From contig JAFYBN010000113.1 of the NCBI GenBank assembly GCA_017540175.1, forward strand, positions 1 through 64,000: a DNA stretch of 64,000 nucleotides, given 5' to 3'. Of the stretch, positions 1-64,000 are shown in pieces (positions within the stretch are counted from its first letter, which is position 1; each line of letters starts with the position of its first letter). The notes under the pieces are model-generated. The model had not been told where the DNA came from. It saw nothing but the letters and a program-made list of their open reading frames with translations, and ran no database searches. A program made the position numbers and the translations under genes. Source of the stretch: Clostridia bacterium. Lineage in GTDB: Bacteria > Bacillota > Clostridia > Oscillospirales > CAG-272.

Positions 1-1844
1 ACGCCGGTCGGGCCGAGGAAGATGAACGACCCGATCGGGCGGTTCGGATCCGCGATGCCCGCGCGGGAGCGGATGATCGCCTCGGTCACCGCCGTGACCG
101 CCTCGTCCTGTCCGATGACGCGCTGATGCAGGAGCTTGTCGAGGTTCAGGATCTTCTCCCGCTCGCCCTCCATGAGCTTCGCGACGGGGATGCCGGTCCA
201 GCGGGCGACGATCTCGGCGATCTCCTCCTCGGTGACGGTGTCGCGCACCATGGGATTCTTCTCTCTCTCCTCGGCGGCGTTCTGCGCGGCTTCGAGCTTC
301 TTTGTGAGCTCGGGCAGAACGGAATAGCGCAGTCTCGCGACCGTTTCGTAATCGTAAGCCCGCTGCGCCGCCTCGATCTCGCCGTTGGTCTTTTCGATCT
401 CGGCCTTGAGCTCCTTGGTCTGTTCGACTGCGTTCTTTTCGACGTCCCAGCGGGATTTCATTTCGTTGAACCGGTCGCGCTCGGCGGCGAGCTCGGCGGT
501 GAGCTTTTCGAGTCTTTCCTGCGAGAGACGGTCGGTCTCCTTTTTGAGGGCGACCTCCTCGATCTCGAGCTGCATGATGTGACGGCGCACGTCGTCCATT
601 TCGGCGGGCATGGAATCCATTTCGGTCCTGAGTGCGGCGCACGCCTCGTCCACGAGGTCGATCGCCTTGTCGGGCAGAAACCGGTCGGTGATATAGCGGT
701 GGCTCAGGGTCGCCGCGGCAATCAGGGCGCGGTCGTGGATGGTGACGCCGTGGAAGATCTCGTACCGCTCCTTCAGGCCGCGCAGGATGGAAATCGTGTC
801 CTCCACCGTGGGCTCGTCGACGAGCACGGGCTGGAAGCGGCGCTCGAGCGCGGCGTCCGTTTCGATATATTTGCGGTACTCGTCGAGGGTCGTCGCGCCG
901 ATGCAGTGCAGCTCCCCGCGGGCGAGCATGGGCTTGAGAAGGTTTCCGGCGTCCATCGCGCCCTCGCTCTTCCCCGCACCGACGATGTTGTGCAGCTCGT
1001 CGATGAAGAGGATGATCCTGCCGTCGGACTGCTTGATCTCGGAAAGCACCGCCTTGAGTCTCTCTTCGAATTCGCCGCGGAACTTCGCGCCCGCGATGAG
1101 GGAGCCCATGTCCAGGGAGAAAACGGTTTTGTTTTTCAGTCCTTCCGGGACGTCGCCCCGCATGATCCTCTGTGCAAGCCCCTCCGCGATGGCGGTTTTG
1201 CCGACGCCCGGTTCACCAATCAGTACGGGGTTATTTTTGTTTTTGCGGGAGAGGATGCGGATGACGGAACGGATCTCCGCGTCGCGGCCGATGACGGGGT
1301 CCATTTTCTGGCTCTTCGCTCTCTCCACGAGGTCGGTGCCGTATTTTTTCAGCGCTTCATAGGTCTCCTCCGGGTTGTCGGAGGTCACGCGGGAATTGCG
1401 CACGCCCGCGAGGGTTCGCATGAATTCGTCCTTCGAGAGTCCGAATTCGCCATAGAGCTTTTTCAGCCGGTCGGTCGGCTTTTCAAAGGCGGCGAGCATG
1501 AGGTGCTCGACGGAGATATATTCGTCCTTCATCTGCGCGGCGATCTTCTCGGCGAGATCGAGCACCCGGTCGCATTCCGGCGAGATATAGATCTTGTCGG
1601 GCTCTCGGCCGCTGCCGGTAACGCCGGGGATCTGGTTGAGAACGCTCTCCAGCGCGGAGAGGAACGCCGCCGTATCCGCGCCCATCTTCTTGAAGAGCGA
1701 GCCGATCAGCCCGCCGTCCTGCGAAACGAGCGCGTAGACGAGATGCTCCGGGGTGATCTGGAGATTATTGCGCTCCACGGCGAGGGACTGCGCGGTTTTC
1801 AGGGCATCGAGGGATTTCTGGGTCAGTTTTTCAGCGTTCAGCAT
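1..1844 (-). CDS. clpB: ClpB disaggregase, 5' part (gene runs off the left edge)
   Basis: Hsp100 AAA+ chaperone that, with DnaK, pulls polypeptides out of cytosolic aggregates. Reading leftward from ATG 1844, about 614 residues are visible: the Clp N domain, the first nucleotide-binding domain with Walker A GEPGVGKT and the Walker B region ILFIDELHN, a long coiled-coil middle domain (which separates ClpB from ClpA/ClpC), and the start of the second domain, cut at FLGPTGV. The start begins [15 protein letters not shown], normal for the family. The ribosome binding site is weak (GAAGTG). Clostridial clpB is often under HrcA control, but no CIRCE repeat is seen upstream. The gene is intact as far as visible. 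Confidence 0.96.
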
Positions 1845-1872
1845 ATCGATCACTTCTTTCTTTAAAGGAGTA

Positions 1873-1901
1873 CGCGGCTTTCTGTAGAAAGCCTGGCAAA
1901 G
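1873..1901. repeat. Short hairpin repeat, copy 1
   Basis: CGCGGCTTTC, loop TGTA, GAAAGCC, then TGGCAAAGA. The stem is GGCTTTC (1876-1882) with GAAAGCC (1887-1893). The same block recurs at 4574 and 6404. This copy sits between the end of the ribbon-helix-helix gene and the clpB start. Confidence 0.7.
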
Positions 1902-2021
1902 ACTTTATAAGGCTGCGGCCCTTCGCGCTCCCCCGACCCGGGTGAAAAACCGGGCCGAACACGAGCGAAGAGCGAAGAGCTAAGAGAGAGGGAGTTCAGA
2001 ATAACGGAACTGCCTGCGGCG

Positions 2022-2672
2022 CTACAGAAGCACGCGGGAGGTCCCGGCTCTCGCCCCGCAGTCGGCGGCGACCTGCTCCGCCGACTTCCTCCCGGCGACA
2101 AACGCCTTGAGGTCGGCGTCAAGCAGACGGACGTAGTCCGAAATCTCCGCGGCAAGCTCCTCCGGCGCAATCTCGTCCCCGCAGGCGGGGTTTACTTCGA
2201 CCGCGCGGGTCATCCGGCCGGGCGCGAGCGCGTATGCCGGGGGATTCTCCGCCCGCGCCGCGCTCTCCGCCGCCGCCCAGATGCGGAAAAACAACCCGAT
2301 GCGCTCGAGCAGCTCGGCGGACTGGGTGCGGAAGGTGACGGCCAGTTCCCCGATCCTGCCCTCGGCGGGATGGGGATAGAGGCGCAGATCGTAGCGTACG
2401 GTGGGACGGTAGCGGTATTCGAGCGAGGTCTTCCAGAACATGGTGGGCTGATTCGGGGTGACGAACGCGGCAAGCTCGCCGTCGCCGCCGAAGAGCCGTT
2501 CCACGGTGTCGAATACGGATTCGATCCGCTTCTCCGGCGTGATCATAGAACAATACTCCGCAAGAATGCGGTTGACCGTGGCCGAGCGGTTCGAGTTCTC
2601 GCGCACCGCGAGCCGGTCGATCCGGGCGATGACGTCGTCGGAGAGGATGAGACTGTATAAGGATCGCGACAA
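2022..2672 (-). CDS. Ribbon-helix-helix protein with uncharacterised C-terminal domain
   Basis: 216 residues. The first 40 or so (SRSLYSLILSDDVIARIDRL onward, with NRSATVNRILAEY) look like a CopG/Arc-type ribbon-helix-helix DNA-binding fold. The rest is an uncharacterised region rich in charged residues. The start is taken as TTG 2672: GGAAAGGAGG lies 8 nt upstream. The more upstream in-frame ATG (2714) overlaps the -10 box of the promoter and cannot be in the transcript. It stops with TAG. It lies upstream of clpB on the same strand with a hairpin repeat between. It is probably a regulator; its target is unknown, and autoregulation is only a guess. Confidence 0.75.
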   Translation of the reverse strand: MSRSLYSLILSDDVIARIDRLAVRENSNRSATVNRILAEYCSMITPEKRIESVFDTVERLFGGDGELAAFVTPNQPTMFWKTSLEYRYRPTVRYDLRLYPHPAEGRIGELAVTFRTQSAELLERIGLFFRIWAAAESAARAENPPAYALAPGRMTRAVEVNPACGDEIAPEELAAEISDYVRLLDADLKAFVAGRKSAEQVAADCGARAGTSRVLL

Positions 2673-2702
2673 ATTGATCGCCTCCTTTCCTGATTCGCTC
2701 CC

Positions 2703-2731
2703 ATTATAGCACACGCCGCAAAACTTGTCAA
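2703..2731 (-). promoter_or_regulatory. Sigma-A promoter of the ribbon-helix-helix gene
   Basis: TTGACA (2726-2731), 17 bp spacer, TATAAT (2703-2708), with extended TGC before the -10. Both hexamers match the consensus exactly. Confidence 0.9.
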
Positions 2732-2890
2732 GTATTTTATATAAATTTTATCGCAAATTAATGATTTGTTTCATCACATCCAGAACTATTCTCGACAAAA
2801 TTCAGCAAACGGAACGAAAGATCCGGGAAGGAGGAAGGCGGGATGGACCCGTCCCCTCAGCCGCTTTTTTCGCCGGGAAATGCCGACGAT

Positions 2891-3026
2891 CTTGTTTCCG
2901 GGGAAAACCCTTTGTTTTCCGGGAAGAATGCCCCTCTGTTTTCGGGAAGCGGGAACCCCTATGTTTTGAAGCCTATCATCCCATTGTTTTTGATCCTATT
3001 GCCGCCCGTGTTTTCGGAAAAATTTC
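2891..3026. repeat. Degenerate array with about 24 bp period
   Basis: Six loosely conserved units of the form CCC-TTGTTTTC-GGGAAG. The TGTTT cores begin at 2893, 2913, 2937, 2962, 2985 and 3009, so spacing is 20-25 bp. The array fills the interval just upstream of the promoter of the alpha/beta hydrolase. The rest of the roughly 420 bp gene-free stretch between 2673 and 3096 contains only the two divergent promoters. Confidence 0.5.
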
Positions 3027-3036
3027 CGTTCCCCCC

Positions 3037-3065
3037 TTGATTTTTACACGCCGGTGGGGTATGAT
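3037..3065 (+). promoter_or_regulatory. Promoter of the alpha/beta hydrolase
   Basis: TTGATT (3037-3042), 17 bp spacer, TATGAT (3060-3065). It overlaps the ATGATG at 3061, which argues for the downstream start at 3097. Confidence 0.65.
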
Positions 3066-3096
3066 GAAAGAAATCGAAACACGGGAGGCGGCGGAC

Positions 3097-3936
3097 ATGC
3101 TCGAACGGGTCCTTGAGACGGCGTGCGGCCCGATCCATTATTGGCTGAACGCGGACGCGGAACGCTCCGCGCCGCAGCTTGTTTTTCTGCCGGGGCTCGG
3201 CGCGGATCACCGTTTGTTCGACAAACAGATCGAATATTTTGAAGGAAAGTTCCCCGTTCTCGTCTGGGACGCGCCGGGGCACGCGGCTTCGCGTCCGTTC
3301 GAGCTTGCCTTCACGCTCGCGGACAAGGCAAAATGGCTTGATGAGATCCTGACGCGGGAGGGCTTTTCCCGCCCCGCCCTGATCGGTCAGTCGATGGGCG
3401 GGTACGTCGCGCAGGCATACGCCGAGCTTTTCCCGGACAAGCTCTTCGGATTCGTCTCGATCGACTCCGCGCCGCTGGGGCGGGAATACGTCACGGGCAT
3501 GGAAATCTGGCTGCTGAAAAAGATGGAGCCCGTGTACAGGCGTTACCCGTGGAAATCCCTCCTGAAATCCGGCACAAACGGCGTGGCGACGACGGAATAC
3601 GGGCGCGCGCTCATGCGGGAGATGATGCTCGTCTACGACGGCGACCGGGCATGGTACGCGAAGCTCGCTGGGCACGGATACCGGATGCTCGGCGAGGCGA
3701 TGGAGGCGGACCTGCCGTACAGGATCCCTTGCCCCGCGCTTCTCATCTGCGGGGAAAAGGATCATGCGGGCTCGTGCATCCGGTACAACAAAAAATGGCA
3801 CGAAAAAACCGGGATCCCGCTCGAATGGATCAAAAACGCCGGGCACAATTCCAACACGGACGCCCCGGAGGAGGTCAACCGCCTCATCGAAAAGCTGATC
3901 GCCGACATTGTACGCGGGGAGAACCCGGCATCATAA
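3097..3936 (+). CDS. Alpha/beta-fold hydrolase
   Basis: 279 residues, cytoplasmic. The fold motifs are in order: oxyanion region FLPGLGADHR (about 30-39), nucleophile elbow GQSMGG with Ser99, acid region CGEKDHAGS, and catalytic His in NAGHNSNTD near the C-terminus. It resembles esterase/lactonase-type members of the superfamily, but the substrate cannot be read from sequence. The start is ATG 3097, 8 nt after GGGAGG; the earlier in-frame codons sit in the promoter. It is the first gene of a plus-strand run of small enzymes ending at 6395. Confidence 0.85.
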   Translation: MLERVLETACGPIHYWLNADAERSAPQLVFLPGLGADHRLFDKQIEYFEGKFPVLVWDAPGHAASRPFELAFTLADKAKWLDEILTREGFSRPALIGQSMGGYVAQAYAELFPDKLFGFVSIDSAPLGREYVTGMEIWLLKKMEPVYRRYPWKSLLKSGTNGVATTEYGRALMREMMLVYDGDRAWYAKLAGHGYRMLGEAMEADLPYRIPCPALLICGEKDHAGSCIRYNKKWHEKTGIPLEWIKNAGHNSNTDAPEEVNRLIEKLIADIVRGENPAS

Positions 3937-3990
3937 AAAACAAAAACCCCGGCGGGCCGCGTCAGCCGAGCCGGGAAAAAGGAGGAGCGC

Positions 3991-4557
3991 ATGCTTACAC
4001 TCGAACGGGCAAAACAGCTGAACGACGCCCAAGTCACTGAACACCATCTCATCATCCACGCGAAAAACGTGATGTACGCGATGGGAGCGATGGCGGAGCA
4101 CTTCGGAGAGGACCGCGAGCACTGGATGGCGGTCGGCTATCTGCACGATTACGACTACGAGAAATACCCCGACGAGCATCTCATGCACACCGAAAAGGAA
4201 CTGCTCGCCGAAGGGGTGGACGAGGCGGACGTGAGGGCGATCATGAGTCACGGCTGGGGCATCTGCTCCTCTGTGGAGCCCGTCACAAATCTCGAAAAGA
4301 GCCTCTTCGCGGTGGACGAGCTGACCGGGATCATTCAGGCGTGCGCCCGGATGCGTCCGAAGGGCATTTCGGATCTTGAAATCAAGAGCTTCATGAAGAA
4401 GTTCAAGGACAAGAAATTCGCCGCGAAATGCGACCGCGCGCTGATCGAGAAGGGCTGCGCCCTGCTCGGCATGGACGTCTCCGCCGTCGCCGAAATCTGC
4501 ATCGAGGGCATGAAGCCCTACGCGGCGGACATCGAGCTGCTCGGCACGGGGGCTTGA
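3991..4557 (+). CDS. HD-domain hydrolase
   Basis: 188 residues. An HDIG-type metal-dependent phosphohydrolase fold: H18/H19 and H23 in the first helices, then H52-D53 in GYLHDYDYEKYP and a further His in MSHGWG. Such proteins cleave phosphomonoesters or phosphodiesters of nucleotides, and the ligand here is unknown. The ribosome binding site AAAGGAGGAGCGC precedes ATG 3991. It follows the alpha/beta hydrolase by 54 nt and probably shares its transcript. Confidence 0.85.
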   Translation: MLTLERAKQLNDAQVTEHHLIIHAKNVMYAMGAMAEHFGEDREHWMAVGYLHDYDYEKYPDEHLMHTEKELLAEGVDEADVRAIMSHGWGICSSVEPVTNLEKSLFAVDELTGIIQACARMRPKGISDLEIKSFMKKFKDKKFAAKCDRALIEKGCALLGMDVSAVAEICIEGMKPYAADIELLGTGA

Positions 4558-4573
4558 GGAGAACGGGGGGGAA

Positions 4574-4605
4574 CGCGGCTTTCTTAGAAGAAAGCCTGGC
4601 AAAGA
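4574..4605. repeat. Short hairpin repeat, copy 2
   Basis: CGCGGCTTTCTT, loop AG, AAGAAAGCC, then TGGCAAAGAACTC. The stem is 9 bp, 4577-4585 with 4588-4596. It is followed by two near-copies of AGAACTCCAAAAAA that run into the ribosome binding site of the next gene. Confidence 0.75.
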
Positions 4606-4643
4606 ACTCCAAAAAAAGAACTCTAAAAAAGGAGGGCATGGGT

Positions 4644-5222
4644 ATGCGCGGGGTCAGAAGTGCGGGGGCTGACGATGCGGGGCGGCTCGCACAAATCTAC
4701 GCGTACTACGTCGAACACACGGCGATCTCCTTTGAATATGACGCTCCGTCGGAGGACGAATTCCGGCGGCGCATCGAAAGCACGCTCGAAAAATTCCCGT
4801 ACCTCGTTCTGGAAGAGGACGGCGTGATCCTCGGCTACGCGTACGCGGGCGTCTTCAAGGCGCGCGCCGCCTACGACCGGTCCTGCGAGCTGAGCGTCTA
4901 TGTGGAGCGAACCGCACGGCGGAGGGGCGTCGGGCGCGCGCTGTACGAAGCCCTCGAAGCGGATCTGAAAGCCCGGGGCATGCTCAATCTCTACGCGTGC
5001 GTCGCCTGCCCCGTCAGCAGCGCGGGGGACGAATATCTCACGCGGGACAGCGAGCGCTTCCACCGACGGCTCGGGTTTGAGACGGTCGGAACCTTTCACC
5101 GCTGCGCGTACAAATTCGGGCGCTGGTACGACATGATCTGGATGGAAAAGCTGATCGGGGCGCACGAGGACGCGCAGGAGAGAACGACGGAAAAGGCGGA
5201 GAATGAGCGGGAGGAGCTATGA
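4644..5222 (+). CDS. GNAT N-acetyltransferase (phosphinothricin-acetyltransferase-like)
   Basis: 192 residues. The acetyl-CoA binding motif is visible as RRRGVGRALYEAL (V/A-R-R-x-G-x-G). The flanking text (LAQIYAYYVEHTAISFE; RFHRRLGFETVGTFHRCAYKFGRWYD) is that of the Pat/MnaT branch, which acetylates the alpha-amino group of amino acid analogues such as phosphinothricin or methionine sulfone. Start: ATG 4644 lies 8 nt after GGAGG; ATG 4638 is too close to it. The stop codon overlaps the next gene by 4 nt (ATGA), so the two are translationally coupled. The true substrate is unproven. Confidence 0.88.
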   Translation: MRGVRSAGADDAGRLAQIYAYYVEHTAISFEYDAPSEDEFRRRIESTLEKFPYLVLEEDGVILGYAYAGVFKARAAYDRSCELSVYVERTARRRGVGRALYEALEADLKARGMLNLYACVACPVSSAGDEYLTRDSERFHRRLGFETVGTFHRCAYKFGRWYDMIWMEKLIGAHEDAQERTTEKAENEREEL

Positions 5223-6001
5223 ATTATCTGGAAGATTTCTACAACAGCCGCGACGAGGACGCGCGGCTGTTGAGCAGGGCCGGGCAGATCGAGTATCTCA
5301 CCACGATGCGGGTGATCCGCTCCTGTCTCTCCGGGATCGCCAATCCGGCAATTCTGGAGGTCGGCGCGGGGACCGGGCGGTACAGCGTGACGCTCGCGAA
5401 GGAGGGACTGTGCGTGACGGCGGTGGAACTCGTCGAGCACAATCTCGACGTGCTGAGATCCAAGCTCGACGGCACGGAGCCCATCACCGCTGTGCGGGGG
5501 AACGCGCTCGATCTCGGGTTTCTGCCCGACTCCGGCTTCGATCTCTGCATGCTGCTCGGGCCGATGTACCACCTCTACACGCGGGAGGACAAGCTCCGCG
5601 CTCTTTTCGAGGCGGTGCGCGTGACGAAGCCCGGCGGATACATCCTCGTCGCCTACTGCATGAACGAGGCGACGGTCATTCAGTACGCGTTCGGGTCCGG
5701 TCAGATCGGACAGCTCCTCGAGCGGGACATGCTGACGCCGGACTGGCACTGCAAAAGCGAGCCGAAGGAGGTCTTCGAGCTGGTCCGGACGGAGGACATC
5801 GCCTCCCTCGACGCAGAATTTCCCGTCGAACGGATCAAGCTGATCGCGACGGACGGAGCCGCCCATTATCTGCGCGCCCTGCTCGACGCGATGGACGAGG
5901 AGACTTATCAAAAATGGCTCGAATACCATTTCGCGACCTGCGAGCGGCAGGATCTCGTCGGCGCGTCCAACCACACGCTGGACGTTCTGCGGAAGCTGTG
6001 A
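5219..6001 (+). CDS. Class I SAM-dependent methyltransferase
   Basis: 260 residues. Motif I is LEVGAGTGRYS (about 44-54), followed by the acidic residue AVELVEHN and by DLCMLLGPMYHL in the motif IV position. This resembles small-molecule methyltransferases of the Methyltransf_11/25 type. It begins in the stop codon of the GNAT gene (ATGA), so the acetyltransferase and methyltransferase are probably made together and may modify the same small molecule. Confidence 0.88.
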   Translation: MNYLEDFYNSRDEDARLLSRAGQIEYLTTMRVIRSCLSGIANPAILEVGAGTGRYSVTLAKEGLCVTAVELVEHNLDVLRSKLDGTEPITAVRGNALDLGFLPDSGFDLCMLLGPMYHLYTREDKLRALFEAVRVTKPGGYILVAYCMNEATVIQYAFGSGQIGQLLERDMLTPDWHCKSEPKEVFELVRTEDIASLDAEFPVERIKLIATDGAAHYLRALLDAMDEETYQKWLEYHFATCERQDLVGASNHTLDVLRKL

Positions 6002-6026
6002 CGACACAGGATCGGAGGACAATCCC

Positions 6027-6395
6027 ATGAAGCTGAAAAAGCTCCCCCACGAGCTCACCGTATGCAAGATCCCGTCCCTGTCCGCCCCTGACCTTGACGC
6101 GGACTTCTTTTTCCTCGCCAAAACGGACAGGGAGATTTCCCTCGTCTGCCGGACGGAGGGCGCGCCCGGGAACACGACCGCGCGCGAGGACGGCTGGAGG
6201 GCACTCCGCGTCGAAGGGACGCTCGACTTCTCCCTCGTCGGCATTCTCGCACGCCTGACCGCAACCCTTGCCGAACACGGGATCCCCGTCTTCGCGGTGT
6301 CGACCTATGACACGGACTACATTCTCGTGAAGGCGGAGCAGTTCGGCCTCGCGGCGGACGCGCTGGAAGCGGCGGGGTACGAAATAGAGGAATGA
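6027..6395 (+). CDS. ACT-domain protein
   Basis: 122 residues. Two ACT-like halves: the second, FSLVGILARLTATLAEHGIP followed by VFAVSTYDTDYILVK, is the ACT_7 form found in stand-alone amino-acid-binding proteins of Clostridia. Related domains sense amino acids in aspartate kinase, but there is no catalytic domain here. It is 25 nt after the methyltransferase with the site GGAGGACAATCCC before ATG 6027. Its role is probably ligand sensing and is not established. Confidence 0.8.
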   Translation: MKLKKLPHELTVCKIPSLSAPDLDADFFFLAKTDREISLVCRTEGAPGNTTAREDGWRALRVEGTLDFSLVGILARLTATLAEHGIPVFAVSTYDTDYILVKAEQFGLAADALEAAGYEIEE

Positions 6396-6403
6396 AAAGA
6401 AAA

Positions 6404-6436
6404 CGCGGCTTTCCCGAAAGAAAGCCCGCAGAGAAC
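6404..6436. repeat. Short hairpin repeat, copy 3
   Basis: CGCGGCTTTC, loop CCGAAA, GAAAGCC, then CGCAGAGAACCC. The stem is 6407-6413 with 6420-6426. It lies directly after the ACT gene stop, like copy 2 after the HD gene stop. Confidence 0.7.
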
Positions 6437-6452
6437 CCAAAGCAAGACAGAA

Positions 6453-6513
6453 AATGCTCCCCCGGCTCAGGGAATGACCCTGCGCGTCTGAACCGGAGGA
6501 GCGTTTTATTATT
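6453..6513 (+). terminator. Rho-independent terminator, probably bidirectional
   Basis: A 13 bp stem (6453-6465 with 6493-6505, one mismatch and one wobble pair) with an inner CAGGG/CCCTG hairpin, followed by TTATTATTTT. It ends the plus-strand run. Its T-run overlaps the stop codon of the convergent glycoside hydrolase gene. Confidence 0.8.
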
Positions 6514-9412
6514 TTCTGCGGCGGCGCAGGAGAATGAACGAGGCTGCGGCGACCAGCGCTCCGGCGAGGATGGGGAGGACCGTCTTCCAGACCGGTGATT
6601 TTCCGTTCGCGTCGGTGTGCGCGGCTTCCTCCCCTTGCCCGATCGGTTCGGCGTGCTCCGGGGGCGGCGTCGTTTCGCCGTCCTCCGGGGCTTGAAGAAT
6701 CCCGTCGGCCTCGCCGGGTGCGGGGATGCCGGAAGCGGGGGCGCCGTCCGTTCCCTGCTCTTCGGCATAGAGCTCGAGCGCGGCGATCGTCTTCACGGAG
6801 TTCTTGCCGGGAGCGCCGAACACGAGCAGCTTCACCCGGCGGTATTCGCCCGAAAGCGCCTCCGTCAGCGCCGCGCGATCTCCCGCGCGGCAGAGATTGA
6901 GTCCGCCCGTCTTCGTATCCGCGAGGATGTCCCAATCCTCCCCGTCCTCCGAGCCCGAGCGCGAGCCCTCGACGCGGATATGGGGAACAAAGGAGCCCGC
7001 GCCGAGCACGAGGTTCATGCCGGTGAGGGATTTCAGGTCGCCGAGGTCGCACAGAATCGTCTGCGTCGCCTCGGGCGCGAAGGGGGACCATACCGTCGAG
7101 AGGTCCCGGTCCGTCAGGGCGTCCGTGCTGTTTTTGAGCACGCCGGACGCCGAATAGACCGCGCTCCCCGTGCAGAAGACCGCGGGCGTCTGGAGCTTGC
7201 CGCCGTATGCCGGCAGCTCTTTTTCCTGTGCCCCTTCCTTCAAGGCCGCCTCCGCCTCCACGACCGCCGCCCAGTTGCCGACGACCTCGTGGAAGGTGAC
7301 GCGGATATACCGCGCCGCGAAGGTCTCTCCGAGAAAGCCGCCGATCGTGCCGTTCCCCGGGTCGACGGGCACGCGCTCTTCTTCGCGAACCGTCGTCCAT
7401 TCGTCCCCGTCCGGGCTGATCTCAACGGTCCACACCGCGGAGGCGGTGCCGGGATACATTCTGAGGGAAAGCGAGTTGAAGCTCTTTTCCTCCCCCATGT
7501 CGAAGGAGATCCACTGCGGAAAGCTGCCGTCGGACGCGCACCACCAGGAGTTTTCCTTTCCGTCCGTCGCCGCCTTCGGCTCGCTGCCCCGCGCGCTGAA
7601 GGAACTGGCCTTCGCCGCCGCCCCGCGGAGCAGGTTCACGGAGCTTTCGCTCTCCGCGGACCCGGCGGGAGCGGGAGGCATGGGCTCGGTTTTTTCGGGG
7701 CTGAAGTCCGGGCGCGCCGTGAGAAGGAAGACCCAATCCCCTCTGCTTGGCTTTTCGGGTACGGCGTACCGCCCCGCCTCAGCACGGATGTCCTCGCCCG
7801 CCGGGATGTATTTCCCGCTCAGCGGGTCGAACCAGAACGCGCGGTAGAGCGCTTCGGGGTCCAGAGCGCGCAGCGTCCCGGTGGAGCGGCCGTCGTTGTA
7901 GAAATAGGCGACCGCGGTCGAGGCGTCGTCGGAGGAGGCGAGGACCGCCCGCTCGTCTCTGAAATCGGAATACTTCGTGTCGGAAAAGCGCGGGACGAGG
8001 GTCTCAAACCCGACCGCGCGGAAAAACGCCGCCATATACCCGACCTCGTACGAGCCGGGCTTGTCCAGTCCCATATACCACGGCTCCGCGCTGAACGTGC
8101 CGAGCCAGCCCGTATCCCCCGCGGTGCTGTAGCAATTCGCCCAGATCCCGGTCACGCCGTAGGTGAAGCCGCAACTCCCGCAGAGCACCGCCTTCCACGC
8201 CGTGATCCTCGACGCCTCATATCCGTTGAAGCCGCCGCAGTAAATATCCTCGTAATTCGCCTCGGACTCGACGAAGGGCTTGGGACCTCCGTTCTTTCCG
8301 TTCAGCTCCCAATACCCACGGTACGTGCCCTTTTGAGGGATCAGGGGTCCGTGCCCGTTCTGAAGCGTGAAGAAATCGTGCCAGTCGCACCGGTTCAGGG
8401 CGGCGGCGAAGCGGTTGTCCGCCCCCATCGGGTACATGTGCGCGCTCTGGGGATGCCCGTACCCGTCGCCGGCCTCCGTGATCTCCGCGGAACGCACCCA
8501 CGCGTCGTACTGCTCGTCCCCGGTGATCTCCTGCGCCGTGATCCAGATCACGGGATAGGAGGCGTACCGCGCCGTCAGATAGCGGGACACCCAGTCCAGC
8601 GCCTCCCCGCTCATCGACGACACGGTGCTCGAATGCACCCCGAAGCCGAGCGCGATCACCATGCCGTGATCCGCAAGATAGTCGAACATCCGGTCGTATT
8701 TTTCCGTGAACACCGCCGGGTCGATCTCCGTGTGCCGCTTTTTCCACATGGACGGCTCGGGATTCACGCCCCTTTGCCCGCCGCCGTCGCTCTCCGCGCT
8801 GTCGAAATAGGTTTGATAGACCGTGAAGCCCTTTTTCAGCCGGTCGTCGACCTCGTGCCGGAACTGGTTCGAGCAGGAGCACCCGGGGTAATTGCACCGC
8901 GTGATCGAAACATAGTTCGGCGCCTGCCAGTTGGTGTCGCCCAGCCAGAAGAAGGGCGTGCCGTCGTCGTAAACGAAATACCGCCCGTTTTCGGACACGC
9001 GGACGAAGCCATGCTTGTCCAGCTCGGTCGTCCCCTCGTTTTCGACGGCCAAAACGGAGCCCTTCACGCCGTGCAGCCCTTCGTTCCCCTCGTCGGAGCA
9101 GGAGACGGTGTAGTCCCAGCGCCCGACCTTGGTGGGGGCGAAGCGAACCCGCCACTCGTCCCCGCCGTTCCAGAAGCCGTACAGACGGATCTCGTCCCCG
9201 TCCTCGTGCGTGAAGACGGCGTCGATTTCGACGTCGGCATAGGGATTTTCGTATTCCGTTTTGCTGTGCAGAACGATGTCGCACCGACGCCATACCGGCA
9301 CGGCGCCGCTCTCCTGCTCCTGCGTCCCGCCTTCCTGCGCCCCGGCGCGGAGCAGACCGAGCAATGCTGTCAACCCGACCATGATGATGTACCTCGCAAT
9401 TCGTTTTTTCAT
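6509..9412 (-). CDS. Secreted, membrane-anchored apiosidase-like glycoside hydrolase (DUF5060/DUF4038) with F5/8-type modules
   Basis: 967 residues. N-terminal signal/TM segment (about 6-22); DUF5060 beta-sandwich (about 40-120, ending in KVGRWDYTVSC); a DUF4038-type TIM barrel (about 130-470; FFWLGDTNWQAPNY, acidic candidates in ITAQEITGDEQ and FVESEANYED); then one or two discoidin/F5-8 C (CBM32-like) modules (about 610-890). The C-terminus has a Pro/Glu-rich linker, a single TM helix and RRRRK, so it is tethered by a tail rather than by an LPXTG signal. Related enzymes cut side-chain sugars of plant polysaccharides. The start ATG 9412 overlaps the stop of the Nudix gene (ATGA). Confidence 0.85.
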   Translation of the reverse strand: MKKRIARYIIMVGLTALLGLLRAGAQEGGTQEQESGAVPVWRRCDIVLHSKTEYENPYADVEIDAVFTHEDGDEIRLYGFWNGGDEWRVRFAPTKVGRWDYTVSCSDEGNEGLHGVKGSVLAVENEGTTELDKHGFVRVSENGRYFVYDDGTPFFWLGDTNWQAPNYVSITRCNYPGCSCSNQFRHEVDDRLKKGFTVYQTYFDSAESDGGGQRGVNPEPSMWKKRHTEIDPAVFTEKYDRMFDYLADHGMVIALGFGVHSSTVSSMSGEALDWVSRYLTARYASYPVIWITAQEITGDEQYDAWVRSAEITEAGDGYGHPQSAHMYPMGADNRFAAALNRCDWHDFFTLQNGHGPLIPQKGTYRGYWELNGKNGGPKPFVESEANYEDIYCGGFNGYEASRITAWKAVLCGSCGFTYGVTGIWANCYSTAGDTGWLGTFSAEPWYMGLDKPGSYEVGYMAAFFRAVGFETLVPRFSDTKYSDFRDERAVLASSDDASTAVAYFYNDGRSTGTLRALDPEALYRAFWFDPLSGKYIPAGEDIRAEAGRYAVPEKPSRGDWVFLLTARPDFSPEKTEPMPPAPAGSAESESSVNLLRGAAAKASSFSARGSEPKAATDGKENSWWCASDGSFPQWISFDMGEEKSFNSLSLRMYPGTASAVWTVEISPDGDEWTTVREEERVPVDPGNGTIGGFLGETFAARYIRVTFHEVVGNWAAVVEAEAALKEGAQEKELPAYGGKLQTPAVFCTGSAVYSASGVLKNSTDALTDRDLSTVWSPFAPEATQTILCDLGDLKSLTGMNLVLGAGSFVPHIRVEGSRSGSEDGEDWDILADTKTGGLNLCRAGDRAALTEALSGEYRRVKLLVFGAPGKNSVKTIAALELYAEEQGTDGAPASGIPAPGEADGILQAPEDGETTPPPEHAEPIGQGEEAAHTDANGKSPVWKTVLPILAGALVAAASFILLRRRRK

Positions 9413-10071
9413 TTTCCCGCACCTTCCGCTCCGGCGGCGTTCCCCCGCGCGCACGGTCCCGGCTCGGCGGCAACGCCCGCCGCGCATGGGATGCTCTGCT
9501 GCCCGCCCGTCAAGCCGCGTTCTCTCCGCGCCAGATACTCCGAGAGGACGGCGAGCCCGTCCGACGGCACGCAGAAGCGCGCCCGCGAGGACCGGATCTC
9601 CTCCGCGACCTCCCGAAGTCCGAACCAGCGGACCTCGGAGACCTCGCTTTCCTGCAGTCTCAGGCTCGCCGCGTCCACGGGACGGCTGTACACATAGACG
9701 CTCGTGACCTCGTTGTCCCGGAACGGCTTTCCGTGGAATTCCTTTTCGTACCGGATGCGGAACGTTCCCGCGAAGGAAAGCTCTTCCGGCGCGGCGGCGA
9801 TGCCGAGCTCCTCTTCGAGCTCCCGCAGCGCGGATTCAAGCGGCTCGTCCCCCGCCGGGATGTGCCCCGCCGAGGACGTGTCGTACAGACCGGGGAAGGA
9901 TTCCTTTTCTTCGCTCCGCTTCTGCAGGAGGATCTCGTATCCCCCCTCCGTCTCCCGCACGATCCAAACGTGCGCCGTGCGGTGGCGAATCCCCTCGCGG
10001 TGCGCTTTATCGCGGGAAACGGTCTCCCCGATCGGAATCCCCGCTTCGTTCACGACATCGAGAATTTCCAT
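9409..10071 (-). CDS. Nudix hydrolase (IDI/YfcD-like)
   Basis: 220 residues. The Nudix box is GHIPAGDEPLESALRELEEE, with Asp in place of the usual first Glu. It is preceded by LLQKRSEEKESFPGLYD, the layout of the isopentenyl-diphosphate isomerase-like/YfcD branch. The reaction is presumably pyrophosphohydrolysis, with unknown substrate. The last 45 residues (Gly/Ala-rich) carry the ribosome binding site of the glycoside hydrolase, so the tail may be kept for translation coupling. It starts directly after the stop of the small upstream gene (TGA then ATG). Confidence 0.85.
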   Translation of the reverse strand: MEILDVVNEAGIPIGETVSRDKAHREGIRHRTAHVWIVRETEGGYEILLQKRSEEKESFPGLYDTSSAGHIPAGDEPLESALRELEEELGIAAAPEELSFAGTFRIRYEKEFHGKPFRDNEVTSVYVYSRPVDAASLRLQESEVSEVRWFGLREVAEEIRSSRARFCVPSDGLAVLSEYLARRERGLTGGQQSIPCAAGVAAEPGPCARGNAAGAEGAGK

Positions 10072-10335
10072 TCAGCTCTCCTCCCGCTCCTCCCGCTCCG
10101 CCTGCTCCGCCCGCTCCGCCAGCTCCGCCGAGAACTTCATTTTCTCCGTCAGGTCTCTGAGGGATTTATCGTGCTGCGCCTGCGAGATCGCGTGTTTTTC
10201 GAGAAACAGATCGAGTAGGGCTTTTTGTTTCTGATACAGCGCCCGATTTTTCTCGGCGTAGCTGAGCCGCGCCCATGCCGGGTCCTCCCCGGGCTTCGCG
10301 CCCTCTCCCATTCGGTGTTTATCGTTTTCCGTCAT
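10072..10335 (-). CDS. Small hypothetical protein preceding the Nudix gene
   Basis: 87 residues. The middle block LLDLFLEKHAISQAQHDKSL is predicted helical. The C-terminus is a run of Glu/Arg/Ala (AERAEQAEREEREES) encoded by 9-bp codon repeats. The start ATG 10335 has AAGGAAGG 8 nt upstream. The stop abuts the Nudix start, so the genes are co-translated. No function is recognised. Confidence 0.7.
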   Translation of the reverse strand: MTENDKHRMGEGAKPGEDPAWARLSYAEKNRALYQKQKALLDLFLEKHAISQAQHDKSLRDLTEKMKFSAELAERAEQAEREEREES

Positions 10336-10415
10336 TCGACCGACCTTCCTTATTCTTTGCATTTCCCGATTGGCTCCGCGCGGGCGCTTCTCTCCCGCCG
10401 ATCCCCGAAACGCGC

Positions 10416-10688
10416 TTACCAGATATCGTCCGAGTCCGAGTCGGAGCCGCCGCCCCAGATGTCACCGTCGTCGTCATAATCGTCGTCATCTTCGTCGTCA
10501 ACGTCGTCGTCTTCATCGTCATCGTCGTCCCAAAAGCTGGCGTCCTCGTCACGCTCGTCGTCCGCGCTGCTGTCGGCGTCGTCCGAAAACAGGCTGTCCA
10601 GATACATGAACTCCGCGGCCTGCTCCGCCGCGTCCACCTCGCCGTCGCCGTTCAAATCAAACATATCTCCGAAAAATGATTTTTTCAT
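10416..10688 (-). CDS. Hyperacidic EF-hand protein
   Basis: 90 residues. A canonical 12-residue EF-hand loop, DLNGDGEVDAAE, is near the N-terminus. It is followed by about 60 residues dominated by Asp, Glu and Ser. The protein is probably a cytosolic Ca2+-binding or highly charged polypeptide, as no signal peptide is present. The start ATG 10688 has AGAGAGG upstream. It has its own promoter at 10773-10802 with an 11-bp tandem repeat in the leader. No homologue with known function is recognised. Confidence 0.7.
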   Translation of the reverse strand: MKKSFFGDMFDLNGDGEVDAAEQAAEFMYLDSLFSDDADSSADDERDEDASFWDDDDDEDDDVDDEDDDDYDDDGDIWGGGSDSDSDDIW

Positions 10689-10731
10689 AACATCCTCTCT
10701 TTTCTGTGACCGTTCCGCCGCTGCGGTTCAA

Positions 10732-10775
10732 CCGCGCCTATACCGCGCCTATGCCGCGCCTATACCGCGCCTATT
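10732..10775. repeat. 11-bp tandem repeat in the leader of the EF-hand gene
   Basis: Four copies of CCGCGCCTATN (10732, 10743, 10754, 10765), just downstream of the -10 box of the minus-strand promoter. Each unit carries a TATAGG on the transcribed strand. Confidence 0.8.
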
Positions 10776-10802
10776 TTACCACAGAACGGGCGGCGTTGTC
10801 AA
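10773..10802 (-). promoter_or_regulatory. Promoter of the EF-hand gene
   Basis: TTGACA (10797-10802), 18 bp spacer, TAAAAT (10773-10778). The rest of the interval to 11013 holds GC-rich sequence with a 13-14 bp repeat (GGCGGAACCCGCA, 10938-10980) and no gene. Confidence 0.7.
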
Positions 10803-11013
10803 CCGGGGGGAGCCTGAAATCGCGGGGCTAAGCCCTGCGGAGGCGGACGGGAGGCGGGCGGCGGGGGCAGCTGCGCCGGGATCGGCAGAGGGGCGGCGGG
10901 CAGAGCGAGCGAACAAAGTGGGCGGCATGAACCGCGGGCAGAACCCGCAGGCGGAACCCGCAGCGGAACCCGCAGGCGGACGAGGCGGGCGGGCAAGGCG
11001 GGGAAATTCGTTC

Positions 11014-11042
11014 TTGCACCGCGCGGCGGAATATGATATAAT
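11014..11042 (+). promoter_or_regulatory. Promoter of the Gfo/Idh/MocA gene
   Basis: TTGCAC (11014-11019), 17 bp spacer, extended TGA, TATAAT (11037-11042). Confidence 0.75.
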
Positions 11043-11078
11043 CGGATCGAAAAGATGGAACATGGGAGGGTTTGCGCA

Positions 11079-12077
11079 ATGGACAAGCCGCTGAGAGTCG
11101 CCGTGATCGGCGCGGGAGGATGGGGATACCAGCACGCGCGGGCGTTTTCGTCGCGCTCCGACACCGTTCTCGTCTCCGTCACCGGACGCACCGAGGAGAA
11201 GACCCGCCGCCGCGCGGAGGAATTCGGCGTGCCGTACCGTCTGAGCATCGCCGAAATGCTCGAGAAGGACAGGCCCGATTTCGTTTCCGTGTGCATGCCC
11301 GGTCAGGGGACCTTCGCGCCGACGATGGAGGTGATCCGCGCGGGGATTCCCCTGCTCGTCGAAAAGCCCCTCGCCTACCGGCTTGAGGAAGCGGAAACCA
11401 TGGTCTCGGAGGCGAAAAAAAGGAACCTCTTCTTCGCCATCGATTTCAACCACCGGTACAGCATACCGGCTCTGATGGCGAGGGAGGACGTCGAAAAGGG
11501 AAGACTGGGGGACATGGTGTTCGCCCTCTGGCGGTTCGGGCACGGCTCGGGACCGCTGAACCACCCCTATCTGAATCTCATCGAGGCGCAGTGCCACGGA
11601 CTCGATCTGCTCGAGCTGCTCTGCGGCCCCATCGCCTCGGTACAGGCGGAAATGACCGACATGACCGGCAAGGGGAGCTATTCGACCTTCTCCCTCGCGC
11701 TGCGCTTTGCGGGCGGCGGAGTCGGCTCCTTTCTCGGCACCTTCGATTCGTCGGAAAACTACAAATATTCCCATTATGTGGAGCTGAACGGCACGAAGGG
11801 AAGGAGCCAGATGGAGGACTCCGTCTGCGGCTACCGCTTCCAGAGCGCGGATTCCCGCCGGGCGGAGGTGTGGAACCCCGCGTTCTTCCGTGACGACGAG
11901 CGGAGCTTCAACCGCAATCTCGACCGGCATCTCGACGCGCTGATCCCCGCGCTGAAAGCCGGGAAGGAACCGCCCGTTCCCGCGGAGAAGGGACTGCGCG
12001 CGCTGCGGCTGGCGCACGCGGCCATCGAATCGTTCGAGAGCGGGAAGCGTGTCCGGACGTTGTACCCGGAAACCTGA
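11079..12077 (+). CDS. Gfo/Idh/MocA-family NAD(P)-dependent oxidoreductase
   Basis: 332 residues. N-terminal Rossmann fold VAVIGAGGWGYQHA; the family signature VEKPLA near residue 95; DFNHRYS; then the alpha/beta C-terminal domain with ECG-like region IEAQCHGLDLL. Members oxidise or isomerise sugars, inositols or dehydrogenated sugar derivatives. The start is ATG 11079, 9 nt after GGGAGG. It is a single-gene unit between its promoter and the hairpin at 12140. The substrate is unknown. Confidence 0.88.
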   Translation: MDKPLRVAVIGAGGWGYQHARAFSSRSDTVLVSVTGRTEEKTRRRAEEFGVPYRLSIAEMLEKDRPDFVSVCMPGQGTFAPTMEVIRAGIPLLVEKPLAYRLEEAETMVSEAKKRNLFFAIDFNHRYSIPALMAREDVEKGRLGDMVFALWRFGHGSGPLNHPYLNLIEAQCHGLDLLELLCGPIASVQAEMTDMTGKGSYSTFSLALRFAGGGVGSFLGTFDSSENYKYSHYVELNGTKGRSQMEDSVCGYRFQSADSRRAEVWNPAFFRDDERSFNRNLDRHLDALIPALKAGKEPPVPAEKGLRALRLAHAAIESFESGKRVRTLYPET

Positions 12078-12139
12078 ATCCGCCCTGTCCGCCCGCAGGC
12101 TCCGCGTCGCCCGCGGCAATGGAAAACTGTTATGACAAC

Positions 12140-12184
12140 AAGCCCCCATCGGACGAAAAATCCCATGTCGTCCGACGGGGGCTT
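12140..12184. terminator. Hairpin terminator, probably bidirectional
   Basis: 16-17 bp stem AGCCCCCATCGGACGA with TCGTCCGACGGGGGCT (one mismatch) around an AAAATCCCATG loop. There is no long T-run on the plus side. It lies between the convergent oxidoreductase and lipoprotein genes. Confidence 0.65.
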
Positions 12185-12239
12185 TGCGGTTGTGCGGTCG
12201 GCGTCCGGATCGGAATGCGCCGCCGATCGGGACGACCGG

Positions 12240-12271
12240 ACGGTCAAACGGTCAGACGATCAGACGGTCGG
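12240..12271. repeat. 8-bp tandem repeat (four units)
   Basis: ACGGTCAA, ACGGTCAG, ACGATCAG, ACGGTCGG. It abuts the stop codon of the lipoprotein gene. The core ACGGTC is the reverse complement of the core of the longer octamer array at 27317. Confidence 0.7.
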
Positions 12272-12272
12272 A

Positions 12273-13490
12273 TCAGGAATCACCGTAGAGATACATGACG
12301 TACATCTCCGAAGCAAAAGCCACGCCGCCGTCCGCAACAAAAATCGTCACATTCTCGGGGGTCCAAACGAGCGATACGCCCTCGTCGCCGATGAAATAGC
12401 TGAGACTGTATCGTTCCTCTTCTTCATCGACGGAAACGGGCTCGGCCCCCAGATCGGCAAGACGCGCCTGATATTCGAGCAGGAGCTCCCTTTCGACATT
12501 GTAGAACCGGATCGTGTAGCTGTCCGGTATTCGCGCAAGCTGTTCCAGTTCCTCGGGAACGCGGACGCTGCCGTCCTCGGTTTTATAAAAGTAACTGTAA
12601 TCGGCACCCGCGGCGTAATCCCATTCCGGCAGGGGCAGGCAAACCGGGATATTCGCGATGTCCGCCATATTGTCCAACAGCGCGTCCGCATCCCCTTGGC
12701 TGATCTGATCCTCCAGCTGATACAGGGCGGCCCGTGATTTACCCAGGCTTTCGTTCGACGCCTCAACGATCCGCTCGATCCTGTCCAGCGTCTCCGACGC
12801 GGCGGCATAGGCCGCGTCCTGATCCGTGAACGTTCCGACCGCGTGCGCCGACAGCGTCGGACAATATTCCGCCACCGTGGCGCGGAACGCCTCTTCCTGT
12901 TTCGGCTCGTTCAGATCGAGAAGCAGGTATTCAGTGGAAATGTTCAGATATTCCATGTCGGCGACGTATTTTTCCTTCAGACTGTTCGTCTCCGCGCGGA
13001 AATCCTCGCGGAACGCCTTCCAGAGCACGTCTTGATACAGCGCGCTTTTCAGCAGGCCGCAGTCTGACAGGAACGACTGCCGGTCCTGTTCGAAAGCCTT
13101 CGTCTGAACCTCCACGAAGGATGCGTCGTGCCCATCTTTGAGCAGACGGACATAGTCCTCGGTCGTCATCAGAGGTTCGTCCAGACCTCGCTGCGCGATC
13201 GTGCGCTCCGCCGCGTAAAGCGCCGTCCGCGCGATCTGCAGATTATCCCATGTCGGCTCCTCCGTATACCGGTCGGCATAGGACAGCACCCACAGCATGC
13301 CGCGGTACATGCAGTCGCTCGCGTAAAGATAGTCGAACCAATCCGACAGAACCTTCCGAAACAGATCATCCTCGGAAGCCGTCGTATCGGGCGCGGTGTC
13401 GGTTTCCGCGGGTTTGGGTGCTCCTCTGCGTTTGCATGAAGGACAGATCAGCAGCAAAGCGGCCAAAAGCAGAACGATCAATCTTTTCAT
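12273..13490 (-). CDS. Lipoprotein paralogous to the ectodomain of the adjacent kinase-NACHT protein
   Basis: 405 residues. Signal peptide with a lipobox-like LICPSC, so probably a membrane-attached lipoprotein. A low-complexity linker follows, then a domain of about 360 residues that aligns end to end with the C-terminus of the next upstream gene. Shared blocks include EEPTW-NLQIARTAL-AAE, the LNI-TEYLLL block, ETLDRI, and VWTPE-VT against TWTPEDVTF. No enzyme motif is seen. The start is ATG 13490 (ATG 13493 also possible) behind GAGGTG. It lies 61 nt after the kinase-NACHT gene in the same operon. Its likely role is a sensor or ligand-binding partner at the outer face (inference). Confidence 0.82.
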   Translation of the reverse strand: MKRLIVLLLAALLLICPSCKRRGAPKPAETDTAPDTTASEDDLFRKVLSDWFDYLYASDCMYRGMLWVLSYADRYTEEPTWDNLQIARTALYAAERTIAQRGLDEPLMTTEDYVRLLKDGHDASFVEVQTKAFEQDRQSFLSDCGLLKSALYQDVLWKAFREDFRAETNSLKEKYVADMEYLNISTEYLLLDLNEPKQEEAFRATVAEYCPTLSAHAVGTFTDQDAAYAAASETLDRIERIVEASNESLGKSRAALYQLEDQISQGDADALLDNMADIANIPVCLPLPEWDYAAGADYSYFYKTEDGSVRVPEELEQLARIPDSYTIRFYNVERELLLEYQARLADLGAEPVSVDEEEERYSLSYFIGDEGVSLVWTPENVTIFVADGGVAFASEMYVMYLYGDS

Positions 13491-13551
13491 CATTATCACC
13501 TCACGCTGTATTTTGTCATCCGTGATACGCCCGGACAGCGTCCGGACGGTC

Positions 13552-16500
13552 TCAAATGCCGATGCTGAGCGCGTACCACAGCGGAACGAAGCACACGCTG
13601 CCGATGTCCGTGACGGAAAACGTTACATCCTCGGGCGTCCAGGTAAACACGACGCCGCTGTCTTCGGTCGAATAGACGAGACTGTACCGATCGATTTCGT
13701 TCACGGTCAGGAGAGGCTCGAGCGTCAGGGACGAGAGCAGCGCTTCGTAAGAAAGGAATTCCTCCTTGCCGATCCGCTCAAACCGAATGATGCAGCCGTC
13801 CGGTTCGCGCTCCAGCCGCTCCCGTTCGTCCGGACAGCGGCTGTTTGTTTCATCCACGAAAAAATAATACCCGTACTCGGCGTCGTTGACGACGTCCCAT
13901 TGTGGGTATGGCAGACATGACGGCATATCTGCGAAATCCGCCGCGTTCTCCCGAAGCACGTTCAGATCGCCTTCAAGCGCAGCCGTCCGATACCGATCCT
14001 CCGCCGTCCTCGATTCGCGAGCGGTGTGATAGCTGCTCTCGAGCAGGATCTCCTTGATCCGGTCGAGCGTCTCGACGCGGGCGGCGCGGGCTTGATTCGC
14101 ATCTTCGAAGGCCACGGTCCGGCATGCCGTCAGAGCCGGACAGTTCTGCTTGGCAAACGAGCGGCATTTATCCGTCTGCCGCTCGTCGTCGATGCTGAGC
14201 AGCAGATACTCCGTCGTGATATTCAGGCATTCCAGCTCTTTCGTATAATGCTTTTGGATGAGCTTTGCCGAAGCCCCGAACTCGTTGCAGGTATCCCGCC
14301 AAAACACGTCCTCGTACAGTCCTTTTTTCAGCACGAGGCAGTCGCTCCGGACCTTCCGCCGCGCCTCTTCAAAAAGCTCCCGATCCTCCCGCACGACGGC
14401 GATGTCATAGCCCCGCCAAAGAAGGTTCGCGTAATCCTTCGATTCCATCTGCGGCTGCCGAAGGCTGATCGAATCGGCGTTTTCCTCGGCGGCGGACAGG
14501 GCTGTCCGCGCGATCTGGAGGTTCCCCCAGGTAGGCTCCTCTATGAACCGTTCGATATAGGAAATAGCCCAAAGCATATCCCCGTACATCCGATCGCTCG
14601 CGAGAAGGCAGTCGTTCCAATCCTCCGTTGCCATTTCGACGGGCGCCGGCAGGATCATCCCGAGGATGCCGGAAGTCACGATCTTCTGCTTCTGCGTCTT
14701 GCGGCGGTTATATAATTCTTCGCGCAGATAGCTGACGATGTTCTCCTCATCCTCTCCCCGCCGGAAATAGGCGTTCAGTTCCGCCAGTTCCCCGGTCACG
14801 GCGTAATAATTCTGCGCCAGGGCGGAATCGTCGCCTGAGTACCGCGCCTCCATGTGTTCCCTGCACGACACCTGATAAAGCAGAGCGACGATCTCCGCGT
14901 CCGTCGAAATCAGATCCTTCAGCTGTCCGACGTAATCGCCGAAACGGGCGGCCGCGTTTTCGTCCTGCACGACGTAGGTGAGCGCGTCCACCAGTTCTGA
15001 GTATTCCTCCGCGTACTGCCGCGTTCGTTCGAACAGTTCCGTATAGACTTCCGTGTTCAGCGGCTTTCCCGACCACGGCATGACCTCGCCGTCCGCAAGC
15101 ATTTCGTTCAGCGCCGCCGACACATCGTCCGCCGACGGATACTCATATTTCACGGACTGCCGATAGAATTCGAGTCTCGTCTGATACCACGCCGGACGTT
15201 TTTCGGCAGTTTCGATCAGATCGAGCATCTGCACGACCTGACGGTCGAATTGCTGATAAACGGTAAGGCCGTATTCCAGCACCCGATCCGCCAGCAGCTC
15301 CGGATGCGCCTGCGGCTCCGGCGGCTCCGCCTCCGCTTTCAGGGCAAAGACGGTCCCGCCTGTCAAAAGCAGGATCACCGCCGCGGCGAGCAGTCCGATG
15401 CGAAAGCCCTGCCTCCGTTTGATCAGCCGATGGGTTTTCTCGTTTTTGCGGATGAGATACTCCCCGATCACCTGGTGGACGATCTGATATTCCCCGCGGT
15501 CGTTTCGGATCAGAAGGCCGAGCCGCTTCCACAGCACGTCGTGGATCACGGCGCCGTACCATTCCTCCGCCGTCTTCGCATCGCCGCGGATGGCCTTCGT
15601 ATGGCCGATCCAGCGGGGGAAGGCGCGCTTCAGCAGCCGGGAGGAGAACAGCCGGTAGCAGTCCGTGACGGTTTTCAGCATCTCCCCGTCGTCCAGCGCG
15701 TCGGATTTCTTCCACATGCTCCTTGCGAGCTCGGGCAAAACGAAATCGACGGCGGCGTCGATCTGCCAGCGCATGTCGGCGTCCTCGGGCAGATCGGCGA
15801 ATTCCTTTCGGCGCAGGGCGTCAAAATAAGCGTCCAGCAGCTCGTCCCGGGAGGTCACCATGATCTGCTTCTGCTCCGCCTCGGCGGAGCGGATGAACAT
15901 GGACAGCATCAGGGGCGTCTGCAGCAGCAGCCGGACCTCCTCGGTCTCCGGCACAAGGAGCCCGCGCTCAGACAAAATGTCCCGCACGTTCTCCGGCGTG
16001 AGGGGCATCAGCGAAGCCCGCGCGAACGGGAGTGTGAGAAGGTCGCTGCGGGAGGTGATCACCATCCGGACCCCCGCGAGCGAGGCGAGGGACAGGATTT
16101 CGTCGGTCAGGGCCTGTGTGGAGCCGCTCGCTTCGTTGAGACCGTCCAGAAACAAAAGCAGCTTCGGCACGTCGCCGTTCTTCGTCGGAATCGGCTCTTC
16201 GAGCAGTCGGCGCAGGGTCTGCCGCGCGTTTTCAAAGGTTTCGGTCTCCCTGCCGTAATGCAGATTTTCGAGTATGCGGTCCAGAATATAGGTCGCGCGA
16301 CCTTCCTTCCACCCGTACAGGGAGACGTAGGCGATCGCGGGCTTTGCCGAAGAATACCGGGAAGACTGTTCGGTCACGGTGCGCAGCAGCGCGGTGGTTT
16401 TTCCCATACCTGCCGCCGCGGTCAGAACCGTATGCTGTCCGCCCGTCCGTGCCGCGCGCTCCATGAACTCCTGAAGAGTGATCCTCTCCTCCCCCGCCTC

Positions 16501-17565
16501 CACGTCGGTCGGGAACATGGTCTCGCTCTGGTTCAGATAGGATAAGGAAGGGTTGTCGCGGATGATGTTTTGTACGGTTTTTTTCCCCGCTTCCCACAGC
16601 GCCCAGTGGGTGATCCCCACGCCTTCGATCCGATCCACAAGCTCCCGGACGGCCTCGCGCATCTGCGCGACGGTGCGGTACCTTCTGGACGGGAGATTTT
16701 GCAGACCCGTATAAAGGATCTGCTTCACCATGCTGACCACCGTGTCGGGCATATCGCTGAGACAGGCGCACCCCGACACGTCGGGCGGCGTGGGACGGAT
16801 CATCTGAAAGGGCGTCAGCGACGCGCCGGACAGACAGCGGTAAAACACCGCCGCCACCGAATACAAATCCGACGCGGGGCAAATGGCGCTCAGCTTTCCC
16901 GAACGGATCTCGGGCGCGGTATATCCCTGCTTGATGCTGTAGTATGCGGGTGCCTCCTGTTCTGGCATCCGCATATCGTAAACGCTGTTGTAGTCGATCA
17001 GGACAACGCGTTCCTTCGCGCCCTCTCCCACGAGCAGAATATTGTCCGGCGCGATGTCCAGATGCAGAAATCCGCTCTCGTGGAACGCTTCGAGCGCGTC
17101 CAGAAGGCCGAGCATCCTGCGCGCCGTCACGGCCAGCTTCGGGAGCGCGCCCTCCGACTCGACCTCCAGACTGCGGCCGCCCGTATAGCCGAGGATCGAA
17201 TACTCCGTCTGATTGCGTGAAAAGGTATTGATGTTCGCACCCAAAAGATCCGGGTGCTTCTCCAGCATTTTGAGGTGGATCTTGTTCCCGTACGCGAAGC
17301 TCTGCCGGTGGATCTCATAGGTTTCCCGTCCCTCGGGCAGGCAGACGATCTCAAGATCATCCTTCCGATAGATCGCCGCCTCGGGATGGAACGGAAACAG
17401 CTCCTTGATCAGGACGAGATGCTTTTCCTCCCTGTTCAAGAGATCCGGGTAAAAACCTCGATAAACGATCGCGTTGGAGCCGCGCCCGATCTCTTCTTCG
17501 ATTGTGCAGCACATTCCCGGAAAATCGAGAACAGTGCCCGCGGCAAGCGCTTTCCGCGCATCCAT
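13552..17565 (-). CDS. Membrane protein with Ser/Thr-kinase-like, NACHT ATPase and extracellular domains
   Basis: 1337 residues. Kinase domain about 20-310: Gly-rich loop GRGSNAIVY (27-35), Lys54, catalytic loop HLDIAPDN (168-175), DYN at 191-193 in place of DFG, APE at 217-219. NACHT-type STAND ATPase about 375-700: Walker A AAGMGKTT (384-391), Walker B LLLFLDGLNE (Asp474), then VITSRSD. One TM helix about 715-738 (GLLAAAVILLLTGG). The remaining 600 residues should be outside, and the last 360 match the neighbouring lipoprotein. The start is ATG 17565, 7 nt after GGGGAGG. HRD is HLD, so kinase activity is likely but untested. Together the parts suggest signal transmission across the membrane through a STAND switch. 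Confidence 0.88.
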   Translation of the reverse strand: MDARKALAAGTVLDFPGMCCTIEEEIGRGSNAIVYRGFYPDLLNREEKHLVLIKELFPFHPEAAIYRKDDLEIVCLPEGRETYEIHRQSFAYGNKIHLKMLEKHPDLLGANINTFSRNQTEYSILGYTGGRSLEVESEGALPKLAVTARRMLGLLDALEAFHESGFLHLDIAPDNILLVGEGAKERVVLIDYNSVYDMRMPEQEAPAYYSIKQGYTAPEIRSGKLSAICPASDLYSVAAVFYRCLSGASLTPFQMIRPTPPDVSGCACLSDMPDTVVSMVKQILYTGLQNLPSRRYRTVAQMREAVRELVDRIEGVGITHWALWEAGKKTVQNIIRDNPSLSYLNQSETMFPTDVEAGEERITLQEFMERAARTGGQHTVLTAAAGMGKTTALLRTVTEQSSRYSSAKPAIAYVSLYGWKEGRATYILDRILENLHYGRETETFENARQTLRRLLEEPIPTKNGDVPKLLLFLDGLNEASGSTQALTDEILSLASLAGVRMVITSRSDLLTLPFARASLMPLTPENVRDILSERGLLVPETEEVRLLLQTPLMLSMFIRSAEAEQKQIMVTSRDELLDAYFDALRRKEFADLPEDADMRWQIDAAVDFVLPELARSMWKKSDALDDGEMLKTVTDCYRLFSSRLLKRAFPRWIGHTKAIRGDAKTAEEWYGAVIHDVLWKRLGLLIRNDRGEYQIVHQVIGEYLIRKNEKTHRLIKRRQGFRIGLLAAAVILLLTGGTVFALKAEAEPPEPQAHPELLADRVLEYGLTVYQQFDRQVVQMLDLIETAEKRPAWYQTRLEFYRQSVKYEYPSADDVSAALNEMLADGEVMPWSGKPLNTEVYTELFERTRQYAEEYSELVDALTYVVQDENAAARFGDYVGQLKDLISTDAEIVALLYQVSCREHMEARYSGDDSALAQNYYAVTGELAELNAYFRRGEDEENIVSYLREELYNRRKTQKQKIVTSGILGMILPAPVEMATEDWNDCLLASDRMYGDMLWAISYIERFIEEPTWGNLQIARTALSAAEENADSISLRQPQMESKDYANLLWRGYDIAVVREDRELFEEARRKVRSDCLVLKKGLYEDVFWRDTCNEFGASAKLIQKHYTKELECLNITTEYLLLSIDDERQTDKCRSFAKQNCPALTACRTVAFEDANQARAARVETLDRIKEILLESSYHTARESRTAEDRYRTAALEGDLNVLRENAADFADMPSCLPYPQWDVVNDAEYGYYFFVDETNSRCPDERERLEREPDGCIIRFERIGKEEFLSYEALLSSLTLEPLLTVNEIDRYSLVYSTEDSGVVFTWTPEDVTFSVTDIGSVCFVPLWYALSIGI

Positions 17566-17606
17566 TACCATACCTCCCCATCCATGTGAGTTCATTGTGT
17601 AATGGA

Positions 17607-17612
17607 ATTATA
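17607..17612 (-). promoter_or_regulatory. Extended -10 box before the kinase-NACHT gene
   Basis: TGC-TATAAT on the minus strand, 42 nt before the start. No good -35 at 17 bp is seen, so an extended -10 promoter or an activator is likely. Confidence 0.5.
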
Positions 17613-17678
17613 GCATGACGGGAACCGAATGCTTGAAAAGGGTTTCCCGTGTTTCTTCCTGCCCGATCGGTTCGGCGC

Positions 17679-18902
17679 TCAGTCCATATCCGAATCCGCC
17701 GCGTCCGGGACGGCTCCCGTGGAGGGGAAAATCTCCGCGAGGAAGCGCTGGATCTTTCCGTCGATGTAGATGCTGTCGTTCACGCACATGCAGTACAGGA
17801 TCATCCAGTCGAACTGCACACGCGGGTCGAGCTCGGCAAAGCCGCAGTCGGTCAGCATCATGTTCAGGCGTTCGTACACGTCGCTGAAAACCTCTTCCGG
17901 CTCCCGCTCGTCCAGATATTCGTCGGCATACGCGGAGTCGCCGCCGTCGGTCGCCAAAAACAGCAGGATGAGCACCTTCCGCGTGACGTCCGTTTCGCGG
18001 TGGATCATTTTGGAAAGCGTCACCTCGTCCGGCCAGTTCTGACGCACGTTGCGCTGCAGCGCGGAAAAGACCAGCTTGTCGGGCTCGGTCTTAGACTTTC
18101 TCTGAGCGACGGGGATGAAGCGGCGGTACAGATACGTGTCCATGATTTCCCGGGAGGCGAATTTTTTAATGTCCACCAGCGCCTTTTCGGCGTACTCCTT
18201 CTCCGTGTCCTTTTTAAATACGGAAGCGTAATCCATGACCGGCATCCCGAGCAGGTCCAGAAAATCCATAAAGAGATGATACGCCGTGTTGTGCATCTCT
18301 CCCAGATCCTTTCGGGACTCGCGCAGAAAATCGATCAGCTCTCCGTCGGAGGTGATATTCGACACGCGGCTCTTCACCTGCTCCGTATAGACGGCGCTTT
18401 CCGGATCCGCCGCGCTCCCGGACGCAATCTCGGCGTCCGCGGCCTTCCGCAGCGCCAGCGCATCGGCGTAGCTCATGCCGTGAAGCAGGGCGAATATGAA
18501 AACGACCTCCTCCGGGTCGCGCCAGTGCAGTCCTTCCTCGCACAGACGCTTCAGCATGGCGTTCGCGTCGTTCAGATCCAGCTCCAGCGCGAAGGCAAGC
18601 TGGATCGCGCTCTGCTTGCTGATCGTCAGCGCGTCGTCCTTCATCCAGAGCTGGACCTTGCGCCTGACGCTGTCCGGCTTCGCACCCGGAACGCACGCGG
18701 CGAGCTTTGCCGTGATATACGCCTGAAGCTCGTCCGGTCGGTCAGCCGGAATATGCGAAAAATACGCGAGGGTATCGCGCACTCTGCGAATATTCGCCTC
18801 GGACCGGAGAAGGCTGATCGCGTCGCGAAGCTCCATGTGGTCATGGGTCGCCTTGGCAAACATCTCCTGCGATAGTTGAGTCATATTCCGGACTTGTTTC
18901 AT
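17679..18902 (-). CDS. Uncharacterised soluble protein upstream of the kinase-NACHT gene
   Basis: 407 residues with no signal peptide or TM segment. It is almost wholly helical by composition. The segment ISKQSAIQLAFALELDLNDA followed by NAMLKRL resembles the helix-turn-helix-adjacent segments seen in some XRE-type proteins, but no complete DNA-binding motif is certain. The start is ATG 18902 with GGAGGGT 4-5 nt upstream; the earlier TTG 18914 overlaps that site. Same strand as the kinase gene and 113 nt ahead of it. It could be the kinase substrate, an adaptor or a regulator (inference). Confidence 0.7.
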   Translation of the reverse strand: MKQVRNMTQLSQEMFAKATHDHMELRDAISLLRSEANIRRVRDTLAYFSHIPADRPDELQAYITAKLAACVPGAKPDSVRRKVQLWMKDDALTISKQSAIQLAFALELDLNDANAMLKRLCEEGLHWRDPEEVVFIFALLHGMSYADALALRKAADAEIASGSAADPESAVYTEQVKSRVSNITSDGELIDFLRESRKDLGEMHNTAYHLFMDFLDLLGMPVMDYASVFKKDTEKEYAEKALVDIKKFASREIMDTYLYRRFIPVAQRKSKTEPDKLVFSALQRNVRQNWPDEVTLSKMIHRETDVTRKVLILLFLATDGGDSAYADEYLDEREPEEVFSDVYERLNMMLTDCGFAELDPRVQFDWMILYCMCVNDSIYIDGKIQRFLAEIFPSTGAVPDAADSDMD

Positions 18903-19027
18903 AGTACCCTCCAACCGCCCGCCGGGTCTGCCCGCGGGCGGATCTGTTTTCGAATTCCTCCGCCATGCTCCCGCCCGGCGGCCGCTGTGAATCTTTGTAC
19001 AGATTAAATACAGTTGTATCCGGAGTC

Positions 19028-19056
19028 AGTTTATCACATCATACGGGCTTTGTCAA
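19028..19056 (-). promoter_or_regulatory. Promoter of the signalling operon
   Basis: TTGACA (19051-19056), 17 bp spacer, extended TGA, TAAACT (19028-19033). The leader contains TACAG twice 12 bp apart around 18996-19015, a possible operator. The rest of the gene-free stretch 18903-19323 is GC-rich with no other recognised element. Confidence 0.8.
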
Positions 19057-19323
19057 GTCTTCCCGCGCATTTCCCTCCCTCTGCCCGGTCCCCGACCGCG
19101 GTGTTCCGCCCCCCGCGCCGGCTTCCGGAAACCGTTTGCAAAACCCCGCGAAAGGGTGTGGTAAGATAAGCGCGTAACCGCAGGAAACGACCTGAACCGC
19201 TTCAAAGCAGCAGAAAGGAGACCCCGTATGATCCGCATGAACAAGAACCTCGCCGCAGACCAGAAAACCACGAAAAACAATTCTGAATTTCCGCACGCCG
19301 GAACCAATAAAAAGGAGGATCAC

Positions 19324-20760
19324 ATGAAACACTTCACCTTCAAAACCCTCGCCATGATGCTTGCGCTTCTCATGCTTTTCGCCTCGTGCTCCCGCACGTC
19401 CTCGCCGCACGCACGCCGCGCCGAGTTCAACTACACCAGCAGCGAACCGGTTTCCGGCTCGCTTCGCCAGACGGTCAAACCGGGCGAGAACATCGCAGCC
19501 CACGCAGCCGCAAACGGCAATACGACGCGTTCATGGGACAGCCAGTCCTCAACGGGAACGAACGACACCGTCGTCAACGCCGTCTGGAGCGATAACACCT
19601 GCACCGTCACCTTTGATCCCTGCGTTCCCGGGCTTCCCGCCAAGACCGTGACGGTCTCCGCCGGCAGCTCCGTGACCGCCCCCGTCTTCGAGCGCGAAGG
19701 CTGGGACTTCATGGGCTGGGATCAGGATATCAGCAAGGTGACCGCCGACATGACGGTCCACGCAAACTGGGACCGCCACCCGATGACCCCCGTTGAGATC
19801 GGCGAATACGCCGACAGCCGCGTGGTCACGGTCCACACGGATATCGGCACCGGAACGGGCTTCTTCATTGACGATCAGGGCGCCCTTGTCACGAATTACC
19901 ACGTCATCGAATACGCCACCTCCATCTACGTCACCATGACCGACGGCGCGATCTACCCCGTCAACCGAGTCATCAATTTCGCCGAGAAATACGATATCGC
20001 GATCCTTCACGCCGAAATCTCCGGAAACAAGTATTTCGAAATGACGGACAACATCACGAAGGGCGAAAACGTCTACGCGATCGGATGCCCGCTCGGCTTC
20101 CTTCAGGACACGCTTACCAGCGGCATCATTTCCGCCACGTCCCGTGAGATCGGCCTGATCGACTGCATCCAGACGAACGCGGACATCACGGACGGCAACA
20201 GCGGCGGACCGCTTCTGAACCAGTACGGCGAAGTGATCGGCATCAATTCCTACGGATTCAACGTGAACGGCGCGTCCGGCCTGAATCTGGCGATCAAGAT
20301 CAAGATGCTCGGCCAGCTGGACGAGGCAGTGAACTTCACGCTCCCCGATTACGTCGAATGGTGGAAGATGCAGCAGGAGCAGTCCTACTACTTCACGAGT
20401 ATACAGGACACGAACAAATTCAACTACTCCATCGTCAACACCTATCAGAGCGTCACCGGGATGCCCTGCATCGCCTCCGCCGACTCCATCTACCCCTCGG
20501 AGGACATAACGATCGTGCCGGATTACTACAGATGGCTGTGGGTCTACATCTACGAATACACCGAGAACGAATACAAAGCGTACATCGACTACCTCAAGGA
20601 CATCGGATTCGTCTATGAGCCCGATCTGTCCGACAAGGACGCGACCGGCTCCATAAACGTTTACTACAGCCAGTCCATGCAGATGTACATGCAGGTCTGC
20701 GTCACCAACGAGCTGAGCGACTGGGGCGGCGCGTACGTCCTCATCTGCCCGTGCTATTGA
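19324..20760 (+). CDS. HtrA/trypsin-like serine protease lipoprotein
   Basis: 478 residues. Signal peptide ending in lipobox LFASC. Linker, then an InlB B-repeat-like module (CTVTFDPCVPGLPAKTVTV to GWDFMGWDQDISKVT). The trypsin-like domain has catalytic triad candidates His in TNYHVIEYA, Asp in EKYDIAILH, and Ser in DGNSGGPLLN. No PDZ domain is seen; the last 130 residues are unassigned and rich in Tyr. Strong site AAAAAGGAGG precedes ATG 19324. A second in-frame start with its own site (AGAAAGGAG, ATG 19228) would add 32 residues before the signal peptide. It is divergent from the kinase operon, so a functional link is possible but unproven. Confidence 0.88.
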   Translation: MKHFTFKTLAMMLALLMLFASCSRTSSPHARRAEFNYTSSEPVSGSLRQTVKPGENIAAHAAANGNTTRSWDSQSSTGTNDTVVNAVWSDNTCTVTFDPCVPGLPAKTVTVSAGSSVTAPVFEREGWDFMGWDQDISKVTADMTVHANWDRHPMTPVEIGEYADSRVVTVHTDIGTGTGFFIDDQGALVTNYHVIEYATSIYVTMTDGAIYPVNRVINFAEKYDIAILHAEISGNKYFEMTDNITKGENVYAIGCPLGFLQDTLTSGIISATSREIGLIDCIQTNADITDGNSGGPLLNQYGEVIGINSYGFNVNGASGLNLAIKIKMLGQLDEAVNFTLPDYVEWWKMQQEQSYYFTSIQDTNKFNYSIVNTYQSVTGMPCIASADSIYPSEDITIVPDYYRWLWVYIYEYTENEYKAYIDYLKDIGFVYEPDLSDKDATGSINVYYSQSMQMYMQVCVTNELSDWGGAYVLICPCY

Positions 20761-20834
20761 TCGCAGGCGCAAAGAAAACCGAAAGTCACGGCGGAATAAC
20801 CGAAAACCAAACAACCGAACGACCGAATCAGAAC

Positions 20835-20879
20835 AGGGCTGCCGCGTATCTCCGAAAACCGGAGATACGCGGCAGCCCT
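20835..20879. terminator. Strong bidirectional hairpin
   Basis: A perfect 20 bp stem (20835-20854 with 20860-20879) and a 5-nt loop AAAAC, between the convergent protease and activase genes. T-tracts are weak on both sides. Confidence 0.8.
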
Positions 20880-20897
20880 GCTTTACCGCTCCGGGGT

Positions 20898-21797
20898 CTA
20901 TGTGCCGGACACGCGCAGCTGTGCGCCGGACGAGGCAAGCGCCCCGCGCCAGCGGTCGGCGAACGCCCGCCCGTCCGGGATGGGCGCGGGAATCTCCCTG
21001 CCGAGGCCGCGCAGCTTTTCGACGCCGAGGCTGTGATACGGCATGATCTCGGCATACAGAAAACCGCCCCTGCGCTCCCGCAGAAAATCCGCCATGAGCC
21101 GCAGATCCTCTTTTGAATCGTTGTACCCCGGCACGAGGGGCATCCGGATCACGATATCCGCCCCGCGCGAAATCAGCATGTCGAGGCTCGAATGGATTTT
21201 TTCCGGACCGACTCCGGTGTTTCTCAGGTGCTTCTCCGGATCGATCCCTTTGAGATCAAAGAGAAAGAGGCACCCGAGCTCCGCCGCGCGGCGGTAAAAA
21301 TCGGCTGAGCCGACCCCGGCGGTCTCCATTGCACATGAGATCCCCCTCTCCCGCGCTTTTTCGATCAGCTCGAGCACGCCCGCGGGCTGCGCGGCGGGTT
21401 CCCCGCCGGAGACGGTCATGCCGCCGCCCGAGGTTTCGTAAAACGGGATGTCCCGCGCGACCGCGCAGAGGATCTCGTCCGTCTCCGCGTCATATCCGCG
21501 GAGCGCATTCACCGACCGCGGGCACGCCGCCTCGCACCGGCCGCAGGCGACGCATTTCGTCCGATCAAGGCGAAGAGTCCGGTCGATCCCCATGCTCCGC
21601 GCGCCGCAGAGCCCGAGACAGAGCCCGCAGCCCGTGCATTTGTCGCCGACGAAAAGCAGCTCCGGCTCCGGGTTCTGCGATTCCGGGTTGTGGCACCACA
21701 GGCAGCCGAGGGGGCATCCCTTGAGAAACACGGTCGTGCGGATGCCCGGTCCGTCGTGGAGACAGAATTTCTGTATATTGAAGATTCTCAGCGTCAT
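20898..21797 (-). CDS. Glycyl radical enzyme activating enzyme (radical SAM)
   Basis: 299 residues. Radical SAM cluster Cys motif CPLGCLWC (C-x3-C-x2-C). Next is a ferredoxin-like insert with two Cys sets (CTGCGLCLGLC and CVACGRCEAACP) and SGGEP for SAM. It makes the glycyl radical on its partner by H-atom abstraction. ATG 21797 gives the family's usual N-terminus TLRIFNIQKFCLHDGPGIR; GGGGAA lies upstream. The stop is TAG. It follows the glycyl radical enzyme by 31 nt, so it is almost certainly its dedicated activase. Confidence 0.93.
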   Translation of the reverse strand: MTLRIFNIQKFCLHDGPGIRTTVFLKGCPLGCLWCHNPESQNPEPELLFVGDKCTGCGLCLGLCGARSMGIDRTLRLDRTKCVACGRCEAACPRSVNALRGYDAETDEILCAVARDIPFYETSGGGMTVSGGEPAAQPAGVLELIEKARERGISCAMETAGVGSADFYRRAAELGCLFLFDLKGIDPEKHLRNTGVGPEKIHSSLDMLISRGADIVIRMPLVPGYNDSKEDLRLMADFLRERRGGFLYAEIMPYHSLGVEKLRGLGREIPAPIPDGRAFADRWRGALASSGAQLRVSGT

Positions 21798-21828
21798 ACG
21801 GCATTCCCCGCGATCAATGATCAAGAGA

Positions 21829-24003
21829 TCAATAGGACGTGCGGGCGATCACATTGTCCTGCAGGTCCCTTGAAAGATTCACGAAATAATCGCTGTACCC
21901 GCCGACACGCACGATCAGATCGCGGTGCGCCTCCGGGTGCGCCTGCGCGTCCCTCAGCTCTTCTTCCGAGACGACGGTGACGGAAAGCTGCTGGCCGCGG
22001 CGCTCGAAATAGGACTTCGCAAGAGCGAGAAAGGCTTCCTCCCCCGCTTTCGTGCGGAACAGATCGCGGTCGAATTTGACGTTGAGGATGAAGCCGCTCG
22101 TCGGCAGGGTGTGGTCGAAGGACAGACAGGAATTGAGCAGGGCGGTCGGGCCGTTCACGTCCGTGCCGGGAACCGCGCCGATGGAATCGGCGATCAGGGG
22201 AGCGAATTTCCGGTGCCCGTCCGGGAGCGCGCCGAGGGCGTGTCCGTAATGCGCGGCGCGGTTGAACGGGGAGCATCCCCCGCCGTACCACCCGCCGCGG
22301 ACGGTCTGGATGCCGAGGAGGTACCGGTTGAAATGGTCGACGAGCTCCTTCGCGATGCCGTCGACGAATTCGCTGTCATTGCCGAAGCGGAGATCGGCGC
22401 GCGCCGCCGCCCGTGGGATCGCTTCAAATCCCTCGAAATCCGCCGCGCACGCCTCAGAGAGCTCCCGCATGGTAAAGCGCTTTTCCCCGAAGACGAGCTT
22501 TTTGACGACGGCGAGCGAATTCGCCGCGTCCGCGATCCCCTCGGCGAGGATCTGTCCGTGCCCGTACAGCGGACCGCCGTCCTTGTAATCCCGCGCCTTT
22601 TCGACGCACCCGTCGATGAGCAGGGACCGGAGAGGATTCGCGCCGGTCTCGCGGTAGATTTTCTGCGCCGTGTTCGCCATGGACGCCGCGATATCCGTCA
22701 GGTGATCGAGCTGGCGCAGCACGGCGGCATAGAACGCGTCATAGCTTTCGAAGTCCGCGGGATCGCCGGTCTCGAGCCCGAGCCGCCTCCCGCTTTTCAC
22801 GGAGACGCCGTTCGTCAGCGCAAGCTCGACCGCCTTCGCGAGCAGGACCTCGCCGTCCTCCAGCCCCATGTGGCTCTTGCCCATGATGTCGATCTGGTTG
22901 CAGCCGTTCATGACGTACAGATGGGAGTCGCACGGCGGGATCCCCAGCCGCTCGAGGGCGGGGCAGACCGCCTCGTCGTTGTAGAGGGCGGGCAGGCCGC
23001 ACCCGGCCGCGATGGTGCGGTAAGCGGCGCGCATCAGCGTCTCGGGCGTGTTCCGGTGGACCCGCATGGTCAGATTCGGCGTGTTGTACGCGTATTTCGC
23101 CGTCACATCGAGGATCTCGTAGGTCAGCTCGTTCGAGCGGTCATTCCAGTGCTCGTCCGAGCCGCCGATGCAGAGGTTCCAGATCCTGCGGCTGTGGAAG
23201 AATTGCCACAGGTTTTCAAGCGTCTCCCGTCTCAGCGCGGGCTCGGTGAGGCGCCAGAGATCGATCATGTATTGGTCGAAATACCCCGGGGAATCCGGGG
23301 AGGGACCGTCGAGGGTGAAGATCATCGAAAAGAGGACGACGCCCTCGAAGAAATCGCGGCAGGGTTTTTGCGGCGCGTGATCGAACGCGCGCGCGATGCG
23401 CTGCGTCCTCTCCCTCTGCGCGTCCGTCAGCTCTCCCCGCGCGAGCATGTCCCGCGCCAGCTCGCCGAAGCGCGCGCCGAGGACGTCCACGGCGTCCAGC
23501 GTCGTCATCATCGCGTCGTAAAAGGGATCGTGACCGGGATTCGACAGGCGGCACGCCTCGACCTTTTTGCGGAAGAAGTCCGTGCCGAGCAGCGCGAAGT
23601 CCGCGTATTTCGGGTTGGAATGCCCCGTCCACGTGCCGCCCCAGAGGTGCCCGTCCGCGGCGTGAAGCCGCTGTTCTTCGGTAAAATAGTCCGGGATATG
23701 CTGATGCTTCAGAACGGGGAGCATTTGCTCCTTGATGAACATGAGGTCGTCCGCGTCCTCCGGATGCGCGGCGGCAAGGCGGTCCAGCTCCCCGCTGTCG
23801 CAGTAGACGGGGGCGTAATTCGTGCACCCGACCGCGCCGTCCATATAGGCATAACACAGGCCGAGGTCGGGGTCAATTTTCAGATTCTCCGTTTCCCGCG
23901 CCCAGAGCAGGTACCCCGAGGCGGCGCGGAGCTCGCGGTCGGAGCTCTCGCAGTTGACCCAGCCGCGTCCGAACGGCTCAAGCTTCGTTTTGAATGCACG
24001 CAT
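21829..24003 (-). CDS. Glycyl radical enzyme of uncharacterised clade
   Basis: 724 residues, PFL-like domain plus C-terminal glycine-radical domain. The active-site Cys is in VMNGCNQIDIMGKSHM. The radical loop is RVGGYSDYFVNLS near the C-terminus. The usual GCVE found in dehydratase, choline lyase and related branches is GCNQ here, so the Glu general base is missing, and the PFL Cys-Cys pair is also absent. The start is ATG 24003, after AGGGAGGG. It is cytoplasmic and oxygen-sensitive by family. The reaction cannot be assigned; neighbours (PI-PLC-like enzyme, MFS carrier) hint at breakdown of a small polyol or sugar derivative. Confidence 0.9.
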   Translation of the reverse strand: MRAFKTKLEPFGRGWVNCESSDRELRAASGYLLWARETENLKIDPDLGLCYAYMDGAVGCTNYAPVYCDSGELDRLAAAHPEDADDLMFIKEQMLPVLKHQHIPDYFTEEQRLHAADGHLWGGTWTGHSNPKYADFALLGTDFFRKKVEACRLSNPGHDPFYDAMMTTLDAVDVLGARFGELARDMLARGELTDAQRERTQRIARAFDHAPQKPCRDFFEGVVLFSMIFTLDGPSPDSPGYFDQYMIDLWRLTEPALRRETLENLWQFFHSRRIWNLCIGGSDEHWNDRSNELTYEILDVTAKYAYNTPNLTMRVHRNTPETLMRAAYRTIAAGCGLPALYNDEAVCPALERLGIPPCDSHLYVMNGCNQIDIMGKSHMGLEDGEVLLAKAVELALTNGVSVKSGRRLGLETGDPADFESYDAFYAAVLRQLDHLTDIAASMANTAQKIYRETGANPLRSLLIDGCVEKARDYKDGGPLYGHGQILAEGIADAANSLAVVKKLVFGEKRFTMRELSEACAADFEGFEAIPRAAARADLRFGNDSEFVDGIAKELVDHFNRYLLGIQTVRGGWYGGGCSPFNRAAHYGHALGALPDGHRKFAPLIADSIGAVPGTDVNGPTALLNSCLSFDHTLPTSGFILNVKFDRDLFRTKAGEEAFLALAKSYFERRGQQLSVTVVSEEELRDAQAHPEAHRDLIVRVGGYSDYFVNLSRDLQDNVIARTSY

Positions 24004-24111
24004 GACGATTCCCTCCCTTTTCCGGTTTTCCATGACGGTATCTTGTCCGGTGTCGGCATTCGGCTTCGGGTCGCGGCCGACCGTTCGAGGCGAACGGTTT
24101 GCGGCGGCCCG

Positions 24112-25257
24112 TCACTTTCTCAGCCGGACGGTGTACCCGCCGAAGCTGTAAGTATGCTCGTCCCGGCGCACGCCGCGGGGCGGATAGTCGGTCGTGACGA
24201 TCTGCGCGCCGCATCGGTCCGCGTCGGCGTAGCGGCCGTCGCTGAAATCCGGATAATCGTCCGCGCGGGTCCGCACCATGAGGCGAAGCTCCTCATACGC
24301 TTCCGCCTCATGCTTCGCGGCGCTTGCCGGGTTGTTGTCGAGAATGAAGGAGGCATAGTCCTCGTGAATCCCGTCCCATCGCAGGCAGGGGAACATCGCC
24401 TGTGTCCGGATGCCGCGGTCGAGCGCGATATACTCCTCCGTCGCCCGGCACGGATGCAGCAGGAAAAGGACGCGGCCGCGGCAGTCGGCGAGAAGCGGCC
24501 ATCCGTCGTCCGCACGCATGGCGGCGAAGGAATCATACGCGCCGAGCATCTCGTCCGGCGTGAGCAGGCGTTCCCCCATGACCTCCCGGATCGCCCCGTC
24601 CAGAGCCGCGGCGCATTCCGCGTCGAAGTCCCTCGTCTTTGTAAAGGGGACTTTGACGTCCTTCGGCTCGATGAGAATGAGCAGGGGAAGGTGGCGGGGA
24701 TTGTGCTCGGACCAGAGCCGGAGCTCCTCCAGCGCCGTTTTGAAATCCTGACAGTGCGAGCGGTTGTCCGGCAGAAAATGCGTGACGGTGAAGGAGATCT
24801 CCTCCCCCCGCCCCTCGGCGTTCACATCCAGCTCGAGACTGCGGATGCCGCGTTCCAGCTGCTCGGTCAGCCCCTCCATCTCAAAGCCCGCGAGCCTGCC
24901 GTCCACGGGAACGCCCGGGATCAGGCTCAGAGCCCTCAGCAGCATGCGGTACGGTAAAGAGGCGCGCGGCTGATAACTGTTGTGCGTAGCGAGAAACGAT
25001 ACCTCATTCAGACGGATCCCGTCGGCTTCGGCGGCGGCGAGATCAAAGGAGGCGAACCTCCCCTCGTCCCGCGCCTCATACCCCAGGTAGAATTCCTCCC
25101 GGAGCCATGTCATGCGTTTTTCCTGTTCTTTCGCGTTGCCGCGGACCTGCGCGAACCCGGTGATCAGCGCGGAAATCGCCAGCAGCAGATAAACCGCGAG
25201 GACGGTCAAAAGAAGGATCAGGATGGTTTTTCCCGCGACGACGATCAAACGGCGCAT
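24112..25257 (-). CDS. Membrane-anchored PI-PLC-like (Ca2+-dependent) phosphodiesterase
   Basis: 381 residues. N-terminal TM helix (LILLLTVLAVYLLLAI), then a PI-PLC X-like barrel of the bacterial Ca2+-dependent phosphoinositide PLC type: first His in FLATHNSYQ, then RSLELDVNAE, second His in VTHFLPDN, and LLILIEPKD. Such enzymes release inositol or glycerol phosphates, acting outside the membrane. The start is ATG 25257; GGAGG lies 11 nt upstream, while GTG 25269 is too close to it. It is 108 nt ahead of the glycyl radical enzyme gene and probably shares its operon. The substrate is inferred only from family. Confidence 0.85.
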   Translation of the reverse strand: MRRLIVVAGKTILILLLTVLAVYLLLAISALITGFAQVRGNAKEQEKRMTWLREEFYLGYEARDEGRFASFDLAAAEADGIRLNEVSFLATHNSYQPRASLPYRMLLRALSLIPGVPVDGRLAGFEMEGLTEQLERGIRSLELDVNAEGRGEEISFTVTHFLPDNRSHCQDFKTALEELRLWSEHNPRHLPLLILIEPKDVKVPFTKTRDFDAECAAALDGAIREVMGERLLTPDEMLGAYDSFAAMRADDGWPLLADCRGRVLFLLHPCRATEEYIALDRGIRTQAMFPCLRWDGIHEDYASFILDNNPASAAKHEAEAYEELRLMVRTRADDYPDFSDGRYADADRCGAQIVTTDYPPRGVRRDEHTYSFGGYTVRLRK

Positions 25258-25307
25258 CTGCTTCCGCACCTCCGTTTCAGATAAGATCGGGCGTTTCGCC
25301 GTTACAA

Positions 25308-25360
25308 CGCTTCAGCGTTTCACGGTTCACCGTTTCACTGTTCACCGTTCACCGTTCACC
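25308..25360. repeat. 7-8 bp imperfect repeat between MFS and PI-PLC genes
   Basis: About six units of CGTTTCAC/GGTTCAC type; the array overlaps the end of the MFS gene. Confidence 0.6.
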
Positions 25361-26645
25361 GGCGGACGGCATGCTGTTTTTCCACGACTTTCTTCGTATA
25401 AACGAACGCGGCGGCGGTCAGAAGCAGGGACACAACGGACAGGACCTGCTGACCGTACACCGTCACGCCGAAGAGCCGGTTTCCCGACGCCTGCACGGCG
25501 GAGAGGATCCGGCTCCCGACGAGGGAAGAGGCGAATCCGACGATCCCCCCGACGGAGGACTTGACCGCCATCGCCTGCGCCATGTACTGCGGTTCCACAT
25601 AGCTGTATGTGATGTTGAACGAGTTCTGGTTGGTCCCCGCGAGGCTGACGTTGTAGAGCACGGTATGGAAAACGATCATCCAGCGGGACGCGGGAGAGGT
25701 GAGCGCGCCGAGCGCAAACGCCGCCGCGGCAATGAGAAGCGCCGTCCGGAATCCGTGCGCGTAGGACGTGCGGTCGGAATACCGTCCGAACGGCTTCGAG
25801 ACCGCGAACCGGCAGAGATTGGCTGCCGTATTGATGATCTGCACCGCGCCCACCGAGAAGAGCAGATCTTCGGTTTTGTAGGTCCCGAAAAACCCGGTCG
25901 ACATATACCGCGCCGCCTCCCAGAGACACGCCAGCACGACGGTATGACGAAAATCCCGGTTCCCGAAAATCGCCCGCAGCACCTCTCCGACTCCGGGCGG
26001 TCTGTGTTCCCCGTCTTCGGACGGAGTCTCTTTTTTGATGAGGCAGAGGCAGACAAAACAGCAGACGTTCAGCGCGAAGATCGCGCACGCCAGCGTGAGA
26101 AATCCCCCTTTGGGATTTCCGACAGCCTCAAAGCGGTCGAAGACGAATCCGGCGGCCAGAGTGAAGAGGATGCCCGACAGGAGGGAGATCATCTCCTTCA
26201 CCGCGGAGAACTCGCCCCGCCCCCTCGGGTCCACGTACCCGTTTGCCCAGCGGTACAGAATGGAACCGACGGCATACCGGAAGGCAAAGCCGAGCGTCAT
26301 CCCCGCCGCCGCGGCGATCGCCCTTCCGGTCGGCGCGAGGGGAAGGAACGGGATCAGATAAACCCCGAGGAACAAAAGCTGGCTGACGGTGTCGGCGATC
26401 AGGACCGTGCGCTTGACGCTTTTGATCTTCCGGATCAGAAGGATGGATAAGAGCTGAAACAGAAACGAAAACGAAATGAGCGACGCGATGATCCCCGCCG
26501 CCGCGTCATCCAGTCCGATGTGCTTGAGCAGTTTGGCGAGAAACGCGTCCGATACGAGAATGGTGACAAAATACTCAAAGGCGCACTGCGCCGTGTACGC
26601 GCTGCGGGATCTCTGCGCCTCCCGCGACCGATACCGATTGTCCAA
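25356..26645 (-). CDS. MFS transporter
   Basis: 429 residues with about 12 hydrophobic helices; TVLIADTVSQLLFLGVYLIP and FALGALTSPASRWMIV are typical. There is a loop with DPRGRGEFSAVKE between helices 4 and 5 and KPFGRYSDRTSY in the second half. The start is read as TTG 26645 with GGAGGAG 6 nt upstream; upstream in-frame sequence is Arg/Ser-rich and not protein-like. It is probably co-transcribed with the PI-PLC-like and glycyl radical genes. The cargo is unknown. Confidence 0.85.
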   Translation of the reverse strand: MDNRYRSREAQRSRSAYTAQCAFEYFVTILVSDAFLAKLLKHIGLDDAAAGIIASLISFSFLFQLLSILLIRKIKSVKRTVLIADTVSQLLFLGVYLIPFLPLAPTGRAIAAAAGMTLGFAFRYAVGSILYRWANGYVDPRGRGEFSAVKEMISLLSGILFTLAAGFVFDRFEAVGNPKGGFLTLACAIFALNVCCFVCLCLIKKETPSEDGEHRPPGVGEVLRAIFGNRDFRHTVVLACLWEAARYMSTGFFGTYKTEDLLFSVGAVQIINTAANLCRFAVSKPFGRYSDRTSYAHGFRTALLIAAAAFALGALTSPASRWMIVFHTVLYNVSLAGTNQNSFNITYSYVEPQYMAQAMAVKSSVGGIVGFASSLVGSRILSAVQASGNRLFGVTVYGQQVLSVVSLLLTAAAFVYTKKVVEKQHAVRR

Positions 26646-26737
26646 TGCCGTCTCCTCCGGGGCTCTGAAAAAGCTGCGCCGACGCCGCGCCTCCGACTTT
26701 TCAGGATCGGACCGCGACCGCCTCAGTCCGAACGGAC

Positions 26738-27112
26738 TTATGAAAAATCCGTTGCCAGCGCGATATAGCGCCGCTTGTTTTTGGTGCAGGCGCAGTAGAA
26801 ATGATAGACATGGCCTTCCCAGGTGATGATCCACGGCTTATGGGCGTAGAGATCCTGCTCCGGATCGTCCCCCGCCGGGGCGACGGTCGGCTCTCCCAGC
26901 CACTCGTTCCAGTGATTCAGATCATAGGAGCACGCGAAGGTATCGAACGCGGAGCGGGCCCTGTTGTATTTCATGAAATTCATGACGTACAGCCCGTCCC
27001 AGTCCCGCATCAGCATCGGATCCGCCGTGATCCAGCAGCACGGGTCGCGGAACGCGTGGGTTTCGTCCCCCGGGATCAGGCGCGAGGATTGGATCCTGTC
27101 GAGCAATTTCAT
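26738..27112 (-). pseudogene. Truncated GH43/GH130-like beta-propeller glycosidase
   Basis: 124 residues are left: DETHAFRDPCCWITADP, then YAHKPWIITWEGHVYHFYCA and RRYIALATDF. The text is that of the C-terminal blades of a five-bladed propeller glycosidase, which is normally 300 residues or more. Nothing protein-like precedes ATG 27112. So the 5' part is missing, and it is probably a remnant. It could still be made as a short protein (GGAGACCGAT before ATG). Confidence 0.55.
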
Positions 27113-27316
27113 ATCGGTCTCCGATTTCGTTTTTCCTGAGAAGCGCCCGCCGCGGCGGACGCGGACACGGGCAGCTCTCGGCGCAATCCGGTTTCGTTTC
27201 CCCCTGCGCACCGCCCTCGGCGCGGTTATTTCGAGAAAGCACCGTCAGCCCGCACCATTATACCATAAAACCGTCCGAAAGTCTTGTCCTTTTCGCGAAT
27301 TTCACCGTCGAGTGTC

Positions 27317-27396
27317 GGACCGTCGGACCGTCGAACCGTCGAACCGTCGAACCGTCGGACCGTCGAACCGTCGGACCGCCGGACCGCCGGACCGCC
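27317..27396. repeat. 8-bp minisatellite, ten units
   Basis: Ten contiguous units of GGACCGTC/GAACCGTC/GGACCGCC, with no interruption. It lies in the 449 bp gene-free stretch between the glycosidase remnant and the UroD-family gene. Confidence 0.9.
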
Positions 27397-27425
27397 GGAG
27401 GGGACGCCGCCCGGGACGGTGGATG

Positions 27426-27470
27426 CGCCCGCCTCACCCGCTTCGCCCGCTCCGTCCGCTCCGTCCGCCA
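27426..27470. repeat. 9-bp tandem repeat, five units
   Basis: Units CGCCCGCCT, CACCCGCTT, CGCCCGCTC, CGTCCGCTC and CGTCCGCCA follow the octamer array after 29 bp. Confidence 0.75.
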
Positions 27471-27500
27471 TACGTTCTTTTTTCACGCGTCAAAAAAGAC

Positions 27501-27529
27501 TTGTTTTTCGCCGCGTTCTATGGTATAAG
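27501..27529 (+). promoter_or_regulatory. Promoter of the UroD/MtaA-family gene
   Basis: TTGTTT (27501-27506), 17 bp spacer, TATAAG (27524-27529), 33 nt before the start codon. Confidence 0.65.
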
Positions 27530-27561
27530 CCCGAACAATTTTCTCACGCCGAGGTATCACC

Positions 27562-28566
27562 ATGAACGGTTACGAACGCACCGTGAAATTCGTCCGGGGA
27601 GAGCCCGTCGACCGTCCGCCCTTCATGCCGCTGGCCATCGAATGGATCGCCCGCGAACAGGGCATTCCCTACCCCGAGTTTGTCTACGAGCCGGAAAAGC
27701 GCGTCCGGGCATACAGCAGCGCCGCGAAGAAATACGACATCGACTGCGTGCTCCCCGACGCCGATTTTTACGAGCAGCTCGAGGACTTCGGAGCAAAGCC
27801 CGTATTCGACGGAAAGGCGTTCTCCGCCGCTCCGATCATCGAGGATGTGACGGAACTCTCCCATCTGTCCCTGCCGGAATACGCGCCGGGGACACGGGAA
27901 GGAAACCGCCTCGCGGTCCTGCGCGCGCTGGCGGACGAATTCAAGGGAGAGAAATACATCTTCGGGATCACCGTCGGTCCGTTCACGGAGTTCTGCAACG
28001 CGCGGGGCGTGGAAGACGCGCTCTGCGACCTGATGGACAACGCGGACGCGGTCGCGGAGGCGATGCGGATCTTCTTTGAGAACGGCATGCGCTTCATCGA
28101 CGCGCAGCTCGAGGCGGGCGCGGAAGGCATCCAGATCGTCGAGCCCTGCTGTTCCCTCATCCCGCCCGCTCTGTACGAAGAACACGTCCTGCCTCTCCAT
28201 CGGAAGATGATCGAGCGCGTCCAGCGCGGTCGGGACGACGGATTTGCGCGCCTGCACATCTGCGGCGACACGAACCGCCTCCTGCCCGTCCTGCTCGGGA
28301 CCGGAACGCGCATCCTCGACGTGGATTACCAGGTGGATGTGGAAGCCGGGGCGAAGCTGCTCGCGCCGGGGCAGGTCTTCTGCGGCAATCTCTCCCCCGC
28401 GTCCGACGTGCTGAACGGAAAGCCGGAGGACTTCGCCGAAAAGGTGCGCCGGATCGACGAGGCGACGGGACGCAGGATCATCATTTCCGCGGGATGCGAT
28501 ATTCCCCCGGCGACGACCGTGGAGAATATGATCGCGTTCCACGACGCCGCGGCGAACCTCGCATAA
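27562..28566 (+). CDS. UroD/MtaA-family methyltransferase-like protein with zinc site
   Basis: 334 residues. A uroporphyrinogen decarboxylase-fold protein in the MtaA/CmuA branch, which moves methyl groups between corrinoid proteins and thiols. The zinc site His-x-Cys is in LHICGDTN (about 233), and the third ligand is in ISAGCDIPPATT. VEPCCSLIPP sits in the core. No porphyrin-binding signature is seen. It is a single gene with its own promoter and a weak site GAGGTATCACC. No corrinoid protein gene is adjacent. Three relatives lie at 57-61.5 kb. Confidence 0.85.
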   Translation: MNGYERTVKFVRGEPVDRPPFMPLAIEWIAREQGIPYPEFVYEPEKRVRAYSSAAKKYDIDCVLPDADFYEQLEDFGAKPVFDGKAFSAAPIIEDVTELSHLSLPEYAPGTREGNRLAVLRALADEFKGEKYIFGITVGPFTEFCNARGVEDALCDLMDNADAVAEAMRIFFENGMRFIDAQLEAGAEGIQIVEPCCSLIPPALYEEHVLPLHRKMIERVQRGRDDGFARLHICGDTNRLLPVLLGTGTRILDVDYQVDVEAGAKLLAPGQVFCGNLSPASDVLNGKPEDFAEKVRRIDEATGRRIIISAGCDIPPATTVENMIAFHDAAANLA

Positions 28567-28648
28567 TCCTCCTCTCCGGAACCGCCGGAGCCGGAATCAC
28601 GCCGGGGAGCAAAAAGACAGATGACGGTTTTCTCATCCGTCCGCCCGA

Positions 28649-29173
28649 TCATTCAACCGCGAGGGTGACGGTGACGTCTCCGTTTCCGAGAAGGTCCGCC
28701 AGCTCCTCCGCGCTCTTGTCCGTGATGCGGCCGAGGCGGGTATAGGCCCACGAATTGGAGCCGTAGAAGACGACGATCTGATTGCCGGAGTAGAGCACGA
28801 TGTCCCCGGCCTCCGTGGTTGTCTGCCGGTCGTTTTGCGGGAGACTCTGCCCGATGGGGCCGACCTGCTCAAACCCGCCGTACATGGACATCCGGATCGT
28901 GAGGGGCCCTTTCCGGCACAGCTCCGTCAAAGCCGCCGCGGATTCGTTGTCTTCCCATTCCACCGCGACGGGCGTTTCTCCGATCTGCATTTTGAGTGTC
29001 AAAGCTTCTGCCTCCTGACTGTGATTTTGCGCGGTCATATCCGCCTCGGCGATTTCCGCGATCTCTTCGCTCTCCCGGCCGGCGTCCGGCTGCTTCTCCG
29101 AGCTGCCGCAGGCGGCCAAGAGAAACAGCAAAATCACCGCCGCGCAGACGGATATCCATCTCTTTCTTCTCAA
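28649..29173 (-). CDS. Lipoprotein with cyclophilin-like domain
   Basis: 174 residues. Signal peptide with lipobox LLAAC. The domain from about 58 on (LKMQIGETPVAVEWEDN; GDIVLYSGNQIVVFYGSNSW; YTRLGRI) is the cyclophilin-like fold common in clostridial lipoproteins. Peptidyl-prolyl isomerase activity is not evident. The start is TTG 29173 with AAAGGAG 9 nt upstream. Convergent with the UroD-family gene. The likely site is the outer face of the membrane. Confidence 0.82.
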   Translation of the reverse strand: MRRKRWISVCAAVILLFLLAACGSSEKQPDAGRESEEIAEIAEADMTAQNHSQEAEALTLKMQIGETPVAVEWEDNESAAALTELCRKGPLTIRMSMYGGFEQVGPIGQSLPQNDRQTTTEAGDIVLYSGNQIVVFYGSNSWAYTRLGRITDKSAEELADLLGNGDVTVTLAVE

Positions 29174-29317
29174 GATTCTGAACTCCTTTCCGAAGTCTCC
29201 CGGCGGCGCGTTCCGCCGAGAGCTTTTGCGGGTGCCGGAACACGCGGTCGCATAAGACCGAACGGATCAAATAAGCGCCGGAGGGATCGAATCAAAAAGC
29301 CGGTATCTCCGAGCACA

Positions 29318-29371
29318 AAAACGGCAGCCGCAGTTCTCCTTTCCGGGAGGGCCGCGGCTGCCGCGCTTTTT
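29318..29371. terminator. Bidirectional rho-independent terminator
   Basis: Stem GGCAGCCGC (29324-29332) with GCGGCTGCC (29355-29363), extended by one pair, flanked by five A (minus-strand T-run) and five T. It ends the solute-binding protein gene transcribed leftward. Confidence 0.85.
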
Positions 29372-29372
29372 C

Positions 29373-30878
29373 TCAGTTCTTCAGCCCGTAATACTCCGCG
29401 ATCTTCGCGAGCTTTTTCGTCACGAGCTTTTCCTTGCCGCGCCACGCGGACATGATATCCGTCGAATTGTTGATGATCTGGTTGCGGAAGATGTACGGCA
29501 CCTCGATATCGTTTCCGTACTGGAACGAGAACTCAAAGAGCCGCCCGTCCATGATGAGGTCGATGATCTTCGCCGTGTTCGCGTCCATCGAATAGCGGTT
29601 TTTCAGCGCGCTGTCGTAGAACGCCGGGACCACGTCCCGCTTGCTCAGAATGCCCATCTCCTCCGTGACCGTGCCGAGGAAGGTGTAATCCTCCTCCGGG
29701 GTGTTGACCGGGAAGGCAAGAACGGTGAACTGGTCGGACGCCACGGTGTAGTAGGTGTCCTGAGCCTCGTCCCACATCGGGAAGGGCATGACGCCGAAAT
29801 CGCTGTCCATGCCGGCAAAACTCGTCCGCGCGTCGTTGAGGATGCCGGGCGTGAAGAGCGCGTGATCGGAGACGAACATCGCATCCGCCGCGGCTTCCTG
29901 CCATGTGCCGGTGCAGTAGGAGCCGTCGTTTCTGTAGTACAGTCCGAGCACCTTTTCGAGCGCCGTGATCGTCTTGTCGGTGAACATCACGACCTCGATG
30001 ACCCCCTCGTCGGACACCTTCGTGAGGGGCTGGTCGAACGCGGTGAGCCATTCGTCGCAGTGCGCGTCCGCGGAAAGCACGACGCCGTAGACGTCCTCCG
30101 CGTCACGTGAGGTCGAACCGTTCGTGTCCTCGTACACGCCGCTTGTCAGGGTGTTGAACGCGTCGAAGGTCCATTTCTTCTCAAACACCGTTTCCTGCAG
30201 CGAGGAGGCGGAATAGCCGTAACGTTCGCACAGGGGCGCGTTGTAGAAGAGGACGTTGCCGTAGAGGATGTTCGTCACACAGAAATCCCCCGTGAAGGTG
30301 AAGAGCCGCCCGTTGATCGTCGCCTCGTCGTTTGCCGCCTTCGTCCACCACGGCGCGTCGAAATCGATGTTCGGCACGTCCAGCCAGTTGCCGCAGAGCT
30401 TCGCGCCCACCACGGCGTAGGTTTTGAAATCGACCTGTCCGATCAGGTTGTAGAGGAAATCCCCGGCGTGCACGCTCGCGCGCATTTTGTCCGTCACGGC
30501 GTCCCAGTTTCCCGCGTCCTCGGCGGAAATGCGGATGCCGAGATTTTCCTCCGCCATCCGGTTGCGGTTATACACGGCGTCGTTCGTCATTTCTCCCGTG
30601 ATGTCCTCGACGTCCATCTCAAAGAGCTCGTTGCCGCGCGTCAGGATCGTGAATGCCCGGTCGTCGTATCGGTCGGCGGGAAGAGCGGCGAGCGCCGCTT
30701 CGTAAATCGTCGTCTCGGGTTCCTCGGGAGTCGGCGTCTCCGCGTCCGCCCCCGCCTGCACGGGAGTGTCGGTCACGCCGGGCGTGTCGGATTCCGTGTT
30801 CTGCGCGCTCTCTGAGCAGGAGACGAACTGGGGCAGAAGGATCGCCAGCACACAAATCAGGGAAAGCAGTTTTTTCAT
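29373..30878 (-). CDS. Extracellular solute-binding lipoprotein
   Basis: 501 residues. Signal peptide with lipobox FVSC, Thr/Glu/Pro-rich linker, then the family-1 type binding-protein text: YDDRAFTILTRGNELFEMDV, DAVYNRNRMAEENLGI, ADAMFVSDHALFTPGI and GVMPFPMWDE. Such proteins deliver oligosaccharides or similar ligands to ABC importers, but no permease or ATPase gene is nearby. The start is ATG 30878, after GGAAG. Two damaged relatives lie at 53.4 and 62.9 kb. The ligand is unknown. Confidence 0.88.
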   Translation of the reverse strand: MKKLLSLICVLAILLPQFVSCSESAQNTESDTPGVTDTPVQAGADAETPTPEEPETTIYEAALAALPADRYDDRAFTILTRGNELFEMDVEDITGEMTNDAVYNRNRMAEENLGIRISAEDAGNWDAVTDKMRASVHAGDFLYNLIGQVDFKTYAVVGAKLCGNWLDVPNIDFDAPWWTKAANDEATINGRLFTFTGDFCVTNILYGNVLFYNAPLCERYGYSASSLQETVFEKKWTFDAFNTLTSGVYEDTNGSTSRDAEDVYGVVLSADAHCDEWLTAFDQPLTKVSDEGVIEVVMFTDKTITALEKVLGLYYRNDGSYCTGTWQEAAADAMFVSDHALFTPGILNDARTSFAGMDSDFGVMPFPMWDEAQDTYYTVASDQFTVLAFPVNTPEEDYTFLGTVTEEMGILSKRDVVPAFYDSALKNRYSMDANTAKIIDLIMDGRLFEFSFQYGNDIEVPYIFRNQIINNSTDIMSAWRGKEKLVTKKLAKIAEYYGLKN

Positions 30879-30956
30879 GGTTCGTCTTCCTTTCCGTAGA
30901 TCATCGGGATCGCGATGGGGTGCGGTCTGCATGCCGAGCCCCCGCATTCTGTCCGT

Positions 30957-30985
30957 ATTATAGCATAATTTCTTCCCGCGCGCAA
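30957..30985 (-). promoter_or_regulatory. Promoter of the solute-binding protein gene
   Basis: TTGCGC (30980-30985), 17 bp spacer, extended TGC, TATAAT (30957-30962). Confidence 0.75.
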
Positions 30986-31088
30986 GGGAGATTCGGCCGA
31001 AACCGCCCGAACTTTGCGCCGGCTTTGCGCCGGCGGCTCCGCCGCGCCGGGAAACGGAGCGGCAAACGAATTCCGAGCGCGCAGAGGG

Positions 31089-33188
31089 TCACCCCACCCG
31101 CACGACCTCGCCCGGGCGCACGCGGACGCGGAGGAATCTGTCCTGCCAGATCAGCCCGAGCGGACGCTTTCTGTCCTCATCGGATTCGATCATGACCTTG
31201 ACGACGGCCGGGAAAGCCGTGGGGTTTTCGATCATCACGCTCCCGTCCTCAAGCCATGCGTTCACGTGATCACAGACGCAGATAAGACCTTTTGCCACAT
31301 CCGCGTAAACGCCCGGCGTCTCGAGCCACGTCAGCATCAGCGCGGCGGTGGGCCATACGCTGTTGCCCGCGATGGCGTCTCCCACGTTTCGCGCGCCCTC
31401 CCAGTCGGAGAGGTTCACCCGCTCGCAGATCTCGCTCGGTCTCAGAGCGGGGCCCTGTACGGTGTACATGGGACGCTCGGGATAGGAGACCGTCTGCGGG
31501 ATGAAATGCGCGATCCGGCTCATGAGCTCGAGGTAAAGCGGATCGCCCGAAGCCCGGTACAGCTTCAAGAGCGCGCCGCCGCCCGCCGTGCACATCCCGG
31601 GACCCGCGTGCTTGTTCTGAACGCTCGCCCAGACGCTGCCCGCGCTGCGGATGCCCATTTTCGCAAACCGGCTCTCGGGCGGGAAGGCGTAGTCATACCC
31701 CACGACCCAGCTCGAAAGCATGTGCGCGGCTTCCGCGGCGCACGTGAGCCACCGGTCGGATCCGTCGGCCTCCCAGAGCGCGGTGAAGCCCTCCACCAGT
31801 CCCGCGCAGCTCTCGCTGTCCGGCGCGGCGAGGATCTCACCGGGGCCGCCGGTGGAATAACCGACGCGAAGCGCCGTTCTGTCGTAATAATCGCCGATCT
31901 GGCGCGCGGCTTCGAGGAAGCTCCCGTCCCCCGTGACCGACGCCGCCGCGCAGAGCGCCGCGGGCGTAATCGCGCCGCAGGTCGTTCCGCCCACGAGAAT
32001 CTCTCCCGTTTCGGCGTTGACAAACTGGCCGATCTGCCCGTACCGCTCCCACATGCCCTTCAGGGCGTTCGCCGCCATGACCGCGCTGTGCAGGATTTCC
32101 TCCGGCACGTCCATGCCGAGCCGCCGCATCGCTTCGATCTGCCGGAATATGAAATAGGTCAGGTCGGCGTGCTTGCGCACGAGGAGCATGTTGTGTTTTC
32201 CCTCGTAATGGGTGAAGCAGTCGTGGTGGATCTCGCCGTCCGCCACGATGCCGTAATACCACCCGGCCCCGCTTTGCCACCGCGCGCAGAACCGAAGCGC
32301 CCGCACGACGCGCCGGCGGGACAGCTCCCCGCCTTCGCAGAGAAGCGCCAGCGTGAGCATTCCGCCCCCCGCCCAGCCCGCCTGCCACTTCGCGAACCAC
32401 GAGGGATGGCTTCCGACCGGCTGCAGGGCGTAGTACCCTTCTTTTTCGTCGAAATGCGTGCCGTTCTGTTCCGCCTCCGCAAGCTCCCAGAAGCGGGAGA
32501 AGGGAAGGTTGGCATGGGCAGCGGCCGAATACAGCAGGGAGCGCTTCTCGAAGAACGCACGGAAGAGCGCGGGGATGTCCGCGCAGTCAAACGTGAAAAC
32601 GCGATGCGGGATGACCGTTTCCTCTCCCGCGCGGACCTCAAGCGGCGGATCCGCTTCGGGCTGCTCTCTGAGGGACGGATACCCGTCGTACCAGTGATAG
32701 ACCAAGCGCCGCTTCGCCGGGGCGCGCAGACGGATCAGAAGCTCGTCCCCCGTCTGCTCGAGCGTGACGCCGTAATTGCGTCCGTGCTGTCCCTGCCCGA
32801 AGAACAGCATGAACGCCCGCTTTTCCGATTTGCGCAGGACGCACACGCAGGGCAGCGCCATGTCTCCGGTCGTCACGTCCATGAACGAATCCCCCTCCGG
32901 AGCGAGAGCCGGAACAGCCGTCATGCGCACCGGGACGTCCGTGCCGAACTCCTCCTCGGTGTACATCGGCGGGTAACACCGCATCACGGTCTCGAAGCGG
33001 TTGCCGTTGTAAGCGCAGCCGGGGATCATGATATAGGTGTCTCCGATCGGGGCGTCGAGCCGGAAATCGACCCAGAACGCCGCGTCGCCGGAATCGCTCA
33101 GCGCGGTGAAGCGGGTCTCCCGGTCGTTTCGGACGACGCGGGTCTGCTCCTTCTCTCCCGAATAACCGCAGGTCTGGCTGAACAGCAT
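31089..33188 (-). CDS. Large glycosidase-like protein, probable six-hairpin barrel
   Basis: 699 residues, no signal peptide, so cytoplasmic. The N-terminal beta-rich part (about 1-200) and the following helical part (KWQAGWAGGGMLTLALLCEG; HYEGKHNMLLVRKHADLTYF; GPGMCTAGGGALLKLY) look like the beta-sandwich plus (alpha/alpha)6-barrel layout of several glycosidase families. No family-specific catalytic motif is certain. The start is ATG 33188, 8 nt after AGAGGAGG. A palindrome-flanked promoter lies upstream, divergent from an FAD oxidoreductase gene. Confidence 0.7.
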   Translation of the reverse strand: MLFSQTCGYSGEKEQTRVVRNDRETRFTALSDSGDAAFWVDFRLDAPIGDTYIMIPGCAYNGNRFETVMRCYPPMYTEEEFGTDVPVRMTAVPALAPEGDSFMDVTTGDMALPCVCVLRKSEKRAFMLFFGQGQHGRNYGVTLEQTGDELLIRLRAPAKRRLVYHWYDGYPSLREQPEADPPLEVRAGEETVIPHRVFTFDCADIPALFRAFFEKRSLLYSAAAHANLPFSRFWELAEAEQNGTHFDEKEGYYALQPVGSHPSWFAKWQAGWAGGGMLTLALLCEGGELSRRRVVRALRFCARWQSGAGWYYGIVADGEIHHDCFTHYEGKHNMLLVRKHADLTYFIFRQIEAMRRLGMDVPEEILHSAVMAANALKGMWERYGQIGQFVNAETGEILVGGTTCGAITPAALCAAASVTGDGSFLEAARQIGDYYDRTALRVGYSTGGPGEILAAPDSESCAGLVEGFTALWEADGSDRWLTCAAEAAHMLSSWVVGYDYAFPPESRFAKMGIRSAGSVWASVQNKHAGPGMCTAGGGALLKLYRASGDPLYLELMSRIAHFIPQTVSYPERPMYTVQGPALRPSEICERVNLSDWEGARNVGDAIAGNSVWPTAALMLTWLETPGVYADVAKGLICVCDHVNAWLEDGSVMIENPTAFPAVVKVMIESDEDRKRPLGLIWQDRFLRVRVRPGEVVRVG

Positions 33189-33268
33189 GTTTTGTGCCTC
33201 CTCTGAAAATGTTGTCATGAAACTGTACATCGGCTCGGCTCGCGGCATCTCTTCCGTCCGCCGTTTTT

Positions 33269-33303
33269 GGGGTCCTGCCGTTATCATATCACAGAAGGAC
33301 CCC
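33269..33303. promoter_or_regulatory. Inverted repeat over the -10 region (possible operator)
   Basis: GGGGTCCT (33269-33276) and AGGACCCC (33296-33303) are perfect inverted copies 19 bp apart, bracketing the -10 and part of the spacer of the promoter at 33283-33311. This fits a repressor site. Confidence 0.6.
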
Positions 33304-33311
33304 TTTTTCAA
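33283..33311 (-). promoter_or_regulatory. Promoter of the glycosidase-like gene
   Basis: TTGAAA (33306-33311), 17 bp spacer, extended TGA, TATGAT (33283-33288). Confidence 0.75.
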
Positions 33312-33392
33312 CGGGTGCGGAGCATTTTCGCCGAACCGGGAAGAGACGGATCACAAAACCGACGGCTCGGACCCTTGTTTTTCGCGCCTTTC

Positions 33393-33421
33393 TTGACATC
33401 CCGTCCGGGGCAATGTATAAT
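33393..33421 (+). promoter_or_regulatory. Promoter of the FAD oxidoreductase
   Basis: TTGACA (33393-33398), 17 bp spacer, TATAAT (33416-33421). Both boxes are perfect. Confidence 0.9.
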
Positions 33422-33481
33422 ATTTCCGAAGACTGTGCGCCGTGATTTCGGCGGTCCGGGAAAAGCGGGGAGGAAGCGGAT

Positions 33482-34762
33482 ATGGTGATAAAACAGTATG
33501 ACACACTTGTCGTCGGAGGGGGCCCGGCCGGGATGGCGGCGGCGCTTGCCGCCGCGCGGGCAGGAAGAAAAACGGCGCTTCTCGAGCGGTACGGATGCCT
33601 CGGCGGGGGGATGACCTCCTCCTATGTGCGCCCGTTCCTCGGGAGCGTGAAAAACGCGAACATCGGATGTGAGATCGAGAAACGCATCGCGGACGCCGAG
33701 TCCTTCTGTTCCCCGGTGGAAGCCGCCAAAATCGTGCTGGCGGAAATGGCGCACGAAGCCGGGATCGACGTGTATCTGCAGACGCAGGCGGTGTCGGCAA
33801 AAACGGTTCCCACAGCGGAGAGCCGCCGCGTCGAGTCGGTCGCCGCCGTATCGCACGGGACCGAATACACGTTTACGGCGGACGCTTATATCGACGCGAC
33901 CGGCGACGGGGATCTCGCCGCGGTGTGCGGCGCGGAATTCTTCATCGGACGGGACTCCGACGGGCTCGTTCAGCCCATGTCCGTCATGTTCACCGTCGAG
34001 GGGATCGAACCCGACACCGGGCTGGTCTGCCGCCACGAAGAGGACTGGCAGGACCTCGGCGACGGGCGGGAATATCTCGATCTCTGCCGCAGGGCGTGTG
34101 AGAGCGGAGAACTGCCGCCGAGCGTCAACATCGTGCGCCTGTACGAGACCGGAAGGCGGGGGGAGCGCATGGTGAACGCCACCCAGCTCAACCGCGTGTT
34201 CCCGCTCGATCCGCGCGCGCTTGCCGAGGCGGAATACGAGCTGAGGACGCAGGTGCGGCAGGTGGTCCTGTTTTTAAAAAACAACATCCCCGGCTTCGCC
34301 CATATCCGGGTCAACGGGAGCTCTGTCACGACGGGTGTGCGGGAGTCGCGCCGCGTCGTCGGGGACTACGTCCTCTCCGCCGAAGATCTCTTCGCGGGCA
34401 GACGGTTTGACGATGCGGTCGTCACCGACGCGCATTTCTGCATCGACATCCACAACCCCGACGGCGCAGGACAGGCGGAGCGGGACGGGTGCCCCTATAC
34501 GCCGCAGCCGTATGAGATCCCCTACCGGTCCATGACCGCGAAAGGTTTTGACAATCTCCTCACGGCGGGGCGCTGCATCTCGGGGGATCATCGCGCGCAC
34601 GCCTCGTACCGCGTGATGCGGATCTGCATGGCGATGGGCCACGCCGCGGGGGTCGCCGCCGCGCTGATGAGCGAGGGCGGCCTGACGAGCCGGGAAATCG
34701 ACATCCGCCGCGTTCAGCGTGCGGTCGGGATCCGCAAAGACGCGGAGGCATCCGGGAGCTGA
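33482..34762 (+). CDS. FAD-dependent oxidoreductase (FAD_oxidored family)
   Basis: 426 residues. The dinucleotide-binding motif VVGGGPAGMAAALAAARAG starts at about residue 10. YGCLGGGMTSS follows, then DATGDGDLAAVCGAEF and GRCISGDHRAHASYRVM, the order seen in the FAD_oxidored family often found with carbohydrate genes. It probably oxidises a sugar or polyol derivative. The start has GGGGAGGA 7 nt upstream. Divergent from the glycosidase-like gene across a 293 bp region with two promoters. Confidence 0.85.
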   Translation: MVIKQYDTLVVGGGPAGMAAALAAARAGRKTALLERYGCLGGGMTSSYVRPFLGSVKNANIGCEIEKRIADAESFCSPVEAAKIVLAEMAHEAGIDVYLQTQAVSAKTVPTAESRRVESVAAVSHGTEYTFTADAYIDATGDGDLAAVCGAEFFIGRDSDGLVQPMSVMFTVEGIEPDTGLVCRHEEDWQDLGDGREYLDLCRRACESGELPPSVNIVRLYETGRRGERMVNATQLNRVFPLDPRALAEAEYELRTQVRQVVLFLKNNIPGFAHIRVNGSSVTTGVRESRRVVGDYVLSAEDLFAGRRFDDAVVTDAHFCIDIHNPDGAGQAERDGCPYTPQPYEIPYRSMTAKGFDNLLTAGRCISGDHRAHASYRVMRICMAMGHAAGVAAALMSEGGLTSREIDIRRVQRAVGIRKDAEASGS

Positions 34763-34850
34763 CGGACATCAAATTCGGAGGACAAACCGGAAAACAATCT
34801 GTCCTGCCGCAAAAAGCTCCGCTTGGGGCTGTCGCTCCTCCAAAAACCGA

Positions 34851-34888
34851 AAAAAACAGCCGGGCAGCACGAAAAGGTGCTGCCCGGC
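34851..34888 (-). terminator. Rho-independent terminator for the 34962 gene
   Basis: A perfect 12 bp stem (34859-34870 with 34877-34888) and GAAAAG loop. On the minus strand it is followed by TTTTTTT after TG. It may also stop the convergent FAD oxidoreductase transcript. Confidence 0.85.
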
Positions 34889-34961
34889 CCTTTGAACCGT
34901 CGGAACGGTTCTCGGCCATCATGGGCTGATTCTGATTCGTCCGCATCCCGGGATTCGGGAT

Positions 34962-35615
34962 TCACTCAAGCCGCCACACCTGAGTCGCCCAGGAGCTTCT
35001 TGTCAGAAAGTCGATGCGTCTCTGCGCCCGGCAGGGTTCCTTCCCTTCGTCGCCGTACCAGGTATGAAGCAGTCTGTAACCGTCCAAGCCGCGGTCTTCG
35101 CACAGCAGCATCCGAAGAAGGATGCTGTCGCAGATATTCTGATTGCAGATCACACCGCAATACCGGCCGTTCTCTTTTACAAGCACGATGCCCGCCAGTC
35201 TTCCGTCCGGGTCGTCCAAATCATCCTGGATTTTGACCCCGTCCTCCCAGACGCACAGACGTCCGGCCTCATACTGTTCTCCGCGGCCGTTTTTATATAC
35301 CGCCGAGATATGCCCCTGCCGATCCTCCGCGATATGCACCGTGGTATCCGAGAGGCACAGGGCGAGCTCCGCCTCACGGTTTTCGTCTAAGGCAACGGAT
35401 TCCCGGGAAGGCAGCATCACTGCGTTCTGTTCCGCTCTCAGAGCAATCGGATCCCAGGAGGCATAATAATACACGGCCTGTATTTTTCCGATCAGATCCG
35501 TGCTCAGGGTCAGAACGATTTCGTTTGCGTCGTCCGGATGCGTTTTATCCAGCAGACGCGGATCGAGACGGGCGTCCCGTCCGGCTTTGAGAGTTCCTTC
35601 ATATCCCGATCCCAC
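34962..35615 (-). CDS. Hypothetical protein; possible C-terminal fragment of an STT3-like transferase
   Basis: 217 residues from GTG 35615. The blocks LTLSTDLIGKIQAVYYYASW and LRMLLCEDRGLDGYRLLHTW recall the soluble C-terminal region of STT3-type oligosaccharyltransferases; this is an impression, not a match that can be shown here. The membrane part is missing. An ATG at 35623 in another frame opens with MERWDRDMKELSKPDGTP, which looks more like protein than the first 20 residues of this frame, so a frameshift near 35560 is possible. It may be a remnant or a small independent gene. Confidence 0.45.
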   Translation of the reverse strand: MGSGYEGTLKAGRDARLDPRLLDKTHPDDANEIVLTLSTDLIGKIQAVYYYASWDPIALRAEQNAVMLPSRESVALDENREAELALCLSDTTVHIAEDRQGHISAVYKNGRGEQYEAGRLCVWEDGVKIQDDLDDPDGRLAGIVLVKENGRYCGVICNQNICDSILLRMLLCEDRGLDGYRLLHTWYGDEGKEPCRAQRRIDFLTRSSWATQVWRLE

Positions 35616-35697
35616 CTTTCCATGCGGTCAAAACTGTTTCGTACTGTGCTCCCCGCCGCTCCTGCGGTCCTTGTACCCTTGCGGCCCCTGCGCTCTT

Positions 35698-35729
35698 GCG
35701 CTCCGGCGCTCCGGCGCTCCGGCGCTCCG
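35698..35729. repeat. 8-bp tandem repeat GCGCTCCG, four units
   Basis: Four exact units, lying in the gap between the 34962 gene and the GHMP kinase. The gap holds no other recognised element. Confidence 0.85.
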
Positions 35730-35827
35730 GCGGGTGTTCGGGCGGCAAAACGTCCTGCCCGGGTTTATACTTTTTGAGTCCTCTGCTTCGCGGGCACTGC
35801 CGCGGCAGACTCAAGACCTTTCAAGCG

Positions 35828-37000
35828 TCAGAAACCCGCTCCGTCCGTGCTGTGACAGATATGCGCGCTGTATTTGCCTTCCAGGGCGGGGAATTCCGCG
35901 AGGTATTCCCGCGTCACCTTTTCGATGATGCTTTCTTCGAACGCCGGATCAATCAGCGCCATGCAGCAGCCCTTGAATCCCGCGCCGGAGAACCGTCCGC
36001 CGTAGATCCCGTCGGTGCGCGTCATGATCTCGTAGAGCTTTTTCAGCTCGGGAGAGCCGGTTTCCCAATTATAGATGCTGCTCCGTCCGCTCTCGAAGCT
36101 GAGGCGGCCGAACTCCTCGATGTCGCCCCTTCTCCACGCCGCCGCGCCGGCCTCCACGCGGTCGAATTCCGTGTACCAATGCTCCGCGCGCTTTCTCCAG
36201 TTCTCGGGGAGGCGCGTTTTATACTGTTCGTAAACCTCCCGCGGCACGTCCCGCATATACGTCTCGCTGAACTTCCCGTATTCCATTCCGGCAAAGGCCT
36301 TCAGTGCGTATGCGGCGCTCTTCATCTCATCCACCCGCTGGTTGAATCTGGTGCCCGCCAGGGACCTCTCGATCCCGGAGAAGAGGATGAGGATCTCATA
36401 CGGCTTCATGTTCCGGTTCTGCGGAATGAGCTCAAAGCTGTCGTCCTTCGTGTCGAGATACAAGAGATGATCCTTCTGCGAATAGACCTCGCAGGACTGA
36501 TCCAGCTTGCCGCAGGACACGCCCACATAACGGTTTTCCGCGGTGAGCGCCATCATGATGATTTCATGGGCGGTCGGATGGATGTGATTCACGCGGCAGA
36601 GCGCGATGAGGAAGGCGATGGTGACCGCCGCGGAGGAGGAAAGCCCTCCGATGGGGAGCGTGCCTTCGATCACGCCGCTCAGTCCGACGGAAAGCCTGTA
36701 CCGTTTGTTCAGTTCAATCGTCGCGCCGCGCAGATAATCGGCCCAGTCGTTCTGCTTCTCCTCCGGCGTGAAAGAAACGTACCACTGCGCGCGTTTTTCA
36801 AACTGGAGGGAGATGAGCTCAACGACGCCGTTCTGCTTGGGTCCGTATGCGATGTGGATGCCTTTGTCGATGGCGAGCCCCGTGATCTTGCCGAGGTTGT
36901 GGTCGGAGTGCGCGCCGAGCGGACAAATCCGGTACGGACAGAACGCGACGGCGGACGGATCACGGTTGTAAATGTGTTTGTATTGTTCGGAACAGTGCAT
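35828..37000 (-). CDS. Galacturonokinase-type GHMP kinase
   Basis: 390 residues. The GHMP ATP-binding motif is LPIGGLSSSAAV. The N-terminal sugar-binding segment is YRICPLGAHSDHNLG, whereas galactokinase has GRVNLIGEHTDY; RICPLGAH is the form of galacturonokinase. This suggests it phosphorylates D-galacturonate, or a related sugar, at C1. The start is ATG 37000, after GGAGGAG. It is the last gene of the polysaccharide locus. Together with the 4-epimerase at 51208 it would feed UDP-galacturonate, but galactokinase activity cannot be excluded. Confidence 0.75.
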   Translation of the reverse strand: MHCSEQYKHIYNRDPSAVAFCPYRICPLGAHSDHNLGKITGLAIDKGIHIAYGPKQNGVVELISLQFEKRAQWYVSFTPEEKQNDWADYLRGATIELNKRYRLSVGLSGVIEGTLPIGGLSSSAAVTIAFLIALCRVNHIHPTAHEIIMMALTAENRYVGVSCGKLDQSCEVYSQKDHLLYLDTKDDSFELIPQNRNMKPYEILILFSGIERSLAGTRFNQRVDEMKSAAYALKAFAGMEYGKFSETYMRDVPREVYEQYKTRLPENWRKRAEHWYTEFDRVEAGAAAWRRGDIEEFGRLSFESGRSSIYNWETGSPELKKLYEIMTRTDGIYGGRFSGAGFKGCCMALIDPAFEESIIEKVTREYLAEFPALEGKYSAHICHSTDGAGF

Positions 37001-37171
37001 TTTTTCTCCTCCGGAATACGGATGAAATACAGCTGCAAAATCGATTTGAGGCATTTTCGCGGCCCGGCGCCTGCCGGGGTCGCTTCGGCTTCGAGAGGTA
37101 AGCGCCCCTCGAAAGCGCGGGGGTGGGAAAGGACCTCGGCGGTCCGTCCCCGCGCCCGGTTGGAACGGGTC

Positions 37172-38668
37172 TTACATGGCGCCCTTTTTGGTCAGCACGA
37201 CCCACACGGTTTTGCAGAGAATATGAAGGTCGCGCTTCAGGGACCAGTTTTCGATGTATTCCCGGTCCAGCCGGACCACGGTGTCGAAATCCCGGATCTT
37301 GCTGCGCCCGCTGACCTGCCAGAGACCGGTGATCCCGGGACGGGTCGACATTCTCGAGCGGTGGAAGGGCTCGTACCGGTTCCATTCGTCGACGGTGGGG
37401 GGACGGGTGCCGACCAGCGACATATCCCCCTTCAGGACATTGAAAAACTGCGGGAATTCGTCGATGGACAGGTCGCGGATCCAGCCGCCCACGCCCTTTT
37501 TCCACTTGCCGCTTTGCAGCTGCTTCTGGCCGATGATGCGCGGGTCATGCTCTAACTTGAACATCAGCTGGTCCTGCTGGCCGGTCTCCTGCGCCAGCTG
37601 CTGCTTCCGCTTTTCCGCGTCCTTGTACATGCTGCGGAATTTATACATTTGGAATTTCTTCCCGTTTTCGCCGATCCGGGTCTGCTTGAAAAAGATGGGG
37701 CCGGGATCGGTGAACAGGATGGCCAGCCCGACGGGGATCGCGAGGATCACGGTAAAGATCGAGCCGATCAGCCCGCCCACGATGTCCATGAGCCGTTTGA
37801 GGAATACGTCGCGCCCCGTGATATAGCCGAGCGAGGTCGTAATGGTCAGGTGGCCGCAGATCCATTCGACGTCCTTATGTCTGGATTCGATCTCATCGAG
37901 ATTGGTGAGGGCGGTGTGAATGGTGATGCCCATCCGCATCAGATTGTTGATCAGATCGACCGGCAGTTCGGCTTCGGGAGACACGTCCAGATAGATCTCG
38001 TCCACCCAGCTGTTCGTCAGATACTGCTCGAGGGTATCCGCGGTGGCGACGATGGGAATGGTTTCGACCTCCGGACACTGATCCCAAAGCTGCCGCAGAG
38101 CGCGCCGCGCCTCCTCCTCGGACGCCTCGTCCCCCATGATGGCAAAGCCGATGAAGCGATAAACCCCGTAGTTCGAGCGGAGAATGCGCGGAACGACGGT
38201 CGGGATCTGGGGAGCTTCCAGCGCGATGAGCAGGGAATGCCGGTTCAGGATGTGATGTTTTTTCTTGAGGAAGCTCTTATACGCCTGGCGCATGATGTAG
38301 CAGAGAAGGACGTACAGGGGCACGGCGTATAAGACGATTTTTGAAAGGTTGTTTTCGTTTGTCTGGCTCAGCAGCTGAAAAACCAGAAGAATGAGAACCA
38401 GATAGCTCGTCTGCGCCAGAAGCCGAAGCATCTCGTCCCAGGGCGAGTGGTGCAGGACGCTGTGATACGTGTCCATGACGATCATCACGATCTGATTCAC
38501 CAGGATGGTTTCAAGGACCATCATCCAGAAAAAGCGGGATCTCAGCACACCTGTTCCCGTTTTTTCGACGATCAGGAATCCGAGGAAAAGGGCCAGAAAC
38601 GCGCAGAGGTCGTCCATGAGCATAAAATCGACGTGCTGGGACCAACCGCGTACCTTCTTTTTGTACAT
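37172..38668 (-). CDS. Polyprenyl-phosphate sugar phosphotransferase (WbaP/CpsE type)
   Basis: 498 residues. The N-terminal half has several TM helices and a CoA-binding-like soluble domain. The C-terminal sugar-transferase domain starts near 290 with KRLMDIVGGLIGSIFTVI, then DPGPIFFKQTRIGENG, MYKFRSM, DEFPQFFNVLKGDMSLVGTR and RPGITGLWQVSGRS. It moves a hexose-1-phosphate to undecaprenyl phosphate, the priming step of the polymer. ATG 38668 follows AGGTGAAACA. The stop is TAA. Confidence 0.93.
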   Translation of the reverse strand: MYKKKVRGWSQHVDFMLMDDLCAFLALFLGFLIVEKTGTGVLRSRFFWMMVLETILVNQIVMIVMDTYHSVLHHSPWDEMLRLLAQTSYLVLILLVFQLLSQTNENNLSKIVLYAVPLYVLLCYIMRQAYKSFLKKKHHILNRHSLLIALEAPQIPTVVPRILRSNYGVYRFIGFAIMGDEASEEEARRALRQLWDQCPEVETIPIVATADTLEQYLTNSWVDEIYLDVSPEAELPVDLINNLMRMGITIHTALTNLDEIESRHKDVEWICGHLTITTSLGYITGRDVFLKRLMDIVGGLIGSIFTVILAIPVGLAILFTDPGPIFFKQTRIGENGKKFQMYKFRSMYKDAEKRKQQLAQETGQQDQLMFKLEHDPRIIGQKQLQSGKWKKGVGGWIRDLSIDEFPQFFNVLKGDMSLVGTRPPTVDEWNRYEPFHRSRMSTRPGITGLWQVSGRSKIRDFDTVVRLDREYIENWSLKRDLHILCKTVWVVLTKKGAM

Positions 38669-38848
38669 TGTTTCACCTGCTTTCCATCTTGTTCGGACAT
38701 TGTTCGGGCGCTTCCACGCGAACCGTATTCCGTGAGCAGAGAGCGCCGCCGCGATCGATTTGAGGTCCCCGGAGCGGATGCGGACCGGGACGATGATCCT
38801 TGCGGATCCCCGGTTCGGAAAACGGCGGGTGTACCGCCCGACGACCGC

Positions 38849-39886
38849 TTATCCGGACGGCTTGTCCGGCTTCGCCTGCTGTTTGTTCCGTGCGGCGCAC
38901 AGAGCCGCGGCGGGCAGATACAGGCGCATTTTTAAGAGCCGGATTAATATGCCCGCCTTTCGCGGCAGATTTTTCGCCGTCACGAAGTTCAGCATACCCG
39001 TCTCGCGCAGTCCTTCCTTCAGATGCCGCGCGGCCTCCCGCAGAGAAGGCTCCGTCTCGGCGCGCCACTTCCCCGTGCGGATGATGAGCATGGCAGCGTA
39101 TTCGTTGAGCTGGCGGTCCACCGACGGGCTGAGTCCGCCGAGATGCTCCCTCATATACTCGATGAGGTACCGGAAGCTCATCGTCAGAAGATTCTCCCTG
39201 CTTTTGGCGCGGATGGAATCCTCGTTGGTTTTGTTGTACATATACAGCCGTTCGTTGCAGACGTAGACGTTCTCGGAGTGGAAGAGGCATTCGTAGGTCA
39301 TGGGCACGTCGGTAAAAACGCGGATCCGCTCTTCGCGCGTGTAGTACCGGACGATCAGCTCGCGCCGGAACGCCTTGTCCCAGGTGTGCGCCTGGATCAC
39401 GCCGACCTGCAGCCCCCGGCGGGTATCCGTCAGCAAATACGGAAAGATCTCTTCCTCCAGCCGTTTTCGGTCGTAATATCCCTCCGGAACATAGTTGAGG
39501 GTCTCTTCGAGGTGATCCTCATACACGTTGTTCGCCGCGAACAGCACCATATCGAGCGGCACGGGAGACTCCGCCGCCGTGTCGTGGATGAACTGCAACA
39601 TGTTCTCGAGAGCCCAGTCATCCCCGTCCAGGATGCAGACATAGTCCCCCTTCGCGGCGAGGATCCCCGCGTTCCGCGCGGAAATCAGCCCGCCGTTGGG
39701 CTTGTGTATGACCCGCACGCGGGGATCGAGCGCGGCGTATTCGTCGCAGATTTCGGGGCATCCGTCCGGCGAACCGTCGTCGACCAGCAGCAGCTCAAAA
39801 TCCCGATAGGTTTGTGAAAGGATGCTGTCCACACAGTGCCGCAGGTATTTTTCCACCTTGTAAACGGGTACGATTACACTGATCAT
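38849..39886 (-). CDS. GT2-family glycosyltransferase
   Basis: 345 residues. GT-A fold: MISVIVPVYKVEKYLRHCVD, LLVDDGSPDGCPEICDEYA, KPNGGLISARNAGI and the DXD-type LDGDDW. It is cytoplasmic or peripheral, adding one sugar of the repeat unit from a nucleotide sugar. ATG 39886 follows AAAGGACGAAG. It lies in the middle of the polysaccharide operon. Donor and acceptor are unknown. Confidence 0.92.
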   Translation of the reverse strand: MISVIVPVYKVEKYLRHCVDSILSQTYRDFELLLVDDGSPDGCPEICDEYAALDPRVRVIHKPNGGLISARNAGILAAKGDYVCILDGDDWALENMLQFIHDTAAESPVPLDMVLFAANNVYEDHLEETLNYVPEGYYDRKRLEEEIFPYLLTDTRRGLQVGVIQAHTWDKAFRRELIVRYYTREERIRVFTDVPMTYECLFHSENVYVCNERLYMYNKTNEDSIRAKSRENLLTMSFRYLIEYMREHLGGLSPSVDRQLNEYAAMLIIRTGKWRAETEPSLREAARHLKEGLRETGMLNFVTAKNLPRKAGILIRLLKMRLYLPAAALCAARNKQQAKPDKPSG

Positions 39887-39974
39887 TTTCTTCGTCCTTT
39901 CTTTGATTTGAGCAGGATGGGAGCGGGAGAGGCGGGACTGCGAACGGCGAGCGGCCCTCTGTTCCGCAATTAGC

Positions 39975-41519
39975 CTATTCGCGCGGCGTGCGCGCCTTGG
40001 GCAGCAGGCTCTTTTTGATTTGCGAGAGACTTTCCCTGAGCAGCGGACTGCGCCCGAAAAACACGAAGTAGAACAGATTCGGCAGGACAAAGCTCACCGC
40101 GGCGTTCAGGGCGAGCGCGGGCCAGACACTCAGCGAAAACAGCCCGCACACGAACCACGACGCCGCCGAGGAGAGCAAAGCGACGGCCGTCAGGGCGCAG
40201 AAGAGCCGCACATACCGCCCCCGGCTCGCGCGGGGAAATACCTCCCGAAACAGGTTGCGGATCAGCCAGGGGATCTGAATGAGGACGATGGAGACGACGG
40301 AGGAAAGAAGCACGCCGTAGAGCCCGAGCCACCGAACCGTGGCGAGGTTCAGACCAAGATTCACCAGCGCCGCGGTCAGGGGACGCCAGCGGTCCGTCTT
40401 CCAGATGCCCGCGGAGTCTTTGAACATATTAATGAGCTTGTTCGAGCCCATGGAGTAGTAATAGACGGCGAAGCAAATCACAAGCCCGGTGCCGAGCAGA
40501 TTGTCGCCGCCCATCCAGAGGCGCATGAATGGCTGATACAGGCAGAGAAGCATGGAGGTGCTCACGCCGAGGAGCCACGAGAACAGAAGGGTGATCCGTT
40601 CGAGATCCCGGTAATTCGCTTCCTTGCTGTCCATGACCAGCTTGTTGCCGACGCCGGCCATGCACGCGTTGAGGATCACGACCAGCATCATGCGCAGCGC
40701 GGTGATGATGAAGTAATAATTCTGATAAACCGCCAGAACGGTCAACCCCATGAAGGCGGAGATGACCAGCGTGTCCGCGGCGTCGAACACGGTGGCGGAC
40801 AGCTTCGACGTGAAGAGATCCCGTACCCGGCGGAAGATGTCGAACGTTTTTTCCTTCGGCAGCTTCCCTTTCGGCACATACCGGGGATACATCTTCGAGG
40901 CGCACACCGCGGTCAGAAGGTTGACCGCGATCTGACAAAGGAGCTGGACGGCGAGATAAAGATAATAATTCCGCCAGAAGACGAGGATCAGGATTTTCAG
41001 GGTGTATTCCGTCAGCCGCACGGCAAGGCCGACCTTGCTGATCGCGTCCCGGCGCTGGTGCGCCTGAAGCAGACTGCTTTTATACGCGAACAGCCAGTAG
41101 GTCAGGACCGTGTTCCCGAGGTTCATCAGGTAGAGGACGTACAGGTTCATGCCGACGGGGAGCTCGTCCTTGATGAAGACGTGCAGCGCGGGCAGAAGGA
41201 GCAGTCCCACCGCGGCGATCGCAAGACCGATGATCCGGTATAGGGTGCGGTACAGACGCAGGAGCGCGCAGATGGCGGGGGCGTCGTCCTCGGCGATCGG
41301 CTTGTACATGCTGAATACCATCGCGCTGCCCACGCCGAGCTCCGCCAGATTCAAAAACGTCAGGAGCGACTTGAAGAGGCCGTTCAGCCCCAGGTATTCC
41401 GTCCCCAGAACATGCAGCATGACGGAGCGGATGACGAAAGGAAACAGCATATTGACCATTTCGAACATCCCGTCAAACACGATATTCCTTGCCGCGTTTT
41501 TTGTGCGCTCAAGCTTCAC
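39975..41519 (-). CDS. Wzx-like polysaccharide flippase (MOP family)
   Basis: About 515 residues with 12-14 hydrophobic helices and short charged loops; the start of the N-terminal segment (RTKNAARNIVFDGMFEMVNM) is typical of Polysacc_synt proteins. It should flip undecaprenyl-linked repeat units across the membrane. The start is uncertain: GTG 41519 has AAAGGAG 13 nt upstream, while GTG 41531 is too close to it. The stop is TAG. Confidence 0.88.
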   Translation of the reverse strand: MKLERTKNAARNIVFDGMFEMVNMLFPFVIRSVMLHVLGTEYLGLNGLFKSLLTFLNLAELGVGSAMVFSMYKPIAEDDAPAICALLRLYRTLYRIIGLAIAAVGLLLLPALHVFIKDELPVGMNLYVLYLMNLGNTVLTYWLFAYKSSLLQAHQRRDAISKVGLAVRLTEYTLKILILVFWRNYYLYLAVQLLCQIAVNLLTAVCASKMYPRYVPKGKLPKEKTFDIFRRVRDLFTSKLSATVFDAADTLVISAFMGLTVLAVYQNYYFIITALRMMLVVILNACMAGVGNKLVMDSKEANYRDLERITLLFSWLLGVSTSMLLCLYQPFMRLWMGGDNLLGTGLVICFAVYYYSMGSNKLINMFKDSAGIWKTDRWRPLTAALVNLGLNLATVRWLGLYGVLLSSVVSIVLIQIPWLIRNLFREVFPRASRGRYVRLFCALTAVALLSSAASWFVCGLFSLSVWPALALNAAVSFVLPNLFYFVFFGRSPLLRESLSQIKKSLLPKARTPRE

Positions 41520-41594
41520 GCCGCCCGTCACGCTCCTTTCCGGTCGGGGATCGCGGGAATTGGGGATCGCGGAAAACGCCTTTCCCGCTCGGGC

Positions 41595-42746
41595 TCAGCG
41601 TTCGAGCAGCTTCGCGTACAGCTCGTGCGTCTGCTCCGTGATCTGTTCCCAGGTATATTTGGACGATACCGTTTTCCGGGCCTCGGCGCGCAAGGCCTCC
41701 GCTTTTTCGGGGTGATCGCACAGATCCTGCAGCGCTTCCCCGAGGGCTTCAACGTTCCCGCGGGGGAACGTGACGCCGCTGCCGTCGAGAACGTCCGCGC
41801 ATTCGCCGATATCGGAGGTCACGCAGCAGCATCCGTAGTTCATGGCTTCGAGAAGCGTCAGCGGCATTCCCTCAAGGTCGCTCGGCAAAACGTACAGATA
41901 CGCGTTGCTGTATAACTCTTCGAGAACCGTCCCCTGCTGAAAGCCGGTGAAGATGACGGAGGGGTCGTCCCCGGCCATGTCGTACAATCGCCGCACGTAA
42001 TCGTCCGTGTCCGACGTGCCGCCGACGATCACCAGTTTTTTGTCCGTTTTCAAGTTCCGATACGCTTCGATGAGGTAATGGATCCCCTTTTCCGGCACCA
42101 GCCGTCCGAGAAACAGGATATACTCCCGCGCGCCGAGCCCGAACTGCTTCGTGATCTCGGAAGCGGGCCGCGGCTCTGCCGGATCGATGCCGTTGGGGAT
42201 CAGAACGGTCTCCCGGCCGTACTTCTCGCGGAAATACGTCTGAGCGTCCCTGCTCAGCACGATCATGCTGTGAGCATGGCGGACTGCCGCCTTTTCGCCC
42301 CGCATGATGTAGAAGGAGGCGAATTTCCCCCATTTCTGACGCTGATGATCCAGCCCGTGGACCGTGACCACGATCTTCTTGCCGAAGAGCCTCGGCAGCC
42401 CGCAGAGGACGCAGGGACCTTCCGTGTGGTAGTGGATCAGATCAAAGCGCCTAAAAGACGCCATAATGCTCGCGAAAATCGAGGACGTCATGGCCGCCAG
42501 TCCGCGCCGGTCCACCGTCGGCGTCCAGACCAGGTGAACGCCCCGGTATTCCCGGGGAAGCGGAGCGGTTTTCCGCATCTTTTTGAATTGCTTGTTCGTC
42601 CGGTTGTAACAGGTCACGTCGTACCCCGTCTCGGCGAGATGCGGCGCGAGGCTGCTGACGACGACCTCCACCCCGCCGTCCCTGGACGGGATGAACTTAT
42701 GTCCGATCATCGCGATCCGTTTTGCGGTCTTCTCTGCGCTTTTCAT
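41595..42746 (-). CDS. GT4-family glycosyltransferase (DUF1972-type)
   Basis: 383 residues. GT-B fold: GHKFIPSRDGGVEVVVSSLAP at the N-terminus, HYHTEGPCVL, VTVHGLDHQRQKWG, then the GT4 domain LFLGRLVPEKGIHYLIEAY and the E-x7-E motif in DLEGMPLTLLEAMNYG. The N-terminal text is like rhamnosyltransferases of the DUF1972 type. ATG 42746 follows GGAGAGGAACGGA. Sugar not assignable. Confidence 0.9.
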   Translation of the reverse strand: MKSAEKTAKRIAMIGHKFIPSRDGGVEVVVSSLAPHLAETGYDVTCYNRTNKQFKKMRKTAPLPREYRGVHLVWTPTVDRRGLAAMTSSIFASIMASFRRFDLIHYHTEGPCVLCGLPRLFGKKIVVTVHGLDHQRQKWGKFASFYIMRGEKAAVRHAHSMIVLSRDAQTYFREKYGRETVLIPNGIDPAEPRPASEITKQFGLGAREYILFLGRLVPEKGIHYLIEAYRNLKTDKKLVIVGGTSDTDDYVRRLYDMAGDDPSVIFTGFQQGTVLEELYSNAYLYVLPSDLEGMPLTLLEAMNYGCCCVTSDIGECADVLDGSGVTFPRGNVEALGEALQDLCDHPEKAEALRAEARKTVSSKYTWEQITEQTHELYAKLLER

Positions 42747-42778
42747 TCCGTTCCTCTCCGTATTCCGTATGGTCGTCG

Positions 42779-43915
42779 TCAGATCTTCGGCTCTTCCCCG
42801 GCATACGCGCGCTCCGCCATTGTGAGATAAAGGTTTTGCAGCTTCACGGCTTCCGTGTGGATGTCGTAACCCGCCCGGGCGACGAGATCCGCCCCGCGGC
42901 TCCGATGCGTTTCCGCCCGCCTTGCGGTCAGGATTTCTTTTGCCCACTCCCCGTCGGAGGCGTCCAGGGAGATCCTGCGCGCGTTCGGAGAGAGCAGAGC
43001 CTCGTCGGTGACCCGGTCGGAGAAGAAGCACGGCAGCCCCGCCGCCTGCGCTTCGATGCCGACCACGGGAAGTCCTTCGAACAGCGAGGGCAAGAGGAAA
43101 CAGTCCATCGCCTGATACCATTCGTTGACGTTGGCCATCTGCCCGAGGAAGAGCACCTTATCTTCGAGCGCGAGTGTGCGGGCCTTTTCCTTCGCGCTCT
43201 GCTCCAGCTCTCCCACGCCGATCAGAACGAGACGGGCGTCAGGAGCCGCCGCCGCGAGCTGTGCGAAAATATCGAGGAGGCGGCTGTGGTTCTTCTGCAC
43301 GTTGAACCTGCCCACGTGACCGAGCACAAAGCATTCCTCAAGCCCGTGAAGCTTTCTCAGCCGCCGACGAGTCTCCGGCTCGAAGGCGAATTTCGGCACG
43401 TTGATCGCGTTGTGCAGAACGAAGCCGGACGCGTCCCAGCGCTTTTTTCCGAAATAGTAGATCCCCGCGTCCCTGCCGCAGCTCCAGTAATCCGTCGCCG
43501 CGCCGGGCAGGAGGCGCTTGCAGACCAGCTTCAGCGGGTACTTGTAATCCCGGATGATCCGCGTATTGTGCGCGTGCGCGATCCGGACGCGGACCCCGGC
43601 GCTTTTCGCGCTCTTCAGGGCATAGTAACCCATCGCTTCGTTGTGCGCGTGGACGATTTGGATGTCGGGATTTTCCGTGAGAATCTCCGAAACAAATCGC
43701 TTATACTGCGGATAACGGAGCGGATTCAGCCCCGGGCTGACGAAGATCCTCCCCCCCATGCCGCGTATCTCATCGTCGTATTCGCCGGGCGCGGGCTTGT
43801 TCGCCAGAAAATCGAACCGGATCAGACTCCGATCCATTTCCCGGTAGTAGTTCATCAGCATGGTTTCGATTCCCGCGCGCGCCATATTGCTGACGGAATG
43901 AAGCACACCCAGCAT
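42779..43915 (-). CDS. GT4-family glycosyltransferase (EpsF-like)
   Basis: 378 residues. LGVLHSVSNMARAGIETMLM at the N-terminus, VHAHNEAMGYYALKSAK, AHAHNTR, then VGRFNVQKNHSRLLDIFAQL and FLLPSLFEGLPVVGIEAQA with the E-x7-E motif. This is close to EpsF/CapM-type enzymes. The start is 1 nt after the stop of the TagF-like gene, so the two are coupled. Donor unknown. Confidence 0.9.
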   Translation of the reverse strand: MLGVLHSVSNMARAGIETMLMNYYREMDRSLIRFDFLANKPAPGEYDDEIRGMGGRIFVSPGLNPLRYPQYKRFVSEILTENPDIQIVHAHNEAMGYYALKSAKSAGVRVRIAHAHNTRIIRDYKYPLKLVCKRLLPGAATDYWSCGRDAGIYYFGKKRWDASGFVLHNAINVPKFAFEPETRRRLRKLHGLEECFVLGHVGRFNVQKNHSRLLDIFAQLAAAAPDARLVLIGVGELEQSAKEKARTLALEDKVLFLGQMANVNEWYQAMDCFLLPSLFEGLPVVGIEAQAAGLPCFFSDRVTDEALLSPNARRISLDASDGEWAKEILTARRAETHRSRGADLVARAGYDIHTEAVKLQNLYLTMAERAYAGEEPKI

Positions 43916-43916
43916 C

Positions 43917-45137
43917 TCACTGTTCCTCCGGTTCCGGTTTTTCCGCTCCCCGCGGTTTTCCCTCCGCCATCCGCTGAAGGATCCGATACGTCCGTTCGCA
44001 GTTCAGCTCGTCCCGAACCGGGTAAAAAGCGTCCAGACGGTCGCGGTATTCCTGCTGCATCCGAAAATCATGTCCGGCGCATTCATACAGAGCGTCCACA
44101 AGCGCGTCCTCCGTCAGAACGACGGGGCCGAAGCCGTGCTTCTCGTAGGAGAAATATCCCTCCTGATAATGGTACTTCCGGAACTCCTCTTTGTCGAACT
44201 GATAGTAGATCACCGGCTTTTCCATGTAGCCGGCGTCGAAAAACACGCTGGAATAATCCGTCACGAGCACGTTGCAGCGCATCAGCAGCTGCTGCACGTC
44301 GTAATCCCGCCAGCCCGCGAGGATGATCCGCTCAGAGGGAGACTTGAACTTATCGAGTTCCTTCTGCAGTTCGATGTGGGGATAAAAGATCAGCTTGAGA
44401 TCCCGCTCTTCGAGGAGACGAAGCAGGCGGGGATTTTCGAGCATGGACTGAAACTGTCTGTAGAAAGCGGTTTCATAGAACTGCTCCCCCTGCGGGTAGT
44501 CCGAGCCGCGCCAGGTCGGCATGACGAGGATCTCACCCGAAGACTTGTTCCCCCGGATGAGGTTGTCAAAGCGGCACAGCCCCGTATATTGGACTACCCC
44601 CTCGGGAAACCCGAACTCCGAGACAAGGTAATCGTATTCCATCTTTCCGCCGCTGGCGAAAAAATCGACCTTCAGGCGGGGATACCGCATCCACATCATT
44701 TCGTCCTTGATGATCCCGTGCTGCAGAAAGATCTCCCTGCCCCGCGGCTTTATCCCGATCTGCCGCAGATGATAATACGCCATCAGATCCGGCGCTCCCG
44801 GCTGCACGTGGGTGCTGATCAGAAAATCGGCGGCCAGATACATCAGATAATGCCGCAGTGATCTCCATTTGACCGTGCTGCCGAGCTCCTCGACCTTCGG
44901 GCGGTCCGGGCTTTCCTTGTCGATCACATAGCATGTATTGATCTGCGGCTGCCGCTGCCGCAGGTAACGGAAAAACCAGTACGCGTTGTCTCTTGCGTCA
45001 AACCCCCGCTCCATCACAAGCCAGAGGTGGCGGTACTTCTTGTTTGTTTTCCGTAAGATCGCGGCGGCGGGTCGGAGAACGACCAGAAGGAATCCGTTTT
45101 TCAGATAGACCGGCAGCCGCTTCAGTTTATTCAGCAT
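43917..45137 (-). CDS. CDP-glycerol glycerophosphotransferase-family protein (TagF/TagB-like)
   Basis: 406 residues. The family text is plain: LQHGIIKDEMMWMRYPRLKV, LVMPTWRGSDYPQGEQFYET, PHIELQ, and TDYSSVFFDAGYMEKPVIYY. It would transfer glycerol-phosphate (or a similar polyol phosphate) onto the repeat unit or polymer. No TagD-like CTP:glycerol-3-phosphate transferase is visible here. It overlaps the upstream gene by 11 nt. Confidence 0.9.
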   Translation of the reverse strand: MLNKLKRLPVYLKNGFLLVVLRPAAAILRKTNKKYRHLWLVMERGFDARDNAYWFFRYLRQRQPQINTCYVIDKESPDRPKVEELGSTVKWRSLRHYLMYLAADFLISTHVQPGAPDLMAYYHLRQIGIKPRGREIFLQHGIIKDEMMWMRYPRLKVDFFASGGKMEYDYLVSEFGFPEGVVQYTGLCRFDNLIRGNKSSGEILVMPTWRGSDYPQGEQFYETAFYRQFQSMLENPRLLRLLEERDLKLIFYPHIELQKELDKFKSPSERIILAGWRDYDVQQLLMRCNVLVTDYSSVFFDAGYMEKPVIYYQFDKEEFRKYHYQEGYFSYEKHGFGPVVLTEDALVDALYECAGHDFRMQQEYRDRLDAFYPVRDELNCERTYRILQRMAEGKPRGAEKPEPEEQ

Positions 45138-46506
45138 TTCCCTCTTTTCCTCCCGCCTCGATCATCCAGATTTCGTCCGCCGCTTCTTCGGGTGAGGGCG
45201 GCTTCCATTGCTTCTGCTCCTCCGACGCCGGGATCCGATAGCTGTAGCTCATGGGAATCAGTCTCAGCCCGATGCAGCTCCAGAAATAGAAGGCGGTATT
45301 GTCCGTCAGATAGGTCGCCGTCATATAGGCAAGGATCGCCATGTAAAGCAGGCCGGTTTCCGTATTGTGCTTCGTCATCCAATACGCCGGGTACAGGATG
45401 TAGTTGATGCCCGTCCAGAGCGTGAAGCCGAGCGCGCCCAGCTCGATGAACACCTTTAAGATATCGTTGTGCAGGGGATACGCGCGGTTGATGAGCCCCT
45501 CTTCGTGCCACATGTTCACGAGATCCGTGACGCCCTCAAAGCCAAGCCCTTTCCAGAAGGGGGACAGCTCGTAATAGTCGTTCGGCAGGCTCCACAGCAC
45601 GTCACGCCCCATCGTATCGATCCCGAGCGACTCGAGAAACGAGATCAGAAGACCGGATCGGGTCAGATAGAGATACAGATAGAGAAACAAAAACAGAGCG
45701 ATCCCCGCCGCCAAAATCAGTTTTTTGGTGTGTTTGGACGAGCGGAGCACCCACACGAACAGGCAGACCAAAAGGATCGCCGGCAAGGTGCTGCGCTTGA
45801 GCCCGATCATCAGGAAAAAGAGGGAAAGGATCACGCCCCAGCGTTTCAGGCGTTTCTCGGTCCGCGTTGTTTTCGGCGCGAACATCAAATAATAAATGAA
45901 GAACTGCCCGAACAGAAAGGTGATGTCGTGGATCTCGAGCGCGCGGACAAATCCCTCCGCCTCTCCGAAGGTGACAAGGCAGGTCACAACGGAGGTGACG
46001 CTCTCCACAATTCCGTATTTCGGCATCTCGAGAAGGATGATGGCGGTGTTCGTCGCGCACATGCCGAAAAACAGATAATTGACCGCTCTGTCTTCAAACA
46101 GATAGCACATGAAGACGGAGTAGATGATCGTGATCGTCTGGTAAAGGATTTTCTGCCCCGCCCTGCCGATGGACGCCGCCTCGGAGAGATCCGTGATCCA
46201 GATGTACATGCTGACCATGGCATATACGGCGATCAGGAGCAGAAAGATCGGAAAATAGCCCGCCGCTTTTTTGAGTCTCGAAAAATCCGCGGCCACGAGA
46301 AAATTCAGAAAAGCGCACGCGATCGTCCCCAGCGCGATCACCTTGGGCAGTCCGCCGTACGCGTTGTTCAGAACCTTCCAGTCGCCAAGCCCGGCGAGCA
46401 CCGTACAGGCAACGGCAAGAAAGGAGACGAACGCGGGGCAGTGTTTCCCGGATTCCGGCAGCGTCCCGAGGTCCGCGCCGAGCTGCATGTCATGATGGTT
46501 TGTCAC
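45127..46506 (-). CDS. Wzy-like polysaccharide polymerase
   Basis: 459 residues with about 10-12 TM helices. A large extracellular loop bears LPNDYYELSPFWKGLGFEG and YPLHNDILKVFIELG, where O-antigen polymerases and ligases carry their conserved His. It should join repeat units on the outer face. The start is GTG 46506 with GGAG 6 nt upstream. Located 23 nt after the Wzz-GGDEF gene. Confidence 0.82.
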   Translation of the reverse strand: MTNHHDMQLGADLGTLPESGKHCPAFVSFLAVACTVLAGLGDWKVLNNAYGGLPKVIALGTIACAFLNFLVAADFSRLKKAAGYFPIFLLLIAVYAMVSMYIWITDLSEAASIGRAGQKILYQTITIIYSVFMCYLFEDRAVNYLFFGMCATNTAIILLEMPKYGIVESVTSVVTCLVTFGEAEGFVRALEIHDITFLFGQFFIYYLMFAPKTTRTEKRLKRWGVILSLFFLMIGLKRSTLPAILLVCLFVWVLRSSKHTKKLILAAGIALFLFLYLYLYLTRSGLLISFLESLGIDTMGRDVLWSLPNDYYELSPFWKGLGFEGVTDLVNMWHEEGLINRAYPLHNDILKVFIELGALGFTLWTGINYILYPAYWMTKHNTETGLLYMAILAYMTATYLTDNTAFYFWSCIGLRLIPMSYSYRIPASEEQKQWKPPSPEEAADEIWMIEAGGKEGNAE

Positions 46507-46529
46507 AACTTACTCCGCCTTCTTTTTGC

Positions 46530-48401
46530 TCACGCGTTCTCCTGCGCCCCCGCCGCGCTGTTCTCTTCGGAAACAGTCTCCCGGGCGGGAGAGCTCTCCT
46601 CGCCGTACATCCTCTGCAGCGCAAGGCGGAGCAGTTCCCGGATCTCGAAGACCGCGTCCGCGCTCGAGACCGCTTTGCCCGCGACGTAATGGATCTTGTA
46701 TTTCGGATTCATATCGTTGTATTTCCCGACCTGCCGCCCGATCGCTTCCCGAATCACGTCCAGTTTTTCGAGCGAGCAATCGCGGAAGAAGGCGACGAAC
46801 ACGCCGCTGCCGTTATACCCCACAAAGCCGTACAGGTCGCCGAAGCTCTTTAAGATCATGGCAAAGTTTTTGAGAGCCTCGTCGCCGGCAGCGCGCCCGT
46901 GTTCGCGCGTCAGGCTGCTCAGGGAATCCATCTTGAGCGTCATGCACGAGAAATTCTCATCCAGAAGCCGATCGGACAACTCGCCGATGTACGAATCGCA
47001 TTTGGCGCGGTTCGGCAGCTGCACCGTTTTGTCGACGTATCGGAAATAGTCGATAAAGTCGATCGCTCTCCCGACGAGCACCGCCCCGACGCAGCCCACC
47101 ATCGCGAACAGAATGACCGCAATGGCAAGGTACAGCTTCAGATTCACCGTCGGCTGAACGTTGATGCTGCTGATCATCGTCAGGTAATTCGCGCTGAGAC
47201 GGCGGTTCAGCTCGTGGCCCGTATTCTCGACATACCGATAATACTCGTTCGTGAGCTTCACGCAGTGATCGATTTTGTCTCGGATCTCTTCCGGGCTGAA
47301 CGATTTCTGTCCGTTCGCGCCGCGCGCGGCATCGTACACGGACAGCAGGTATTCGCTGTGCTCCTTCTCGATGGTTTTCTGACGGATCCCGATGTTCAGG
47401 TCCACATATTCCTGAATCAGGCCGTCGTAGGTCGTTTCCTTGCTGTTGTGATCGCGGTCGTACTCAACGTCCTTTAAAATATACTCCGTCCCGATCTCCT
47501 GCCCCTGGGTATTCGAGCTGTGATAATGGTAATCCATCATCTCTTTGTTGCGCTCGCTGTAGTTGTCGATCAGCTGTTTCAGGTAATCGGCGCGCGCCTG
47601 CTGGTTCTCGATATACAGCTGCATGTCCTCGCTGTCCTGCGTCAGCCGGCTGATTAGCAGATCGATGTCGACGGTCTCCGCGTCCGAAAGGATCGCGGCA
47701 TACAGGCTCGGGATCTCGTAATTATAGACGAATTCATAAATCCGGACCAGATCGTCGTAGGAGTATCCCGTCTCCACCGAGCGGAAATACGGCTGGGAGG
47801 CCCGCTTGCTCAGGAGGTAATCGATCATGTTCGAGACGGAATCCTCGAGGATCTGCGCACTTTCCAGATAATCGTACTCCGCTTCCGAAAGCACGGAAGC
47901 CCCGTTGTTCTGCAGGGGTTCTTCCACATATTTTTCGGCGTAAAACTCGTAGTAGTTCTTGAGGATCGCGTCCAGTACGTTCCAGGCGTATTCTTCGTCC
48001 TGATCGCTGCCGCCGACGTAATACACCCGGTATGTATCGGCAATAAAGGAGGGTTCCTCGCCCTTTTCGAGCAGCGCTTCGTTCAGCTTCTGCTGCGATT
48101 CGGAAACGACTTCTTCGACATAGCAGCTCGAACGGACGGCATCGATGTTGGCCCGCTCTCCGAGGTCGGTCAGAGCGGCGTCGATGACCGTCGAGGAATA
48201 GATCTCCTCAACGTTCAGGGGACTCCCGTCCGGCGTGTAGCCGTCCTTTGCCCCGTCGTTTGTGTACCGGAGAACGGCGGAAGCGACGTATCGCTGCTGG
48301 GACTTGCCGTAGATGAAGATCGAGAGAGCCCCGATCACAGCTAAAAGAAAGATCAGAAGGCTGTACTGCTTCAGATAGCGCAGAATACTGAATTTTCTCA
48401 T
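46530..48401 (-). CDS. Wzz-like chain-length protein fused to a degenerate GGDEF domain
   Basis: 623 residues. TM1 about 13-31, an extracellular helical region of about 390 residues, TM2 about 415-440 (LYLAIAVILFAMVGCVG), then a cytoplasmic GGDEF-like domain about 455-590: VQLPNRAKCDSYI, DSLSSLTREHGRAAGDEAL. The signature loop is NGSGVF instead of GGDEF, so diguanylate cyclase activity is not expected. It may bind nucleotide or a partner. ATGA overlap with the preceding Wzz gene shows coupled synthesis. Confidence 0.85.
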   Translation of the reverse strand: MRKFSILRYLKQYSLLIFLLAVIGALSIFIYGKSQQRYVASAVLRYTNDGAKDGYTPDGSPLNVEEIYSSTVIDAALTDLGERANIDAVRSSCYVEEVVSESQQKLNEALLEKGEEPSFIADTYRVYYVGGSDQDEEYAWNVLDAILKNYYEFYAEKYVEEPLQNNGASVLSEAEYDYLESAQILEDSVSNMIDYLLSKRASQPYFRSVETGYSYDDLVRIYEFVYNYEIPSLYAAILSDAETVDIDLLISRLTQDSEDMQLYIENQQARADYLKQLIDNYSERNKEMMDYHYHSSNTQGQEIGTEYILKDVEYDRDHNSKETTYDGLIQEYVDLNIGIRQKTIEKEHSEYLLSVYDAARGANGQKSFSPEEIRDKIDHCVKLTNEYYRYVENTGHELNRRLSANYLTMISSINVQPTVNLKLYLAIAVILFAMVGCVGAVLVGRAIDFIDYFRYVDKTVQLPNRAKCDSYIGELSDRLLDENFSCMTLKMDSLSSLTREHGRAAGDEALKNFAMILKSFGDLYGFVGYNGSGVFVAFFRDCSLEKLDVIREAIGRQVGKYNDMNPKYKIHYVAGKAVSSADAVFEIRELLRLALQRMYGEESSPARETVSEENSAAGAQENA

Positions 48402-49744
48402 ATTTCTTTCTCCTTATCTGAAAGAAATATCCGCATGAACACGCAGACGAACGCCAGCAGAAGGATCAGCGCCGCGCAGAGAAGCGAGCCGGACAAACCG
48501 ACGCGATCCGCAAAACCTGTTGTGTCCTCGCTGAAGCCGATATAGTCGCGGGCTTTCGCGCTGGTGTACGAGCTGTCCACCGCCTGTATCTCCGCAGCAA
48601 GCTGCTCAAGGGATGCTTTCATCTCATCGATCATGGACCTGACCTTGTCCGTTTTGGCGCGGTCGGACAGGTTCGTTTTCAGTTTTTCCGTGAGATAGGT
48701 GTTGTACTCGATCTGTTCCACGCGCTCCGACGCGCCCGCAAGCTGTTCTTCTGCGTGGATCGCCATATTGTCCATACCGGTTTTGGTTCTGGACATATAG
48801 TATTTCATGGTCTGATCCTGCGTGGGGATCATGACGACGGCGCTCATCGCCGCGTCGTAGATCCGGATCCCCTTGTTGTCCTCGTCGTAGGCCGCCATCA
48901 TTTTGTTCTGTACCAGGCGGTCCATGCGGATTTTGTAGTTCAGCATGCTGTCAAGCCCCGCCCGGTCGTCGGCGATCCCGTTTTCGATGATATACGAGCG
49001 CAGCCTCGCAAGATCGTAACGATAGAAATTGTCGATCTTTTGCTCCAGAGCGGAAAAGGTGCTCCCGGTATCCGGATCCTGATAGTTTTTGCTTTCCCGG
49101 CTGCGGAGCTGAACGTATTTTTGAAGCTGGCCGCACTTGATTTCGAGGAGATCGGCCGTCAGGAGATACTCGTCGCTGAATTTCAGATCGTCGACGTCAA
49201 AGGACAGAATGGAGTGGTTGAATCCGTAATGCTTCACGAAGTATTCGCGGTATGCCCGGCAGAGGCAGTCCAGCATTTCTTCCGCCGGTTTTTGACGCGC
49301 GGCGCCCCTCGTCGTAAATTTGACGACGAACGAGGTGCTGATATAATTCGTGCCGCCGCTGACGTTCCGGTCGTGCGTCGCTTTTACGCTGACACATTCT
49401 CTCAGCTCGTCCGGAGTGATCTCCCCTTCCAGACCGGCGTATTCCGTGAGGAGCTCCATGACCTCGTCGCTTTGGATCTCAAAGATATTGAATCTCGTCT
49501 GGCTGGGCGTCAGCCCCCTCGAGGCCTCCTCGTATTCCAAGGACAGGATCGTGGCGGCCGTGCGGCGGTTTATGAGATAGTAACAGCCGCACAGCGCCGC
49601 CGAAACGAGCGCAAAGGAAACGAGAACGATGAACTTTCGCTTCCAGAACGCCGCGAAGGTCTTTTGCAGGCTGCTCCAGCCCCTGCTCAGAAAAACGGAT
49701 GACGTCGTGTCCGTGGGTGTTTTCGGTTTGTTTTTCACTTGCAT
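48398..49744 (-). CDS. Wzz-like chain-length determinant
   Basis: 448 residues. TM helices about 38-58 and 418-440 flank a long helical ectodomain with NISTS/NYISTSFVVKF and extended coiled-coil text, the layout of polysaccharide co-polymerases. No C-terminal tyrosine kinase domain and no kinase gene is found nearby. It is coupled to the next gene by ATGA. Start ATG 49744 after AGAGGTG. Confidence 0.82.
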   Translation of the reverse strand: MQVKNKPKTPTDTTSSVFLSRGWSSLQKTFAAFWKRKFIVLVSFALVSAALCGCYYLINRRTAATILSLEYEEASRGLTPSQTRFNIFEIQSDEVMELLTEYAGLEGEITPDELRECVSVKATHDRNVSGGTNYISTSFVVKFTTRGAARQKPAEEMLDCLCRAYREYFVKHYGFNHSILSFDVDDLKFSDEYLLTADLLEIKCGQLQKYVQLRSRESKNYQDPDTGSTFSALEQKIDNFYRYDLARLRSYIIENGIADDRAGLDSMLNYKIRMDRLVQNKMMAAYDEDNKGIRIYDAAMSAVVMIPTQDQTMKYYMSRTKTGMDNMAIHAEEQLAGASERVEQIEYNTYLTEKLKTNLSDRAKTDKVRSMIDEMKASLEQLAAEIQAVDSSYTSAKARDYIGFSEDTTGFADRVGLSGSLLCAALILLLAFVCVFMRIFLSDKEKEI

Positions 49745-49859
49745 TGATTTTCACCTCTTTTTGCCGCTGATGCTGTCTCCCGCCCGGTTTGCTCTTCCCC
49801 GGACCTCGGGTCCTCGGTCTTGAACCGCTGCGATTTTCCCCGATCCGCTCCGAAACCGC

Positions 49860-50774
49860 TCAGGAGGGTCTGATATCTATAACAACCAGCTCGGGCATAT
49901 TGTTGACCCGCGGCGGAAAATTCTTGGAGTCTCCCATCCCCGCGCTGATGATCAGGGGCTGGCCGTTCTTCAGGACATATCTGCCCGCCGTGTACTTCGG
50001 GAAAAAGCCTTCCTCGTTCGAATAAAGCCCTCCGATGAAAGGGAGCCGGATGATCCCGCCGTGCACATGTCCCGCGATCCCGAGGTCGAACGCGTAGTCG
50101 GAAATCTGCGCATCGAAGAGGATCGGGATGTGCGCCATGACGATGCAGAATTCGGAGGGATCCACGGACGCATTCTCCATGAATTCCCGTCCCCCGTATT
50201 CTTCGAAGCCATAGGCCGTGCCTTCTATGCCGACAAGCTGAACGGTGTCGTCCCCGATCTGCATCTCGCGCATCCCGTTGCGCAGCAGCGTCAACCCGGC
50301 TTCTTCAAACCTTTTGGGCAAATCCCTGTCGCCCAGGGAATAGATCCGCTCGCTCTCGTGATTTCCCAAAACGCCGCAGCACGGCGCGATCTCCGCCGCC
50401 GCGCGCACAAAGGCCAGCATGGGCTCGTAGTCATCCTCTTCGCGGATCACCATGTCGCCCAGGAACAGAACGAGATTCGGCTTCAGCTCCCGCAGGTCGG
50501 ACAGCAGCGTTTCATGATTCTCTCCGTATTCCCGGTTGTGCAGATCGGAGATGACCGCGATCCGGATATTACGGCTGACCTTCCCGGAGGTCTCCTGATA
50601 GAAACTGATCGAATAATGGGTCTTTGTGTACCGCGCATAGACCAGAACCGCCGCGGCCGCGGCAATCGCCGCCGCAAGCGCAATGATCCAAATAATACGC
50701 AGCGCTCTCGGAAATCCGCGTTTTTTCCGGTCCGTCGGTTCGGTTTTTGTCTCAGTCGTCATGGTCTCTGCCAT
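49860..50774 (-). CDS. Membrane-anchored metallophosphoesterase
   Basis: 304 residues. N-terminal TM helix (IIWIIALAAAIAAAAAVLVY), then calcineurin-like motifs: ISDLHNREYG (D-x-H), FLGDMVIRE (GD), GNHES (GNH), MAHIP, GHVHGGIIRLP (GHxHGG). It acts outside the membrane on an unknown phosphoester. It is the first gene of the main polysaccharide transcript. The start is ATG 50774, 8 nt after GGAGA. Confidence 0.88.
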   Translation of the reverse strand: MAETMTTETKTEPTDRKKRGFPRALRIIWIIALAAAIAAAAAVLVYARYTKTHYSISFYQETSGKVSRNIRIAVISDLHNREYGENHETLLSDLRELKPNLVLFLGDMVIREEDDYEPMLAFVRAAAEIAPCCGVLGNHESERIYSLGDRDLPKRFEEAGLTLLRNGMREMQIGDDTVQLVGIEGTAYGFEEYGGREFMENASVDPSEFCIVMAHIPILFDAQISDYAFDLGIAGHVHGGIIRLPFIGGLYSNEEGFFPKYTAGRYVLKNGQPLIISAGMGDSKNFPPRVNNMPELVVIDIRPS

Positions 50775-50890
50775 CCGCTCCTGTCTCCTGAGTTTTTTAA
50801 CCGGAGGATCCCGCCGCGCCGTCTTCCGCACGCGAAAACGGCGGCTCGGTGATTCCTTGTTTCCGGAAGTGCCTGATTTCGTCAGATTTC

Positions 50891-50919
50891 ATTATATCAA
50901 AACGGCATACGGCTGTCAA
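50891..50919 (-). promoter_or_regulatory. Promoter P2 of the polysaccharide operon
   Basis: TTGACA (50914-50919), 17 bp spacer, extended TGA, TATAAT (50891-50896). Confidence 0.9.
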
Positions 50920-50942
50920 GATTTGGGGGGGAAGCTCCGTCC

Positions 50943-50970
50943 GGGTATGACCCCGGGGTATGACCCGGGG
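50943..50970. repeat. Direct repeat between the two polysaccharide promoters
   Basis: GGGTATGACCCCG followed by GGGTATGACCCGGGG, each half also nearly palindromic. This is a possible regulator site between P1 and P2. The rest of 50775-51207 contains two promoters, a hairpin and nothing else recognised. Confidence 0.5.
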
Positions 50971-51061
50971 AGTGTCTGGGAATGCCCCGACGCTTCTCCG
51001 CCCGTGCGCGCAAAAGAGCCTCCGGACGCGCCTTCCGCGGATAATCATACACTTATCATGA

Positions 51062-51090
51062 ATTATACCACGGATCGACACGAATTGCAA
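51062..51090 (-). promoter_or_regulatory. Promoter P1 of the polysaccharide operon
   Basis: TTGCAA (51085-51090), 17 bp spacer, TATAAT (51062-51067), directly after the hairpin at 51091-51130. Confidence 0.8.
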
Positions 51091-51130
51091 GCGGCGGACA
51101 GCGGGTTTTGATCCCGATTCTGTCCGCCGC
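51091..51130 (-). terminator. Hairpin after the epimerase gene
   Basis: Stem GCGGCGGACAG with CTGTCCGCCGC (11 bp) and an inner CGGG/CCCG. No T-run, so it may be partial attenuation rather than full stop. Confidence 0.6.
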
Positions 51131-51207
51131 CCGAATTTGCCGCTTTATCTGTAGAAAACCTGAAAAACCGAAATGACGGGGCGGCGCAGGAGCTTCAGAG
51201 CCGCGCG

Positions 51208-52275
51208 TCAGGTATAATAGGATTTATACCACTCGGCAAACCGCCTCAGCCCTTCCCGTATGCCGATGGACGGCGTAAACCCGTAGTCCTCCTCAAGCGC
51301 CGCGCTGTCCGCATAGGTCACGGGGACGTCCCCGGGCTGCATGCCGACCAGCTCCCGGTGCGCTTCGAAGTCATAATCCTCGGGAAGCACTTTTGCCCGC
51401 ACCAGCTCGTCCTGAAGTGTGCTCACATAATCGAGCAGATTCTCGGGCGTGCCTCCGCCGATGTTGTACACCGCGTAAGGCGGAACCGGCAGGCCGTCTT
51501 CCCCGGTCTTTTTTTCCGGCGCTCCCCGCATCACGCGGAAAACCCCTTCGACGATGTCGTCCACATAGGTGAAATCCCGTCTGCAGTTGCCGTAATTGAA
51601 GATTTTGATGGTCCCGCCCCGCACGAGGGTGTCGGCGGCCGAGAAATAGAACATGTCGGGACGCCCCGCCGGACCGTAGACCGTGAAGAAGCGCAGTCCC
51701 GTCGACGGAATGCCGTACAGCTTGGAATAGGCGTGCGCGAGAAGCTCGTCGCTCTTTTTCGTGGCGGCGTAAAGACTCACGGGCGTGTCCGCCTTGTCCT
51801 CCGTGGAGAAGGGAACCTTGCGGTTTCCGCCGTAGACGGAACTGCTCGACGCGTAAACCAGATGCTCCACGGGGTAATTCCTGCACGCCTCGAGGATATT
51901 GTAAAAGCCGATGATGTTCGATTCGATGTAGACGTCCGGATGATCGATGGAATAGCGCACGCCCGCCTGCGCCGCCAGATTGACGACGACGGCCGGCCTG
52001 TACTCCGCGAAGAGCCCGTCGATCAGCGCCTTGTCCGCGATGGAGCCTTTTATAAAGACATGCTGCGCGGGGGAGTTCTTCGCCGCCTCTTCGATCAGCC
52101 CGAGCCGGTATTCCTTCAGCTTCGGGTCGTAATAGTCGTTCATATTGTCGAGGGAGATGACCGTGCCTCCCTCCATCTCGCAGAGAAGACGGAGGACGAG
52201 ATTCGCGCCGATGAAACCGGGAGAGCCGGTCACAAGGATGGTCTTATGGTTCAGATCAACATGCTTTTTTCCCAT
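51208..52275 (-). CDS. NAD-dependent sugar epimerase (UDP-glucuronate 4-epimerase-like)
   Basis: 355 residues. Extended SDR: VTGSPGFIGANLVLRLL, catalytic ASSSSVYG and YAATKKSDE (Y-x3-K). The text DNMNDYYDPKLKEYRLG and the overall length match UDP-glucuronate 4-epimerases (CapI/LpsL), which make UDP-galacturonate. ATG 52275 follows GAGGTAAACC. It is 3 nt after the nucleotidyltransferase gene. It supplies a precursor for the polymer. Confidence 0.88.
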   Translation of the reverse strand: MGKKHVDLNHKTILVTGSPGFIGANLVLRLLCEMEGGTVISLDNMNDYYDPKLKEYRLGLIEEAAKNSPAQHVFIKGSIADKALIDGLFAEYRPAVVVNLAAQAGVRYSIDHPDVYIESNIIGFYNILEACRNYPVEHLVYASSSSVYGGNRKVPFSTEDKADTPVSLYAATKKSDELLAHAYSKLYGIPSTGLRFFTVYGPAGRPDMFYFSAADTLVRGGTIKIFNYGNCRRDFTYVDDIVEGVFRVMRGAPEKKTGEDGLPVPPYAVYNIGGGTPENLLDYVSTLQDELVRAKVLPEDYDFEAHRELVGMQPGDVPVTYADSAALEEDYGFTPSIGIREGLRRFAEWYKSYYT

Positions 52276-52278
52276 GGT

Positions 52279-53016
52279 TTACCTCACGATCCCTTTGTAT
52301 GTCCGCTTCACGTTCTCGTAGCTTTCGAGATTGCCGATGTCGTACCGGCTTCCGGGCATTTCCATGCTGTGGATCACGCTGCGGCGGCACATCCACGCGA
52401 CAAGCGAGCCGGGCGCGTCGGTCCCGCAGCCGTCCGCAACGGCGTCCCCGATCTTTGCGGCGTCCGCCCGGGTATAGAAATAGAACGGGGGAGTCGCCCA
52501 GTTTGATTTCGGATGCTCCGGCTTTTCTTCAAAGGAGACGAGCAGATCCCCCTCTCCGATTTCGGAAATGCCGCTTTTCCGGCATTTCTTTTCGTCAAAC
52601 TCCGCGTACCGCATGGTGCAGGAGGTGCCTTTGGCGAGCGCGTACCGGATAAAGCGCGTCAGGGAGAAATCCAGCACGTTGTCCCCGGCAATCATGAGCA
52701 GATCGTCGTCGAGATCCAGCGCGTCTATGGCGAACCGCATATCGCGCACCGCGCCGAGCCGGGTCTCGTTCGTGGATGTCCCGTCGTCCAAAACCGTGAT
52801 CGGAGGCTTGTGCCCGTCCGCCCATTCTTCAAAATGGCGCACGAATTTGTGATTGGAAATCACAACGTAGCCGTCCACTATTCCGGCGGAGTCGATGTCG
52901 TCGATCAGCCAGTCAAGGATCGTCTTTTCTCCGACCTTGAGCAGCGGTTTGGGAAAGTTTTCGGTCAGGGGATAAAGGCGGGTTGCGTATCCCGCGGCAA
53001 GAATCATACATTTCAT
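52279..53016 (-). CDS. Sugar nucleotidyltransferase (RmlA/GalU-like)
   Basis: 245 residues. N-terminal pyrophosphorylase signature MILAAGYATRLYPLTENFPK followed by PLLKVG; LMIAGDNVLDFSL holds the metal-binding Asp. It is short, so it is the NTP_transferase-type core alone. It activates a sugar 1-phosphate, possibly the product of the GHMP kinase. ATG 53016 follows GGAGGTGAAACC. Confidence 0.88.
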   Translation of the reverse strand: MKCMILAAGYATRLYPLTENFPKPLLKVGEKTILDWLIDDIDSAGIVDGYVVISNHKFVRHFEEWADGHKPPITVLDDGTSTNETRLGAVRDMRFAIDALDLDDDLLMIAGDNVLDFSLTRFIRYALAKGTSCTMRYAEFDEKKCRKSGISEIGEGDLLVSFEEKPEHPKSNWATPPFYFYTRADAAKIGDAVADGCGTDAPGSLVAWMCRRSVIHSMEMPGSRYDIGNLESYENVKRTYKGIVR

Positions 53017-53161
53017 GGTTTCACCTCCGAACCGCGCTCCGTCCGCGCCGCGGCGGATCTCTGCGCCGTATTTGTCTTCGCGCCCTCAACCGAAGGCCCG
53101 GCCGGTTCCGCTCCCCCGACCTCTGCGCCGGAGGAGGAGCCGCCGCCGTTTTCCTGAGTGC

Positions 53162-53191
53162 ATTATATCACAGATCACGAGAAGTTATCAA
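53162..53191 (-). promoter_or_regulatory. Promoter of the nucleotidyltransferase-epimerase pair
   Basis: TTGATA (53186-53191), 18 bp spacer, extended TGA, TATAAT (53162-53167). The 407 bp region between 53017 and 53423 has this and the divergent promoter at 53310, and no gene. Confidence 0.7.
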
Positions 53192-53309
53192 GAGTTATGG
53201 CAGGGGAAGAGAAAATAATTTTGGGAAGCAAAGCCGCCTGCGGAATCTCCTCTCCCGTGCGTTCTCCCATACTTCAACCGTGCGCCCGCCTCCCCTGCAG
53301 CGATCTTGC

Positions 53310-53338
53310 TTGACAAATCATCTCCCGCATGGTGTAAT
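53310..53338 (+). promoter_or_regulatory. Promoter of the damaged solute-binding protein gene
   Basis: TTGACA (53310-53315), 17 bp spacer, TGTAAT (53333-53338). Confidence 0.7.
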
Positions 53339-53423
53339 AACAGGTAAGAAACCGTTCCGGCCGCGGGATTCTCACCGCTTCCCTCCGTCCGGTAGGAAAA
53401 CTGATTCTCAAAAGGAGTACGGC

Positions 53424-54949
53424 ATGTACAAACGACTCTTGACTCTCATTCTGGCAGCGCTCCTTCTCATCCCCCTCTTTGCGGCCTGCGGGGAATCCTC
53501 AACAAACGCCGATCCCGTGGCTTCTCCCGAAACCACAGCCGATCCCGCTCCTGCCGCCGACACGCCTGCCGGCGCGGAAGAAGAGGAAGCGGAGGAAGAC
53601 CCGGACGCCATCCTCTACAAGGACCTCCCCGCCGGCAATTACGACGGAAAGACCTTTACCGTCCTCGCTCCCCGGCACACCGAATACGATTTCGTCGGCG
53701 ACATCGAGGGGGACGTCATCTCCGAGGCGGTCTACAAGCGGAACCAGCTCGTGGAAGATGCGCTGAGCATCACTTTCAACCCGGTTCTGGAGCCCGGTCT
53801 CTGGGACGACAAAGACAGCTTTTTATAGAAGGTCAAAACTCCGTCATGTCGGCCGACGACGCGTATCAGCTGATCTCCGGCTACGGCGCGTACATCACCT
53901 CCGTGGCGACGGACGGCGTTTTGGCGAACTGGAACGACGTGGCAGGCGTCAATTTCGAAAAGCCCTGGTGGAACAGCGACATCGTCCATGAGATGAACGT
54001 TGCCGACCATCTCTTCTACATCACCGGCGATTTGACGATGACCTCCGTGGAATACCTCTTCTGCCTCTTCTTCAACAAGGAGATCATGACGGATAACAAT
54101 CTCGAGTTTCCCTACGACATCGTCCGCGAGGGAAAATGGACCTTTGACAAGATGAAGGAATACGCGGCGACGATCTCCGTCGATCTGGACGGCAACGGAC
54201 ATATGACCATCAAGGACATGTTCGGCTACTCCACCGACTCGACCAACATGGTCTCCGGCTATATGGCGACCTTCGACGCCGCCGTGACGGTGAAGGACGA
54301 AGACGGACTCCCGACGCTGGCGATCAGCGACGAGGGCTTCATCAACCGCTTCCTCGACCTTTACGACTTCATCTGCAAATCAAGCAGCTTCGTTTACCGT
54401 TCCACGAACGAGGGCAGCTATGTGGGCGACAACCGCGACTCCGCGAAGCTCTTCTCCGAGGGGCGCGCGCTCCTCGTCGCGGAGATCCTCGGCAACTCCG
54501 CCGCCATGCGCAACGTTGAATTTGACTTCGGCATTCTTCCCTATCCGAAATACAACGAGGAACAGGCGGCGTATCACACCACCGCGTGGGACGCCTACAA
54601 TCTCTTCTGCGTCCCCCGCACCGCGCCGCTGGACTTCGTGGGCGTCGTAACGGAAAATATGGCGGCCCGCTCCTATGAGGAAGTTCTCCCCGCGTTCTAC
54701 GAAAAGGCGCTTCGTTCGAAATACGCCCGCGACAAGGACAGCGCGGAGATGATTTCCATCATCCGGGCAGGCGCGACCTACAATTTCGGTGTGGTGAACT
54801 CTCCCCACATCGGCAGACCCGGACATATCTGGCGCGACCTCATCTCCGACCGGAGCAACAACATCGCCTCGAAGACCGGCTCGAACGCTAGGGCTATGGA
54901 AAAGTCGCTGGACAATTTCCTGATGAACACCTATATCAACGCGGACTGA
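53424..54949 (+). pseudogene. Frameshifted solute-binding lipoprotein gene
   Basis: N-terminal part from ATG 53424 (site AAAAGGAG): lipobox LFAAC, acidic linker, NYDGKTFTVLAPRHTEYDFV and ISEAVYKRNQLVEDALSITF, then a TAG at 53826. The rest continues in another frame (EGQNSVMSADDAYQLISGYG to the end at 54949). A T5 run just before the stop is the likely slip site, as one extra T would restore the frame. It is similar to the intact gene at 29373. Either a decayed gene, a phase switch or a sequencing error. A strong terminator follows at 55061. Confidence 0.8.
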
Positions 54950-55060
54950 GAACCTGAACGGCGGCTTGGCACAACAACCAATCCGCCCGGCATATGGTCT
55001 CACCGCTCAGCCCCGCACCGGCAAACCAACCTAATCGACAACCGCGTCCATATTTCCGGT

Positions 55061-55097
55061 GCCGCGCACCTCATCCGGTGCGCGGCTCTTTTTTTCC
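55061..55097 (+). terminator. Rho-independent terminator of the solute-binding gene
   Basis: GCCGCGCACC (55061-55070), loop TCATCC, GGTGCGCGGC (55077-55086), then TCTTTTTTTCC. Confidence 0.92.
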
Positions 55098-55166
55098 GCC
55101 CCCCCCGGCAAAAGGATCCGGCCTTGCGCGTGAACCGGCCCGCGCGGCTGTGCGCCGGGCTCCCGG

Positions 55167-55218
55167 AAAAGAAAAGGGGCTCCCCCGCCCGAAGCGATGA
55201 ACCCCGGGCGGAGAAGCC
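55167..55218 (-). terminator. Rho-independent terminator of the glmM operon
   Basis: Read on the minus strand: a 14 bp stem (55205-55218 with 55178-55191, two G-T pairs), followed by CCTTTTCTTTT. Confidence 0.85.
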
Positions 55219-55242
55219 GCGTGCGGCAGCTCCCTTTTTCGT

Positions 55243-56589
55243 TTAAGCGATATGTCCCCTGTCTTTCAGCACGGCGAGCACCTCGTCGACGTATTTCCTG
55301 GACACAGCCTCGTCGTCGGCTTCGACCATGACGCGCAGAACGGGTTCGGTGCCGCTCGCCCGCACGAGGACGCGCCCTCTTTCACCGAGCTCATCCGTCA
55401 CCCGCGCAACTGCCGAGCGCACATCCGGGTCGTCCTGCGCCGCCGCCTTGCTCTTCACGCGGACGTTTTCGAGCGTCTGCGGATAGAAGACCACCGGGGC
55501 CGCCAGCTCGCTCAGGGGCTTTTCCTTCGCCAGCATGACCTCCATCATTTTGAGACTCGTCAGAATCCCGTCGCCCGTCGTCGCGTACTTCGAGAAGATC
55601 ACGTGCCCGGACTGCTCGCCGCCGAGGCGGTAGCCGTGCTCGGCCATGCACTCGTAGACGTATTTGTCGCCGACCTTCGTCTTCTCGTAGCGGATATCGA
55701 CCCTGTCGAGGGCTTTATACAGCCCGAAATTCGACATGATCGTCGTGACGACCGTGTTTTCGAGCAGCTTGCCCCGCTCCTTCATGTACAGGCCGTAAAT
55801 ATACAGAATGTGGTCGCCCGTGACGACGCCGCCCTTTTCGTCCACGCACAGGCACCGGTCGGCGTCCCCGTCGTAAGCGAAGCCGACGTCGAGCTGATTG
55901 TCGAGCACGAACTGCCGCAGCTTTTCAATGTGCGTCGAGCCGCAGTCCTCGTTGATGTTGCAGCCGTCCGGCTCGGCGTTGATGACGAAGGTCTTCGCCC
56001 CGAGCGCGTCGAACACGCCCTTCGCGATCATCCATGCCGCTCCGTTCGCCGCGTCGATGCCGACCCTCTTGTCCTTAAAGCTGAACTTGGACATGGAGAT
56101 CAGGTAGCCGATGTACCGGTTGCGCCCCGCGACGTAGTCCACCGTCCGTCCGATCTCCTGCCGCTCGGCGATGGGGATCTCGAAGCCGCCGTCGAGGTAT
56201 TCCTCCACCTTTTCGATCGTCTCCTCGTCCATCTTCTCGCCCGCAGCGTTCAGCAGCTTGATGCCGTTGTCGTAATAGGGATTGTGCGACGCGGAGATCA
56301 TGATCCCGCAGTCGAAATCGTCCACGCGCGCGATGTACGCGACGGAGGGCGTCGTCGTGACGTGCATGATGTACGCGTCCGCGCCGCTCGCCATGAGGCC
56401 CGTGCACAGCGCGTATTCGAACAGATAGCTCGACCGGCGCGTGTCCTTGCCGATCAGCGCCTTCGCCTTTCTGCCCCGCGCCGCGCCGTAGTACCAGCCG
56501 AGGAAGCGGCCGATCTTCACGGCGTGCTCGAAGGTGAGTTCACGGTTCGCCTCCCCGCGGAAGCCGTCCGTGCCGAAGTATTTGCCCAT
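55243..56589 (-). CDS. glmM: Phosphoglucosamine mutase
   Basis: 448 residues, normal length. Converts GlcN6P to GlcN1P in the cytoplasm for UDP-GlcNAc and cell-wall synthesis. KYFGTDGFRG at the N-terminus; phosphoserine loop MISASHNPYYDNG; metal-binding DGDADR; sugar-specificity GGEQSGHVIF; phosphate-binding RASGTEPVLRV. ATG 56589 after GGGGGA. It is second in an operon, 19 nt after the acyltransferase gene, and lies downstream of the glmS ribozyme at 57395-57525. Confidence 0.95.
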   Translation of the reverse strand: MGKYFGTDGFRGEANRELTFEHAVKIGRFLGWYYGAARGRKAKALIGKDTRRSSYLFEYALCTGLMASGADAYIMHVTTTPSVAYIARVDDFDCGIMISASHNPYYDNGIKLLNAAGEKMDEETIEKVEEYLDGGFEIPIAERQEIGRTVDYVAGRNRYIGYLISMSKFSFKDKRVGIDAANGAAWMIAKGVFDALGAKTFVINAEPDGCNINEDCGSTHIEKLRQFVLDNQLDVGFAYDGDADRCLCVDEKGGVVTGDHILYIYGLYMKERGKLLENTVVTTIMSNFGLYKALDRVDIRYEKTKVGDKYVYECMAEHGYRLGGEQSGHVIFSKYATTGDGILTSLKMMEVMLAKEKPLSELAAPVVFYPQTLENVRVKSKAAAQDDPDVRSAVARVTDELGERGRVLVRASGTEPVLRVMVEADDEAVSRKYVDEVLAVLKDRGHIA

Positions 56590-56608
56590 GATGAAATCCC
56601 CCTCTCCC

Positions 56609-57271
56609 TTATGCTTCGATTTTCCGGACCACGCGGTCAGCCGATTTATAGATGCAGTTCTCCGGCACGACGCCGCGGACCGAGGAGGCGGGGTAAACCT
56701 GCGCGCGCCGCCCGATCACGGTGCCGGGATTGAGCACGGCGTTGCATCCGACTTCTACGTAATCGCCGACCATCGCGCCGCACTTTTTCCGTCCGGTCTC
56801 GACGGCGTCTTCCCCGTCCCGGATGACGACGGGCCGCTTGTCGCTCTTCACGTTCGAGGTGAGCGAACCCGCGCCCATGTGGCTGCGATAGCCGAGGATC
56901 GAGTCGCCGACGTAATTGTAATGGGGGGTCTGTACGTTGTCGAACAGGATCGCATTCTTGATTTCGACAGAATTGCCGACGACGCAGTCCGCGCCGACGA
57001 GCGCCGAGGAGCGGATGAACGCGCAGTGCCGCACCTCCGTCCGCGGGCCGATGACCGCGGGCGCGCCGATGTAGGCGGTCGGGGCGACGGCGGCGGTTTT
57101 GTGGATCCATACGCCGGGGGTCTTCTCCTCGTAATCGTCTCCGAGGGTCGGCCCGAGGGCGAGGATGAAATCGCGCACGCCGTCGAGCGCGTCCCACGGA
57201 TAGTCGAATCCGGCGAGGTATTCCCCGGCGAGGGAATGGGTGAGATCGAAAAGGTCGGTCGTTTTGAGCAT
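56609..57271 (-). CDS. Left-handed beta-helix acyltransferase (GlmU C-terminal-like)
   Basis: 220 residues. Hexapeptide repeats (AAVAPTAYIGAPAVIG; SSALVGADCVVGNSVEIKNA; GCNAVLNPGTVIGRRAQVYP) make a left-handed beta-helix. The text GVWIHKTAAVAPTA and FDNVQTPHYNYVGDSILG resembles the acetyltransferase half of GlmU, but no pyrophosphorylase half is present. It could acetylate GlcN1P made by GlmM. ATG 57271 follows GGGAGG. It is the first gene of the glmM operon. Confidence 0.85.
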   Translation of the reverse strand: MLKTTDLFDLTHSLAGEYLAGFDYPWDALDGVRDFILALGPTLGDDYEEKTPGVWIHKTAAVAPTAYIGAPAVIGPRTEVRHCAFIRSSALVGADCVVGNSVEIKNAILFDNVQTPHYNYVGDSILGYRSHMGAGSLTSNVKSDKRPVVIRDGEDAVETGRKKCGAMVGDYVEVGCNAVLNPGTVIGRRAQVYPASSVRGVVPENCIYKSADRVVRKIEA

Positions 57272-57394
57272 AGAAAAAAATCCTCCCGTGCAGTACAAAA
57301 TCATACGCGCGTCCCCGCCGTCCGATGCGCCGGTGCGGGACGGGACGCCGAAAACAGCGGCCTGTTTCAGCTGCTGTGCTTTTGTACGCGTGAA

Positions 57395-57525
57395 GAGAAT
57401 TTCTGTTGCAGTCTTGGATTCTGTTTTTTGTTTTTCTCTACTGACGACCGCGTCGGCCGTGGCAGCATCCGCCGAGTCTTTCGATCACTGCCAGCCTCGT
57501 CAACCCCATGGGTCCTGGCGCTCAC
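57395..57525 (-). ncRNA. glmS-class self-cleaving ribozyme (GlcN6P sensor)
   Basis: On the minus strand, in order: GTGA|GCGCCAG with predicted cleavage between A 57522 and G 57521; a short P2a-like hairpin GACCC-ATG-GGG; the conserved GTTGACGAGG (57495-57504); TGGCAG; ATCGAAAGACTCGGCGGATG (57466-57485); CTGCCA pairing with TGGCAG; CGG; then GAC/GTC pairings. AGAGAA further on pairs with TTCTCT near 57400. These are the core elements of the family, in the same spacing as known examples. It lies about 125 nt before the acyltransferase start, not before glmS. On GlcN6P binding the RNA should cut its own mRNA. Confidence 0.9.
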
Positions 57526-57596
57526 AGACGGCTGCATCCTCCCATGCCGCCGCCTGCTCCGGGCGGCTCTTTCCGGAGCCAAACCCGATTTCGTCC

Positions 57597-57625
57597 ATTA
57601 TATCGTTTCGGCGGACGGAATACAA
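57597..57625 (-). promoter_or_regulatory. Promoter of the glmM operon
   Basis: TTGTAT (57620-57625), 17 bp spacer, TATAAT (57597-57602). It starts a leader of about 315 nt that carries the ribozyme. The other part of the 612 bp gene-free stretch, 57626-57883, holds no recognised element except a possible truncated gene start at 57818 (GGGAGGATAATT then ATG). Confidence 0.8.
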
Positions 57626-57883
57626 GGGAGGATTTTTAACGAAACGGGAAATGATTGAATAAAACAATTACAGGCGGCACTTTTGAATTTGTCAGTTTCT
57701 CACAACATCCAAAACGGTCAAATGAATCGGACTTTGCGTTTCTGACAAAGATCGGCGGTCTCGGGGCTTTTTGCGACGAAAAGCCATGGCATTCCCCGGC
57801 CCCACGGGAGGATAATTATGCACATCGTATTCATTTCCGCGCATGCGGGAGCCGGCGTGACTCACGCGGGCCGGAGCCGGACG

Positions 57884-58947
57884 TCAGCGGCTTGTGTAAT
57901 CGACGCACGCCTGAATGTAGGCGATGACGTTCTCCACCGGGACCTCGGGCTCGAGCAGGTGCGTGGGGCAGACGTACAGCCCGCCGTCCTTCCCGGCGAT
58001 ATCGAGGTTCTCAAACACGTTCTGCCGCACATCCTCCGGCGTCCCGAAGGGCATGACGGACTGCGTGCCGACGGTGCCGTGGAAGGAGAGCCGCTCGCCG
58101 AACCGGCAGTACACCTCACGAAAATCCATGCACTCCGGCTGCACGGGGTTGAGCACGTCCACGCCCGCTTCGATCAGATACGGGATCAGCTCCGTCACAT
58201 GACCGCAGGAATGGTAGAAGATGAGAATGTCCGGCTTGACGGCGCGCGCGGCGTCGATCACCCGTTTCAGCCGCGGCTTCAGCCATTCGCTGTAAAGCCC
58301 TCGCTCATCATGATCGTGCGCTGCATCCCCACGTCGTCCCCGAGGAACAAGGCGTCCGCCCCCGCCTTCGCGAAGGAGACGGCTCTTGTGACAGAAATCT
58401 CCGTGACGCGGTCGAGAAGCGCCTCAGCCATCGGATCCTCGCTGATCATATCGCACATGAGGTTCTCCATCCCGCGCATATACCACGCCGTTTCCCAGAT
58501 GGTGACCTCCATGTGCCCGATCGCCGCAAGGTCCGCCGAGTGGATCTCCTCCACATGCTTTTTCTGATCTTCGAGCGCTTCGCAGAAGACGGGAAAGGGA
58601 TAGTCGAGGATCTGCTCAACGGAGTCGAAATCCTCCATCGGGTGGTACATGTACGTCATGTGATACGCCGCCGCCGATCCGGGCTCGTGCGCGACGCCCC
58701 AGACATCGATATGAGTGCCCGGTTTGAACGTTTTGTCCCGATAATACCGCTCGAGAAACATCTCGCGCGGCGCGCTCTTCACCGGCTGGCCTCTCACGGA
58801 CGCCTCTCCCACCGGCACCCGGACGTCGTGCTCTTTGACGTACGCGTTGTACCGTTCGGCGAGAGAAGGACACATGCTGAAATTCACGGGCATATAGTCG
58901 TACCCGGTTTTGCGCGCGATGGAAAGATAGTTTTCACGGTTCGTCAC
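57884..58947 (-). pseudogene. Frameshifted UroD/MtaA-family gene
   Basis: From GTG 58947 (GGAGG 7 nt upstream) the frame runs to a TGA at 58279 (YMPVNFSMCPSLAERYNAY; GMQRTIMMSEG). The protein continues in another frame as LYSEWLKPRLKRVIDAARAV, IFYHSCGHVTELIP to 57884. A single missing G in the GAGGGC at about 58295 accounts for the break. Joined, it is about 354 residues. The first zinc-ligand segment is HSCGH; the C-terminal Cys of the MtaA type is not seen. Either a recent pseudogene or an assembly error. Confidence 0.75.
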
Positions 58948-59075
58948 GGCTCTGCCTCCGATGATTCCTTCGGTCCGATGCGCCAGACCTGTTTTTTCCG
59001 GATCTCCGTCATGATATAGGACGCGTCGGGATCGTCGTCGGTCGTGAATTCGACCGTGCCCCAGAGAAACGGACT
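58944..59075 (-). pseudogene. Possible 3' remnant of a gene before the UroD-family gene
   Basis: 43 residues (SPFLWGTVEFTTDDDPDASY, then IMTEIRKKQVWRIGP) with protein-like composition. They end at a TGA that overlaps the GTG start of the UroD-family gene (GTGA), as in a coupled operon. Upstream of 59075 the frame becomes low-complexity GC-rich DNA. No start codon is plausible. A remnant is the best reading. Confidence 0.4.
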
Positions 59076-59125
59076 GCCCCTCCCCCTCCCGCCGGACGGC
59101 GGACGGCAGGCGTGCCCCCCTCATG

Positions 59126-59154
59126 AATATAGCACAACCCTGTGGGAAAGTCAA
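59126..59154 (-). promoter_or_regulatory. Promoter of the frameshifted UroD-family gene
   Basis: TTGACT (59149-59154), 17 bp spacer, extended TGC, TATATT (59126-59131). Confidence 0.7.
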
Positions 59155-59212
59155 TGAAGAAGCGAAAGAATCAAAAAGGGCGTTTTCTCCGTGCCCAATG
59201 CCGATTCCGTGC

Positions 59213-59241
59213 TTGAAAAACCGGCGCGTTTCGTGTATAAT
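59213..59241 (+). promoter_or_regulatory. Promoter of the UroD-family gene pair
   Basis: TTGAAA (59213-59218), 17 bp spacer, TATAAT (59236-59241), divergent from the previous promoter. Confidence 0.8.
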
Positions 59242-59284
59242 GACAGAAAAACGGATCATCCGCAGTCAGCACGGGGAGGACATC

Positions 59285-60361
59285 ATGCCGATCCATTTTT
59301 CAAAGGACAGAATGGCTGAGGTCAGAGACAATTACCGCCGCTTCTGGAACGGGGAGCTCGACAGACCGATCGTGGCGCTGACCCTGCACGGCGCGCATCC
59401 TTCGGAAGGAAAATCCCGCGCGCCGTGGCTCGGTCAGGGAAACTGTGCGGATTTTCGCTGGTCCCCCGAGGAATTGATCGAAACGATGGACGAGGGATTA
59501 TCGACCCTTGAATTTGCCGGGGACGCCTACCCGCATGTGGATCTCGGGGCGTTCGGACCGGGCGTGGCGGCGGCGTTCTGCGGGGCAAAGCTCGACAACT
59601 CCTCCGGCCGCGTGTGGTTTTCCCCTCAGAAAGAGCGGGAGATCGGCGAGATCCACGCGGTGTACGATCCGCACAACGTGTGGGCGGAGAGGATCAAGGC
59701 CATCTACCGCGCCGGGATGGAGCGCTGGGACGGGCTTGTGGTGATGGGCATGCCGGACCTCGGCGGCGTGATGGACGTTGCGGCTTCGCTGTGCGGGACG
59801 GAAAACCTGCTCACGGATCTCTACGATGAACCGGAAGAGGTTCTGCGTCTGATCAGAGAAATCGAAACCGCGTGGTACGCGGCCTATGAGGACTTTTCGA
59901 AAATCCTGCATCCGGAGGGGGGAGACATGGGCTGGACGGACTGGTCCGGGATCCTGAGCCCCGACCCCGCCTACATCGTTCAGTGCGATTTCTGCTACAT
60001 GATCGGGAACGAAATGTTCAACCGGTTCGTCCTTCCGACCGTCCGGCGGGACACGGAGCGGCTGACCAATGTGATCTATCATCTCGACGGGATCGGACAG
60101 CTCACGCACCTCGATTCCGTCCTGTCCCTCGAAAAGCTGAAAGCGGTGCAGTGGGTCTACGGCGAAGGAAAGCCCGGTCCCATGCACTGGCTCGACGTGT
60201 ACCGCAAAATCCGCGCGGCGGGAAAGCGCCTGTGGCTGGTCGGCGAGATCAAAGATTTCTTTGACGTTTCCGAAGCGATCGGCGCGGACGGCGTTTACTT
60301 TTCCTGCGGTCTGAACTACGGGAACGACGATCTGAAACAAAAGCTGCTGCGTCAGCGCTGA
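59285..60361 (+). CDS. UroD-family protein without zinc-site cysteines
   Basis: 358 residues with UroD-fold text (FWNGELDRPIVALTLHGAHP; GPGVAAAFCGAKLDNSS; VIYHLDGIGQLTHLDSVLSL). The positions of the MtaA zinc ligands hold YHLDG and LVGEIKD, so thiol methyl transfer as in MtaA is doubtful. Start ATG 59285 after GGGGAGGA. It is followed after 47 nt by a second member. Role unknown; such genes are often multiplied in gut Clostridia near glycan genes. Confidence 0.82.
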   Translation: MPIHFSKDRMAEVRDNYRRFWNGELDRPIVALTLHGAHPSEGKSRAPWLGQGNCADFRWSPEELIETMDEGLSTLEFAGDAYPHVDLGAFGPGVAAAFCGAKLDNSSGRVWFSPQKEREIGEIHAVYDPHNVWAERIKAIYRAGMERWDGLVVMGMPDLGGVMDVAASLCGTENLLTDLYDEPEEVLRLIREIETAWYAAYEDFSKILHPEGGDMGWTDWSGILSPDPAYIVQCDFCYMIGNEMFNRFVLPTVRRDTERLTNVIYHLDGIGQLTHLDSVLSLEKLKAVQWVYGEGKPGPMHWLDVYRKIRAAGKRLWLVGEIKDFFDVSEAIGADGVYFSCGLNYGNDDLKQKLLRQR

Positions 60362-60408
60362 CGCCCGCGGCGGGACATGAAAAAACGCTGCGACGAAAGG
60401 AGATCCGC

Positions 60409-61524
60409 ATGATCTGGGACAGGGAGAGATACATCGCGCACAGTCTGTTCGAGGACACGGGACGGGAGATGTTCTGCGAGCTGTTCGGCCCCCTGCACGT
60501 GCTGGAGGAGGAGTGGCGGAAGGCGGGCGTGCCGGAGGACGAGATCAACCTGACCGCCTTCGGCTGGGATTACGTCAAAAGATGCGAGCTGGCCTGTGGG
60601 ACGGGACCGATCACCGGGATCACGCCCGTCGTCCTGTCCGACACGCCGGAGAGAACCCTCGCGATCGACGGCAGGGGGCGGCACACGGAGCTCATCAAGA
60701 GCACGGCGACGATCCCCCTTCCCCTCGACTTCCCGGTCGGGACGCCGGACGACTGGCTGAAGATCAAGCACTGGTACGCCTTCGACGAAAGGCGCGTCAA
60801 CCGGGAAGCGCTCGCCGCCCAGCGAAAGAGCTGGGAGCGGGGCGTCCTCACGCAGATCAGTATCCCCGGGGCGTTCGACGAGCCGCGCGAGCTCATGGGA
60901 GAGGCGGCGCTCTGCCTCGCCTGCTACGAGGAGCCGGAAATGCTGACCGACATGCTCGAGACCTTTACAGCCACGGCGGTCAGGGTGATCGAGCGGGTCG
61001 GCGAGATCTGCCCGATCGACTGCGTCTTTGTCCACGAGGATATGGCGGGGAAGTCGGGACCGCTCTTCGGACCGGCGCAGATCAACGAGTTTTTCAAGCC
61101 CTATTATTCCCGGGTGTGGGAAGCGGCGCGGGCGTACGGTGCAAGACTGTTTTCGCAGGACAGCGACGGCGATATCTCCCCCATCCTCGGCGAGCTGATC
61201 GACTGCGGTCTCAACTGCATCCACCCGATGGAGCCCGTGGGCGGCAACGATATCGTAGAGCTGCGAAAGAAATACGGCAAAAAGATCTGCTTCAAGGGCG
61301 GCATCGACAAGCACGCCCTGCGGTACGGACCGGAAGCCGTGAGAAAGGAGCTCGAATACCGCATCGCGCCGAATCTCCTCCGCGGCGGAACGATTTTCGC
61401 GCTCGATCACCGCATCCCGAACGGGGTCGCCATTGAAACCTACCGCTATTACGTCGCCCTCGGCCGCGAAATGCTCGGATTGCCCCGTCCCGACGGTCCG
61501 GGATGGGCGAGAATGGCGTTTTGA
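60409..61524 (+). CDS. UroD-family protein
   Basis: 371 residues. RYIAHSLFEDTGREMFCELF at the N-terminus; LTQISIPGAFDEPRELMGEA; CVFVHEDMAGKSGPLFGPAQ; LFSQDSDGDISPIL and CFKGGIDKHAL in the distal part. No His-x-Cys zinc site. Start has AAAGGAG 6 nt upstream. It is part of a plus-strand operon with the preceding gene and probably the glucuronoyl esterase gene after 69 nt. Confidence 0.82.
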   Translation: MIWDRERYIAHSLFEDTGREMFCELFGPLHVLEEEWRKAGVPEDEINLTAFGWDYVKRCELACGTGPITGITPVVLSDTPERTLAIDGRGRHTELIKSTATIPLPLDFPVGTPDDWLKIKHWYAFDERRVNREALAAQRKSWERGVLTQISIPGAFDEPRELMGEAALCLACYEEPEMLTDMLETFTATAVRVIERVGEICPIDCVFVHEDMAGKSGPLFGPAQINEFFKPYYSRVWEAARAYGARLFSQDSDGDISPILGELIDCGLNCIHPMEPVGGNDIVELRKKYGKKICFKGGIDKHALRYGPEAVRKELEYRIAPNLLRGGTIFALDHRIPNGVAIETYRYYVALGREMLGLPRPDGPGWARMAF

Positions 61525-61593
61525 CAGCCGAAGCGCCCGCCCGCGGATCGTCCGCCTCGACAGCATCGAATAAATACATCAAAGGAGCGTGCC

Positions 61594-62727
61594 ATGTTCT
61601 GCGAAAACGAACTCAAAAAGAAAAATCTTCCCCCGATCCGTCCCGATCCCTCCGTGGATTGGGAAAGCCGCCGCGCCGAGATCGCCGATCTGCTGCAGCG
61701 GGAGCTGTTCGGATACCGTCCGGCCGAGCCGGTAGAAGTGAGCTTTGACGTCGCGCCCGACCCGAGGCCGGATTTCGGTTCTGCGGCGGACACGTTCCAA
61801 ATCACGGCGCGCACGAAGCTCGGCGGAGGAAAAGCGTTTTCCTTCCCCTTCTACGCCGCGCTCCCGAAGGGCAGGACGGGCAGGACAGGCAGGACGGGCA
61901 AGCCGGGTCTTCCCTTCTTCGTGCACATCAATTTCAGAAGCGACGTCCCGGACAAGTACATGCCGACCATGGATATCGTGAAGCGCGGCTTCGCCGTCTT
62001 TTCCTTCGGTTACGAGGACGTGACCTCGGACGATCTCGACTTCACCGACAAATTCGCGGGGATCCTCTACGGCGGTCGGGAAAGAACGGGCGCCGACTGC
62101 GGCAAGATCCCGATGTGGTCGTGGGCCGCCTCCCGGGTCATGGACTTCTGCGTGACGCTGGACTGTCTCGATCTCTCGAAATCCGCCGTGATCGGGCATT
62201 CGCGGCTCGGAAAGACCGCTCTGTACACGGGAATGCTCGACACGCGCTTTCAGTTCGTCATTTCGAACGAATCCGGCTTCGCGGGCGCGGCGCTTTCCCG
62301 CAACCGCGCGGACCGGGAAAGCGGCAAAACCTTCTGCAGCGCGCGCTTCTGTGTGGAGAACCACATGCAGTGGTTCGCGCCGAACTACGCGAAATACGCG
62401 GATCACGAAGAGGACATGCCCTACGACCAGCATTTTCTCGTGGCGGCAAGCGCGCCGCGGTACGTCTGCGTGGGCAGCGCGGACGGGGATACTTGGTCCG
62501 ACCCCATGTCGGAATACCTGTCCTGCTGCGCCGCCGGGGAGATCTACGAGCAGCTGGGCGTGCGGGGCTTCCCGCATCCCGACCGCTATCCCGAACCCGA
62601 AGAGGCGTTTCAGAAGGGCTCGGTCGGCTATCATCTGCGTCACGGCGATCACTTCCTCGCCCCCGCCGACTGGCAGCGCTATATGGACTTCATCGAAAAA
62701 TCACCGCCGCTCGGGCAGGCTCGCTGA
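61594..62727 (+). CDS. CE15-like glucuronoyl esterase
   Basis: 377 residues, alpha/beta hydrolase fold, no signal peptide, so probably cytoplasmic. The nucleophile elbow is GHSRLGKTAL (CE15 usually has GCSRxGK). The catalytic His is in LRHGDHFLAPADW. MWSWAASRVMDFC and FVISNESGFAGAALSRNRAD are CE15-type text. It would cleave esters of glucuronic acid. A 9-bp minisatellite in frame at about 61869-61904 adds GRTGRTGRTGKPG to an N-terminal loop. Start ATG 61594 after AAAGGAG. Confidence 0.82.
   Translation: MFCENELKKKNLPPIRPDPSVDWESRRAEIADLLQRELFGYRPAEPVEVSFDVAPDPRPDFGSAADTFQITARTKLGGGKAFSFPFYAALPKGRTGRTGRTGKPGLPFFVHINFRSDVPDKYMPTMDIVKRGFAVFSFGYEDVTSDDLDFTDKFAGILYGGRERTGADCGKIPMWSWAASRVMDFCVTLDCLDLSKSAVIGHSRLGKTALYTGMLDTRFQFVISNESGFAGAALSRNRADRESGKTFCSARFCVENHMQWFAPNYAKYADHEEDMPYDQHFLVAASAPRYVCVGSADGDTWSDPMSEYLSCCAAGEIYEQLGVRGFPHPDRYPEPEEAFQKGSVGYHLRHGDHFLAPADWQRYMDFIEKSPPLGQAR
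61869..61904. repeat. In-frame 9-bp repeat in the esterase gene
   Basis: Four units of GGCAGGACG type, coding for Gly-Arg-Thr. The unit is a multiple of three, so copy changes keep the frame. Confidence 0.75.
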
Positions 62728-62802
62728 CCGAACCGAAAGAACCGCGTCCCATGCGGCCGATTCTTCTTTTTCGGATTTCCCCGGACTGAAAGGAGATTTC
62801 CC

Positions 62803-62871
62803 GTGATCTGCAGGCACGTTTTTCTCATCGGCACGGCCGGAGCCGAAAGGAAGGCTTATTCTCTCAGATAA
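62803..62871 (+). CDS. Possible 22-residue ORF
   Basis: AAAGGAG with 6-nt spacing precedes GTG 62803; it codes MICRHVFLIGTAGAERKAYS and two more residues, then TAA. The good ribosome binding site is the only support. It could be a leader peptide for the next gene or a gene remnant. Confidence 0.3.
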   Translation: MICRHVFLIGTAGAERKAYSLR

Positions 62872-62929
62872 AGCGCGAACCGTCTCAAAGCGTATCTTTT
62901 TGGATCAACATGTGAAAGGAGCCCGTATC

Positions 62930-64000
62930 TTGAAAAAAAGAATTCTATGCTTCCTGCTCGCCGTACTTTTGTGCGCACCGCTCGTCTCCTGCTCGGAGAA
63001 AAAGACCGAAGAAAAAGCCTCCCCCGCCTCTGAGGCACAGGGGACTGCGGACGAGACCCATCCCGAAGAAGCCGCCCCCGAGGCCGAGGCGGAGGAGACG
63101 ATCGCCCCGGATCTGCCCGACGGTCTGGACTACGGGGGGAGAAACCGTCCACATCGTGAAAAATCCCCTGGTCCTGCTTCCGGAGTTCAACACGGAAGAG
63201 CTGACCGGCGAGGTGGTGGACGACGCTTTGTACAACAGCTATATCGCCGTCTGCGACCGGCTGAACATGGACTTTGATCTGATCGACGTGGAGAGCAGCA
63301 ACAGCAAACAGGCCGCGTATGTGTCCACGATCACGAAGAGCGTCCAGTCCGGCTCCGGGGCGTACGATTTCATCTCCGGCTACTCCATGTGCTTCGCGAC
63401 CCTTGCCGCGCAGGGGATGCTGAACGACCTTCTCTCGACGGAATACCTCAATTTCGAAAAGCCGTGGTGGAGCCGTCAGCTTCTGAAGCAGTCCGTTGTG
63501 GGCGGGAAGCTGTTCTTTGCGACGGGTGACATCTCCGACCAGCTTTTATACAACATGGTGGTCACCTTCTTCAACAAGGATCTGGCGGCGTAGTACAACC
63601 TCGAAAGCCCCTATTCTCTGGTGGACGAGCGGAGATGGACGCTCGACAAGATGGCAGAGCTCTGCCGCGGCGTCTATACGGATCTCAACGGCAACGACAC
63701 GGCGGACGGCGAGGACCGATACGGTTTCTCGTCCAGTCCGGTCTTTACCGACGCGTTCTGGTTCTCCGCCGGTCTGACCTATATCGATATCGACGCGGAG
63801 GGCGTCCCCGTGATTTAGGAAAGCCTTTCCAGCGAGCGCGCCGCAGACCTCGTGGCGAAACTCCAGTCCATGCTGAACGACGGTTCGCACGATCTCTCCA
63901 CCGCATTCGGCTCTTTTGAAGCCGGAAACGTTCTGTTTCACAACGACGAGATGCTGATGGCGTCCTGGGCTTACCGGGATCTCCCGTTCGATTTCGGCGT
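62930..64000 (+). pseudogene. Damaged solute-binding lipoprotein gene (runs off the right edge)
   Basis: TTG 62930 with AAAGGAG 8 nt upstream; lipobox LVSC; acidic linker; then a frame break in a G6 run at about 63135 (DYGG-ETVHIVKNPLVLLPEF needs one G fewer). The protein goes on as EELTGEVVDDALYNSYIAV and is then cut by TAG codons at 63592 and 63817, with clearly protein-like text after each (YNLESPYSLVDERRWTLDKM; ESLSSERAADLVAKLQ). Similar to the genes at 29373 and 53424. TAG is used as a normal stop elsewhere in the window, so readthrough is not expected. Confidence 0.8.

Follow-up and report, generated by a model that had tools for sequence, protein, structure and literature searches.

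The glmS ribozyme is the textbook case of a single RNA that regulates a single gene, which is why it is a drug target. A 2011 survey in RNA by McCown and others reportedly placed all but two glmS ribozymes in glmS mRNAs. The window, by which we mean the whole 64,000-nt stretch of Clostridia contig JAFYBN010000113.1 that was analysed, carries such an RNA in front of an acetyltransferase gene and glmM, and not in front of glmS, which raises the question of what the ribozyme controls there and in which direction.

Ribozyme and Operon of the Window

The original prediction of a glmS ribozyme was borne out by a covariance search. Scanning of the whole window (Rfam 15, cmscan) gave a single Rfam match over the gathering scores, RF00234 (glmS) at 57533–57384 on the minus strand, which covered the full model (1–167) with 58.3 bits against a cut-off of 37 (E = 7.3e-11). 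The motifs that had been named were all found at their positions, including the cleavage site A57522/G57521, predicted from the AGCGCC motif. The remaining core elements, GACGAGG at 57501–57495 (-), AUCGA and CGGCGGAUG, were all present, with ATCGA and CGGCGGATG lying between the P2 strands and P3 read in the RF00234 match. The A of GACGAGG, which we take to be A40, is kept. The acetyltransferase and GlmM predicted downstream agreed with the TIGR03992 and TIGR01455 matches, and no glmS follows; the range given for the locus (56609–57625) covered the ribozyme and the acetyltransferase and left out glmM (56589–55243). The features of the operon are:

57597..57625 (-): promoter-like pair TTGTAT (57625–57620), 17 nt, TATAAT (57602–57597), by eye
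57384..57533 (-): predicted glmS-class self-cleaving ribozyme (RF00234 58.3 bits; model R1 141.9 bits, the window being one of three R1 training sequences)
57502..57514 (-): P1 hairpin GACCC / GGGTT, loop ATG (RF00234 alignment, pair counts)
57460..57493 (-): P2 with P2.1 and the CGGCGGATG segment, TGGCA 57493–57489 / TGCCA 57464–57460
57394..57439 (-): P4 with variant L4, AGAGAA 57439–57434 / TTCTCT 57399–57394
57281..57287 (-): Shine-Dalgarno-like GGGAGGA of the acetyltransferase, by eye
56609..57271 (-): stand-alone left-handed-beta-helix acetyltransferase, 220 aa (TIGR03992, C-terminal part)
55243..56589 (-): GlmM phosphoglucosamine mutase, 448 aa (TIGR01455; Pfam PGM_PMM I–IV)
55178..55218 (-): terminator-like hairpin 3' of glmM, an 18-pair stem followed by a T-rich tail

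By homology, the window RNA is a glmS-class ribozyme, with the core, cleavage site, P1–P4 layout and leader position of RF00234 and the glmS ribozyme of Bacillus subtilis. It differs from these in having a GAAUC-type L4 of 8–9 nt and not a GNRA tetraloop; in the window, CAG (57423–57421) and CTG (57411–57409) enclose the 9-nt loop AATCCAAGA. It differs from the B. subtilis ribozyme also in controlling acetyltransferase–glmM and not glmS, no full-length copy of which was found in the genome. In known glmS ribozymes the GNRA L4 is reported to dock into P1 (PMC11602151). Such docking is a peripheral feature that does not define the class; nevertheless, activity is not transferable from known ribozymes to that of the window, because the usual L4–P1 docking is absent.

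The promoter-like pair has a weak -35 box and was not listed by a consensus scan. The ribozyme is separated by 112 nt from the acetyltransferase, whose start is likely ATG 57271, where the homologue in Succiniclasticum ruminis DSM 9236 (L101) begins to align, with a longer ORF possible from 57304. The protein matched the C-terminal part of TIGR03992 (Arch_glmU) with 146.3 bits, the cut-off of the full-length model being 292.1, and the closest solved structures in the PDB were 5Z09/2GGO (E about 5e-24). These are sugar-1-phosphate nucleotidylyltransferase/acetyltransferases, presumably of the ST0452 type, and it is their C-terminal acetyltransferase domain that matches; the window protein consists of the acetyltransferase only, lacks their nucleotidylyltransferase domain and is likely a GlcN-1-P N-acetyltransferase. 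GlmM scored 526.8 bits against the TIGR01455 equivalog model (cut-off 447.55) and belongs to that family. Gene maps and profile searches revealed no glmS or nagB in the operon. Hairpins after the ribozyme were rejected as part of the switch, the region 57383–57255 folding no better than shuffles (z 0.14). Upstream of the operon, a URO-D/MtaA-like methyltransferase (57884–59259, -) is split into ORFs 58279–59259 and 57884–58261, as read from the sequence a frameshift or a broken gene.

GlcN6P Genes of the Window Genome

The assembly (3.9 Mb, 125 contigs, 3.5% contaminated) held one RF00234 match, the window ribozyme. At 93.5% completeness, it gave nothing over the cut-off of the GlmS model and zero matches to the NagB model. 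The earlier suggestion that the same signal controls glmS at another locus finds no support in these searches, which gave this single ribozyme and no full-length glmS. The best GlmS-model match was a 346-aa SIS-only protein (205.5 bits), which scored 192.2 bits against the NagB-II model (below its cut-off of 430) and resembles deaminase 8EOL; nagA had a match over cut-off. The GlcN6P of this organism would come from NagA salvage or from the SIS-only NagB-II-like enzyme. The canonical feedback circuit, a ribozyme on a GlcN6P-forming gene, was not found in the window operon, and we agree with the original prediction that the feedback logic looks odd, as the operon has no GlcN6P-forming gene.

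Ribozymes in the Window's Own Family

RF00234, searched with strict filters, was present in 49 of 196 genomes of the family; a GlmS match over cut-off was present in 89 of the 196, a count for which incomplete bins account in part. Many family genomes encode SIS-only GlmS-like proteins of ~350 aa, instead of or besides GlmS. In tables joined by hand, 42 of the 49 ribozymes were followed by glmS on the same strand (a few cut by a contig end or split). Recurrent orders were acetyltransferase-glmM-ribozyme-glmS and glmM-acetyltransferase-ribozyme-glmS; in other stretches neither acetyltransferase nor glmM was seen near the ribozyme. These family operons keep the same genes and ribozyme class close together, as in the window, but their ribozyme lies between glmM and glmS and has no variant L4, whereas that of the window precedes the acetyltransferase. 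Within the window's genus, ribozymes were found in 2 of 25 genomes, the second (G196) having the acyl-glmM-ribozyme-glmS order.

Seven of the 49 had no glmS after them (the window, G000, and G002, G047, G055, G073, G120 and G190), and none of these seven genomes gave a GlmS match over cut-off. Four of them (G002, G047, G055 and G190) have it stranded on the 3' side of the acetyltransferase or glmM. The G047 copy (L052, 3601–3753) lies 3' to the acetyltransferase gene; its cleavage site is gone, GCAAAA standing in place of GCGCC, and its core reads GACGGGG, which we take to be an A40G change. It is apparently a decaying relic. A40G has been reported as deleterious (PMC11602151). The window and G073 have the ribozyme ahead of the acetyltransferase. 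In G120 the ribozyme stands before a nagB at the end of a contig, and another contig starts inside nagB and continues into the acetyltransferase; the two nagB pieces are likely the same gene. A P4 end without GNRA tetraloop is common to the window ribozyme and those of G073 and G120, and among the other family loci collected none contained the variant L4 pattern.

A Ribozyme Subclass With a Variant L4

A scan of genome_contigs with the pattern TCGGCGGATGN{30,60}GAATCN{3,6}CYGYAACAGA returned at least 117 stretches in which a GAAUC-type loop of 8–9 nt takes the place of GNRA; two of them, L070 and L160, were taken as the G120 and G073 contigs from their identical match places. Model R1, for which three sequences were used, was run on the window and 99 of the 117 listed loci and gave 100 matches of 86.8–147.9 bits, the top three being the training sequences and the other 97 scoring 86.8–132.4 bits. 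The window belongs to the subclass by its R1 score (141.9 bits, as a training member) and its GAATC L4.

Among 98 distinct subclass sequences, in an alignment fitted to the structure and with L4 columns selected by the scan pattern, 15 of 23 pairs had changed on both sides, including 5/5 of the P2 pairs. Pairing was found in 95.2% of cells, vs 33.5–52.6% when the alignment was slid, and the covariation score was 0.412, vs 0.198 for shuffles and a slid maximum of 0.107. P1, P2, P2.1 and P4 are thus kept by paired changes, which say little for P2.1 because it hardly varies. The variant-L4 ribozymes are a real RNA group.

As an independent check, R1 was run against 391 genomes of the class and matched in 89 of them (90 rows, strict filters). 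The four best scored 141.9 (the window), 127.6, 118.1 and 101.3 bits, followed by 80.6. Among the best 30 of the 90 rows, the variant L4 was present in 4/4 matches above 100 bits and in 0/26 at or below 80.6. The four head acyl-glmM (two, including the window), nagB and glmS, and 24 of the lower 26 precede glmS, the remaining two being L198 and L207. L198 (G492) has a canonical-L4 ribozyme (1640–1497, -) followed by an ORF (1487–348, -) for a 379-aa GlmS without glutaminase domain, possibly an ammonia-dependent GlcN6P synthase under ribozyme control. In L207 (G357), a glmS ribozyme at 1662–1496 (-) with 78.2 bits lies between a malQ-like gene and, on the opposite strand, a hydrolase-like gene (by eye), and the 3.2-kb stretch held none of glmS, nagB, glmM or acetyltransferase.

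Gene Orders, Hosts and Origin

The first gene after the ribozyme among the 117 listed was nagB in 77, the acetyltransferase in 23, glmS in 10 and glmM in 6, and one stretch ended at a contig end 26 nt past the ribozyme. Nine-tenths (106/117) therefore head nagB, acetyltransferase or glmM, and the window arrangement is one member of a widespread ribozyme-headed set of these genes, which the prediction had missed. Counted with contig-cut stretches included, the orders were nagB-acyl-glmM (34), nagB alone (29, of which 11 have >3.3 kb downstream), acyl-nagB-glmM (11), nagB-acyl (10), glmS alone (10), acyl-glmM-nagB (3) and glmM-nagB-glmS (3), with others fewer. The variant precedes glmS in Oribacterium.

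By eye, 86 of the 117 listed titles point to ruminants through the labels RUG or RGIG, the name of a ruminant host or organ, or the species epithet ruminis; RUG and RGIG were counted with the ruminant titles on the meaning we presume them to have. Succiniclasticum ruminis DSM 9236 (L101) is among the 117, with the order ribozyme-nagB-acetyltransferase-glmM. It shares the variant ribozyme with the window, with an acetyltransferase 68% and a GlmM 80% identical, but nagB comes first in its operon and is lacking in that of the window; it carries glmS at another place as well, and no ribozyme was seen next to that gene. Other titles name Coriobacteriaceae, Atopobiaceae, an actinobacterium and Sphaerochaetaceae. 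The full-length NagB from these non-Clostridiales titles (L093, L105, L127, L144 and L171; that of L118 is a contig-end piece and outside the comparison) was 85–88% identical to the Clostridiales reference, which suggests that the cassette was transferred between phyla, most of these being metagenome bins in which misbinning is possible.

In a tree of 78 acetyltransferases (midpoint root, long window branch, bootstrap not settled), the window was sister to all 60 subclass proteins, with G073 next, and 17 proteins from family glmS regions fell outside the window and the subclass. The window GlmM was 72–82% identical to near-full-length subclass GlmM and 42–62% to others of the family. From this tree and these identities, we regard the window as most likely an early branch of the operon type led by the ribozyme.

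glmS, nagB and nagA in Subclass Genomes

Fifty genomes, chosen by hand, were searched: 20 of the 23 with the acetyltransferase first, all 6 with glmM first, 20 of the 77 with nagB first and 4 of the 10 with glmS first, the last serving as control and leaving 46 with the ribozyme on nagB, acetyltransferase or glmM. With strict filters, 49 of the 50 (45/46) had a single ribozyme and G252 had two. Full-length glmS was found in 42 of the 50 and in 38 of the 46, where it closes the ribozyme operon in 5, has its own ribozyme in 1 and lies elsewhere without one found in 32. Replacement of GlmS by NagB in ribozyme–nagB genomes was accordingly rejected as a rule; NagB is no simple substitute, since 38/46 genomes keep full-length glmS.

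No nagA match at E < 1e-20 was found in 13 of the 46 genomes, and in 10 of these 13 the ribozyme-linked nagB was the only nagB found, which fits a synthetic NagB, as does the company of biosynthetic genes in which nagB occurs. The other 33 matched nagA with E of about 1e-50 or lower, and a catabolic NagB is possible there.

As in the window, nagB is absent from the operon in three of the 46, G219, G223 and G234, and full-length glmS was found neither in these three nor in the window genome. The ribozyme is on the acetyltransferase in all four, with glmM following in all but G234. Outside the operon, nagB occurs in G219 and G234 (70% and 89% identical to the cassette reference), and G223 has one that is 43% identical and on the same contig as a nagA. 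The chance of all three nagB-less operons falling within the 8 glmS-less genomes of the 46 is 0.004, with kinship ignored and n = 3; two of the 8, G218 and G228, carry glmS pieces. Lack of glmS explains nagB-less operons only in part, the window genome, G219, G223 and G234 being the cases that fit.

Direction of Control

We consider it rather probable that the variant ribozyme leads the acetyltransferase–glmM operon as an OFF switch, by which a cut at high GlcN6P would lower both genes, and that the window inherited this switch. We infer from homology that high GlcN6P would cause the ribozyme to cut the leader mRNA, and with it lower acetyltransferase and GlmM. In operons of nagB, acetyltransferase and glmM, sometimes ended by glmS, the same cut would act as product feedback on GlcN6P formation, NagB presumably aminating fructose-6-phosphate with ammonia to GlcN6P. 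Ammonia is high in the rumen, which would favour an aminating NagB. Negative feedback would be sensible in most subclass operons because a GlcN6P-forming gene (reverse nagB or glmS) is included. The window operon has no such gene, and all that the inherited switch would restrain there is the flow of GlcN6P into UDP-GlcNAc; such negative control of consumers alone is hard to justify in the window, G219, G223 and G234. Two further counts weigh against product feedback through NagB: the 29 listed stretches with nagB alone and the 33/46 genomes with a nagA match.

Predicted folds, with pseudoknots left out, were compared before and after cleavage. In the window leader, GGGAGGA (57287–57281) was mostly paired in both states and the accessibility of the ribosome site was unchanged. 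Over 93 of the 117 listed leaders (the rest were dropped because glmS came first, the start codon lay >160 nt off or the leader was too short), mean accessibility was 0.513 before and 0.516 after cleavage, rising by >0.1 in 5/93 and falling in 2/93. Unmasking of the ribosome site by cleavage is hence unsupported, and since predicted access is unaltered, the known OFF direction was kept and the logic read as inherited. Folded by simple prediction, the window leader pairs its ribosome site (57281–57287) with the P4 3' strand (57394–57408), which would exclude the folded ribozyme.

An opposite sign, in which GlcN6P-triggered cleavage raises nagB, acetyltransferase and glmM, for instance by stabilising the 5'-trimmed mRNA, would suit the consumer-only operons and, with a catabolic NagB, also nagB-acyl-glmM, where every enzyme would use GlcN6P or its product; ribozyme folding could moreover expose a ribosome site that otherwise pairs with P4. 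We nevertheless judge it unlikely, given the unchanged accessibility in the 93 leaders and given that the variant also heads glmS (10/117 listed), where an ON switch would mean runaway synthesis. Known cleavage products are, besides, degraded: in B. subtilis, RNase J1 is reported to degrade glmS mRNA after GlcN6P-induced cleavage (PMC7125110). An OFF switch is also favoured by the report that an A40 mutation there raised glmS mRNA >50-fold (PMC6171935). Just as improbable is a relic, a ribozyme left behind by the departure of glmS from the operon and under no selection here. Family ribozymes without glmS next (7/49, with 0/7 of their genomes giving a full-length glmS match) and the decayed G047 copy, with its GCAAAA and presumed A40G, speak for such a history. 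The window copy, itself one of the 100 subclass sequences compared, is however unchanged at all columns conserved in ≥97% of them, and lies ahead of the operon with a promoter-like site of its own, whereas loss of glmS from acyl-glmM-ribozyme-glmS leaves the ribozyme 3', as in G002, G047, G055 and G190; the 106/117 listed variants that head nagB, acetyltransferase or glmM argue against stranding as well. Least probable, and very much so, is a changed ligand or ligand independence, the altered periphery going with the sensing of another sugar phosphate. The L4 change does set the subclass apart (4/4 class-wide matches above 100 bits against 0/26 others, best 30 of 90), but it is limited to a peripheral docking loop, the core columns are standard, and the same variant stands before glmS in Oribacterium.

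Wider Meaning of a Probable Inherited OFF Switch

Judged by title and abstract opening, none of the papers listed in literature searches dealt with nagB or glmM under a glmS ribozyme; the two non-glmS exceptions of the 2011 survey may already include such a case. A broader reading, which we put forward tentatively and rate at somewhat under even, is that the variant ribozyme may act as a thermostat for GlcN6P in an amino-sugar pathway that needs no glutamine, with NagB fixing ammonia, GlmM and the stand-alone acetyltransferase. The cassette would have been exchanged among Bacillota, Actinomycetota and Spirochaetota of the ruminant gut, where ammonia is abundant, and its earliest-branching known form would be that of the window, governing the GlcN6P-using steps alone. 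The subclass often leaves glmS uncontrolled and sits on nagB, acetyltransferase or glmM, which would change the targets of GlcN6P in many gut bacteria, and it hints at cell-wall precursor synthesis fed by ammonia. Genomes with the ribozyme on consumers only pose a problem of the sign of regulation, and the variant L4 offers a natural test of replacing a ribozyme's docking loop. In G252 (Coriobacteriaceae RUG13402; L185/L105), two ribozymes occur in tandem, in the order ribozyme-glmS-ribozyme-nagB-acetyltransferase-glmM.
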